A program made the translations under genes and the position numbers. The notes below the pieces were generated by a model. The model was given only the letters and a program-made list of their open reading frames with translations. It ran no database searches and was not told the DNA's origin. 64,000 nucleotides of DNA from an uncultured Prochlorococcus sp. (GTDB lineage: Bacteria > Cyanobacteriota > Cyanobacteriia > PCC-6307 > Cyanobiaceae). Of this stretch, positions 1 through 64,000 are shown piece after piece; position 1 is the first letter of the stretch; each line of letters starts with the position of its first letter. The stretch is from NCBI GenBank assembly GCA_902626435.1, contig CACOFO010000001.1, positions 47,170-111,169 on the forward strand, written 5' to 3'.

Positions 1-107
1 CTGAGGAAAACTCCAAATTATTAATTGAAGACGCCACAGATGCAGGCCTTGATATTAAATGTTTTTCTGATATTTCAATGTTGGATGTTTTCCAAAAAAA
101 CGATTAA
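1..107 (+). CDS. 3' end of an upstream CDS (partial), product not recognised
   Basis: Open frame from window start ending ...EENSKLLIEDATDAGLDIKCFSDISMLDVFQKND* just before glnB. Confidence 0.5.
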   Translation, partial: EENSKLLIEDATDAGLDIKCFSDISMLDVFQKND

Positions 108-470
<363 letters not shown>

Positions 471-471
471 T

Positions 472-1284
472 TCAAAGAGTTTCTTTTACTAAGTTTTGTA
501 TATATTCTCTATTAATACTAGGATTTGATTCACTTTTTAAACACATCCAAGCTAAATATTCATGATTTCCGGCAGGACCTACCAATGGAGATGCTATCAA
601 ATTCTTTACATTCCACTGAAAACTTTTTGCAGTTTCAATAACAGACTCTATTGCCTCAGTATGAAATTTAGGATTACGAACTACCCCTCCTTTACAAACT
701 TTATCTTTACCCACCTCGAATTGGGGTTTAATTAAAAATATCCCCTCTATGCAATCTCCTACTAATAAATTACTAATGGATTTAAAAACTAACTTTAATG
801 AGATAAAAGACAAATCAGCAACCACAAAATTTGGCAATTCATCACTTCTAGATAAAAGATCTTGAGGTTTTAAATTTCGAATGTTTGTTCGTTCAAAAAG
901 TAAGACTTTTGAGTTTTTTCTAATCTTCCATGCAGTCTGTCCATAACCAACATCTATCCCGAAAACTAACTTTGCTCCTTGTTGCAATAAGCAATCAGTA
1001 AATCCTCCCGTTGAGATTCCTGCATCAATACATATTTTATCTTTTACTTTAACTTCAAGTCTTTTAAATGCCTCCAATAATTTTTCCCCTCCCCTTGAAA
1101 CAAACATAGGTTCTGAATCAATAAAAAATTCAGATCCAATTAATACTTGATGTCCAGGTTTATCCAATACTTTTCCATTGACATCTTTAACCTTGCCGGC
1201 AAGAATTAAACCTTGGGCTTTTTGACGAGTTTCACACAAACCTTTTTTAAGAAGATAAAGGTCTAATCTACTTTTTTTAATCAT
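472..1284 (-). CDS. tlyA: TlyA family rRNA methyltransferase / hemolysin-like protein (S4 + FtsJ-like domains)
   Basis: S4-like N-terminus RLDLYLLKKGLCETRQKAQGLILAGKV; SAM fold DAGISTGGFTDCLLQQGA. Confidence 0.92.
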   Translation of the reverse strand: MIKKSRLDLYLLKKGLCETRQKAQGLILAGKVKDVNGKVLDKPGHQVLIGSEFFIDSEPMFVSRGGEKLLEAFKRLEVKVKDKICIDAGISTGGFTDCLLQQGAKLVFGIDVGYGQTAWKIRKNSKVLLFERTNIRNLKPQDLLSRSDELPNFVVADLSFISLKLVFKSISNLLVGDCIEGIFLIKPQFEVGKDKVCKGGVVRNPKFHTEAIESVIETAKSFQWNVKNLIASPLVGPAGNHEYLAWMCLKSESNPSINREYIQNLVKETL

Positions 1285-1568
1285 CTATTCATCAATAATG
1301 TAAAGACCGAATAATGAACTTATACAAAATGAAGATCCAAATTCTCTCATACCTTCTAATTTTAAATTAGAACTAAAAAATTACCCATTAGTAAAGAACG
1401 AAATGAACGCAAATATTTTTTATATTTAAACTGTCTTTAATTGACAGAAGAATGTTACATAAGAAAATAATAATCAGGCAAATATGTTCAATGGCAAGTA
1501 CATCTTTAAGGTATAGGGCAATAATTCAATTTTGGTTATAAAGTTTAAATTGATGATTAATAAAATTC

Positions 1569-2864
1569 GTGATCGAGCGTTACACATTACCCGAAATGGG
1601 AAAAATCTGGACTGAAAGCTCAAAATTCCAGAGTTGGCTTAAGGTTGAAATAGCTGCATGTGAAGCAAATTTTTCTCTTGGGAAAATTCCTGAGAATGCC
1701 ATGAAAGAGATACGTTCAAATGCAAAGTTTGATGAATCTAGAATCACAGAAATTGAGAAAGAAGTTAAACATGACGTTATTGCATTTCTTACAAGCGTTA
1801 ATGAATTTGTGGGAGATTCTGGAAGATATATCCATGTAGGTATGACCAGTAGCGATGTACTTGATACTGGCTTATCTCTTCAGTTAAAAGATTCTTGCAA
1901 ATTGTTATTAGAAGAAATTGAGAACCTAGAAAATGAAGTCAGATTATTAGCTAGTAAGCATAAAAATACATTAATGATTGGCAGATCTCATGCAATTCAT
2001 GGGGAGCCAATTTCCTTCGGTTTTAAACTTGCTGGATGGTTAGCAGAAATAATAAGGAACAAAAAAAGATTGTTAACACTGAAAGAATCTATAGCAATTG
2101 GACAAATAAGCGGAGCTATGGGAACTTACGCTAATACAAACCCTGAGGTGGAACAGATAACTTGTGATTTACTTGGCTTAAAACCAGACACAGCAAGTAC
2201 CCAAGTTATATCGAGAGACAGACATGCAGAATATGTGCAAACTATTGCACTAGTTGGTGCTTCTCTAGATAGATTCGCAACTGAAATAAGAAATTTACAA
2301 AGAACTGATGTTTTAGAAGTTGAGGAGGGCTTTACAAAAGGGCAAAAAGGAAGTTCTGCCATGCCTCATAAAAGAAATCCTATTAGAAGTGAAAGAGTAA
2401 GCGGTTTAGCAAGAATTTTGAGGAGTTACGTCATAACAGCTCTGGAAAATGTTCCGCTTTGGCACGAAAGAGATATTAGCCATAGTTCAAATGAACGTAT
2501 TATGTTGCCTGACGTATCAATCTGTTTGCATTTTATGCTCAGGGAGATGAAAGATATAGTAAGTCATTTGGAAGTTTATCCAAAAAATATGCTCAAAAAT
2601 TTAAATATATATGGTGGTGTAATCTTTAGTCAGAAAGTTTTACTTTTACTTGTAGAAAAAGGCTTGTCTAGAGAAAAAGCTTATAGCTTAGTACAAAAAA
2701 ATGCGCATCTGGCCTGGAATACTCAGAATGGGGATTTCAAACAAAATATAGAGAGAGATAATGAAATAATGGATTTTATTGATCAAAGTGACTTAGAAGA
2801 ATGTTTTAATCCTTCAATTCATCTCAATAATTTAAGTGTAATATGGGAGAAGTTAGGTATCTAG
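1569..2864 (+). CDS. purB: Adenylosuccinate lyase (GTG start)
   Basis: 431 aa; MIERYTLPEMGKIWT, signature GSSAMPHKRNPIRSE. Confidence 0.97.
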   Translation: MIERYTLPEMGKIWTESSKFQSWLKVEIAACEANFSLGKIPENAMKEIRSNAKFDESRITEIEKEVKHDVIAFLTSVNEFVGDSGRYIHVGMTSSDVLDTGLSLQLKDSCKLLLEEIENLENEVRLLASKHKNTLMIGRSHAIHGEPISFGFKLAGWLAEIIRNKKRLLTLKESIAIGQISGAMGTYANTNPEVEQITCDLLGLKPDTASTQVISRDRHAEYVQTIALVGASLDRFATEIRNLQRTDVLEVEEGFTKGQKGSSAMPHKRNPIRSERVSGLARILRSYVITALENVPLWHERDISHSSNERIMLPDVSICLHFMLREMKDIVSHLEVYPKNMLKNLNIYGGVIFSQKVLLLLVEKGLSREKAYSLVQKNAHLAWNTQNGDFKQNIERDNEIMDFIDQSDLEECFNPSIHLNNLSVIWEKLGI

Positions 2865-2912
2865 GATTACTGAAAACCTTATCCAAATGAAACCAGTGTT
2901 TTCAGAGGAATA

Positions 2913-4298
2913 ATGACAAAAAAATTTAGGATTGAAAAAGATAGTATGGGAACAATAGAGGTTCCATTAGAGGCTTTGTGGGGTGCTCAAACACAAAGAT
3001 CGATAATAAATTTTTCTGTTGGAGAAGAATTAATTCCAATTGAGTTAATTTATTCACTCACTCTCATAAAAAAGGCTGCTGCAATTGCAAATTTCAATCT
3101 AGGGTTAATAGATAAAAGGAAAAAAGATTTAATTGTAGAGGCATGTACAGAAATACTTGATGGGCTTCATGATTCACAGTTTCCCTTAAAGGTTTGGCAA
3201 ACAGGTAGTGGCACGCAAACAAATATGAATGTAAATGAGGTAATTTCAAATATTGCAGCATTAAAAACAAATTCAGAGCTTGGTAGTCATCAACCAATTC
3301 ATCCGAATGATGATGTAAATAAATCTCAGTCAACTAATGATACTTTTCCTGCTGCTATTCAAATATCTGTTGTTAATGAAATAATCAAAAATTTAGTTCC
3401 AACTATCAGAGAATTTACAAAGATCCTTGATAAAAAAAGTGAAAAATGGAAAGACCTTATAAAGATAGGAAGAACCCATTTTCAAGATGCAGTGCCCCTT
3501 ACTTTTGGGCAAGAAATATCAGGATGGTCAGAGCAACTTAAAGATGCTGAGAATGCAATTATTATGAGTCTGAATGAATTGTATTTCTTACCTCTGGGAG
3601 GAACTGCAGTTGGTACAGGTATTAATTGTCCAAAAGGATTTTGTGAAGATTCAATAAAATCAATTTCCGATGATACTAATCTAATGTTCTATAAATCAAA
3701 AAATAATTTTTCTATAATGGCTTCGCACGATCGTCTAGCCCAAGTAATGAGTCAGATAAAAATATTAGCTGGTGCATTATTTAAAATTTCAAATGATATA
3801 AAAATTCTATCTTCTGGTCCAAGATCAGGAATATATGAATTAATTATCCCTCAAAATGAACCCGGAAGTTCTATCATGCCGGGCAAAGTAAATCCGACTC
3901 AATGCGAAGCCTTATCAATGGTTTGCACTCAGATAATGGGTCTTGAATATGCAGTTTCAATGGCAAATTCTAACGGCACTTTACAGATGAATGAATACAA
4001 GCCTCTTATTGGATTTAATATTCTTACAAGTTTAAAATTAATTAAAAATGCAATAGAAAACTTCAGAACAAAATTAGTTGATGGGATGGAACCTAATCAA
4101 AAGAATATGAAGTTAAATTTAGAAAATTCACTAATGTTGGTTACAGCCATAGTGCCAAAAGTTGGCTATGAAAAAGCAGCTGAAATTGCAAACCTTGCCT
4201 TCAAAGAATCATTAAATTTAAAAGAGGCAACACTTAAATTAGGTTATTTAAAAGAAGATGAATTGGATAAAGCAATGAATATTAATTCAATGATTTGA
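2913..4298 (+). CDS. fumC: Fumarate hydratase class II
   Basis: 461 aa; signature GSSIMPGKVNPTQCE, GSGTQTNMNVNEVI. Confidence 0.97.
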   Translation: MTKKFRIEKDSMGTIEVPLEALWGAQTQRSIINFSVGEELIPIELIYSLTLIKKAAAIANFNLGLIDKRKKDLIVEACTEILDGLHDSQFPLKVWQTGSGTQTNMNVNEVISNIAALKTNSELGSHQPIHPNDDVNKSQSTNDTFPAAIQISVVNEIIKNLVPTIREFTKILDKKSEKWKDLIKIGRTHFQDAVPLTFGQEISGWSEQLKDAENAIIMSLNELYFLPLGGTAVGTGINCPKGFCEDSIKSISDDTNLMFYKSKNNFSIMASHDRLAQVMSQIKILAGALFKISNDIKILSSGPRSGIYELIIPQNEPGSSIMPGKVNPTQCEALSMVCTQIMGLEYAVSMANSNGTLQMNEYKPLIGFNILTSLKLIKNAIENFRTKLVDGMEPNQKNMKLNLENSLMLVTAIVPKVGYEKAAEIANLAFKESLNLKEATLKLGYLKEDELDKAMNINSMI

Positions 4299-4307
4299 TT
4301 CAAAAAT

Positions 4308-7034
4308 TTAAGAATTATTGTCAATTCTTTTTGTTGCAGGATTAATATCTTCAGATACTTTTATAAGATCATTAGATTCAGAAACAGGAAAACGATTAAT
4401 AGCTTTTAATGCTAGCTTTGCTTTACTTTTTAATTTATTACTAACACCAATACAATATTGTACTTGAGAAAGGACATCAATTGATCTTCTAATAATCTTA
4501 ACTACATCGCCTTCATCTAATGAAGTATTAAAAACCAAATCTTTCCATTTTTTTCCTTTTGCCCATTCAGAAATAATCCCAGTCAATTCTATTTCTAAAT
4601 AGATAGGAATTTCAATATGAAACTTATTTTGTTGACAAGCGACTAATTTTCTTAAACCATCTAATTCATTAAAAACATCTATTACCTTTAAAGAAGGCTT
4701 GAAATTACACCAAAGATTAGGCCTCCTTACATCTACACATATAGCTTGAATAATTGCAGCTAACTCAGGAGGATCTAAATCATCCAAATAACCACTAACT
4801 AAAACAAGACCAATCCATAATTCATTTTCACTTCTTATTGCACCAACTGTTTGTCCAACTTCTGTCAATTTCAAATCATTTAAACAACCAAAATGATTCA
4901 AAATTTTAATCAAGTCGGTAAAAGTTCTCCAGTTATGATTTTCTTTATCATCAAGAAGCTTTTTTCTCATATTTATTTCTTGTTCAACATCAACAATTCT
5001 TTTTCTATATTTCTTTAATTTTCTGGAGTCTCCAAATCTATGTGCGGAATGATTAGTGACGGTTTCTTCTAAATTATTAATTTGTTGCTGTTGTGCCAAA
5101 ACTTCCGTTGTCAGATCATATTGTGGAGTTTGTAAATCATTTTTTTTAGAAACTTCCATAATTCGATCCGCAAAACACTGCGTCATATCATCTCCCCTAA
5201 ATACCTCTCCTGAGAAATACATCTTTGGTGCTTCAAGTCCAAAGACATCAATTGTATCCAAATCATTAAAAATACTTACTATGTATGAGGGTTTTATAAG
5301 AATAAATAAATTATCAATTGTCAAACACAATAAACTCTTAATTTTTTGGGATTCATATATTTTCTTACAAATTAATCCTGGAACAATTTTTCTTTTAATT
5401 TGAGGAGCTTTGATTGAAATTAAGCTTCCATCTTTAATATATGGGAGTGCATTAGTGATCTCTTCTGATAATTTTTCTGCTGCTTGTTTTTCTAAAATTT
5501 TCAAGAGTCTTCTCTCTTCTTTAAGACGATTTTTTAACTTTTCGTAGTCATCAAAATCTTTCCATGAAACGTTAGATGTAATTTTTTTTAATTCAATTAA
5601 ATCCTTATCTAAATTTTCAAGAATTACATTCTCACCTGAGGATTGACCTAAATATAAAAAACTACCAAAACTTCTTTTAATTAATTCTTTAGACTTCTCT
5701 AAAGTATAACTTTGTAAAAGATTAAGTACCATTCCATAGCTAGGCGTGAATTGACTCTCTAAAGAATTTGGTTTGCTAATAGCTAGTACACTTGCTTCTT
5801 TAGCACCTTCGAATCTTGTTTGTAATGTAACAACATATCCTTGGGTATCTTTTCCTCTTCTTCCAGCTCTTCCTGACATTTGCAAAAATTCACTGCTAAA
5901 TAATAATCTATGTCCATCTTCTGTTCTTTTTGATAAAGAAGAAATAATAGTTGTTCTTGCGGGCATATTAATTCCTGCAGCGAGCGTTTCAGTTGCAAAA
6001 ACAACTTTTATCAAACCTTGCTGAAATAATTCCTCAACCAATTCTTTCCATGCAGGCAATAATCCAGCATGATGAGATGCAATACCGCGTTTTAATGCCT
6101 CATATTGAGATTTATCTTTAATTGCCTCTTGATTATTTTTAAGATAAACTTCTAATTTTTGGGATATTATATATGATTCTGAATAACTTACTAAAGTTAA
6201 ATCTTTTATAGTCTCAATAGCCTTGTCACATCCTCTTCTACTAAAAATAAAATAAATAGCTGGCAACATATTTCTTTCAGCTAATTTCGAGATCACAAAG
6301 CCAATTGAGGGAGACTTTGGTTGCATTATCCTACCCACTTTCCCTCTCATTTTCTGGCCTTTAGGAGCTCTCCAAACCTTACAGTTTGGATGAATTCCAT
6401 TACCCTTATTATTTAAAAGTGGATGGAGGCCTTTGATACTACAAAAAATAAAATTAAGTGGGACTGGTCTCTTATCACTATTAATTAGAACAGTGGGTCC
6501 ATGAACTTTTTCTATCCAATTTTGTAGTTGATCTGCATTAGCTATTGTTGCTGATAAAGCTATTATTTGAATTCTAGTAGGGCAATGGATTATAGTCTCT
6601 TCCCAAACTGTGCCTCTTTGAGGGTCATTCATGTAATGACATTCATCAAGAATTACAGATTCTAAATTTTCTAAGGGATCATCAAGTTCATCAAATTCGC
6701 CATAAAGCATGTTCCTAAAAATCTCAGTCGTCATGACTAAGATTGGCGCTTCTCTATTTATGCTTATATCTCCAGTTAAAAGACCAACTTTATTCTGACC
6801 ATATTGATTAGCAAAATCTCTAAACTTTTGGTTTGATAGAGCCTTTAAAGGTGTTGTATAAAAAACTCTGCTGTCATGAGATAAACCTCTATAAATAGCA
6901 AATTCACCTATCAATGTTTTACCTGAACCCGTCGGTGCCGTTAAAACAACAGAATTTCCGCTATTAATAGCTTGTATTGCCTCTAATTGGAAATCATCTA
7001 GCGGAAAAGGGAAATATTCCTCTAAATTAAGCAA
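4308..7034 (-). CDS. Ski2/Mtr4-like DExH-box RNA helicase
   Basis: 908 aa; TAPTGSGKT, LDECHYM, SATIAN, QMSGRAGRRG, long C-terminal region. Confidence 0.92.
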   Translation of the reverse strand: MLNLEEYFPFPLDDFQLEAIQAINSGNSVVLTAPTGSGKTLIGEFAIYRGLSHDSRVFYTTPLKALSNQKFRDFANQYGQNKVGLLTGDISINREAPILVMTTEIFRNMLYGEFDELDDPLENLESVILDECHYMNDPQRGTVWEETIIHCPTRIQIIALSATIANADQLQNWIEKVHGPTVLINSDKRPVPLNFIFCSIKGLHPLLNNKGNGIHPNCKVWRAPKGQKMRGKVGRIMQPKSPSIGFVISKLAERNMLPAIYFIFSRRGCDKAIETIKDLTLVSYSESYIISQKLEVYLKNNQEAIKDKSQYEALKRGIASHHAGLLPAWKELVEELFQQGLIKVVFATETLAAGINMPARTTIISSLSKRTEDGHRLLFSSEFLQMSGRAGRRGKDTQGYVVTLQTRFEGAKEASVLAISKPNSLESQFTPSYGMVLNLLQSYTLEKSKELIKRSFGSFLYLGQSSGENVILENLDKDLIELKKITSNVSWKDFDDYEKLKNRLKEERRLLKILEKQAAEKLSEEITNALPYIKDGSLISIKAPQIKRKIVPGLICKKIYESQKIKSLLCLTIDNLFILIKPSYIVSIFNDLDTIDVFGLEAPKMYFSGEVFRGDDMTQCFADRIMEVSKKNDLQTPQYDLTTEVLAQQQQINNLEETVTNHSAHRFGDSRKLKKYRKRIVDVEQEINMRKKLLDDKENHNWRTFTDLIKILNHFGCLNDLKLTEVGQTVGAIRSENELWIGLVLVSGYLDDLDPPELAAIIQAICVDVRRPNLWCNFKPSLKVIDVFNELDGLRKLVACQQNKFHIEIPIYLEIELTGIISEWAKGKKWKDLVFNTSLDEGDVVKIIRRSIDVLSQVQYCIGVSNKLKSKAKLALKAINRFPVSESNDLIKVSEDINPATKRIDNNS

Positions 7035-7173
7035 TAATTGTGATTGAAGAGAGGATGAGTTAACTTCTTAATATATGATCTATATAGATATTAATAAACA
7101 AAAAATACCTTGCAAACTTTAATAGTAAATCTAAATCTTTTTAATTAAATCCAATATATTTTATTTTGTCAAA

Positions 7174-8313
7174 ATGAAAAAAATAAAAATTCCAAAAAAT
7201 AGAGTCCGTAAATTAATAACATTTTCTTTAGGTAAAAAACCATTCGAACTTCTAACTTTAAATTCACAAAATAAAAAACTTATAGACTTATGCAGTAATG
7301 ATTATTTTGGATTAAGTAGAGACAAGGATTTAATAAAAGCTGCTTACGAAACAAGCCTTTTAGAAGGTATTGGTTCAGGAAGCTCTAGGTTTATTACAGG
7401 TTCAAGACCAATACATAGATTATTAGAAACAGAACTTGCCAAGTGGCTTGATCAAGGGAAAGTATTGCTTTTCCCAAGCGGATTTCAAGCAAATATAGCC
7501 GCTATCCAAGCTTTAGCAAATAGAAATAGTATCGTAATAGCAGATAAATTGATCCATAACTCTTTATTGGTGGGAGTCAAAGCTGCTCAAGCAAAACTGG
7601 TGCGATTTTCACACAATAATTTAAAAGATTTAGAAGATAAAATTATTAAATCTAACCCCACAAAAAATTCCATTTTAGTTGTTGTTGAATCTCTTTATAG
7701 CATGGAAGGATCAATTGCTCCGCTAAGAGAAATAACACAAATTTGCAAAAAAAATAGTGTTCAATTATTAGTTGACGAAGCTCATGCAATTGGGATCTTG
7801 GGCCCTGAAGGCAGGGGTTTAAGTTTTAATTGCCGTTCGGATATAACTATGATTACTGGAACTTTTGGAAAAGCATTTGGAAGTGGTGGAGCTTTCATAG
7901 CTTCGAATTCAGAAATTGGTGAATATCTTATACAAACAAGTGGTGCATTTAGATACACAACCGCGCTTGCTCCATCTTTAGCTGCTGGAGCATTAGAAGG
8001 TTTAAAAAAAATTTTAGAAAATAAAGAATGGGGTTATGATTTGTTATCCTCTGCGAAGGTATGGAAAGATGAAATTATTAGAAACTTTAGTTTTCCGGTT
8101 CAAGGAGATTCTCACATTTTATCTATTATTGTTGGCCAAGAAGAGAAGGCCACTTATCTACAAAAATATCTCGAAAAAAATGGTTTTTTAGCAATTGCAA
8201 TAAGACCTCCAACTGTACCTGTAGGGCAATCAAGAATTAGAATAACAATAAGAAGAAACTTAGATTTTAATCTGCTAAAGAATTTCATTGCAGTTTTAAA
8301 AGAGTTTAAATGA
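7174..8313 (+). CDS. bioF: 8-amino-7-oxononanoate synthase
   Basis: PLP alpha-oxoamine synthase motifs: NDYFGLSRD, DEAHAIGILGPEGRGL, GTFGKAFGSGGAF; in biotin cluster. Confidence 0.95.
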   Translation: MKKIKIPKNRVRKLITFSLGKKPFELLTLNSQNKKLIDLCSNDYFGLSRDKDLIKAAYETSLLEGIGSGSSRFITGSRPIHRLLETELAKWLDQGKVLLFPSGFQANIAAIQALANRNSIVIADKLIHNSLLVGVKAAQAKLVRFSHNNLKDLEDKIIKSNPTKNSILVVVESLYSMEGSIAPLREITQICKKNSVQLLVDEAHAIGILGPEGRGLSFNCRSDITMITGTFGKAFGSGGAFIASNSEIGEYLIQTSGAFRYTTALAPSLAAGALEGLKKILENKEWGYDLLSSAKVWKDEIIRNFSFPVQGDSHILSIIVGQEEKATYLQKYLEKNGFLAIAIRPPTVPVGQSRIRITIRRNLDFNLLKNFIAVLKEFK

Positions 8314-9023
8314 AACAAATTATTACTCAACATGGGTGGGGACTAAATAAACATTTCTGGGATTATTATAAAGTTGATTTTTTAAAAAATAATTGGCATT
8401 GGCAAGATAATGAAAGAGGCTATTTTTCGACAGATAATTATCAAGCAAAATGGATTACAAGCGACTCAAAAAAAGAAATCAGAATGACTTTATGCCATTC
8501 ATATGGTTTTCATTTAATGCGAAAAACCATTTTAGAAGAAGCTACTCATATTGTTCTAATAAATTCTTTTAATAATTTTCTGCCAGTAAGTAGTAAGAGA
8601 AATTTTATTTTGAGGTCTCTAAAAAGAATGGAAACAAAAATCAAAGAAGATGCATCAAAAGATATGTTGAAAGAATTTATACAAAGATCATTTATGCCAA
8701 ATGATGTAAATTATAGTTTTAAAAATATCTTTTATAAAAATTTAGAAAGTTTAAATAAACCTCTTCTTTTAAATGATTTAAAACAACTTTACATCAATAG
8801 AGATTTTCCAGTTTTTTTAAAAAAAGATTGCAAAATTATTTTTATAAAATCAGAAAATGACATGATTCTTGACAACGACTCAAATAATAACTTTTTAGAT
8901 TTCTTGAATAGAACAATTGATAGAAAGCCTATTTTAATCAAATTAGCTAAACAAGGTCATTGCTTAACTAATTTAAATTTATATGAGATTTTACTTAAAA
9001 CATTTCATAACTCCAATGGATAA
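8310..9023 (+). CDS. bioK: Probable pimeloyl-ACP methyl ester esterase (alpha/beta hydrolase), BioK/BioG type
   Basis: Position between bioF and bioC; nucleophile elbow LCHSYGFHL; late Asp (SENDMI) and His (QGHCLTNL). Confidence 0.75.
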   Translation: MKQIITQHGWGLNKHFWDYYKVDFLKNNWHWQDNERGYFSTDNYQAKWITSDSKKEIRMTLCHSYGFHLMRKTILEEATHIVLINSFNNFLPVSSKRNFILRSLKRMETKIKEDASKDMLKEFIQRSFMPNDVNYSFKNIFYKNLESLNKPLLLNDLKQLYINRDFPVFLKKDCKIIFIKSENDMILDNDSNNNFLDFLNRTIDRKPILIKLAKQGHCLTNLNLYEILLKTFHNSNG

Positions 9024-9777
9024 TACAAAGTGGAATGAAAAAATAAAAAATAATTTTAATGATGCTGCATCTCGGTATTTAGAATATTCAAATATTCAAA
9101 AGTTTTTTGCAGAAAAGATTGTTCACTTTATCAAAGAATTAAATCCTCTGAAAAAAGGTGAATGGATAGATTTAGGATCAGGACCAGGACTATTAGCTGA
9201 TGAAATAGAAAAAAATTTTTCTTCCCAAAAAGTATCCAGAATTGATTTCAGCAAAAAAATGCTTCTCGAGAATAAATTATCTAGTAAAAAAATTTTATGG
9301 GATTTAAATAATGATTTACCTCCTGAAATCAATAACTCTTCTCTGCTAACATCTAACTTTTGCATACATTGGTTAAACAACCCAGAAAAGATTATAAAGA
9401 ATTGGTTTAGTAAATTAATGCCTGGAGGTTATTTAATCATTTCATATCCAACAAAATATTGTTTCCCTGAGTGGAAAGATACTTGTAGAAAAATTGATAT
9501 TGAATACAGTGGTCTTAATTTCCTTTGCTCTAAAGAATTATTAAAAGATTTCAAATCAAACGAAATATATTATTCAGAAAAGTTTATTTATCTAGAAAAT
9601 TTTGAAGATGTATATAAACTTTTTAGAAGCATAAAAAATGTTGGAGCACAATCAACGAACTGTAAACGTAAAACAGTGAAAGAGTTAAAAAAAATTCAAA
9701 AGTTTTGGCCAAAGAATTACAATAATACAGTTAACCTTTCTTGGGAAATTGATATTCAAATCATAAAAAAATTATGA
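9016..9777 (+). CDS. bioC: Malonyl-ACP O-methyltransferase (ORF track starts at 8983; ATG at 9016 more likely)
   Basis: SAM motif IDLGSGPGLLADEI; biotin cluster; ATGGATAA overlap with upstream stop. Confidence 0.88.
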   Translation: MDNTKWNEKIKNNFNDAASRYLEYSNIQKFFAEKIVHFIKELNPLKKGEWIDLGSGPGLLADEIEKNFSSQKVSRIDFSKKMLLENKLSSKKILWDLNNDLPPEINNSSLLTSNFCIHWLNNPEKIIKNWFSKLMPGGYLIISYPTKYCFPEWKDTCRKIDIEYSGLNFLCSKELLKDFKSNEIYYSEKFIYLENFEDVYKLFRSIKNVGAQSTNCKRKTVKELKKIQKFWPKNYNNTVNLSWEIDIQIIKKL

Positions 9778-10436
9778 ATAGTAAAGAAAGTATTTACAAA
9801 TTTATAATTTGTGGAACAGACACAGATATTGGTAAAACTTTAATAAGCTCTTTTTTTGTAAGAGGATTAAATTCTTATTATTGGAAGCCTATTCAAAGTG
9901 GTATTGAAACGCAAACTGATAGCAAGACTGTTGAAAAACTTGCACGAGTAAGTAGAGATAAAATAATTAAAGAAGCGTATGTTTTTACAAAACCTCTATC
10001 TCCTCATTGGGCTGCTGAAATAGATAAAAAAATTATTAATTTTGACATTTTGAGATTACCGAAAGTAAAAGGTTCACTTGTTGTAGAAACAGCAGGGGGC
10101 TTAATGGTTCCAATAACACGCAATTTTTTGCAAATAGATCAAATAAAACAATGGAATCTTCCAGTTATACTAGTATGTAAGAGCTCACTGGGTACTCTTA
10201 ACCATACTCTACTTAGTATCGAGGCTTTAAAACGAAGAAATATTGAGATTTTAGGTTTGGTTGTTAATGGTGAAAAACACTTAGACAATCCAAAAACGCT
10301 AGTTGAATTTAGTGGAATTCCTTTAATTGCTGAATTTCCTTACATAAGAAAAATTGACTCAAATAATTTCGATATACTTTGGAAAGAACTTGAAATTCAA
10401 GATAAGTTGCTCTCACTTTTTAAACTCAAAAAATAA
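9774..10436 (+). CDS. bioD: Dethiobiotin synthetase
   Basis: FIICGTDTDIGKTLISSFFV, KPIQSG, ETAGGLMVP. Confidence 0.95.
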   Translation: MNSKESIYKFIICGTDTDIGKTLISSFFVRGLNSYYWKPIQSGIETQTDSKTVEKLARVSRDKIIKEAYVFTKPLSPHWAAEIDKKIINFDILRLPKVKGSLVVETAGGLMVPITRNFLQIDQIKQWNLPVILVCKSSLGTLNHTLLSIEALKRRNIEILGLVVNGEKHLDNPKTLVEFSGIPLIAEFPYIRKIDSNNFDILWKELEIQDKLLSLFKLKK

Positions 10437-10441
10437 GCCAA

Positions 10442-11743
10442 ATGAAATCGTTTGATTCAGAAACTCTTAATCAAAATTGGCATCCAAATATTTGGCCCCC
10501 TTTTACTCAAATCACTACCAGCAAACCTCAAATAGAAGTAACTCATGGTAAGGATGCGCTTATATTTACTAAAGATCCAAAAAAAGAACTAATAGACGCT
10601 ATCAGTAGTTGGTGGGTCACTCTTCATGGCCATAGTAACGCTTACATTGCTGATGCCATTTTCAATCAAGCAAAAACCCTTGAGCAAGTTATCTTTGCTG
10701 ATTTTTTACATCCTCAGGCACAAAAATTGGCAGAAAGGCTTAGTAAAGTAACAAAACTAGAACGATTATTCTTTTCTGATAATGGTTCTACTGCAGTGGA
10801 GGTAGCTTTAAAAATCGCCTTCCAATCATGGCAAAATAGAGGAGAGAAAAGATCTCAAATAGTGGCTTTTGATGGCGCTTATCATGGAGATACATTTGGA
10901 GCAATGGCCTTAGGTGAAAGAAATATTTTTAATGAGAGTTTTGATAATCTTATGTTCCCAGTTAGGAGAGTCCCATGGCCTTCAACTTGGATGAATGATG
11001 AAAAAGTAGAAAGCAAAGAAAATGAGGCAATCCAAAAATTAGAAACTCTTCTTAAAACCCCAACAGTAGCAGTTATTCTGGAGCCACTTGTTCAAGGAGC
11101 AGGAGGAATGAATATGGTTAGGCCTCAGTTTATTAAAAAAGTTTCAGAAACTATAAAAAATAATAATTCTTTGTTAATTGCCGATGAAGTATTGACTGGT
11201 TTTGGAAGATGTGGAACCCTTTTTGCATTTCAAAAAGCAAAAATAATTCCTGATTTAATAAGTATTTCAAAAGGCTTAACTGGTGGATTTTTGCCGATGG
11301 GAATAACTTTATGTAAAGAAAAAATTTTTCAGTCTTTTATTGATGATTCCCCAAGAAAAACTTTTTGGCATGGCCATAGTTTTACTGCTAATCCTTTGGG
11401 TTGTGCTGCGGCGAACGCTAGCCTTGATTTATTAGAAAAAGAACCCAACAAATACCTTTCACTTGAAGAAAAACATTTATTTCATTTAACTAAATTTAAA
11501 AAATTACCCTATGTAAAAAAGATTAGAGTATCTGGCACTATTGCTGCCTTCGATTTAGAAATTGGAAATAAAAAAGGGTATTTTAATAATATTGGAAAAG
11601 AAATAAAGAGTCTAGCAATGGCCCAAGGTTTATTTATTAGGCCCCTCGGGAATGTTATTTATCTTTTGCCACCTCTTTGTATAACTGATGCTCAATTAGA
11701 AAAAAGTTACTGGATAATAAAGCGCATCTTAGATAATCTGTAG
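10442..11743 (+). CDS. bioA: Adenosylmethionine-8-amino-7-oxononanoate aminotransferase
   Basis: HPNIWPPFTQ, DAISSWWVTLHGH, IADEVLTGFGRCG, ISKGLTGGFLPM. Confidence 0.96.
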   Translation: MKSFDSETLNQNWHPNIWPPFTQITTSKPQIEVTHGKDALIFTKDPKKELIDAISSWWVTLHGHSNAYIADAIFNQAKTLEQVIFADFLHPQAQKLAERLSKVTKLERLFFSDNGSTAVEVALKIAFQSWQNRGEKRSQIVAFDGAYHGDTFGAMALGERNIFNESFDNLMFPVRRVPWPSTWMNDEKVESKENEAIQKLETLLKTPTVAVILEPLVQGAGGMNMVRPQFIKKVSETIKNNNSLLIADEVLTGFGRCGTLFAFQKAKIIPDLISISKGLTGGFLPMGITLCKEKIFQSFIDDSPRKTFWHGHSFTANPLGCAAANASLDLLEKEPNKYLSLEEKHLFHLTKFKKLPYVKKIRVSGTIAAFDLEIGNKKGYFNNIGKEIKSLAMAQGLFIRPLGNVIYLLPPLCITDAQLEKSYWIIKRILDNL

Positions 11744-11750
11744 ATAAAAT

Positions 11751-12008
11751 TTAAGGTCCTTGCAGAATTGCATTTTCCACATCTTCTCTATTTATACAAT
11801 AGGAAAATAGTCTTTTAGTTTCTTGTCCTTCTCTTTCCCAGATAACACTTAAATCTTCTTGTTCAAAAAAAATAGTTGCATTCCAACTAGAAAGTAATAG
11901 ATACCATTTAGATGGATTATTTATATCTTTCACAGCACCTAAATCAGTTAGCCACAATTCCAATGATTTAAGTGAATGTTGGTTAATAGGTTTTTTAGAG
12001 AAATTCAC
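11751..12008 (-). CDS. Small conserved cyanobacterial protein (DUF3143-like)
   Basis: 85 aa, next to the J-domain gene; family call from memory of cyanobacterial gene order. Confidence 0.65.
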   Translation of the reverse strand: MNFSKKPINQHSLKSLELWLTDLGAVKDINNPSKWYLLLSSWNATIFFEQEDLSVIWEREGQETKRLFSYCINREDVENAILQGP

Positions 12009-12024
12009 AAACTTTTTTAAATAA

Positions 12025-12465
12025 TCATTTTATTAGCCAGATGGGAATTGTATCTAATTCTTTACCAGTAAAAGAAGCAATAAAAACTGAACAAATTAAA
12101 CTAATAGAAATGATAATAATCAAAAGAAATAACGAAAACAATTCACCGTTTGAAAAAGGTCTTCTATTCCCTACTAAATTTTGATTATTAGAATCAATTA
12201 TTAAATTATTAAAAATATTAGTATTATTTTTACTTATAGATTTTTCCTTTAGTTTGTCATCGTATATTTTTCTCAAATTACTATTATTTAAATTTTCATA
12301 AGCTTCTAAAACTTCTTGGAATTTACTTTTAGCATCGTCGATTTCTAAAGAAGTTGTATCAGGATGCAGCTCAATAGAAAGTTTACAAAATGCCTTCCTT
12401 AATTCATGATTTGAGGCATTTTCATTTACACCTAAAATTTTGTAATAGGAAATTTCCTCTTTCAA
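12025..12465 (-). CDS. DnaJ-domain protein with C-terminal TM segment
   Basis: J domain YYKILGVNENASNHELRKAFCKLSIELHPDTT (HPD), TM LFSLFLLIIIISISLICSVFIA. Confidence 0.9.
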   Translation of the reverse strand: MKEEISYYKILGVNENASNHELRKAFCKLSIELHPDTTSLEIDDAKSKFQEVLEAYENLNNSNLRKIYDDKLKEKSISKNNTNIFNNLIIDSNNQNLVGNRRPFSNGELFSLFLLIIIISISLICSVFIASFTGKELDTIPIWLIK

Positions 12466-12554
12466 AATAATGTTTTATTAATATTGTAATTCTAATAAAT
12501 TTTTAATAAATAAAATGTATTCAATGAATAGTAAAAATTAATATTCATAACGAA

Positions 12555-13268
12555 ATGAAAAGACAAAACATTCCAAAGGAAATTTCTTCATTAATAACTG
12601 AAGAAGAAATAATTATATTTCAAGAATTACAAATTAAAATTGAAGAATTAAATAATAAAACCAATCTAACTAGATTAATTAATGGGGACGATTATTGGAT
12701 ATCTCAAGTATTTGACAGTATTTGGCCATTTAAAACTTTCCCAAATATTAATTTCGATAATAAAAAATTTTTAGATATTGGATCTGGCTGTGGCTTCCCT
12801 GGTTTAGCTTATGCCATAACTCATCCTACTTCAGAAATTTTCCTGATTGATTCTTCAAAAAAGAAAACAGAAGCACTAAAAATTTTAGTTAATGAGATCA
12901 ATTTCAAAAACAGTATTCATATAATAAATGATCGTATTGAAAACTTAGCCCATCAATCATCAATGAGAAATAGCTTCGATATAGCCACCACTCGAGCGGT
13001 GAGTAATCCATCCACAGTTTCAGAATATATACTTCCAATGCTAAAAAAAGAAGGTTTAGGAGTTTTGTACTGTGGCAAATGGACTGATGAAGACAGTAAA
13101 AATCTGGACAAAACTTTAGATACGTTAGAAGGAAAATTCAAAGAAAAAAAGAAGATTTTGTTACCAAGAAGTAAAGGCACCCGAAATATTGTTATTGTTC
13201 AACCAATAAATTTTTGCCCTGAAATTTACCCAAGAAAAGTTGGCAAACCTGAGAAAAATCCATTATGA
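12555..13268 (+). CDS. rsmG: 16S rRNA (guanine-N7) methyltransferase
   Basis: LTRLINGDDYWISQVFDS, FLDIGSGCGFPGLAYAI, TTRAVSNPSTVSEY. Confidence 0.95.
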   Translation: MKRQNIPKEISSLITEEEIIIFQELQIKIEELNNKTNLTRLINGDDYWISQVFDSIWPFKTFPNINFDNKKFLDIGSGCGFPGLAYAITHPTSEIFLIDSSKKKTEALKILVNEINFKNSIHIINDRIENLAHQSSMRNSFDIATTRAVSNPSTVSEYILPMLKKEGLGVLYCGKWTDEDSKNLDKTLDTLEGKFKEKKKILLPRSKGTRNIVIVQPINFCPEIYPRKVGKPEKNPL

Positions 13269-13270
13269 AA

Positions 13271-14464
13271 TTATTTTTTTGATAATCTTTGAGCAACCTT
13301 ATCTCCAAATTTTTCTTTTAACATTCTCAATTTATTTATAACTTTTTTTGGATTTATATGACCTTCTAAAACTTTCATTAATTGTCCTTCAGAAACTTCC
13401 ACATCAAGTGAATTAGAGTTACATCCAGGGAACCAATGACTTCCATTACCAAGTAATTGATATCTAGATCTTGCAAATCCTTCCATATCCAACCAGTCTA
13501 TTAAATTTGAAAGCCAAAGCAGAACTGGAATATTAATATTTCCTGGCGTATTTTCCCAATTAGGAAGATTCCTATTCCAATTTTTGTACCACTCTAAACC
13601 TAAAGCATTAATTGATTCCTGCCTTAATATGTTTATTATCTTTGGAACATATTTCTCAGATTCTGATAACAAAGAAACCGCCTCTAAATGCAGATCAAAA
13701 TCTGACTCTTTAGCAATACCCACACTCAGAGTATGAACGTTTTGATTTCTTAAGCAAAAAAGATCATTAAAAACTATAGGGTGAAGGGGAGTGCAAAGTT
13801 CCAACATTTTAGTTGAGGGAGAATGTAGATGTCCCCCTTTATCAGTGGGACTTATTATGAAAACCCCAAGATCAAACTTATTTGCTAAATTTATAACCTT
13901 TGTATTTTCTTGATTTATGAAATACCAGTGCAAATTTACGTAATCAAATAGGTTTGTTGATATGGCCTTCTCAATAAGTGAAGATTTTCCATGGGTAGAA
14001 AATCCAATTGATCCAATTAAATTTTCTTTTTGCATCTTCCTTAAAATTTCAATGCAACCTCCATTTCTAATAGTCTGATGTAAATGTTCATCTGTATTAA
14101 TGCCATGTATCGCTAGCAAATCAATTCTTTTAACTTTTAATTTATCAATACTTGTTAGAACATCTTTCTTGAAAATTTCGGGATCACTATTTGGAGGAAT
14201 CTTGGTTTGAATAATATTTGGGATTTTTTCAATTTTTTTAAAACCCATCCCTAATTGCACCTCAGAAGTTCCATAGTACTTAGCAGTTTCTACATGGCTT
14301 AAGCCAAATTTATTAGCCAGATTTAATATATTTTCAACTTTATTTTGTTCTTCATATGAAATCTCAGAAAAATCTAATTGATCCCAACTTTTTTGAAATC
14401 TCATGCCTCCCAAAGATAAGATAGGAATCTTTAGATTGGTTCGACCAAATCTTCGATATTGCAT
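13271..14464 (-). CDS. Aldo/keto reductase family protein
   Basis: MQYRRFGRTNLKIPILSLGGMRFQKSWD; HVETAKYYGTSEVQLG; KVKRIDLLAIHGIN. Confidence 0.9.
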   Translation of the reverse strand: MQYRRFGRTNLKIPILSLGGMRFQKSWDQLDFSEISYEEQNKVENILNLANKFGLSHVETAKYYGTSEVQLGMGFKKIEKIPNIIQTKIPPNSDPEIFKKDVLTSIDKLKVKRIDLLAIHGINTDEHLHQTIRNGGCIEILRKMQKENLIGSIGFSTHGKSSLIEKAISTNLFDYVNLHWYFINQENTKVINLANKFDLGVFIISPTDKGGHLHSPSTKMLELCTPLHPIVFNDLFCLRNQNVHTLSVGIAKESDFDLHLEAVSLLSESEKYVPKIINILRQESINALGLEWYKNWNRNLPNWENTPGNINIPVLLWLSNLIDWLDMEGFARSRYQLLGNGSHWFPGCNSNSLDVEVSEGQLMKVLEGHINPKKVINKLRMLKEKFGDKVAQRLSKK

Positions 14465-14474
14465 CTCTTTGAAA

Positions 14475-14834
14475 TTAATGCTTGTTCATCCTTGGTGGTT
14501 TTCCATGTGATTGAAACATATCCCTATCTAAACTATTTTCTAAATCATCCAATTCTTCAAATTTGACCCAGTGAATGCAATCAACAGGGCATGTATCTAT
14601 TGCTTCTTGCATAATATCTAAACTATCCCCATCTTGTCTAATAGCTCTGCTTCTGCCATGGAATTCGTCAACTATGAAAGTGTTTGAAGCAACATGCACA
14701 CAATATTGGCAGCCTATACATTTGGCCTCATCAACCCATATAGCTTTCTCAGCTAACTGACCACCTAATACAGGCTCCCAGCCTGTAATCTCAATGTTAT
14801 CTCCAAAATTATCTAATGGACCGTCAAAATCCAT
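14475..14834 (-). CDS. Bacterial-type ferredoxin (4Fe-4S/3Fe-4S)
   Basis: CIGCQYCVHVA ... CPVDCIHWV. Confidence 0.92.
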   Translation of the reverse strand: MDFDGPLDNFGDNIEITGWEPVLGGQLAEKAIWVDEAKCIGCQYCVHVASNTFIVDEFHGRSRAIRQDGDSLDIMQEAIDTCPVDCIHWVKFEELDDLENSLDRDMFQSHGKPPRMNKH

Positions 14835-14843
14835 ATTTTGATG

Positions 14844-15236
14844 TTAGTTATCCCACTTGGTTAAAACCAATTCAATGGAACCGTCATTTTTGTTTTTTTG
14901 TTCCACAATTTGATAACCATCTTCTTTGGTTTTAGAAATAATTGTTTGGTAAGCATACATTTGTGTGACTTTAGAAATGAATCTTTCTACTGGCAGTTCA
15001 AATTTCCAAAGATCGAGATCAGTAACTAATTCATATGCATTTGAATTGTTATCCCATTTAAATCCAACTTTAGTATCACCAGGTAAATTCATACTTATAT
15101 CAACAGCTGTAAACTGCCCCCTGTAACCTTTAACAAACTTTTCTTCTTGATTTATGTTATAACCTAGGCTATCAAGGGCCAAAATTAATGGTTCTGCTTC
15201 TTTGAGCTGAGTTTTAATAGTACTAAAATGTGACAT
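14844..15236 (-). CDS. ycf35: DUF1257 / Ycf35 protein
   Basis: MSHFSTIKTQLKEAEPLILALDSLGY... Confidence 0.85.
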   Translation of the reverse strand: MSHFSTIKTQLKEAEPLILALDSLGYNINQEEKFVKGYRGQFTAVDISMNLPGDTKVGFKWDNNSNAYELVTDLDLWKFELPVERFISKVTQMYAYQTIISKTKEDGYQIVEQKNKNDGSIELVLTKWDN

Positions 15237-15447
15237 TAGATTCGTTGTTGAGTTGTTTTAAGTTTTCATTTTGCTTAGAGACGAAAGCACCAGATGTTTG
15301 CTTCTTTACTGTCACTTTACCAAGAGCTTCTTCAAGATTTTTTGTAGCTTCATTGCATGAATTCCCAGTGAATCCTTCAACTGTTTCTTCAACTTTTCCG
15401 TCTTGATGAATTTTGAATCTTAATGTTCTTTGAGGCATTAAATTCAA
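15223..15447 (-). CDS. DUF2997 family protein
   Basis: PQRTLRFKIHQDGKVEETVEGFTGNSCNEATKNLEEALG; overlaps ycf35 start. Confidence 0.8.
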   Translation of the reverse strand: MNLMPQRTLRFKIHQDGKVEETVEGFTGNSCNEATKNLEEALGKVTVKKQTSGAFVSKQNENLKQLNNESNVTF

Positions 15448-15584
15448 GTACTAAGTACTTTTACTTTACATAGAATAACGAAAAAATTTTTTTTTAGTTG
15501 GTACAAGTTAATTTATTACAACTTTTATATTGAATAGTTGATAAATTAATTTTTTAAGTAGCGTTCTGTTAAAAAAAAAGATAT

Positions 15585-16352
15585 TTAGTTATAAAAACCT
15601 TGCATCCCCATTGAATCCAAGGCAGTTTTTGCTTCTTCCATAACAGATGGTTCTTTATCGAAAAGAGCTATCTTGGTACATTCGTCAACGAAACTTTCTT
15701 GAAATGTATTGTTCAATTTTTCATACAACCTACACAATGACCAAATGCAATTACTTCTTACAACTGATTCGTTATCTATCTTTAAACTTATTAAAAGCTG
15801 TTCTGCTGCTAATTGAGCATTTTCCAAAGAAACATTTCCAATTTCAGCTAAAGAACTAGATGACCATAACCTGACCGCGGCTACATCATTCTTTAAAGCA
15901 CTTATTAACGGATTTAGTACAATTTGATCATCATAATTAGCTAAGCTCCATGCAGTCGCCCTTCTAACATAAGCATTATCATCAGTCTCCAAAAGACTTA
16001 CAAGTTTCTTAACTGCGCTAGGACATGGATTTCGACCTAAAGCGTATACCGCACTCATTCTCTCAACAGGACAAGGTTGGTCGAGTAATGGTAACAAAAG
16101 GGGAAAAGATCTTTTATCTCTATATTCACAAAATATTCTTAAACCCTGTATTCTTTCTTCTCTGCTACCTGCAAGCATTTTTAAAGCTTCATTACACTCT
16201 TGAGCTATGTTTAAACCTTTTGAAAATGCATCTTCATCAATCTGCTCTAAAGGATCTATTTCAATCTCTAGAGCCAGTTCTCTGGCCAAAATATCTGGAT
16301 CAACTGCAATTTCAGCTAGGCTTTCTTTTTTAGGATCATTATTTTTTGTCAT
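15585..16352 (-). CDS. HEAT-repeat protein, phycobilin lyase/NblB-like
   Basis: RSFPLLLPLLDQPCPVERMSAVYALGRNPCPSAVKKLVSLLETDDNAYVRRATAWSLANYDD HEAT repeats. Confidence 0.82.
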   Translation of the reverse strand: MTKNNDPKKESLAEIAVDPDILARELALEIEIDPLEQIDEDAFSKGLNIAQECNEALKMLAGSREERIQGLRIFCEYRDKRSFPLLLPLLDQPCPVERMSAVYALGRNPCPSAVKKLVSLLETDDNAYVRRATAWSLANYDDQIVLNPLISALKNDVAAVRLWSSSSLAEIGNVSLENAQLAAEQLLISLKIDNESVVRSNCIWSLCRLYEKLNNTFQESFVDECTKIALFDKEPSVMEEAKTALDSMGMQGFYN

Positions 16353-16370
16353 TTAAAAAAACTAAAAATA

Positions 16371-16496
16371 TTAATTCATGGGTGCAGGCGACATCATATC
16401 TCCTGGCAACCAAATTCTCGCACTAACTGCAAAGAAGGCAATACCAAAAAGTGCGACTATAGCGAAAGGTAAAATTTTTGTCTTAATAAAACCCAA
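16371..16496 (-). CDS. Small single-TM protein of unknown function (TTG start assumed; not in ORF track)
   Basis: Minus-strand frame MGFIKTKILPFAIVALFGIAFFAVSARIWLPGDMMSPAPMN* in the gap between rlmN and the HEAT gene. Confidence 0.6.
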   Translation of the reverse strand: MGFIKTKILPFAIVALFGIAFFAVSARIWLPGDMMSPAPMN

Positions 16497-16565
16497 AGAT
16501 TCAAAATTGATTAAATCAATAATAACCTGTTACATATACTTTAAAAAAATTTTCTTTAGATAATA

Positions 16566-17618
<1,053 letters not shown>

Positions 17619-17641
17619 CTATCTTTACTATGAAATTATTT

Positions 17642-17797
<156 letters not shown>

Positions 17798-17847
17798 TTA
17801 CAAATTTAAAGATTCATTCTACTTAATAAAAGAAATAATAGATAATA

Positions 17848-21981
<4,134 letters not shown>

Positions 21982-21988
21982 TTAAGTT

Positions 21989-23920
<1,932 letters not shown>

Positions 23921-23932
23921 TTAATTGAATAT

Positions 23933-26900
23933 TTAATCTTCTTCATATTCAGAGGTTCCTAGTGATTCATAGGTAGGCCTAGAGGGAGTATTTCTTCTCG
24001 GGTTTATATCTTGCATTAAATCTACCTCTTTGCCTTCATCTGTATAAACCCCAATATCTAGACCTAAAGATTGTAATTCTCTCATAAGAACTTTAAATGA
24101 CTCAGGAGTTCCAGGCCTTGGGATTGGCTTACCTTTAACAATTGCATTTAGAGCCTCATTTCTTCCTTGCATGTCATCAGATTTAACTGTTAACAGTTCT
24201 TGAAGGGTATAAGCTGCTCCATAAGCTTCAAGAGCCCATACTTCCATTTCACCAAGTCTTTGTCCACCTTGTTGAGCTTTACCACCTAATGGCTGTTGCG
24301 TAACCAAAGAATAAGGGCCAGTTGACCTTGCATGAATTTTGTCATCAACCAAGTGTACTAATTTAAGAAAATGGGAATATCCAACAGCAACTGGCTGATC
24401 GAAGGGTTCCCCTGTTCTGCCATCCTTGAGTAATAATTTCCCTGGATCTTCAGGATTATAGACCCATGCTTTACCTGGCTGTTTAGAAGCCTCCTCTAAA
24501 AATGCTTGAACAGTCTGATGTGATTTTTCAGGACCATACATTTCATCAAATGGAACAACTTTAACTCTGCAATTTAAGTTAGAGGCTGCCCACCCCATCA
24601 ATAATTCAAAAACTTGACCAACATTCATCCTACTTGGAACACCTAGAGGATTAAGAACTATATCTACAGGAGTTCCATCGGGCAAATAAGGCATATCTTC
24701 TCTAGGTAATATTCTACTAATAATCCCTTTATTACCATGCCTTCCAGCCATTTTATCCCCAACTTGGATTTTCCTTCTCTGGGCGACATAAACTCGAACA
24801 ACCATATTAGCTCCTGGAGGCAACTCATCACCCTGTTCTCTGGTGTAAATACGAACATCTAATACCCTTCCCTTTTCAGTCTTGGGAACCCTGAGGGAAT
24901 TATCTCTAACATCTCTAGCCTTTTCGCCAAAAATAGCTCTTAAAAGCTTTTCTTCAGGTGGTTGATCTGATTCACCTTTTGGAGTGACTTTTCCTACAAG
25001 AATATCTCCACTCTCAACAAAAGCACCAATTCTAATTATTCCCATTTCATCAAGGTTATTCAAACTGTCTTCAGAGATATTAGGGATTTCTCTTGTGATT
25101 TCTTCAGGTCCTAACTTTGTTTGCCTTGCCTCAATTTCATATTTTTCAATATGTACAGATGTATATAAATCATCAGTTACCATCCTCTCACTTACGAGAA
25201 TTGCATCTTCATAGTTGTAACCCTCCCATGGCATATATGCAATTAATACATTTTGACCTAATGCTATTTCCCCTCCTTCACAGGCTGATCCATCCGCTAA
25301 TACCTGCCCAGAAATGACTTGATCTCCAATTTTAACTATTGGTCTTTGATTTAAACAAGTATCTTGATTTGATCTTTGATATTTTTGAAGATAATGAAAA
25401 TGCTCATTACCATCATCATCCTTAACAACAATCTCATTGGCGTCTACATAAGAAACAGTTCCATTAACTTTTGTTATAGGAACCATACCCGAATCTCTAG
25501 CAACTTGTGATTCTAAACCTGTACCAACTAAAGGACGTTCTGGCCTTAGTAATGGAACCGCTTGGCGTTGCATATTTGATCCCATTAAAGCCCTATTGGC
25601 ATCATCATGTTCCAAAAATGGTATTAGCGAAGTAGCAACTGAAATTACTTGAACAGGCGAAAGCTGCACATAATCAACTTGATGAGGAGGTACTTTCTCG
25701 AAATCTTGTCTGTATCTTACTGGTATTAAATTAGCAATTATATTTCCATCCTTATCAGTTGCCACATCTCCTGGTGCGACCCTACATTCATCTTCTAAAT
25801 CAGCAGAAAGATAGACAGGATTACCTTTTTTATTTACTTTGCCATTATTAACTTCCCAAAATGGGGTTTCAATAAATCCATACTCATTAACTCTTGCATG
25901 GGTAGCTAGAGAATTAATAAGTCCTGCATTTGGTCCTTCAGGAGTCTCAATAGGACACAGTCTTCCATAGTGGGATGGATGTATATCTCTGACAGCAAAA
26001 CCTGCTCTTTCTCGTGTTAAGCCACCAGGTCCTAAAGCAGATATTCTTCTCTTATGTGTTAATTCAGCCAGAGGATTAGTTTGATCCATAAATTGACTTA
26101 ATTGACTGGAGCCAAAAAACTCCTTAATCGCAGCAACTAAAGGTTTAGGATTGACTAATTGAGCAGGAGTAAGAGAATCTGTTTCTCCAACCGTCATTCT
26201 TTCCTTAATAATCCTCTCTAAACGGTTCAATCCAACCCTTACTTGATTTTGGAGAAGTTCACCTACAGATCTAACCCTTCTATTTCCAAGATGATCAATA
26301 TCATCCAAACTCGCACCACCAATATCCAATTCTAGGTTAATTAGATAATCAATTGTCGAAAGAACATCTTCGTGAGTAAGTGTTCGAACTTCATCTGGGA
26401 CGGTAAGTCTTAATTTTTTATTTATTTTATATCTACCAACTCGTCCTAAATCATATCTTTTAGGATCAAAAAATCTACTTTGTAATAGCTGTTGTCCTCC
26501 AGAAACAGAAGGTGGTTCACCCGGACGAAGTTTCTTGTATAGCTCCAATAAGGCCTGATCTTCTGAATTAATGCCTTCGTCATTTGCTGAATCAATGGAG
26601 TTTTGATAAAACTCAGGATGCCTAAGCTTATCTACCACATCATTATCAGAAAGGCCCATCGCACGCATAAGAACATGAGCGTTAATTTTTCTAGTTTTAT
26701 CAACTCTTACGTAAAGTAAATTATTTTTATCGGTCTCAAATTTTAACCATGCACCTCTATTTGGGATTACGCTTGCATTGTAAGTTCTTCTACCATTCTT
26801 ATCTTGTTCATCTTTGAAATATACTCCAGGACTTCGAACAATTTGATTAACAATTACTCTTTCTGCACCATTAATAATGAAAGTTCCCCTTTCAGTCATT

Positions 26901-27226
26901 AATGGTAATTCCCCAATAAATACTTCTTGTTCTTTAATTTCCCCTGTCTCTTTATTAATCAATCTGCAAGTTACATACATTTGAGAGGCAAATGTGGCAT
27001 CTCTTCTTTTTGCCTCCTCAACATCATGCCTAGGTCTTTTCAACCTATATTCATTTCCAATGAAATGTAATTCTAATTTACTTGTGTAATCAGAAATAGG
27101 GGAAAAGTTTTGCAGTTCCTCTATTAACCCTTTTTCCAAAAACCATTTAAAGCTTGCTCTTTGTACTTCAACTAAATCTGGTAGATAAGTAGCTGTTTTT
27201 GCTACCTGTAAAGCGCTACTGCTCAT
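23933..27226 (-). CDS. rpoB: RNA polymerase beta subunit
   Basis: 1097 aa; [46 protein letters not shown]. Confidence 0.99.
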
Positions 27227-27463
27227 CCAAGAAAACCTGAGATTATGTGAGATTTACTATTTACTTCAAATCTACTCAACTTTAGTTGTATAACTTTTCT
27301 TTTAATGTGAAATCAATAATTAAGTCTCGATTTCAACAAAAAATCAACTTTACAAAAAAAACTTTAAAATTGAATTTAATTGTCTATAAACCATTAAAAA
27401 AGGAAGTTAAAACAAAAGATTTAAGAAAATTTGCAGTAATTCCTAATATTAGCAGCTTCTGTG

Positions 27464-28258
27464 TCAACTTAACAAGTCAAATTTAAACAAATCTTCAGCA
27501 TTCTTTGATGACTCATTAGCAATCGTAATTAAATCTGTTGATCTTAAATCCGCCATAAAATTGGCAACATTTTCAACAAAAGCAGGTTCATTTCTTTTAC
27601 CCCTGTGGGGAACAGGTGCTAAAAAGGGTGAATCAGTTTCAATTAAGTATCTATCATTAGGGACTAATTTGGCACACTCATGAATTTCATATACTTTTGG
27701 AAAAGTCACTATTCCACTAAAACTTATATAAAAACCTAGGTCCAAGAATTGCTTCATTTCATCTGAGTTTCCTGTCCAACAATGAAGTACACCTTTAGGG
27801 CATTTACCTTTTTTAGAAAGGTCATTACATATCTCAATCATTTCATTTGCAGCATCTCTACAATGGATAATAACGGGTAATTCAAGTTCAAAAGCTAACT
27901 CCATCTGTGGAATAAGAGCATCAATCTGCTGCATTTTATTTTGATTTTTAAAAAAATCTAGGCCTAATTCCCCAACAGCTACAACTCTTTTGTCTTCTTG
28001 AGCTGACCTTCGTAATAGAGATTTAGAATTAAGTTCCCATTTCCTTGCTTCTAAAGGATGCAAACCTACCGAATAGTAAATTTCATTAAATTTATGGGAT
28101 ATTTTTTTTAACTCAGGAATCTCTTTTAATTCACAACAAGCATGAACTAATTTTTTTACGCCTCTTGAACGTAATCTTAGAATAACTTCTTCAAGATCTT
28201 TCTCAAAATTTTCAAATATTAAATGACAATGCGAGTCTATGAGTTGAATATCGCTCAT
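27464..28258 (-). CDS. tatD: TatD family deoxyribonuclease
   Basis: LIDSHCHL, VAVGELGLDFF, PVIIHCRDA, LIETDSPFLAP. Confidence 0.95.
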   Translation of the reverse strand: MSDIQLIDSHCHLIFENFEKDLEEVILRLRSRGVKKLVHACCELKEIPELKKISHKFNEIYYSVGLHPLEARKWELNSKSLLRRSAQEDKRVVAVGELGLDFFKNQNKMQQIDALIPQMELAFELELPVIIHCRDAANEMIEICNDLSKKGKCPKGVLHCWTGNSDEMKQFLDLGFYISFSGIVTFPKVYEIHECAKLVPNDRYLIETDSPFLAPVPHRGKRNEPAFVENVANFMADLRSTDLITIANESSKNAEDLFKFDLLS

Positions 28259-28276
28259 AATTAATGCACGGCCTTT

Positions 28277-28570
28277 TTACTTTGTGGTAAGAACAGATTT
28301 TACGAAATTGTTAATTTTTGATTTTTTATTTGCTCCATTGTTCTTGTGTAGAACATTTTTTTTAACTGCTTTATCAATTAAACTGAACGCCTTACTTAGA
28401 CTTGTAATTACTAAATTTTTATTATCCTCATTAGGTTCTTTTTTATATTTTGCACAATTTTCTAAAGTTTTTTTAGTCAAAGTTTTTACAGTAGATTTGT
28501 ATGATTTATTGATTAAACGATTTCTTTCCGCAATTTGTATTCTCTTTTTTGCTGATTTGTTATTGGCCAC
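28277..28570 (-). CDS. rpsT: 30S ribosomal protein S20 (GTG start; ORF track extension to 28726 probably spurious)
   Basis: VANNKSAKKRIQIAERNRLINKSYKSTVKTL... begins at the internal GTG. Confidence 0.93.
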   Translation of the reverse strand: MANNKSAKKRIQIAERNRLINKSYKSTVKTLTKKTLENCAKYKKEPNEDNKNLVITSLSKAFSLIDKAVKKNVLHKNNGANKKSKINNFVKSVLTTK

Positions 28571-28690
28571 AGATGATATATAAAATAGTAGATTTTTATC
28601 ATAACAAATAAGTCTACTACTAATCAATAATATATACTTTAGAAAGCTTGTAAAATTGGCTAGAGCCTTTAAATCTGAAAAATTAAGAAT

Positions 28691-29977
28691 ATGAGGATCA
28701 TAAATAATAAAAATGATGCTATCCAAGAATTAAAAAGGATTTCGAATCGAACTAATTCAGAAAACAATAAGAGGACAAATGCAATTGTCGAAGAAATTTT
28801 GCAAGAGGTAAGAACCTATGGCGATACAGCTGTAGAAAAATATACAAAAAAATTTGATGGGTTCAACCCTAACCCTATGCAAGTTAGCGTTACTGATTTA
28901 AAGGATGCTTGGGATGAAATTGATAACAATTTAAAGCTCTCACTAGAAGTGGCTTACAAAAGAATTAAAGAATTTCATAAAAAAGAAATTCCATTATCTT
29001 TCACTATTGAAGGTGAACATGGTGATGTAGTGCAAAGGAAATGGAGACCAGTAAAAAATGCAGGAATTTATATCCCTGGAGGTAGAGCTGCATATCCCAG
29101 TACTGTATTAATGAATGCAATACCTGCAACAGTCGCGGGAGTGAAAGAAATAATAATGGTATCTCCTGGGAATAAAGAGGGGAAAATAAATAAAACTGTT
29201 CTAGCTGCAGCTTACTTATCGGGAATCAATAAAGTTTTTAGAATTGGAGGAGCTCAGGCAATTGGTGCTTTAGCATTTGGGACAAAACAAATCACTAAAG
29301 TTGATGTTATTTCAGGTCCAGGAAATATTTATGTAACTACTGCTAAAAAACAAATATATGGTTCTACAGGAATTGATTCCTTAGCTGGCCCAAGTGAAAT
29401 TTTAATTATTGCAGATGAAACAGCTGAAAGCACACATATAGCATCTGATTTATTAGCACAAGCAGAACATGATCCGTATGCTTCATCAATACTTCTCACT
29501 ACGTCCAAGAATCAAGCAAAAGAAGTTTTAGAAGATCTTTATAAAAAAATAAATGATCATCCAAGAAAAGAAATTTGCATGCAATCAATAAAAAATTGGG
29601 GATTAATTGTTATTTGCGAAAATCATAAATCATGTATTGACCTAAGTAATAACTTCGCTCCAGAACACCTAGAAATTTTAGCTACTAATCCAAAAAAGAT
29701 TCTTGAAGGAATAGAGAATGCTGGAGCAATATTTTTAGGGAAATGGACCCCGGAAGCTGTAGGAGATTATCTGGCTGGACCGAATCATACTTTACCAACA
29801 TCAGGAAATTCAAGATTTAGCGGTTCTTTAGGAGTTGAAACTTTCATGAAAAACACTTCAATAATAGAATTTAATAAAGAAAGTTTAAAAGTGAACAGTC
29901 CTGATATTATAAATCTTGCTAAAAGTGAAGGTTTACATAGTCACGCTAACTCCGTACAAATTAGATTTGAAGATTAG
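28691..29977 (+). CDS. hisD: Histidinol dehydrogenase
   Basis: [50 protein letters not shown]. Confidence 0.98.
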
Positions 29978-30687
29978 TTAACTTTTGCGGGAGAGTAGAC
30001 AACTGGAATATTGTTTTCAATTTTACCAACCAATACTTTATGAGTAAGATCGACAAATAGTCCGTTTTCTAATACGCCTGGAATATTATTAATCGTCATT
30101 TCAATGTTCTTGGGATTTTTTATACCATCATTAAACAATACATCTAGTATTAGGTTCCCTTGATCAGTAACAACAGGACCAGCTTTCTTAGTAGCCATTC
30201 TTAAAGTAGAACTGCCATTCATTTCTGAAATAACTTCCTGAACTTGTTTCCAAGCATTTGGAAGGACCTCTATAGGCAAAGGGAAAGATTGATTTAAGTT
30301 TTTTACGAGCTTAGTTTCGTCAACAACTATCAATAATTCATTAGCTTTAGATGCCACTAACTTTTCTCTAACATGACATGCTCCTCCTCCTTTTATTAAT
30401 TGAAAGCCTGGATCAACTTCGTCTGCTCCATCAATGGCCAAATCAATTTTAGAAACAGAGGCTAAGTCGATAAGAGGGATATTAAGTTCGAGCGCTAAAA
30501 CTTCTGATTGAAATGAAGTTGCAACGCCTCTTATATTTTGCAGTTTTCCAGAACGAATTTCATAAGCGAGGCTTTTTATCATAAGCGCGGCTGTAGATCC
30601 AGATCCTAATCCGAGAATCATGTCACTCTTTACTTCCTTAATTGCTGCGTCAGCAACTATTTGTTTCATTTGAGTTTGTGAATCCAA
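29974..30687 (-). CDS. rpiA: Ribose-5-phosphate isomerase A
   Basis: [43 protein letters not shown]. Confidence 0.97.
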
Positions 30688-30736
30688 AATCTAATTTTTT
30701 TCTAAGGTTATAGATTATTTAATTTCAATGGGTGAT

Positions 30737-31885
<1,149 letters not shown>

Positions 31886-32026
31886 TTATTAGATAAATCT
31901 AATTGAAGAAATAAATTATTGTTGTTTTTTTGTTTACATCCATAAAATACAAATTTTTGAATATTTTCGTAGAAAAAACTTTTTTTTTATGTGAAAATCA
32001 TTTTAAATTAAAGTTGAAAATTAATT

Positions 32027-32494
32027 TTGAATCAAGAAAACAAAAATAAACTAGAAATCCTATTAAAAAAAGTTGCCGATGTGAGGGATTTGGAAATCTG
32101 TAGTTTAAATATACAAACTAATCAGAATCCAATTATTTTAAAAATTATTATAAAAAAAACTAATGGTGATGATGTTACTGTTGATGATTGTGCACTATTT
32201 AATACCCCAGCCTCTGAAGAAATAGAAAATTCAAATCTTGTAAATTGTTCATATGTGTTAGAAATTAGTAGTCAAGGAGTCAGTGATGAATTAACCTCAG
32301 ATAGAGACTTCAAAACTTTTAAGGGTTTTCCAGTTAATGTTGAGTTAAACCAGAAGAATTCAAAAATAAAATTTCTGAATGGTTTACTTTATGAAAAGTC
32401 TAAAGATTATTTAGCCATTAACATTAAAGGTAATATTAAAAAAATCCCTTTTGATGAAGTACTAAAGATTAGTCTTTGTACATTAAAAGATTAA
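32027..32494 (+). CDS. rimP: Ribosome maturation factor (TTG start)
   Basis: [20 protein letters not shown]; upstream of nusA. Confidence 0.9.
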
Positions 32495-32529
32495 TTATTT
32501 TCAACCATTATTCATTTTACCCATCATAG

Positions 32530-33933
32530 ATGGCATTAGTTATTCTCCCAGGTTTAAACAATCTCATTGAAGATATTAGTGAGGAAAAAAAGTTACCTCC
32601 TAATATCGTGGAAGTAGCCTTACGCGAAGCTTTATTAAAAGGATACGAAAAATATAGAAAAACTTTTTACATTGGAGTTAATGAAGATCCATTTGATGAG
32701 GAATATTTTAGTAACTTTGATGTTGGCCTAGATCTCGATGAAGAAGGTTATAGGATACTATCGAGTAAAATAATTGTTGAAAACGTTGAGAGCGAAGATC
32801 ATCAAATATCTTTAGTGGAAGTTAAACAAGTCGCTGATGACGCTCAAATAGGTGACACGGTTGTTTTAGACGTTACCCCAGAAAAAGAGGACTTTGGGCG
32901 AATGGCTGCTGCAACGACAAAGCAAGTTTTAGCCCAAAAATTAAGAGATCAACAAAGAAAAATGATTCAGGAAGAATTTGCAGATTTGGAAGATCCCGTT
33001 TTAACAGCAAGAGTTATAAGATTTGAGAGACAATCAGTCATCATGGGAGTTAGTTCGGGTATTGGTAGACCTGAAGTAGAGGCTGAACTTCCCAAGAGAG
33101 ATCAATTACCAAATGACAATTATAGAGCAAATGCAACTTTCAAAGTATTTTTGAAAGAAGTTAGCGAAATAGCAAGAAAAGGACCACAACTTTTCGTAAG
33201 TAGAGCAAATGCTGGTTTAGTGGTTTATTTATTTGAAAATGAAGTGCCAGAAATTCAAGAAGGTACAGTGAAAATTGTTGCCGTTTCAAGAGAAGCAAAC
33301 CCTCCTTCAAGAGCTGTTGGGCCAAGAACAAAAGTCGCTGTTGATAGTGTCGAAGAAGAAGTTGACCCTGTAGGTGCATGTATTGGAGCAAGAGGAGCAA
33401 GAATTCAACAAGTAGTGAATGAATTAAGAGGAGAAAAAATTGATGTTATTAAGTGGTCATCTAATCCAATACAATATATTCTCAACTCTTTAAGTCCTGC
33501 GAAAGTCGATCAAGTAAGATTAGTTGACCCAGAAGGGCAACATGCGCATGTATTAGTTCCTCCTGATCAATTGAGTCTTGCGATTGGTAGAGAAGGTCAA
33601 AATGTAAGACTTGCCGCAAGATTAACTGGTTGGAAGATTGATGTTAAAAACTCACATGAATACGATCAGGAAGCTGAAGATGCTGCAGTCTCTGAATTAA
33701 TCATTCAAAGAGAAGAGGAAGAAAATCTCCAGCGGGAAGCTGAGCTAAGAGTTGAAGCTGAACAAGCTGAGCGTGCTGCAGAAGATGCAAGATTGAGAGA
33801 GCTTTATCCCCTTCCTGAGGATGAGCAAGAATATGGAGAAGAACAATATGAAGAAGAAGCCTTCTCAGATAATGAACAATTAGATACTATTCAAGATAAT
33901 GAAATATCCGCCAAAGAGGAGAAAAAACGGTGA
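32530..33933 (+). CDS. nusA: Transcription termination/antitermination factor NusA
   Basis: S1/KH: VDPVGACIGARGARIQQVVNELRGEKIDVIKWS; acidic C-terminal tail. Confidence 0.97.
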   Translation: MALVILPGLNNLIEDISEEKKLPPNIVEVALREALLKGYEKYRKTFYIGVNEDPFDEEYFSNFDVGLDLDEEGYRILSSKIIVENVESEDHQISLVEVKQVADDAQIGDTVVLDVTPEKEDFGRMAAATTKQVLAQKLRDQQRKMIQEEFADLEDPVLTARVIRFERQSVIMGVSSGIGRPEVEAELPKRDQLPNDNYRANATFKVFLKEVSEIARKGPQLFVSRANAGLVVYLFENEVPEIQEGTVKIVAVSREANPPSRAVGPRTKVAVDSVEEEVDPVGACIGARGARIQQVVNELRGEKIDVIKWSSNPIQYILNSLSPAKVDQVRLVDPEGQHAHVLVPPDQLSLAIGREGQNVRLAARLTGWKIDVKNSHEYDQEAEDAAVSELIIQREEEENLQREAELRVEAEQAERAAEDARLRELYPLPEDEQEYGEEQYEEEAFSDNEQLDTIQDNEISAKEEKKR

Positions 33934-34211
33934 TACAACATACCCCTGTTATGCGTATATGCATTTCATGTAAAAAAACATATGACAGGAAAGATCTTTT
34001 TAAGATTACCAAAGATCATAAGCAAGGCATTATGATTCAAAAGGGAACAGGGCGATCAGCTTACATTTGTAAGTCAAATAAATGTTACTCAGATTCCAAG
34101 ATTAAAAAAAAGCTTCAAAAAGCTTTAAAAACATCTTTAGAACCTGCATTTCTTGAAATTTTTGCAAAAGAAATTACAAGCTACATTAACAATCCCAATA
34201 AGGGAATATAA
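33930..34211 (+). CDS. YlxR family (DUF448) RNA-binding protein
   Basis: RICISCKKTYDRKDLFKI, GRSAYICKSNKCY; between nusA and infB. Confidence 0.9.
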   Translation: MIQHTPVMRICISCKKTYDRKDLFKITKDHKQGIMIQKGTGRSAYICKSNKCYSDSKIKKKLQKALKTSLEPAFLEIFAKEITSYINNPNKGI

Positions 34212-34258
34212 TTAAGTTAAATCCTCTTTGATTTCACAAAGAGTACAAATCAGATTAA

Positions 34259-37200
34259 ATGACTATCAGCGATAAAATCAGAATTTATGAACTTTCCAGA
34301 GATTTAAATCTGGAAAATAAAGATATATTGGATGCCGCTCAAAAACTATCAATTTCAGTAAAAAGCCATAGCAGTTCGATTAGTGCAGAGGACGCAAAAA
34401 AAATACAAAATCTTATTAATAAAAAGAATTCAGATAAAAAAATACTTGCCATTAATAAACCTTCTATTAAGAAAGATAATTACACACATAAAAAAGAAGA
34501 TAAATCTCCTGTTATCTCCTCCGCTAAAGGAAAACCTCTCAAAGAAAATTCAAACAAAAAGCCATTATTGATAAAACCTCTTAATAAGCCTGAGAGTCTA
34601 AAAATAATTTCAAATCAACCTAAAAATCTCAATAAACCCAATATTGTTAACTCTTCGCAATCTCAAGCAAATCTAACAAATCAAAACAACACTAAACCTT
34701 CACAAAATTTCAAACAAGATAAAAAAACTTTCCGTAGTAATATAAACCCACCTATCAAAAGTCCATCAAAACCTCCTATTCAATTAATTGCCAAGCCAAA
34801 AAATATAAATAATAATGTTAAATCTAGTGGAACATCCAAGAATATTTACAGTAAAGGAGTTGGAGAGCAACTATCAAACAAACCTGATCAAAATACAAAC
34901 AAACCCAAATCAAACAATTTTAATAATAGAAGTAACACCCCTGAGCTAGTAGGAGCTCCCATAAGAAGAAATGATTCTAATAAGCAAAATAATAATAAGC
35001 AAAACAATTCTTTTAACCAAACTGGCTCGAACAGACCTGAAATACCTAATAGGCCAAGATTAAGAAACAAACCGTCAAATCAAGGTAGACCTAGCTCATT
35101 CGATAGACAAGTTAATCAGAATAGATCTGGTTCTCCAAATAGGCCCGGTATACCCAGTAGGCATGGATTAAGAAATAAGCCATCAGATCAAGGTAGGCCG
35201 AGCTCATTCAATAGACAAATTAATCAGAATAGACCTGACTCTCCAAACAGACCTGGTTCTCCCAATAGACCCGATTCAAAATTCAATGGCCAAAGGTCAT
35301 CTGGGATTAGAAAACCAGTATCACCTACTGAACTTTTGCAACTTCAAAAAACTAATAAATCTGAGAAAGAGAAACTAGGTATAAAGAATAACGAAAAACA
35401 AAATATTGAGTCACCTAAACAGAAGGCGAAAGCACCTAATGTCCGTCCAAATACCGCCCCTAGTTCTAAAAAACCACCTCATAGATCATTCGCAAATAGT
35501 TCAAAAAAACCAGGAAGGACTGATTGGGATGATAGTGCAAAACTAGAAGCGTTAAGAAATAAAAATCCTCAAAAACAAAGACAAAAGGTTCATATTATAG
35601 GTGAAAACGATGATTCATTAACATCTGAAACGAGTGGATACTCAGGAGAAAAAATTTCAATATTATCAGCTAGTTTGGCTCGTCCAAAAAAAGAAAAGTC
35701 GGATGAACCTAAACCTCAAAAATCTATAAAACAATTCAAGAAGAAGAAAAAAGAGACCACACGGCAAAGACAAAAGAGAAGAGCAATGGAACTTAAGGCT
35801 GCCAAAGAGGCTAAACAAGTGAGGCCTGAAATGATAATAGTTCCCGATGATAATTTAACGGTTCAAGAATTAGCCGATAAATTAAGTCTTGAAAGTTCTG
35901 AAATAATTAAATCTCTTTTCTTCAAAGGAATAACAGCAACAGTAACTCAATCTCTTGACTTAGCAACTATCGAAACGGTAGCGGAAGAATTTGGAGTACC
36001 TGTTTTACAAGATGATATCCAAGAAGCTGCAGAGAAAACAGTGGATATGATTGAATCTGATGATATCAATAGTCTAATAAAAAGACCACCTGTTATTACT
36101 GTAATGGGTCATGTAGATCATGGCAAAACAAGTCTTCTAGACTCTATAAGAGAATCAAGAGTAGCTTCGGGAGAAGCAGGGGGGATAACTCAACATATAG
36201 GAGCTTATCAAGTAGAATTTGAACACGATTCTACAAAGAAAAAATTAACTTTTCTTGATACTCCAGGCCATGAAGCCTTTACGGCAATGAGAGCAAGGGG
36301 TACAAAAGTTACCGATGTGGCTGTTCTTGTAGTAGCAGCGGATGATGGTTGTAGACCTCAAACACTTGAAGCAATCAGTCATGCAAGAGCTGCAAAAGTA
36401 CCAATTGTTGTTGCAATAAATAAAATTGATAAAGAAGGAGCATCTCCAGAAAGAGTCAAGCAGGAACTATCAGAAAAAGATTTAATTGCTGAAGATTGGG
36501 GAGGAGACACTGTAATGGTTCCAGTAAGTGCAATCAAAAAACAAAATATTGATAAATTGCTTGAAATGATTTTATTAGTTTCAGAAGTTGAAGACCTACA
36601 AGCTAACCCTGACAGATCGGCTAAAGGTACAGTTATTGAAGCCCATCTGGATAAAGCCAAAGGTCCTGTAGCAACTTTGTTAGTACAAAACGGTACCTTA
36701 AAATCTGGAGATGTTTTAGCTGCAGGTTCAGTCCTAGGAAAAATTAGAGCGATGGTTGATGAACATGGTAATAGAATCAAAGAAGCAGGGCCATCATTTC
36801 CGGTAGAAGCACTTGGATTCAGTGAAGTGCCAACAGCAGGAGATGAATTTGAAGTCTACGCTGATGAAAAATCTGCTAGAGCTATTGTCGGAGAAAGAGC
36901 TACAGATGCAAGAGCCACAAAATTAGCTCAACAAATGGCCTCCAGAAGAGTTAGCTTATCTTCTTTATCCACTCAAGCAAATGATGGAGAATTAAAAGAG
37001 TTAAACTTAATTCTTAAGGCGGATGTTCAAGGTAGTGTTGAAGCGATATTGGGATCACTAGAACAATTACCAAAAAATGAAGTTCAAGTTAGAGTCCTAC
37101 TCTCTGCTCCTGGAGAAATTACTGAGACAGATATAGATCTCGCAGCTGCATCAGGGTCTGTAATTATTGGGTTTAACACTTCATTGGCATCCGGAGCAAA

Positions 37201-37609
37201 GAGAGCTGCTGATGCTAATGATGTTGACATAAGAGAATACGAAGTTATCTATAAACTCTTAGAAGATATTCAGTTGGCTATGGAAGGTTTACTCGAACCA
37301 GATCTTGTAGAAGAATCTTTAGGTCAAGCCGAAGTTCGAGCAACCTTCGCAGTAGGTAAAGGAGCAATCGCAGGCTGTTACATACAAACTGGTAAATTAC
37401 AACGGAATTGTTCTCTTAGAGTTATTAGATCAGATAAAGTAATTTTTGAGGGTAATTTAGACTCTCTAAAAAGGGTTAAAGATGATGTAAAAGAAGTAAA
37501 TACGGGATTTGAATGTGGAGTTGGCTGCGATAAATTCTCTTCGTGGATTGAAGGAGACATCATCGAAGCGTTCAAATTTGTCACTAAAAAGAGATCTTTA
37601 ACACAATAA
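34259..37609 (+). CDS. infB: Translation initiation factor IF-2
   Basis: [54 protein letters not shown]. Confidence 0.98.
35030..35245 (+). repeat. Two imperfect 108-bp tandem repeats inside the infB N-terminal linker
   Basis: Encodes [36 protein letters not shown] then [36 protein letters not shown], followed by a partial third unit. Confidence 0.85.
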
Positions 37610-37625
37610 TTTAATACCTACATTA

Positions 37626-37874
37626 CTAATCTTTATTTTTATCAAAAAATAATAAAGAAGGAAATATGACACAAGCACCCAACTGTATAAGGAGGTTATT
37701 TTGCTGTAACTCAGCTCCACTTACAATTTTGGAAATCATTATAAAAAGTCCTAAAAATGCAGAACCACTTAAAGCTATCCACAATGTTCTCCTTAATCCT
37801 TTGAAAGGAGATTGGGTTTCTTTTAATAGTTTCTTTTTTAATTCAGGATCTATTTTTGACATTAATACTTTCAA
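37626..37874 (-). CDS. Small two-TM protein (DUF3493-like)
   Basis: LKKKLLKETQSPFKGLRRTLWIALSGSAFLGLFIMISKIVSGAELQQNNLLIQLG. Confidence 0.75.
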   Translation of the reverse strand: MKVLMSKIDPELKKKLLKETQSPFKGLRRTLWIALSGSAFLGLFIMISKIVSGAELQQNNLLIQLGACVIFPSLLFFDKNKD

Positions 37875-37917
37875 TTATTAACTTAAGTCTATATGAAAAT
37901 ATTAATATTTTAGTTTT

Positions 37918-37989
37918 GCCGGTATAGCTCAGCGGTAGAGCAACTGTCTCGTAAACAGTAGGCCATTGGTTCAATTCCAATTATCGGCA
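37918..37989 (+). tRNA. trnT-CGT: tRNA-Thr (anticodon CGT)
   Basis: Cloverleaf: acceptor GCCGGTA/TATCGGC, D arm GCTCAGCGGTAGAGC, anticodon arm ACTGT-CTCGTAA-ACAGT, T arm TTGGTTCAATTCCAA; no encoded CCA. Confidence 0.96.
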
Positions 37990-38015
37990 TTTCAAAAGCA
38001 AATTGAAAACAAAAA

Positions 38016-39569
38016 ATGATTAATAGAATTCTAAAATTTAAAAATCTGTATAAATTATTAATTTTTTTTCCTCTAATATTTTATTTTGGCAAGAGAAGTT
38101 ACATAGCTTTTGATGAAGGATTTTATGCACTACAAGCTAGATGGATATTGGATAAAGGCAACTGGACAATTCCTCTTTGGTGGGATGAGTATATTTTAGA
38201 TAGAACAATAGGATTACAGTTTTTAATAGCGAAGTCACAAGAAATATTTGGAAGAAATATGTTTGCTGCATATTTACCCACAACAATCGCTGCAATATTA
38301 ATGCTATTCATTACTTACAAATTTCATGAAGAATTTTTTAATAAAAAATATGCAATTATATCTCCACTAATACTTGCTACTACATATCTTTGGTTTGACT
38401 ACTCACACTTAGCCACACAAGATATCATTTATTCGTGTTTAGTTACAATTGGAGTATTTTCTTTAGTAAAAATAAAAAATAAACATAACAAATTTTATAT
38501 TCTGCTTTTTGGAATTTGGATTGGTTTGTCTTTTATGATGAAAACTTTTCTAGTATTTGTACCATTATTATCGCTGTTACCATATTTGTTCATAAAAAAG
38601 AATATTTTACTCAGCAAATATTTTTGGGTTGGACTACTCATTGGATTTGTTCCTTTTTTATCTTGGGCATTATCTATAAACATTTATTTAGAGAAAAATA
38701 TTATTTTTTACTTAGTGGAAAAATTTACCATACTATCTAATAAAAATACTTTTACAAATCCTATCTACTATTACCTATGGAATATTCCCGCAACTTATCT
38801 ACCATGGAGTATTTTTGCAATTATTGGCACAATTTTAAATTTATATGAAAGTAAAGAGAAGAAATATTTACTTTCCATTTTCCCTTTAATTTTGATAGGA
38901 ATTCTTAGTATTTTTTCTACGAAAACTCCTTACTACACTCTACAAATCTCATCTATTCTTGCACTTAATACTTATGAAGGAATAGTCTATTTATTTAATT
39001 CTAAAAGATTTAAAAGAATTTTTATATTTATCACTTCAAAAATTGTTCCTTTATTTATTGTCTCTCTCACTTTTACATATTATTTTTTATTTAAGAATAT
39101 AAGTAATTTTAACTTTAAGGAAAATACATTTTTAATTATTGGATTATTATTTTTTGGGATATCTTGGTCATTTATAAAACATAAAAACTCATTCCAAGAA
39201 ATATTAATAACACTAATAATTGGGCCTTATTTGTTTACTTCATTTCTTTTGCAATCAGGATTATTTACTGATAGATCTAGAGAAATAAGAGAAGAAATGG
39301 AACACATATCATCTCTTGATTTTTTAAAAAATAAAGAAATAAAGGTTGATAAAAGTGGAATAAAAAATTCTAGATCTCAATCAAAAATCATAAGAATTTC
39401 GTTATTAACTCCAACATTAGGTGAAGGTTTAAAAAGTATAGATCAATTAAAGAAATCAGAATTGGCATGGTCAACTGAATTCAAAGAAATAGATAACAAC
39501 AATTATTCTTATGAAGTTATATATGAAAACCATATTTTAAATCCCTGGAAATTAATAAAAAAAAAGTAA
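38016..39569 (+). CDS. ArnT/PMT-like (GT39/GT83-type) membrane glycosyltransferase
   Basis: Polytopic; YIAFDEGFYALQARWILDKGNWTIPLWWDE N-terminal loop. Confidence 0.85.
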   Translation: MINRILKFKNLYKLLIFFPLIFYFGKRSYIAFDEGFYALQARWILDKGNWTIPLWWDEYILDRTIGLQFLIAKSQEIFGRNMFAAYLPTTIAAILMLFITYKFHEEFFNKKYAIISPLILATTYLWFDYSHLATQDIIYSCLVTIGVFSLVKIKNKHNKFYILLFGIWIGLSFMMKTFLVFVPLLSLLPYLFIKKNILLSKYFWVGLLIGFVPFLSWALSINIYLEKNIIFYLVEKFTILSNKNTFTNPIYYYLWNIPATYLPWSIFAIIGTILNLYESKEKKYLLSIFPLILIGILSIFSTKTPYYTLQISSILALNTYEGIVYLFNSKRFKRIFIFITSKIVPLFIVSLTFTYYFLFKNISNFNFKENTFLIIGLLFFGISWSFIKHKNSFQEILITLIIGPYLFTSFLLQSGLFTDRSREIREEMEHISSLDFLKNKEIKVDKSGIKNSRSQSKIIRISLLTPTLGEGLKSIDQLKKSELAWSTEFKEIDNNNYSYEVIYENHILNPWKLIKKK

Positions 39570-39593
39570 GTAATCCTTATATACTAAAGTGGC

Positions 39594-40706
39594 TTGATCA
39601 AACCTTATAAAGTAATGAAATCCGTTAATAGTTGGAATTTAACAAATAATAAACTGCATCAACTATTCAAGGATAATAACCAATTTATTTCAATTAAAGT
39701 AAGAGGTAATACTTGGGAGCCAATAACTCGATGGCTAAGATTAGATTCAAGAGTATTTAGAGAAACCACTACCAAAGCAAGAATAACTTTATGCGATATT
39801 GAATCTTTAGCAGAAATTTATAATTATAGGTCTATTAGATGGAAAGCAAAAAAATTAACACCTTTGCCAACCAAACTAATTCCACAATTTTTAAAAAATA
39901 TTTTCCGCAAATTTCCCATAATAAAACAACTTGCCTACGAACTAGAAATATTTTTTTATAAATATGATGAAAATATTTCCAATCATTTAATATCAATTGT
40001 AATTCCTGCAAGAAATGAAGCCGGCAATAAACAACTACTAATAGATGCACTGAATAAATTTAAAAAAATACCTAATAAGTTAGAAATTATATTTGTAGAA
40101 GGGAATAGCAAAGATAATACATATAAAATTCTGCAAGAGTTAAAAGAAAATTATTCAGATTTCTTCAAGATATCTCTTTTAAAACAAACTTCTAAAGGGA
40201 AGAAAAATGCAGTTGTAGAAGGATTTAATATTTCTCAAGGTGAAACCCTAGCAATAATAGATAGTGATTTCACTGTAGATATTGATGACAGTATTTCAGC
40301 AATTATGGAATCAACTAAAAATGAAAATATTTTAATTAATTGTGCCCGCACAACTTTCCCAATGGAAAAAAATGCAATGAGATGGGCTAATTATATAGGA
40401 AATAGACTCTTTGCAATATTTTTATCAATTATCATAAATAAACCAGTATCAGATTCACTTTGTGGAACAAAAGTTTTTTCAAGAAAATTCTTTAAACTGA
40501 TGAAACAAAATGGGAGTTGGGATTCCAAATCTGATCCATTTGGAGACTTCACAATAATATTTGAGGCAGCTAACAACAATATAAAAATACTTAATTATCC
40601 TGTTAGATATTATGCTAGAAAATCAGGCGCACCAAATATATCTAGATGGATTGATGGATTAAAACTTCTCAAAGTTTGTTGGATTTATATCATTTCCGAT
40701 ATCTGA
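39594..40706 (+). CDS. Family 2 glycosyltransferase
   Basis: ISIVIPARNEAGNKQLLIDAL, EIIFVEGNSKDNTYKIL, LAIIDSDFTVD. Confidence 0.9.
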   Translation: MIKPYKVMKSVNSWNLTNNKLHQLFKDNNQFISIKVRGNTWEPITRWLRLDSRVFRETTTKARITLCDIESLAEIYNYRSIRWKAKKLTPLPTKLIPQFLKNIFRKFPIIKQLAYELEIFFYKYDENISNHLISIVIPARNEAGNKQLLIDALNKFKKIPNKLEIIFVEGNSKDNTYKILQELKENYSDFFKISLLKQTSKGKKNAVVEGFNISQGETLAIIDSDFTVDIDDSISAIMESTKNENILINCARTTFPMEKNAMRWANYIGNRLFAIFLSIIINKPVSDSLCGTKVFSRKFFKLMKQNGSWDSKSDPFGDFTIIFEAANNNIKILNYPVRYYARKSGAPNISRWIDGLKLLKVCWIYIISDI

Positions 40707-40815
40707 ATTTAAGTAAATTTTCAGAGGTATTTTCTAAAGATTTTTCAATTTCGCCGAATTAGTAATAAAGTAGTTAGATTCTTAGTGAATATAAAATTCA
40801 TAAGAATTTCATGAC

Positions 40816-42429
40816 ATGAATTTCAAGTTCAAAAAATCTAATAAAAAAAATTACGACAGAAAGCATTATGGGAAAATTCTTACTGTAAGACTTCCATGTA
40901 ATCCAATATTTCCAATAGGGCCGATTTACCTAGTAGATCATATTCATAAATGTTTTCCAATCATAAATCAACAATTTCTTGATCTAGCAATAATTCCATC
41001 TAATAAAGTTACAAAAATCTTATCTAGAAAAATTGATCAATTTAGACCCCATCTAATTATTTTTTCATGGAGAGATATACAAATTTATGCACCTGTAGAC
41101 GGAAGAAGCGGAAATCCCCTTCAAAACTCTTTCGAGGTTTTTTATTCAAAAAATATCCTTAAAAAAATTAGAGGTTCTTGGGGAGGATTAAAATTAATTG
41201 CATCTCATTATGGAGAAATATATAGAAATACTTCTTTAGTTAAGTTGGGACTTAAAAGAGCACAAAAATACAACAAAGATGTAAAAGTAATAATAGGAGG
41301 CGGAGCTGTTAGTGTTTTCTATGAACAATTAGGTAATCTACTCCCAAAAGGAACAGTTATTTCTGTTGGAGAGGGAGAAAATCTTATAGAGAAAATTATT
41401 AGGAATGATTCAATCGAAGAAGAAAGATGTTATTTGGCGGGACAGAAACCTCGTAACAAATTAATACATGAAGAACCTTCGGGTACTATTAAAACTGCTT
41501 GTAACTATAAATATATTAAATCCATATGGCCAGAATTCGATTGGTATATAGAAGGTGGAGATTACTATGTTGGTGTTCAAACAAAACGAGGTTGTCCTCA
41601 TAATTGTTGTTTCTGTGTTTATGGAGTTGTAGAAGGTAAACGAGTTCGTGTTAATCCTGTTGATGAAGTCATAAAAGAAATGAAGCAATTATATGATCTT
41701 GGAGTTAGAGGATTTTGGTTCACTGATGCGCAGTTTATTCCAGCAAAAAAACACATTAAAGATGCAAAAATACTATTACAAGCTATTAAAGATCAAGGCT
41801 GGAACGACATTAACTGGGCTGCATACATTAGAGCAGATAATATTGATGCTGAGCTAGCACAGCTTATGGTGGATACAGGTATGAGTTATTTTGAAATAGG
41901 TATCACTTCTGGATCTCAAGAACTTGTGAGAAAAATGAGATTAGCGTATGACCTTGAAACTGTATTAAATAATTGCAGAATGTTAGTCCAATCAGGTTTC
42001 AAGAATCATGTTTCAGTAAATTATTCATTTAATGTTTTTGATGAAACACCAAGCACAATAAGACAAACCATAGCTTATCAAAGGGAATTAGAAAATATTT
42101 TTGGGAAAGGCTCAGTTGACCCAGCTATATTCTTTATTGGTCTACAACCTCATACTCTTCTTGAAAAGTACGCCTTGGATCATAAAATTCTAAAGCCGAA
42201 CTATAACCCAATGAGCATGATGCCTTGGACAGCAAGAAAACTTTTATGGAATCCAGGTTCTTTAGGTAAAAAACTTGGTGAAGTTTGCTTAGAAGCTTTT
42301 GATAATAAAGATGACGAATTTGGTAAAACGGTTATAAATATCCTTGAAAGAGAATATGGTAAGGCCTCCTTAAAAGAATCTTTAAATGTTCGTCCCTTAT
42401 CAGAAAGGAAATTAGCTCATTCAAAATAA
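40816..42429 (+). CDS. Radical SAM protein with N-terminal B12-binding-like domain
   Basis: QTKRGCPHNCCFCVYGVVEGKRVR (CxxxCxxC), VIIGGGAVSVFYEQL, RADNIDAELAQLM. Confidence 0.88.
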   Translation: MNFKFKKSNKKNYDRKHYGKILTVRLPCNPIFPIGPIYLVDHIHKCFPIINQQFLDLAIIPSNKVTKILSRKIDQFRPHLIIFSWRDIQIYAPVDGRSGNPLQNSFEVFYSKNILKKIRGSWGGLKLIASHYGEIYRNTSLVKLGLKRAQKYNKDVKVIIGGGAVSVFYEQLGNLLPKGTVISVGEGENLIEKIIRNDSIEEERCYLAGQKPRNKLIHEEPSGTIKTACNYKYIKSIWPEFDWYIEGGDYYVGVQTKRGCPHNCCFCVYGVVEGKRVRVNPVDEVIKEMKQLYDLGVRGFWFTDAQFIPAKKHIKDAKILLQAIKDQGWNDINWAAYIRADNIDAELAQLMVDTGMSYFEIGITSGSQELVRKMRLAYDLETVLNNCRMLVQSGFKNHVSVNYSFNVFDETPSTIRQTIAYQRELENIFGKGSVDPAIFFIGLQPHTLLEKYALDHKILKPNYNPMSMMPWTARKLLWNPGSLGKKLGEVCLEAFDNKDDEFGKTVINILEREYGKASLKESLNVRPLSERKLAHSK

Positions 42430-42444
42430 TAAACTAAATTGTTA

Positions 42445-42762
42445 TTAATCCTCTTTCTCAATTGAACTAGAAATTCCTTTAGATTTTAATGATTCCGAAT
42501 AGAATTCTGCTGGCTCTAAATCACAGACAATTACCAAACCTACACCGGTATTGTGTGCCTCTAACATTATGGAAATAGCATCTTGCTCGCTTAATTGTGG
42601 AACAACTTCTCTAAGAGAAATAGTTACATACTCCATGGAATTAACTGGATCATTATGAAGTAAAACCTTATATTTTGGAGATTTATTTTTTAACTCAGCA
42701 GGTTTCTTCTCAATAACTGCTGAATTATTACTTACACTTTGTTCCAACTTTATAGAAAGCAT
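42445..42762 (-). CDS. clpS: ATP-dependent Clp protease adaptor ClpS
   Basis: YKVLLHNDPVNSMEYVTISLREVVPQLSEQDAISIMLEAHNTGVGLV. Confidence 0.95.
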   Translation of the reverse strand: MLSIKLEQSVSNNSAVIEKKPAELKNKSPKYKVLLHNDPVNSMEYVTISLREVVPQLSEQDAISIMLEAHNTGVGLVIVCDLEPAEFYSESLKSKGISSSIEKED

Positions 42763-42793
42763 TAAATTACTTGAATCTACTTTATGTTTATAA

Positions 42794-44020
42794 TTATATA
42801 TTAATTATTCTTTCCATTGCATCAAGGACATTTGATCGTGAGTTAAATGCTGATAAACGAAAATAACCCTCTCCTGATAATCCAAATCCGCTCCCAGGTG
42901 TGCCAACTACACTAACTTTTTGAAGAAGAAAATCAAAAAAGTCCCAAGATGTCATTTTATCAGGTACTTTGATCCAAATATACGGTGCATTGTCCCCACC
43001 ATAAACTTTATATCCCGCAGTCTGAAGTTTATTTTTCATAATTTTTGCATTTTCCATGTAAAAATCAATTAAACCTTTCACTTCTTTCTTCCCTTCAAGA
43101 GAATATACAGCTTCTGCTCCTCTTTGCACGATATAACTTACTCCATTGAATTTTGTAGATTGCCGCCTATTCCATAACGGCCATAAGGCTATTTCCTCAT
43201 TTGTTGAGCTGAAGCCTTTAAGATTTTTAGGTATTACTGTAAAAGCACATCTAACTCCTGTGAATCCTGCATTCTTAGAAAAAGATCTAAATTCAATAGC
43301 ACAATCCTCTGCTCCCTCAATCTCATATATTGAATGAGGAATATTCTTATCTTGAATAAATGATTCATAAGCAGCATCAAAAAGTATTAAAGAATTGTTT
43401 TGAAGAGCATAGTCAACCCACTTTTTCAATTCTTCTTTATTGATTGTTGCTCCAGTAGGATTATTCGGAAAACAAAGATATAAAATATCAACTTTATTTT
43501 TAGGAAGTTCTGGCAGAAAGTTATTTTCCTCATTTATTGCAAGATAAGTCAATCCTTTATAAGTGCCATTTATGAGAGCATTTCCTGTTCTGCCTGTCAT
43601 GACGTTGCTATCTACATAAACAGGGTAAACAGGATCTGTTACAGCAATTGAATTATCTTTGCCAAGAATATCTAAAATGTTGCTACTATCGCATTTAGAA
43701 CCATCTGAAACAAAGATTTCTTCAGGTGTGATTTTACAGCCTCTCGAAATAAAATCATGATCAGATATTTTTTCTCTGAGCCAAGAATAACCTTGTTCTG
43801 GTCCATAGCCTCTAAAGCCTTCGGCTGTTCCCATTTCATCTAATGCGTTACCCATAGCATTTCTGCACGCTTTTGGTAATGGTTCTGTCACATCGCCTAT
43901 GCCAAGCTTAATTATGTCTGAACTATTATTTGATTGAGAATATATTTTTACCCTTTTAGCAATTTCGGGAAATAAATAGCCGGCTTTGAGTTTTAAATAA
44001 TTTTCGTTTACTTTGACCAC
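42794..44020 (-). CDS. dapL: LL-diaminopimelate aminotransferase
   Basis: [59 protein letters not shown]. Confidence 0.97.
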
Positions 44021-44318
44021 TTTGCATTAATAAATTTAACCAATATTAGGATAATGGATCAACGTGCTTAAGTGGTAATTAGATGTTAATATTATTGTAG
44101 TTATGTTTAAATTTAGGATTAATCATAGCTATGAATTCAATTTCAATTAGTTTAAAAATCGTCTAAAGCTTTATACATAGCAGAATTAAATTGCTATTAA
44201 CTTTATTAATTTTAAAAAAATCATAATACTAGCTATAAACAATTGCTTTCTTAAGAGATAAAAATTTAACTCTTACTTTAGATGACTTTTAAAATTCAAA
44301 CCATTCATAATCAATTAT

Positions 44319-46139
44319 ATGTCTCAGCAAATTATCATCGCTGAGCAGTCTCGAATTGCAGCACTACTCAAAGATGATCGAGTTGATGAATTAATCGTCG
44401 CACAAGGTCAATATCAAATTGGCGATATTTTTTTAGGAACAGTTGAAAATGTTCTTCCTGGAATTGATGCCGCTTTCATAAATATTGGTGAAAGTGATAA
44501 AAATGGGTTCATTCATGTTTCAGATCTTGGTCCATTAAGACTAAAAAAGGGAGCATTTGGAATAACTGAATTACTAGAACCAAAACAAAAAGTTCTAGTT
44601 CAGGTAATGAAGGAACCTACAGGATCTAAAGGACCTAGACTGACAGGAAGTATTTCAATACCTGGAAAGTACCTGATATTGCAGCCATATGGTCAAGGAG
44701 TAAATATTTCCAGAAAAATAAATACAGAAACGGAAAGAAGCCGCTTAAAAGCTCTTGGGGTTTTAATAAAACCGCCTAGCACAGGTTTACTATTTAGAAC
44801 AGAGGCTGAAACGATAAAAGAAGAACTACTTATCGACGATTTAGAAAACTTAATTCAACAATGGGAAAATGTATTAAAAGTTTCCGAGACTTCTAATCCC
44901 CCAAATTTAATAAAAAGAGATGATGATTTCTCTGTTAAGATTTTGCGAGATCATATTAAATCATCAACTAAAAGCATAATCATCGATAATAAATTTTCCG
45001 TTGAAAGAGCAAAGGATTTTTTAATAAATTATCAATCTAATTTAGACATTGAATTTCACGATAACGATTTAAACCAACATATTTTAGAGAAATACGAAAT
45101 AAAGAAAACAATTCAAAAAGCTCTTCAACCTAGAGTTGATCTTCCTTCAGGAGGATATATCATCATTGAACCAACTGAAGCGCTTACAGTAATTGATGTG
45201 AACTCTGGATCATTTACAAGATCTGCAAACTCAAGACAAACAGTTTTGTGGACGAATTGCGAAGCAGCAGTTGAAATCTCAAGGCAAATGAAATTAAGAA
45301 ATATTGGAGGCGTTATCGTAGTAGATTTTATTGATATGGACTCTAGAAGAGATCAATTTCAGCTACTAGAACATTTTACTTCAGCAATAAAAGATGATTC
45401 TGCAAGGCCTCAAATAGCTCAGCTTACTGAATTAGGTTTAGTTGAGTTGACCAGAAAAAGACAAGGGCAAAATATATATGAATTATTCGGTAAAAAATGT
45501 TTTACTTGCAATGGTGCTGGATATGTAGAAAATCAATTGAATCACGAAATTCTTAACCAAACATTTAAAAAAATAGAGGATAAATCTAATAAAAAAAACA
45601 GTTTTAAAACCTTAGATATAGATCCCCCTCACACAATTGATGAGCAAGAAAAAATAATTGACAAGGATTTACCTAACCTCAAAGAAGGCAGTAAGGAGAA
45701 CCCTTCTTATAAAAAAGAAACTGGTCATGATAATTTGAACCCATTAAATTCAAAAGAAAAAAATATAATAACTGTTGATCTTACTAATGAAGAAAAAATT
45801 GTTTTCAGTCAATTAGGTATTAATCCACTTATAAAGTTAGGTAAAGAATATCTTACCAGCAATAATTTTGTGCGTTTAAAAGAAAATAATGAGGTTCAAG
45901 AAAAAACTTTAACTAATAAAAAAACAAAAGCAAAACAAATTAAAAAAATCTCAAAATCTAAAGATGAAAATATTGATATTAAAATTGAAGCAAATGCAAA
46001 TTCCAAAGATCAATCAACAAACAAAACTCATGAGGTTAAGGAGGTTGCATTTATAGATAAAAAGGATGAAATTGAAATTGCAGATGAGATGAAAAATGCA
46101 AGAAAAAAAAGAAGAAGATCTTCAGCAAGTATTGAATAA
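44319..46139 (+). CDS. rne: Ribonuclease E/G
   Basis: S1 domain; [41 protein letters not shown] (CxxC), C-terminal RKKRRRSSA. Confidence 0.97.
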
Positions 46140-46713
46140 AGTACTCGAAGTTGGCATAGATGAAGTTGGCAGGGGAGCAGTTTTTGGTCCAGTTTTCTCA
46201 GCAGTTATCGTATTAACTGAAGAAAATAAATTTATTTTGAAACAATTTGGAGTGATGGATAGCAAAAAATTATCTCCCAAAAAAAGAAAATTACTTTTGC
46301 CGAAAATTTTATTACTCTCTTCAGATTATGGAATTGGGCAATCCTCTACCAGAGAAATAGATAAGTTCGGCATTAGAGTTGCTACAGAACTTTCAATGAT
46401 AAGAGCTTTAAAAAAATTAAAGCAGAAGCCATCTGAAATAATAATTGATGGCCCCTTACTTTTAAGGCTATGGAATAGAAATCAGAAAAATATAGTATCA
46501 GGAGACTCTAAGTTCACATCAATAGCTTCAGCAAGCATAGTTGCAAAAGTATCTCGCGATAATCTAATGGAAAGGTTAGAAAGAAAATACTCAGGCTACT
46601 TAATATTTAAAAATAAAGGCTATGGCACAAGAGAGCACCTTTCAATTATCAAAAAATATGGAATAACTAATCTTCATAGAAAAAGTTTTTTAAAAAAATC
46701 AAAGCTTATTTAA
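46096..46713 (+). CDS. rnhB: Ribonuclease HII (alternative TTG start near 46132)
   Basis: [41 protein letters not shown]. Confidence 0.96.
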
Positions 46714-47217
46714 GCTACACCAATCTAAAAAATCTTTAACTAATTGCTGCTGAACTCTTGCCTTTATACCCAACAAAATCCCGTTTAATACCGAATGACC
46801 GGTAGATTCCAAAATTCTCTTTGGCACAAATTTTAATAAAGGGGGTTGACTTACAGATACCCCTAAAAGCGCCTCTCCTTCTAATCCAATGGAAGTTGCT
46901 TCTAAATTCGCTTTCAAAATAAGATTAAAGTCATCTATTATCCCTAAACCATCTAATGTACTTTCAAGGGCACTCATTCTTAAAATTCCATCTTTATTTT
47001 CTACCGCAATTGAAACAACAGGGTTAATATCTAATTGAAAAACCTTAAAACTTGTTACTGTATACTTATATCTACCTTCTCCTTCAGGTACTAATTTTTT
47101 GGAGTCTAACATCGCTCCAACAACTCTTTCTTCTTCCAAAAGATATTTAGGAAGATATTCTTTATTTCGTGTTACAGAAAGCTTTAGTTTCTGTTTAGCA
47201 TCAAAAGATAATAGCAT
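46699..47217 (-). CDS. DUF1997 family protein
   Basis: 172 aa, [53 protein letters not shown]. Confidence 0.75.
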
Positions 47218-47269
47218 TGTTTATATTCCCCCAATGCTTATTTGATCTCTTTTTTTTTTTCGATTAATC

Positions 47270-48115
47270 ATGCGCAAACAAGTTGCATATTTAGGTCCTA
47301 AAGGGACATTCGCAGAAAAAGCAGCTCATATATTATCAAAGCTTGCCAATTTTCAGACACCTATATTTGTACCATGTAATGGGTTACATTCGGTTATTAA
47401 ATCGATAGCGTACAACAATTGTGATGCTGCTGTAGTTCCTATTGAAAATTCTGTAGAAGGGCCAGTTACAGCGACTTTAGATGCTCTATGGAAATTTCCC
47501 GAAATATTTATCAATAGAGCAATTGTTTTACCCATAAAACATGCATTAATTAGTGATGGTGAACTTTCAAATATTTCAGAAGTACTATCTCATCCTCAAG
47601 CATTAGCTCAATGTTCAGAATGGTTATCTGAAAATCTTCCAAATGCAATCCCTCTACCAACAAATTCAACATCAGAAGCTGTCAACATGGTCAAGGGCAG
47701 TAAATTTAGAGCAGCTATTGGTTCAAAATCATTAATTCAAATCGAAGGCCTTAAAGAATTAGCTTTTCCTATTAATGATGTGCCAGGTAATTGCACTAGA
47801 TTTATTTTATTAAGTAAAAAATCTAATTCTAATTCAGCTAACATTGCTAGTTTTGCTTTCTCACTAATATCAAATAGACCAGGCGCTCTAATTAAAGCCT
47901 TAAATTATATTGCAAATTATGGATTTAATATGAGCAAAATAGAGTCGAGACCTTCCAAAAGAGAGTTAGGTGAATACATAATTTATATTGATGTAGAATT
48001 AGATAATGAAAAAAATATTGCAAATTTTCTTGAATTGAAAAATAATATTAAACCACTATGTAAGAAATTTGTAGATTTTGGAAATTATTTTTCTGAAAAT
48101 TTCGAATTAAATTGA
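47270..48115 (+). CDS. pheA: Prephenate dehydratase with ACT domain
   Basis: VAYLGPKGTFAEKAA, VVPIENSVEGPVTATLD, SNRPGALIKALNYIANYGFNMSKIESRPSK. Confidence 0.97.
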   Translation: MRKQVAYLGPKGTFAEKAAHILSKLANFQTPIFVPCNGLHSVIKSIAYNNCDAAVVPIENSVEGPVTATLDALWKFPEIFINRAIVLPIKHALISDGELSNISEVLSHPQALAQCSEWLSENLPNAIPLPTNSTSEAVNMVKGSKFRAAIGSKSLIQIEGLKELAFPINDVPGNCTRFILLSKKSNSNSANIASFAFSLISNRPGALIKALNYIANYGFNMSKIESRPSKRELGEYIIYIDVELDNEKNIANFLELKNNIKPLCKKFVDFGNYFSENFELN

Positions 48116-48116
48116 T

Positions 48117-49052
48117 TTATCCTCTACATTTATAAACCCCAAACTCCATTAAACCTTTTCTAAAAGCCCAATTCATGAGAACTATTGTTGGAATCTCTCT
48201 AATAGACTTAACTATCGCCAAAGGGCCAAGAGACAAAATTGCAAATGGTCTTCTAATACCCTCAATAATCGAGTCGTACCAAGAAGGATTTGTATAAATA
48301 TTCCAATTTTCATGAAAAACTTTTCCTGAACTATTTTTATTAGTTCTAAGAATATTACCAAATTCTTTAATACTAATAAATTTGGGATGAACCCATTGTT
48401 CAAGTAATTGTTTAAGAACCAAATTCTCAAAAAAAGATGGAGGGAATTCCCTGAGATCTCTAGAGTTCCAATCAGCCAATGCTAAATAACCTCCTGGTCT
48501 CAAAGTTCTCATCATCTCATCTGCAAACTTAGTTTTATCATTCATGTGTGCACCAGCTTCAACACTCCAAACACCATCAAAAGAGCCATCCTCAAATTTT
48601 AAATCCAATGCATCCATAACCTGAAAGTTACAATTTAATCCAGCAGGAGTAAGTTCTCTAGCTCTTTTTACTTGAGCAGGACTAATTGTAATTCCAGTAA
48701 CATTAAAACCATAATATTTTGAAAGAATCCTAGAACTTCCTCCGATTCCACAACCAACATCTAGTATTCTGGAACCTTTTGGCAATTTATCTAAACCACT
48801 CCACTTTACCAACTCATGAACGAACTTAACTTTAGCCTGTCGAAAATCAATATTTTTATTTTCAGAAGGATAAAAACCTAAATGTATATGCTCTCCCCAC
48901 AACCTCTCAAGTAATTTATCCTGAGTCCATGCATCATATGCTGATGCAACAGTACCAGAAGAAATATATTTTCTAGCAGTAATTCTCCAAATAAAAGAAC
49001 AAGCTAAAAGGAATAAAGAAATTAAAAAAAAGGGTGCTAAAAATTCAAACAT
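48117..49052 (-). CDS. SAM methyltransferase, probable 2-methyl-6-phytyl/solanesyl-benzoquinone methyltransferase (Sll0418-like)
   Basis: N-terminal TM then LWGEHIHLGFYPS, ILDVGCGIGGSSRILSKYYGFNVTGITISPAQ. Confidence 0.78.
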   Translation of the reverse strand: MFEFLAPFFLISLFLLACSFIWRITARKYISSGTVASAYDAWTQDKLLERLWGEHIHLGFYPSENKNIDFRQAKVKFVHELVKWSGLDKLPKGSRILDVGCGIGGSSRILSKYYGFNVTGITISPAQVKRARELTPAGLNCNFQVMDALDLKFEDGSFDGVWSVEAGAHMNDKTKFADEMMRTLRPGGYLALADWNSRDLREFPPSFFENLVLKQLLEQWVHPKFISIKEFGNILRTNKNSSGKVFHENWNIYTNPSWYDSIIEGIRRPFAILSLGPLAIVKSIREIPTIVLMNWAFRKGLMEFGVYKCRG

Positions 49053-49709
49053 TTAATTTTCTTTTATATCAGGAAAACTTTCTTTCAAAGCAGTTCTTGC
49101 TGCAAGTTGTTTTCTTGTATTATCAAGCATTTGATATTCTCTTTGTAATCGAGTATAAGTATTTCTTTCCTCTAATAGTCTTTGCTGTTCCTCAGCAACT
49201 GGACCACCCAAATGAGCACCAATCCAAAAAGATAATTCCATAGGATTATTAGGTAATTTATCGGGAAGGTTTTTCTGGGTATTTGTCAATTTACCCGTGA
49301 GATTAATAACATCTCTAAGGGCTTCTTTTACTGAATCTTTTAAAGAATCTAATTTTTGAAGGTTATCAACATTATCATCACTAATCCAACTTACCATTGC
49401 TGAATAAAAGGGTGTTGAACGAATGATTTCTAAAACTTGAAACCTTTGTTGTCCGAGAGTAATAATATTGCTTCTCCCATCCTCTGCAGTTTGATGTTTT
49501 ATTATTTGGGCACAGCATCCAACATTAGCTATATTTTTAGTAGTAGAATCCCATTTTATAACTCCAAACATAGAATCAGTTTCTAGAACTGTTTGAAGCA
49601 TGATTCTGTATCTTGATTCAAAAATATGTAGAGGCAGGACTTCTTGAGGGAAAAGGACTACCTCTGGCAAAGGAAATAAAGGTAATTCCCTTACTGAGAG
49701 CTCTCCCAT
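49053..49709 (-). CDS. Lon protease N-terminal (LON substrate-binding) domain protein
   Basis: ELPLFPLPEVVLFPQEVLPLHIFESRYRIML. Confidence 0.92.
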   Translation of the reverse strand: MGELSVRELPLFPLPEVVLFPQEVLPLHIFESRYRIMLQTVLETDSMFGVIKWDSTTKNIANVGCCAQIIKHQTAEDGRSNIITLGQQRFQVLEIIRSTPFYSAMVSWISDDNVDNLQKLDSLKDSVKEALRDVINLTGKLTNTQKNLPDKLPNNPMELSFWIGAHLGGPVAEEQQRLLEERNTYTRLQREYQMLDNTRKQLAARTALKESFPDIKEN

Positions 49710-49765
49710 TTAAACCTCATTTATTTTTAATTATACTAATCAATTTATGTCTTTTTCGGGTTTAC

Positions 49766-50086
49766 TTAAAGTTTAACTTCTATATCTACACCACTTGGAA
49801 GATCCAACTTCATTAAAGCATCAATTGTTTTTGCTGAAGGGCTATAAATATCAATTATTCTTCTATGAGTTCTTGTCTCAAAATGCTCTCTGGAGTCTTT
49901 ATCAACATGTGGTGATCTTAGAACACAATAAATCTTCCTTTTTGTTGGTAAAGGTATTGGACCTATTGCTGAAGCAGACGTAGTATCGGCAGTTTGGATT
50001 ATTTTATCGCATGATAAATCGAGCATTCTTCTGTCAAATGCTTTAAGTCTTATTCTTATTTTTTGTTGTGCAATTGATGCAGTCAT
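49766..50086 (-). CDS. rpsJ: 30S ribosomal protein S10
   Basis: [44 protein letters not shown]. Confidence 0.98.
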
Positions 50087-50110
50087 AATTTGAAATTAAC
50101 TTCTAGTTGG

Positions 50111-50133
50111 GGGTCATTGATTAACAATGACCC
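50111..50133 (-). promoter_or_regulatory. Stable hairpin in the tuf-rpsJ intergenic region
   Basis: Perfect 9-bp inverted repeat GGGTCATTG-ATTAA-CAATGACCC with no T-tract following on the transcribed strand. Confidence 0.7.
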
Positions 50134-50188
50134 TTAGCCTTTAATCTATTTTAAGTGATTGAGGTTAAAATTATAAAATTCAAATAGA

Positions 50189-51388
50189 TTATTTGAGAAT
50201 TTTAGAAACAACTCCAGCACCAATAGTACGTCCACCTTCACGAATTGCGAAACGCATACCTTGCTCGATAGCTACTGGACAAATCAATTCACCAGTCATC
50301 TTAATTCTGTCTCCTGGCATGACCATTTCTACATTAGAGCCATCATCAGATGTAAATGCTGTGATTTGACCTGTAACATCTGTTGTTCTGATATAAAACT
50401 GGGGTCTATATCCTGCGAAGAAAGGGGTATGTCTACCACCCTCTTCTTTTTTTAGAACATAAACTTCTCCTTCGAATTGAGTATGAGGAGTGATGGATCC
50501 TTTCTTAACAAGTACCATTCCTCTCTCAATGTCTTCTTTCTGGACACCTCGTAATAGTAAACCAACATTATCGCCAGCCATACCTTCATCAAGAAGTTTA
50601 CGGAACATTTCAACTCCGGTAACAGTCGTTACCCTTGTATCTCTTATTCCAACTATTTCAACTTCTTCTCCAACCTTAACTTTACCTCTCTCAATTCTTC
50701 CAGTAGCCACAGTTCCTCTACCGGTAATTGAGAAAACATCTTCAACTGCCATCAAGAAGGGTTTATCAACTTCTCTTTCTGGTTCAGGAATGCTAGCATC
50801 AACAGCTTTCATTAATTCTTCAATTTTTGATTCCCAAGTAGAATCTCCTTCAAGAGCTTTTAAACCGGAAACTTGAACTATAGGAATATCATCACCAGGG
50901 AAATCATAACTGTCTAATAGTTCCCTTATTTCCATTTCAACAAGTTCAATAATTTCTTCGTCATCGACCATATCGCACTTATTGAGAGCCACTACAAGAG
51001 CAGGGACTCCAACCTGTTTAGCTAGAAGGATATGCTCTTTTGTCTGAGCCATTGGACCATCAGTAGCTGCGCAAACTAGAATTGCTCCATCCATTTGAGC
51101 GGCCCCTGTAATCATATTTTTTACATAATCAGCATGTCCTGGGCAATCAACATGGGCATAATGTCTACCTTCAGTTTCATATTCGACGTGAGCTGTATTG
51201 ATAGTGATGCCACGCTCTCTTTCTTCAGGAGCACCATCAATGTCTCCATAGTCTTGAGCCTGAGCTTGACCTTTTTTGGCTAATACGTTTGTAATAGCAG
51301 CAGTAAGTGTTGTTTTTCCATGATCAACATGGCCAATAGTACCTATGTTGACATGTGGTTTGTTCCTTTCGAACTTCTCGCGAGCCAT
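50189..51388 (-). CDS. tuf: Elongation factor Tu
   Basis: [33 protein letters not shown]. Confidence 0.99.
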
Positions 51389-51433
51389 GTTAAATTAAAG
51401 AATCGAGGATTTAAGAGTGTTTTAGTTTAGAGA

Positions 51434-53509
51434 TCAGGAGTTGCCCTGATTCTTGGAAATGATAGCTTCAGCAACATTACGAGGAACTTCCTCATAATTT
51501 GCGAACTCCATTGAAAATATACCCCGACCTTGAGTCATTGATCGGAGTTGAGTGGCATAACCGAACATTTCGGCTAAGGGCACTTTGGCCTGTACCTTAG
51601 ACAATCCATCATCAACAGATTGTCCTTCCACTTGACCTCTCCTAGAGGAGAGATCACCAATTACAGATCCAAGAAAGTCGTCAGGGCTTTCGACCTCAAC
51701 TTTCATCATAGGCTCTAGAAGGACAGGATTGCATTTTTTAACCCCGTCTTTGAATGCCATGGAACCTGCAATTTTGAAGGCCATTTCAGATGAGTCTACA
51801 TCGTGGAATGAACCATCGACTAGTGTTACTTTTACATCAATGAGTGGATAACCGGCAAGAACCCCTGATTCACAGGTCTCTTTCATTCCATTAGATGCTG
51901 GACCAATGTACTCTTTCGGTACAGCTCCACCAACAATTTTATTAACAAATTCAAAACCTTTACCAACTTCAGCAGGTTCCATTTCAATAATTACATGTCC
52001 ATATTGACCTTTTCCTCCTGTTTGTCTTGCATATTTACCTTCACCTTTAGAACTAGACCTAATAGTCTCTCTATAAGAAACCTGAGGAGCCCCGATATTA
52101 GCTTCAACTTTAAATTCCCTCAACATTCTGTCAACAAGGATTTCTAGGTGAAGCTCACCCATTCCAGCGATAACAGTTTGATTGGTTTCGGGATCAGTAC
52201 TGACCCTAAAGGTTGGATCCTCTTCTGATAAAGCAGTTAAGGCTTTGGATAATTTTTCCATATCCCCTTTAGTTTTTGGCTCAACAGCGACTGAAATAAC
52301 TGGTTCTGGGATAAACAATGTCTCCAAAACTATAGGATCTTCTGTATTACATAAAGTGTCACCAGTTGTTGTATTCTTGAGACCTAATACAGCACCCAAA
52401 TCACCAGCCCTTAATTCATCAACTTCTTCTCTTTCATCAGCCTTTAAAATTACTAATCTAGAAATTCTCTCTTTAGCATCTTTAGTAGAATTCATAACAT
52501 AACTGCCCTTTGAAAGAACACCAGAATACATCCTTACGAAAGTTAATTTCCCATAAGGGTCTGACATCACTTTAAAAGCTAGGGCACTAAAAGGCGCATC
52601 ATCATCTGAAGGCCTTACATCTTCTTTACCACTTGGTAAAACACCTTGTATTGGTTTTACGTCAACTGGTGCTGGCAAGTAATCGACAACGGCATCTAAA
52701 ACAAGTTGGACTCCTTTATTCTTAAAAGCTGAACCGCACAATACAGGAACTAATCCATGTTTTAAAACTCCTTCCCTAATGCCTTTTTTAAGTTGTTCTT
52801 CAGATAATTCTCCTGTTTCGAGAAATATTTCTATTAACTCTTCATCATTTTCTGCAACACTCTCCATTAACTTGGATCTCCACTCGGAAGCTTCATCCTC
52901 CATTTCAGATGGAATTGGCGCTTCTTCAATATCAGTGCCTAAGTCATTTTTATAGAGATATGCTTTGTTTGCAACTAAATCAATAATGCCTGTAAGATCA
53001 CCTTCAGCTCCAATAGGTAGCTGAATTGGGAGTGCATTGGCTTTTAATCGATCTTTAATTTGTTTATTAACTTTTAGAAAGTCTGCACCAGTCCTGTCCA
53101 TTTTGTTCACAAAAACCATCCTTGGGACAGAGTATCTATCTGCTTGACGCCAAACTGTTTCAGATTGAGGCTGAACTCCGCCAACAGCACAAAATACAGC
53201 TATCACTCCATCCAAAACTCTCATTGATCTTTCCACTTCGATAGTGAAATCAACGTGTCCAGGAGTATCAATAATATTAATTCTGTGATCTTGCCAACTG
53301 GTCGATATTGCAGCGGCAGTAATAGTTATTCCTCTTTCTCTTTCTTGAGCCATCCAATCTGTTACGGCAGCACCATCATGAACCTCACCTATCTTGTGAA
53401 CTACACCTGAGTAAAACAAAATTCTTTCGGTCGTTGTAGTCTTCCCTGCATCGATATGAGCGGCTATACCTATGTTCCTTACTCGTTCTAGGGGAAAGTC
53501 GCGTGCCAA
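51434..53509 (-). CDS. fusA: Elongation factor G
   Basis: [35 protein letters not shown]. Confidence 0.99.
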
Positions 53510-53606
53510 TTTTAAAGCTCCAAATAAAATAATTTTTGATAAGAATAGTTCACCCTAAAAGTAAACTTTTATAATAATAAACTACTTAAGTACCTTTTTG
53601 ATGAAA

Positions 53607-54077
53607 TTAATATCTGTAATGTGCAAAAGCTTTATTAGCTTCAGCCATTTTATGAGTATCTTCTCTTTTTTTAACTGCACTACCAGTTTCATTTGCAGCA
53701 TCCATCAATTCACCAGCAAGTTTTTGAGACATACTTTTGCCATTCCTTGCACGTGAGAATGTAACAAGCCATCTTAACGCCATAGCTGTACCCCTCTCTT
53801 GACGAACTTCCATAGGTACTTGATATGTTGCACCACCAACTCTTCTAGCTCTTACCTCAACAAGAGGAGTAGCATTTTTTACGGCTGTTTCAAATAATTC
53901 GACTGCATTCCCACCTGTTCTTTCGCTTATTAAAGAAAAAGCATCAGACAATATTCTTTGAGCTGTAGATTTTTTCCCATGTTTCATTAATCTAGAAATC
54001 ATCATTGAAGCAAGACGACTATTGAATTGAGGATCTGGAAGAACCGGTCTTTTTACTGCAGCATTACGACGTGACAT
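53607..54077 (-). CDS. rpsG: 30S ribosomal protein S7
   Basis: [42 protein letters not shown]. Confidence 0.99.
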
Positions 54078-54102
54078 GTTTTAAAAAAGTGATAGTTACA
54101 AA

Positions 54103-54477
54103 TTAATCTTTTGGAGCTTTTGCTCCATACTTAGATCTGGATTGACGTCTATCTTTGACTCCAGCCGTATCTAATGTTCCTCTTATTATATGATATCTAA
54201 CTCCTGGCAAATCCTTAACTCTTCCTCCCCTAAGTAATACAACTGAGTGTTCTTGCAAATTATGTCCAATCCCAGGGATGTAAGCTGTTACTTCGAAACC
54301 TGAAGTTAATCTAACCCTCGCAACTTTTCTCAAAGCTGAATTAGGTTTTTTGGGTGTTGATGTATAAACTCTAGTACATACACCTCTTCTCTCAGGGCAA
54401 GCTTTTAATGCAGGAGATTTTGTTTTCCTAGTCAGACTTTTTCTTTCTGAACTTATTAGTTGTGAGATGGTGGGCAT
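54103..54477 (-). CDS. rpsL: 30S ribosomal protein S12
   Basis: [14 protein letters not shown]..., [60 protein letters not shown]. Confidence 0.99.
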
Positions 54478-54681
54478 CTATTATATTTAAATAAAAATAA
54501 ACTTTACCCATCATAACCTTTTACGAGCACCAACTAAAAGTTTTTAATCATATTTTTTTAAAAATTTTGAAAAATTTATTATATTAAAATTCTTTGGTAA
54601 ATATTCATTATCTTTAGATTTATTTTTATATTTATTTTTATAATAGGAATACATAAATAACTAAATAGAATTAAATAATCT

Positions 54682-57600
54682 ATGGGAGAGAGTATCAAAA
54701 GAATCGTTGGGCCATATCAAGATAGTTATTCCCCTAATGGAATAATTGGTGAGAAAGATGCTTGTGGAGTTGGTTTCATAGCAAATATCAAAGGAATAGA
54801 AAGCAACTGGATCCTTAAACAATCCTTGAAAGGTCTTAACTGCATGGAGCATAGAGGAGGTTGTGGAGGAGATAGTGATTCAGGAGATGGAGCAGGCATA
54901 TTATGTTCAATTCCATGGGAGTACCTAGAAGAGGAAATGAATCTAAAAATTCAACAAAACTTTAATAGAGGTTTAGGCATGGTTTTTATGCCTAATAAAA
55001 AAGAAAAAATTGAAGAATGTAAATCAATATGTGATAAGGAAGCAGAAAAATTAGGAGTCTGCAAAACAGCTTGGAGAACAGTGCCAGTTAATAATGAAAT
55101 CCTAGGCCCTTTAGCCAAGGCAAATGCTCCGTTCATCTGTCAGTGGATTTTATTCATAGCTAAAAAAGATCATCAAGATATTGAGAGGCTTTTGTTCCAA
55201 TTAAGAAAAATAATTGAAAAGAAAACTAGAGAAACTTTTAAAAATGATGTTGCGGATTGTGAATTTTATTTTGCATCACTCAGTTCTCAAACAGTTGTTT
55301 ATAAAGGTATGGTTCGTTCGGAAATATTATCTGAATTTTATCAAGATTTAAAAGAAGAGAATTTTAAAGTTTCATTTTCTGTTTATCATCGTAGATTTAG
55401 CACTAATACACTTCCTAAATGGCCGCTAGCTCAACCCATGAGATTTTTAGGGCATAATGGCGAAATTAATACTCTCTTAGGCAATATCAACTGGGCCAGA
55501 GCTTCAGAGACTCATATAGATGATTTTTGGGGAGAATTATCTAATGACATCAAGCCAATAGTAGATGTAAACAAAAGTGATTCATCAAATCTTGACGCGA
55601 CTCTTGAAATTAATATTCGCTCAGGCCAACCGATAACTGATTCATTATTAAAACTTGTTCCTGAAGCATTTAGAGATCAACCAGAACTTGAAAAAAGACA
55701 AGATATTAAAGCATTTTATGAGTATTCTGCAAGCTTACAAGAAGCCTGGGATGGACCTGCTCTCATTGTATTTGCAGATGGTAATTTTGTAGGAGCAACT
55801 CTTGATAGAAATGGTTTAAGACCAGCAAGATATTCAATAACAAATGATGGTTTTGTAATAATGGGTTCCGAAACAGGAGTGGTAGATCTCGAAGAAGAGA
55901 GAGTAATAGAAAAAGGTCGATTAGGACCAGGACAAATGTTGGCAGTTGATTTTCATCAAAGTAGAATCCTTAGAAATTGGGAGGTTAAATCTGAAGCAGC
56001 TCAAAGGCATAATTATAAATATCTCCTTAGTAATAGAGCCATAAAAATCATAAATAATGAATGGATTAAAGACTGCAAATTAAAAGACCTTGAGTTGTTA
56101 CAACAACAAACCGCGTACGGGTTTTCAGCTGAAGATAATGATCTTATCCTAGATTCAATGGCTTCATTAGCTAAAGAGCCTACTTATTGCATGGGCGACG
56201 ACATCCCATTAGCAGTGCTTTCATCGAAACCACATATCTTATATGACTATTTCAAGCAAAGATTTGCCCAAGTAACTAATCCTCCAATAGACCCTCTTCG
56301 TGAAAAACTTGTGATGAGTCTTGAAATGCATCTTGGAGAAAGATGTTCTCCTTTTAAAGTCAAAGATGGTAAGCATTTTATTCATCTTAAAAGTCCAATC
56401 CTCAATGAAGAAGAATTATTCTCTATCAAAGAATCAGAAATTAAATCTCAAACAATTTCAACCTTGTTTGAAATAAACCAAGGAATCAAAGGATTTGAGG
56501 GTAAATTAAATGATATTTGCGAGCAAAGTGAAAAAGCAGTTAATAATGGATGCGCTTTAATCATTATTTCTGATAAAGGATTAAGCTCAACAAAAAGTTT
56601 TATTCCCCCTCTATTAGCTGTAGGTGCAATTCATCATTACCTTCTTAAAAAAGAAATAAGATTAAAAGCCTCCCTAATTATTGAGACTGGTCAATGTTGG
56701 AGTACTCATCACTTAGCATGCCTGATTGGATATGGGGTTAGCGCTGTTTGTCCTTGGCTAATATTTGAATCAGGAAGACACTGGTTAAAACATCCTAAGA
56801 CTCAAAAACTAATAGATAGCAAAAAAATTGATTCATTATCAACAGATCAGGTTCAGACCAACATTAAAAAAGCTTTAGAGGATGGCTTACGGAAAATACT
56901 TTCTAAGATTGGAATCTCACTGCTTTCTAGTTACCACGGTGCTCAGATTTTTGAAGCGGTAGGTTTAGGCTCCGATTTAATCAACCTTGGTTTCGATGGG
57001 ACAACAAGTCGAATTGCTGGAATCACTTTAAAGGAATTAGCTAATGAATCAATCTCAATTCACACAAAAGCTTATCCAGAAATTGACCTAAAAAAACTCG
57101 AATTTCTAGGATTTGTGCAATTCAGAAATTATGGGGAATATCACTCAAATAATCCTGAAATGTCAAAGGCACTGCATTCTGCTGTAAAACAAGGGCCAGG
57201 TTATGACCACTTCAAATTGTACAAAGAACTTATTAGTAAGAGGCCAACAACTGCTCTAAGAGACCTACTGACAATAGATTCCGAGAGGGAAAGCATACCA
57301 ATAAGTGAAGTTGAAAGTGTTGAATCAATTTGCAAACGGTTTTGTACAGGAGGAATGAGTTTAGGTGCTTTATCAAGAGAAGCTCATGAAGTTTTAGCAG
57401 TTGCAATGAATAGAATTGGTGGAAAAAGTAATAGTGGTGAAGGGGGAGAAGATCCAGCTCGTTTTAATGTTTTAAATGATATTGATGAAAATACTCAATC
57501 AGCGACTTTGCCATTTATAAAAGGTCTAGAAAATGGAGATACGGCTTGCTCTGCTATAAAGCAAATCGCCTCAGGAAGATTTGGAGTCACACCTGAATAT

Positions 57601-59247
57601 CTTCGAAGTGGTAAACAACTTGAAATTAAAATGGCCCAAGGGGCAAAGCCAGGGGAAGGCGGGCAACTTCCTGGTCCAAAAGTCGATTCCTACATAGCAA
57701 AACTTAGGAATAGTAAGCCTGGCGTGGCTTTAATTTCTCCACCTCCGCATCATGATATTTACTCAATTGAAGATTTAGCACAACTGATTCATGATCTTCA
57801 TCAGGTTCATCCTAAGGCAAAAGTAAGTGTGAAACTTGTTTCTGAAATTGGTATTGGAACTATAGCTGCGGGTGTAAGCAAAGCAAACGCAGATGTTATA
57901 CAAATCTCTGGCCATGATGGAGGAACTGGTGCTTCTCCCTTGAGCTCCATTAAGCACGCTGGATTGCCTTGGGAACTTGGTTTAGCAGAGGTACATAAAT
58001 CACTTCTTGATAATAAACTGCGCGGCAGAGTAATTTTAAGAACAGACGGTGGGCTTAAAACAGGATGGGATGTCGTCATTGCAGCTCTTTTAGGCGCAGA
58101 AGAATATGGATTTGGATCCGTAGCAATGATTGCCGAAGGATGCGTTATGGCACGAGTTTGCCATAAAAATACTTGCCCCGTTGGGGTAGCAACACAAAAA
58201 GAAGAATTAAGAAAAAGGTTCAAAGGTTTACCAGATAACGTTGTTAACTTTTTTATCTATATTGCCGAAGAAATAAGACAAATATTGAGTACCATTGGTG
58301 TCAAAACAATGGAAGAAATAATTGGTAACAAAGAATTTCTGACCACAAGAAATATTAGTCTGCCTAAAACGGAAAATATCGATCTAACTTCTCTTGTTAA
58401 CAACGAAATTAGCTATGAAGATAGATCATGGATTAAACATTCAAACAATGCTCATAGTAATGGAACTGTGTTAGAAGACTCGCTTTTAATAGATGCTCAA
58501 TTCATAGAAGCGATTACTAATCAAGGAGAATTTAGTAAAAAAATTGAAATCAAAAATACCGATAGAAGTGTTTGTGCAAAAATTTCAGGAGAGCTTGCTC
58601 AGCGTTATGGAAATAAGGGCTTTGAGGGCGCAATTAATCTAATTTTCAAAGGTCATGCAGGTCAAAGCTTTGGAGCGTTTTTATTAAAAGGAATGATTAT
58701 TAAATTAATTGGAGAAGCAAATGATTATGTATGCAAAGGGATGAATGGAGGTATGGTAACCATAACTCCGCCTAGAGTAGATAAGAACTCCTCTGAGCAA
58801 GTCATTTTGGGCAATACTTGTCTCTATGGCGCTACTGGAGGAAATTTATATGCGTTGGGTAAATCAGGCGAAAGGTTTGCCGTAAGAAATAGTGGTGCAG
58901 TAGCTGTAACTGAAGGAGCAGGAGATCATTGCTGTGAATATATGACCGGGGGCAAAATTGTAATTCTTGGCGCCATTGGAAGAAATATCGGAGCAGGAAT
59001 GACTGGGGGCGTAGCATTTATACTTGATGAAAAAAATGATTTAGAGAAAAAGGTTAATAGAGAAATAGTAAGCATCTATGAAATTAAGACACTAAAACAA
59101 GAAGAACTTTTATTAGAAATAATTAATGATTACCATGACAAAACGCAAAGTCCTAAAGCAGCTCATATTCTTAAAGATTGGATTAATTTTAAAACTTTAT
59201 TCAAAGTAATCGTACCTCCAAGTGAAAAAGAAATGCTTGGATTATAA
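54682..59247 (+). CDS. gltB: Ferredoxin-dependent glutamate synthase
   Basis: 1521 aa; CGVGFIANIKG N-terminal Cys amidotransferase; CRKNTCPVG-type FeS motif CHKNTCPVGVATQ. Confidence 0.97.
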   Translation: MGESIKRIVGPYQDSYSPNGIIGEKDACGVGFIANIKGIESNWILKQSLKGLNCMEHRGGCGGDSDSGDGAGILCSIPWEYLEEEMNLKIQQNFNRGLGMVFMPNKKEKIEECKSICDKEAEKLGVCKTAWRTVPVNNEILGPLAKANAPFICQWILFIAKKDHQDIERLLFQLRKIIEKKTRETFKNDVADCEFYFASLSSQTVVYKGMVRSEILSEFYQDLKEENFKVSFSVYHRRFSTNTLPKWPLAQPMRFLGHNGEINTLLGNINWARASETHIDDFWGELSNDIKPIVDVNKSDSSNLDATLEINIRSGQPITDSLLKLVPEAFRDQPELEKRQDIKAFYEYSASLQEAWDGPALIVFADGNFVGATLDRNGLRPARYSITNDGFVIMGSETGVVDLEEERVIEKGRLGPGQMLAVDFHQSRILRNWEVKSEAAQRHNYKYLLSNRAIKIINNEWIKDCKLKDLELLQQQTAYGFSAEDNDLILDSMASLAKEPTYCMGDDIPLAVLSSKPHILYDYFKQRFAQVTNPPIDPLREKLVMSLEMHLGERCSPFKVKDGKHFIHLKSPILNEEELFSIKESEIKSQTISTLFEINQGIKGFEGKLNDICEQSEKAVNNGCALIIISDKGLSSTKSFIPPLLAVGAIHHYLLKKEIRLKASLIIETGQCWSTHHLACLIGYGVSAVCPWLIFESGRHWLKHPKTQKLIDSKKIDSLSTDQVQTNIKKALEDGLRKILSKIGISLLSSYHGAQIFEAVGLGSDLINLGFDGTTSRIAGITLKELANESISIHTKAYPEIDLKKLEFLGFVQFRNYGEYHSNNPEMSKALHSAVKQGPGYDHFKLYKELISKRPTTALRDLLTIDSERESIPISEVESVESICKRFCTGGMSLGALSREAHEVLAVAMNRIGGKSNSGEGGEDPARFNVLNDIDENTQSATLPFIKGLENGDTACSAIKQIASGRFGVTPEYLRSGKQLEIKMAQGAKPGEGGQLPGPKVDSYIAKLRNSKPGVALISPPPHHDIYSIEDLAQLIHDLHQVHPKAKVSVKLVSEIGIGTIAAGVSKANADVIQISGHDGGTGASPLSSIKHAGLPWELGLAEVHKSLLDNKLRGRVILRTDGGLKTGWDVVIAALLGAEEYGFGSVAMIAEGCVMARVCHKNTCPVGVATQKEELRKRFKGLPDNVVNFFIYIAEEIRQILSTIGVKTMEEIIGNKEFLTTRNISLPKTENIDLTSLVNNEISYEDRSWIKHSNNAHSNGTVLEDSLLIDAQFIEAITNQGEFSKKIEIKNTDRSVCAKISGELAQRYGNKGFEGAINLIFKGHAGQSFGAFLLKGMIIKLIGEANDYVCKGMNGGMVTITPPRVDKNSSEQVILGNTCLYGATGGNLYALGKSGERFAVRNSGAVAVTEGAGDHCCEYMTGGKIVILGAIGRNIGAGMTGGVAFILDEKNDLEKKVNREIVSIYEIKTLKQEELLLEIINDYHDKTQSPKAAHILKDWINFKTLFKVIVPPSEKEMLGL

Positions 59248-59256
59248 AATCATTAA

Positions 59257-59553
59257 ATGCCGATTTTTGTTAAAACAGAAATTATTAAAAAGGAATTTAT
59301 TAGTAATAAAAAATTTAAAAATAAAATCGTAGATGAGCATATATTGTGGATAAAAGAATTAAAAAAAGCTGGAGTAAATATAAAAAGTGGATTCTTAGTA
59401 AATGAAATTAAGAAGCCTGGAGCCGGAGGTCTTTTGATGATTGAGGTAAAAACATATAAAGAGGCACTAAAAATAATTAAGGAAGATCCAATGATTAAAA
59501 ATAAAATTGTTAATTGGAAATTGAGTGAATGGATTGATATTTCTAAAGAATAA
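59257..59553 (+). CDS. YciI-like protein
   Basis: 98 aa, HILWIKELKKAGVNIKSGFLVNE...GGLLMIEVKTYKEALKIIKEDPMIK. Confidence 0.72.
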   Translation: MPIFVKTEIIKKEFISNKKFKNKIVDEHILWIKELKKAGVNIKSGFLVNEIKKPGAGGLLMIEVKTYKEALKIIKEDPMIKNKIVNWKLSEWIDISKE

Positions 59554-59558
59554 TCCTC

Positions 59559-60494
59559 TTATCTTGGATATTTTTTCATTAATTTTTGAATCTCTTCAGC
59601 ATGATAACTACTTCGCGTTAAAGGAGAACTTACTACTTGCATAAAACCAAGATTATCTTCTCCAAACAATTTGAAGTAATTAAATTTTGGAGGACTCACA
59701 AATCTTTGAACAGGCAAATGTTTTGGGCCAGGAGATAAATATTGACCAATAGTAACTATATCTACAAAATGATTTCTCAAATCAGAAAGAAGATTTAAAA
59801 CCTCATCATCACTTTCGCCTAATCCCAACATAAAGCCGGATTTTGTATAAACACTAGGAAAATATTCTCTTGTGCGTTTGAGTAAATCTAAAGTTCTTTG
59901 ATAATTGCCTTGAGGCCTTACTTTCTTATATAAACCTTTTACAGTTTCAATATTATGATTCAGGACATTTGGTTTTGAATCTAAAACTAATTCAAGCGCT
60001 TTCCAGTTGCCACATAAATCAGGGATTAATAGTTCAATGGTTGTCTCTGGAGATTTTTTTCTCACTTCCGAAACGCATTGAAAAAACTGCGATGCCCCAC
60101 CATCATCAAGATCATCTCTGTTTACTGATGTAATGACAACGTGTTTGAGATTCATCCTGGAAACAGCCTCTGCAAGACGATGAGGTTCAGTTGGATCTAG
60201 ATCTCTTTTAGATCTATCAAAATTAATATCGCAATATGGACATGCTCTAGTACAACCTGGACCCATTATTAAAAAAGTCGCAGTACCACTTGCAAAACAT
60301 TCTCCAATATTTGGACAGCTTGCTTCCTGACAAACTGTATTTAATTTTAAATCACTTAATAAATTCGCGGTATTACCTATCCTCTCAAATTGAGGAGCCT
60401 TTACCCTTAACCACTCTGGTTTTGTTGCCGCATTTTTGGAAATACTTGTCAAATTACTTTGATCAGTTTCATCTAAATAAATTTTAATCAACAT
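59559..60494 (-). CDS. lipA: Lipoyl synthase
   Basis: [13 protein letters not shown] and [10 protein letters not shown] cluster motifs. Confidence 0.97.
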
Positions 60495-60582
60495 TTCGTT
60501 TTTTTACTATTTAAATTCTTCTGTAGTCAAGAAAAATATTGTTTATTCAGCTTTTATTAAATAATGAAAAAGAAATCTTTAT

Positions 60583-60603
60583 GTTCTATAATCATAATAG
60601 AAC
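60583..60603. repeat. Inverted repeat GTTCTAT-N7-ATAGAAC upstream of the recombinase-like gene; further TAGAAC at 60610-60615 and GTTCTAT at 60694-60700
   Basis: gttctataatcataatagaac read directly; same hexamer family recurs nearby in both orientations. Confidence 0.65.
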
Positions 60604-60691
60604 ATTTTTTAGAACGTATTTTTTAATACAGTAAAAAAACATTATAATAAAATCTCTTCATCCAAAAATTATAATTATTATAGTGTTTTAA

Positions 60692-61378
60692 TTGTTCTAT
60701 TTATTGTTTTTTTTTGGGGTATTTGATACAGTAAAAAATATATCTTTTAATACTTTGTCTTTTCATTTCAAAAGAAAGAGCTCTCTTTTATCTGAGAAGA
60801 ATAAAAAGAAAAAATCTATAGGATATGCTAGAGCAATTGATAATGAAAGTTTTTACCTAGAGGAACAAATACAATTCTTAAAAAATGAAGGTTGCAATTT
60901 AATATTTTCTGAAATCTTGAGTCTTGATTCAGAAATAAAGCCCGAATTCCAAAAAGCTTTAAAAGCTTTATCTAAAGGAGATGAATTAGTCTTAACCAAA
61001 CTGGATCGGGCATTTTCTAATAGAAATGAATGTATAGTAGTCATAAATAGACTTTTAAATCAAGATGTCCAGTTACGAACTTTATCTGGTTTTTTTACCA
61101 ATAAAGATTCTCCAAACGCATCATCTTTAATCTTTAATATTTTATGTGAATTAAATAATTTAGATAATGAGTGCCTAAAAGAAAGAAAAAGAGAAAACTT
61201 TTTAAAAAGAAGATTAAATGGGAATAATTTGGGAGGGAGGCCCAAGATAAGTACTTTAAAGGAATCTCTAGTAATTAGATTGCGTGACGAAGGCTATTCA
61301 TATCGATCAATCAGAGCACAAACAGGAATAGCCTTATCAACTATTAGAAGAGTAATCTTAGATGAAGAAGGTAAGTAA
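60692..61378 (+). CDS. Serine recombinase (resolvase/invertase) family homolog, probably catalytically inactive; domain starts about 60815, TTG at 60755 is an alternative start
   Basis: SIGYARAIDNESFYLEEQIQFLKNEGC, GDELVLTKLDRAFSNRNE, C-terminal HTH LKESLVIRLRDEGYSYRSIRAQTGIALSTIRRVI. Confidence 0.85.
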   Translation: MFYLLFFFGVFDTVKNISFNTLSFHFKRKSSLLSEKNKKKKSIGYARAIDNESFYLEEQIQFLKNEGCNLIFSEILSLDSEIKPEFQKALKALSKGDELVLTKLDRAFSNRNECIVVINRLLNQDVQLRTLSGFFTNKDSPNASSLIFNILCELNNLDNECLKERKRENFLKRRLNGNNLGGRPKISTLKESLVIRLRDEGYSYRSIRAQTGIALSTIRRVILDEEGK

Positions 61379-61379
61379 T

Positions 61380-61592
61380 ATGAAAAAAAACGAACTTGAA
61401 AATCTTATTAAAGAAAATTTTAAAGATACAGCATTGCGAATTTATGAATTAGATAATGGAGATAGAAATAGCTTATTAGCAGAATATCGAGAATGGATAA
61501 TGAATGACTTAGATTTTGAGGAAGTAATGATGTTACCTTATGAAGCCTATACTGACAGGTTAGATTCTAATTGTCTAGACGATTTACTTTAG
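61380..61592 (+). CDS. Small acidic hypothetical protein, 1 nt downstream of the recombinase-like gene stop (ORF track starts at 61362)
   Basis: MKKNELENLIKENFKDTALRIYELDNGDRNSLLAEYREWIMNDLDFEEVMMLPYEAYTDRLDSNCLDDLL. Confidence 0.75.
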   Translation: MKKNELENLIKENFKDTALRIYELDNGDRNSLLAEYREWIMNDLDFEEVMMLPYEAYTDRLDSNCLDDLL

Positions 61593-62497
61593 TCGTGAAT
61601 AAAATGTTTCTTGTTAAATTCATATACTTCTTTTGCTATTAATGGTAAGAAGGAAGTATCTTTAGAATAATTTTCTCCATTACAAAAAATAACCAATAAT
61701 GTATGCAGAGATTGACTATTAGTCCACCAAGCAGAATCATGTCTAACTTCAGACATTAAGCCTGCTTTACTCCAAAGATTAATGCTTTCTGGTAATCCTG
61801 CACCCAAAAAACCATCTATTTGATTAAGAGCATCGTTCTTGAGAAAAACTTTATTTAAATTTCTTTTTAAAAAACTTCGTAAATTTAAATCATTTTTTTG
61901 ATAGTCAATATGAATCATAATTTCCTCCAAAACCCGAGCAGCTGAATCAGAATTCATGGCATTTCTATTTTTATTATCAAGTCCGTAAAATTCTTTTTCA
62001 CGACCAAATGGTCCATCATCCCAAGTCTTCTGACAACAGTTTATATCACTCAATTCGTCCCAATGTAAATCATGTAGCCAATCGTTTATTATATTTCTTT
62101 GATATTTCCAATTTTCCCATAATTCGCCTTCAATACAAGGTCCACTTGTTGTTCCAGTAAGTAAATCAATTAAGAAGCTTGTTGCATTGTTACTTGAGAA
62201 AGACAGCATTTTCCTTACAGCATCAATTATTTCATCTGATAATAATAAACTTCCTTTTTTAATCCAATAAAATGCAGCAAGGCCATAAACCAACTTGACT
62301 ATGCTGGCAGGGTAGAACATTTTTTTATTATTAATACCAGTTCCAAAACCTTTAAATACTCTTTTATTTTCACTTTTATAATTAATCCAAGTTATAGCAA
62401 TATCTTCTCTTGAAAAATCTTTATTATAAGAGCATACTCTCCCTAAGATATCATTTAAGGCTAGACCCATCTCTTCACTTAAATAGTAAAAGGACAT
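61589..62497 (-). CDS. Class A beta-lactamase/PBP-like serine hydrolase
   Basis: YPASIVKLVYGLA (SxxK) and SFSSNNATSFLIDLLTG (SxN region). Confidence 0.8.
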   Translation of the reverse strand: MSFYYLSEEMGLALNDILGRVCSYNKDFSREDIAITWINYKSENKRVFKGFGTGINNKKMFYPASIVKLVYGLAAFYWIKKGSLLLSDEIIDAVRKMLSFSSNNATSFLIDLLTGTTSGPCIEGELWENWKYQRNIINDWLHDLHWDELSDINCCQKTWDDGPFGREKEFYGLDNKNRNAMNSDSAARVLEEIMIHIDYQKNDLNLRSFLKRNLNKVFLKNDALNQIDGFLGAGLPESINLWSKAGLMSEVRHDSAWWTNSQSLHTLLVIFCNGENYSKDTSFLPLIAKEVYEFNKKHFIHD

Positions 62498-62500
62498 AGT

Positions 62501-63259
62501 ATGGAAAATAATAAAAATCCTATCTCACTATTTAAGCAAACTAATTTTTCAAAAACTATTTGGTGGAAATTAAAAGTTAATATTTCTGGATATCAAAATG
62601 AAACAGAAGATAAATTAATAACTGAAATATTTAAAAATAGAATTTTTAGGCTACTTTATCCAAATATTTATCAACATAACCATAAACTTTCAAGAATTCT
62701 TGTTCAACTATATGAAGATGGTTACATCTGTTGGATAAATTTAGATGAATTGATTATTGAGAAATACGAATTAAGAAAAACTAAAAGTTTAAAAAATGAA
62801 CATTTCTTTATAGACGATAAAATTACCTCAATTTTAAAGTGGATCAAAGATCAAGCTAAGTTAAATAATGAATACCTTTGGGGAGGCACATTAGGTCCAC
62901 ATTTTGATTGTTCTGGATTAATTCAGACTGCTTTTTTAAAACATAATATTCATATACCTCGAGACTCTTATCAAATAAAAAGTTTTTGTAAACATCTTTT
63001 TTATTTCAAAGAATCTTATTTAGCTCTACAACCAGGTGATCTTTTATTTTTTGGAAATGAAGAAAAATGTGATCACATTGGAATCTACAAAGGGGATGGA
63101 TTATATTACCATAGCTCTGGAAAGGATTTTGGCAGAAATGGTATAGGCTTAGATACCCTAAAACGGTCTAATGATAAAATCTCATTGCATTATAAATCAA
63201 AACTAATTTCTGCAGGAAGAGTAGTTAGAAATTATAGATGGGATAGAACAATACGTTAG
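62501..63259 (+). CDS. NlpC/P60-family cell-wall peptidase
   Basis: YLWGGTLGPHFDCSGLIQTAF (Cys), PGDLLFFGNEEKCDHIGIYKGDGLYYHSSG (His). Confidence 0.93.
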   Translation: MENNKNPISLFKQTNFSKTIWWKLKVNISGYQNETEDKLITEIFKNRIFRLLYPNIYQHNHKLSRILVQLYEDGYICWINLDELIIEKYELRKTKSLKNEHFFIDDKITSILKWIKDQAKLNNEYLWGGTLGPHFDCSGLIQTAFLKHNIHIPRDSYQIKSFCKHLFYFKESYLALQPGDLLFFGNEEKCDHIGIYKGDGLYYHSSGKDFGRNGIGLDTLKRSNDKISLHYKSKLISAGRVVRNYRWDRTIR

Positions 63260-63326
63260 TAAGTAGAGCTCACTTTGCAATTTTAAATTAAATTTTAAAT
63301 ATTGCTTATTCTTTGATATTGAGGAA

Positions 63327-63926
63327 TTAACCAGCAGTCCAAATATTTTTAATGATTGGCATTATGGTATCCAAGTGTAATGTCCCAACAAGTAGCCAAG
63401 CAAAAACTGCTCCCCCACAGCCTCCTAGCCAAAATCCACTTGTAAAATCAGCCCAACCAGCTCTTGTAAATAAGTCCTTTGGTGGATTATTAACAGTCGC
63501 ATCAGGAGGTTGAACATTAGGAGCTTTACCGGGAGCATTATATAGAACTAAAAGTGCTGTCATAATATGCACCGCTCCTATAGCTGCGAGTAGCCCTGCA
63601 GTTAAAGCAAATTCAGAATTTCTTAGTGGGCCAGTCATAGTAAAAGGGCCATATAAGAGATAACCAAAAGCAGCTCCAGTTTCTAAACCTCTGAAATTTG
63701 GAGAAATACCTTCTCTATAAAAAGGCAAATTATTAATAAAAGCTTTTGTAAAATAGCCACTATTAACTGGTGTAGCTAAATTCCCAACACAAGGATCATC
63801 AACCGTTTTTACTGCCCATTGATCTGCAACACCAATATCATGTGGCTGAACAGAATTATCTCTGTATTTTTCATCAAACTTGATAGAACTTGTTGATTCT
63901 GAGAATGATTTTTGAAAGTCGCTCAT
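63327..63926 (-). CDS. psaL: Photosystem I reaction centre subunit XI
   Basis: [55 protein letters not shown]. Confidence 0.97.
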
Positions 63927-63953
63927 TTTTTTAATAGTTTAGTATTTAATAAT

Positions 63954-64000
63954 TTATTCAGTTGCTGTGATAAATCTTCCAATCAATACAATAAAAACAG
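63954..64000 (-). CDS. 3' end of a small hydrophobic protein, possibly psaI (partial)
   Basis: Minus-strand ...VFIVLIGRFITATE* upstream of psaL, truncated by window edge. Confidence 0.45.
   Translation of the reverse strand, partial: VFIVLIGRFITATE

Follow-up and report, generated by a model that had tools for sequence, protein, structure and literature searches.

REC, a core gene of the high-light (HL) Prochlorococcus that is annotated as a site-specific recombinase, encodes a serine recombinase homologue in which key residues for strand cleavage have been replaced, and we think it probable that a resolvase from a tRNA-associated island has here been exapted as an autoregulatory DNA-binding protein. 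The copy analysed lies in a window of 64,000 nucleotides (the whole stretch of DNA under study) from an uncultured Prochlorococcus sp., the source of which is the assembly G000 (1.07 Mb, 65% complete). An initial annotation made from the letters alone had proposed a dead recombinase kept as a DNA-binding regulator, and residue loss, synteny, selection and constrained upstream repeats support that proposal, with regulation as the role they would point to.

The open reading frame list for the window contains a forward strand frame at 60692-61378, and its product matches Pfam Resolvase (E = 8.6e-15), a PHROG DNA invertase family (3e-28) and, amongst PDB sequences, Gin best (1.3e-13), with Sin and the Tn3/gamma-delta resolvases also matched. 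This confirms a homologue of the resolvase/invertase type of serine recombinase, as was first recognised. The frame had also been taken as full length; it does exist, but its 5' end is over-extended and the likely start is a TTG at 60755. A TTG before the GYAR motif is common to all 51 distinct orthologues apart from L048, which has GTG, and it sits 22 codons before GYAR in 50 of them and 21 codons before it in L008. Many orthologues carry in-frame stops directly upstream of this shared codon, which itself aligns within about one codon to the ATG of the intact MIT9313-type protein. A start at 60692 is ruled out by these stops and the shared TTG/GTG, on which grounds 60755-61378 is taken as the gene (likely a TTG-initiated coding sequence of 207 amino acids) and the 5' part of the listed frame as regulatory DNA. 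The gene and its two domains are placed as follows.

60755-61378, forward strand: predicted catalytically dead serine recombinase homologue, orthologue of MED4 PMM1515 (TTG/GTG start, Pfam Resolvase, S10I/R45K/R71S, dN/dS)
60815-61168, forward strand: former catalytic and dimerisation domain, S10, R45, R71 and R119 replaced and fold retained (AF2, Foldseek)
61229-61375, forward strand: C-terminal resolvase-type helix-turn-helix (HTH), LGGRPK...SYRSIRAQTGIALSTIRRVI (identity, dN/dS, pLDDT)

With residue positions set by alignment with gamma-delta resolvase and Gin, the window protein has Ile for the nucleophilic S10, Lys for R45, Ser for R71 and Asn for R119, the first three exactly as originally read, and also Cys for R121; Y6, R8, Q19, D67, R68, E124 and R125 are retained. 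The catalytic arginines R8, R45, R68 and R71 are therefore broken as a set, R8 and R68 being kept and R45 and R71 replaced. Amongst the 51 orthologues position 10 is Thr in 30, Ile in 16, Ser in four and Ala in one, Lys occupies position 45 in every case and Arg in none, and R71 survives in a single protein. The loss thus holds across orthologues (51/51 for R45, 50/51 for R71) with no alternative conserved Ser, and the Ser of the NES sequence, considered as a hidden nucleophile, occupies a position that is Ser, Ile, Phe or Tyr. From the alignments the protein is predicted to be catalytically dead throughout the HL orthologues. Some catalysis might be imagined to persist, or to run by an unusual route with Thr 10 or a different residue as the nucleophile, from the 30 Thr and four Ser proteins and from the retention of R8, D67 and R68, but this seems very unlikely given Ile in 16 and Ala in one, the loss of R45 throughout and of R71 everywhere except in one protein, the lack of another conserved Ser, and a distal upstream dyad of 23-25 bp where several intact relatives have crossover-like dyads of 30 bp. 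Against a role in DNA binding alone it must be said that R8, D67 and R68 are invariant and R125 is present in 50 of 51, a conservation that such a role would not obviously call for; these residues may serve the structure or bind a ligand.

The serine recombinase fold and its C-terminal HTH are both present, as judged by Pfam and by AF2 and Foldseek comparison with 5cy1, 2gm4 and Sin, in agreement with the early impression of an intact fold. An AF2 model built from 47 aligned sequences has a mean pLDDT of 79, reaching 90-95 in the DNA-binding domain and about 85 over most strands and helices of the N domain, with the first 16 residues low, and it reproduces the resolvase order of strands and helices together with the long helix E. 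(A single-sequence model of the L069 protein, at pLDDT 45, was of no use.) In Foldseek the model comes closest to Tn3 resolvase in complex with res site III (E = 1.5e-10), and the N domain matches Tn3/gamma-delta resolvase and Sin. Identity to the intact relatives is 69% in the DNA-binding domain and 33% in the N domain. The good preservation of a resolvase-type HTH, also proposed at the outset, is plain by alignment and by its pLDDT despite a Pfam HTH_7 score of 19.7, below the gathering score of 23.8.

For the distribution of the gene, the assemblies G015, G339, G193, G041 and G215 are taken to be MED4, AS9601, MIT9301, MIT9215 and MIT9312, and on that assumption the genus is called high-light here. 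An orthologue occupies the same place in 24 of 24 same-genus genomes in one family sample; in a second sample it is found in most, those without it being a few drafts of 50-93% completeness. The gene order gltB-yciI-lipA(-) / REC-70aa-bla(-)-nlpC-psaL(-) holds at every locus where the contig is long enough to show it. In MED4 the match at 1,456,993-1,457,670 contains the position 1,457,449 at which PMM1515, 'Site-specific recombinase', is placed in the one paper found (PMC7852597), and this agreement supports the MED4 assignment. The immediate neighbours of most concern are these.

59559-60494, reverse strand: lipA, divergent from REC, its 5' region adjoining the array and a possible second target (syntenic in all HL orthologue loci)
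61380-61592, forward strand: 70-aa acidic frame that begins 1 nt after the REC stop, a possible operon partner (conserved position)

The 70-aa frame has no family match, and its dN/dS is 0.085-0.17. Between REC and psaL there also lie a Beta-lactamase2-family protein (61589-62497, reverse strand) and an NlpC/P60 protein (62501-63259, forward strand), possibly a peptidoglycan-related pair. In a comparison over 59257-63259 of the window (loci L009-L058), REC, lipA and yciI of the AS9601/MIT9301-like group are no closer to the window than those of MED4, while its 70-aa frame, bla and nlpC are about 73-92% identical to the window; for MED4 the identities are 71% (bla) and 62% (nlpC). Such mosaic ancestry suggests allelic replacement across the locus.

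Purifying selection acts on REC, and most strongly on its DNA-binding domain. By pairwise Nei-Gojobori estimates dN/dS is 0.155-0.21 for the whole gene, 0.17-0.29 for the N domain and 0.02-0.08 for the DNA-binding domain, the last being comparable to or below that of lipA (0.086-0.10) and near that of psaL (0.026). The substitution pattern points to selection on folding and on the binding of DNA, not on cleavage. A recently decaying gene had been put forward at first as the alternative, and it is rejected: dN/dS gives no sign of relaxed selection, and there is one syntenic place across the genus. That REC is decaying and simply not yet lost is hardly credible; the lost catalytic residues and the fast divergence of degenerate copies in other genera would fit such a view, but dN/dS stands at 0.155-0.21, the frame is open in the orthologues examined and, in one sample, no near-complete same-genus genome lacks the gene.

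If REC is kept for binding DNA, the candidate target lies directly upstream. Intact relatives carry regularly placed TGTTCCA half-sites before the gene, which in MIT9313-type copies stand near −220, −138 and −83 relative to the GY codon, and several of them (clearly L066, L075, L077, L090 and L091) have a 30-bp dyad around a 2-bp centre, the form that a crossover site should take. Several half-sites, as in a res-type array, are also found upstream of the HL gene, in three blocks.

60582-60604, no strand assigned: distal dyad TGTTCTATAATCATAATAGAACA of the res-like array (related blocks in orthologues)
60610-60632, no strand assigned: distal block TAGAACGTATTTTTTAATACAGT with two further half-site-like elements (conserved block, three allele groups)
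60692-60754, no strand assigned: proximal array TTGTTCTATTTATTGTTTTTT...TTGATACAGTAAAAAATATAT, which reaches the start codon (pairwise conservation, alignment to L119)

The distal part amongst HL genomes is a dyad, TGTTCTA...TAGAACA, with neighbouring half-sites, and the proximal block takes the form TGTTCTATTAAGTGTTTTTTT...TTGATACAGT(A/T)AAAAATATA up to the start codon; this proximal array appears to be related to the promoter-proximal array of the MIT9313-type recombinases. A half-site matrix, built by hand from intact relatives alone, picks up 1.63 sites in each HL upstream region on average, where shuffled sequence gives 0.28, an enrichment that serves as support and neither as 51 independent tests nor as a p-value, the 51 HL sequences being related. 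Pairwise difference between orthologues is 0.11-0.15 in the proximal block against 0.19-0.29 at 4-fold sites, and 0.45-0.49 in the spacer, the latter partly from poor alignment. The upstream repeats named at the outset are thus real and constrained. Alignment to the L119 upstream region gives z = 3.7-6.2 for five genomes of groups A and HLI, the window among them, and z = 0.6-0.9 for allele group B, a weak likeness to the ancestral array that counts against the regulator reading. The HL distal dyad, at 23-25 bp, falls short of the dyad of about 28-30 bp with a 2-bp centre that marks a site I, and this is consistent with a lost crossover function.

The array seems to be essentially private to the gene. 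In the 1.07-Mb assembly the pattern TGTTCYAN{5,25}TRGAACA matches once, at the distal dyad, and genomes searched with the array DNA, with TTGATACAGTNAAAAA at up to two mismatches and with that same pattern yielded no convincing second array that might support a regulon beyond the own locus. In the regulon search the own locus alone stands out, the other matches looking like AT-rich noise; a promoter consensus scan found two against 3.1 in shuffles. A nucleoid factor had initially been offered beside a regulator, and that half of the suggestion is the less likely one, as the genomes searched show next to no array outside the stretch directly before the gene. An architectural protein acting at many weak sites would suit the intact fold and the strongly conserved HTH, but is distinctly unlikely with the dyad found once in the window's assembly, at its own locus, and only scattered matches in other genomes. 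A conserved DNA-binding domain under selection together with a candidate operator is what a transcription regulator would present.

As to origin, the maximum-likelihood tree places the HL orthologues in one clade (100/100) with a long stem (1.33) and short inner branches, nested among mostly intact small serine recombinases of marine picocyanobacteria. These intact proteins (MIT9313-type, G169 L069; also L066, L077 and L091) are the closest family of HL REC and share with it the motif SYRSIRxQTGxALSTIRR and an upstream TGTTCCA-type array, the MIT9313-type copies having in addition an N-terminal extension of about 22 residues as HL REC does. In contrast to HL REC their catalytic residues are intact (RSRRR), and they lie at tRNA islands or other loci and not beside lipA; family members are found near tRNA-Ser, -Asn, -Phe or -Thr/-Tyr. 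On its 3' side lipA has yciI-gltB in nine other-genus genomes, as in HL, and in the three other-genus genomes examined on the 5' side its neighbour is tRNA-Pro(CGG) and not REC. From these settings we infer that HL REC arrived on a tRNA-associated island. Searches of viral contigs gave one distant match only, and phage records only matches below 60% identity. The assembly G000 itself holds a second serine recombinase (C11:1684-2217; L085:1675-2256), distant at 28% identity and with catalytic positions intact.

Degenerate copies occur in 12 genomes of other genera, small genomes that we take to be low-light Prochlorococcus, at a locus different from that of HL REC: panC-purM-hyp-...-REC-...-lpxB-like-rnd, with tRNA-Cys nearby in most. 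These copies (L105-L113, L115, L079 and L068) resemble HL REC in having lost catalytic residues and kept the DNA-binding domain (70% identity to intact relatives, against 37% in the N domain), and differ from it in locus and in a much faster divergence, also evident on the tree. Intact copies at or near the purM locus are L072, L096, L081 and L074. Given the degenerate copies of other genera at the tRNA-Cys locus, catalytic loss with retention of DNA binding has probably recurred in picocyanobacteria. Catalytic state changes at least seven times on the tree, a soft number because long branches are poorly resolved, and the test of one clade uniting the HL genes with the dead copies of the purM locus gives AU p = 0.19, so that these may have a single origin. 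Upstream of the degenerate L105, L107 and L110 there are ACTATAGT-type repeats, and in L105, between about −237 and −213 relative to the GY codon, TTATTAGAACA-type copies recur every 12 bp, as if each degenerate copy had either retained an operator or altered it.

Short matches of 51-68% identity to the C-terminal domain only (G113:C9:8381-8536, G183:C27:4680-4820, G326:C2:980104-980253, G109:C21:4981-5094 and G119:C32:1520-1648) may be remnants or HTH-only mini-proteins. Downstream of intact and some degenerate other-genus recombinases there is a 68-74-aa frame (L072:3430-3633, reverse; L106:4342-4563 and L068:4327-4542, forward; seven other loci) with the consensus ..EWREEFKxLKG..LLDEGATxMxxAWRLGALHAEYKRLK, the L072 copy matching PHROG families of unknown function (2.4e-10), a hint of a mobile-element module. 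It has no visible sequence likeness to the HL 70-aa frame.

The chief rival to the regulator is an anti-island role, where the dead protein would occupy res sites or mix dimers and so block recombination or expression by active relatives on incoming tRNA islands. The DNA-binding domain shared with intact relatives at 69% identity, the similar half-sites of those relatives, and the coexistence of intact and dead copies in some genomes (G220 with L073 intact and L110 dead; G050 with a dead copy and L090 and L091 intact) all speak for it, but in most of the HL genomes searched REC is the only close member of its subfamily, and in HL the half-site has changed from TGTTCCA to TGTTCTA; we regard this role as improbable. 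A broader proposal, that island-borne resolvases repeatedly lost catalysis and kept the DNA-binding domain, the HL copy having become either a core regulator of its host or a factor of immunity that recognises the res-type sites of related mobile islands, is tentative and rather doubtful.

Returning to the preferred reading of an autoregulator, the ancestor would have been a small serine resolvase able to catalyse recombination, resident on a tRNA-associated island and with a res-like array within the promoter region of its gene, and it would have become fixed beside lipA in the ancestor of the high-light genus. Strand-cleavage chemistry would then have been lost through replacement of S10, R45, R71 and R119 and the protein kept as a presumably dimeric DNA-binding protein, whose C-terminal HTH most likely binds the array at 60582-60754 and so may repress or tune the REC-70aa transcript, and perhaps lipA, without recombination. 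TnpR of Tn3 autoregulates tnpR and tnpA by binding res, which contains their promoters (PMC7157771), and on the simplest view this is the part of TnpR's function that HL Prochlorococcus has retained. The HL protein is like Tn3/gamma-delta TnpR in fold, in HTH and in a gene placed downstream of a multi-site array; unlike TnpR it has S10, R45 and R71 replaced, a locus without transposase or cointegrate partner and a distal dyad without crossover spacing. Sin recombinase and Gin invertase, the best PDB sequence matches, share the fold but are catalytically active, a likeness of fold and sequence with no sign of a shared biological role. The part consulted of a review of exapted mobile elements (PMC8987985) treats serine recombinases as invertases and in integration and excision and names no catalytically dead resolvase regulator, and a modest open-access literature search found no description of one.

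What is at stake is the identity of a universally kept 'site-specific recombinase' predicted to be unable to recombine. High-light Prochlorococcus keeps few genes and few regulators, and a dead recombinase retained in that setting is best seen as a misannotated core gene, likely regulatory, in a very abundant phototroph. It would also show in clear form how a resolvase, along with its operator array, can turn into a DNA-binding protein, a conversion that the autoregulation by TnpR implies.
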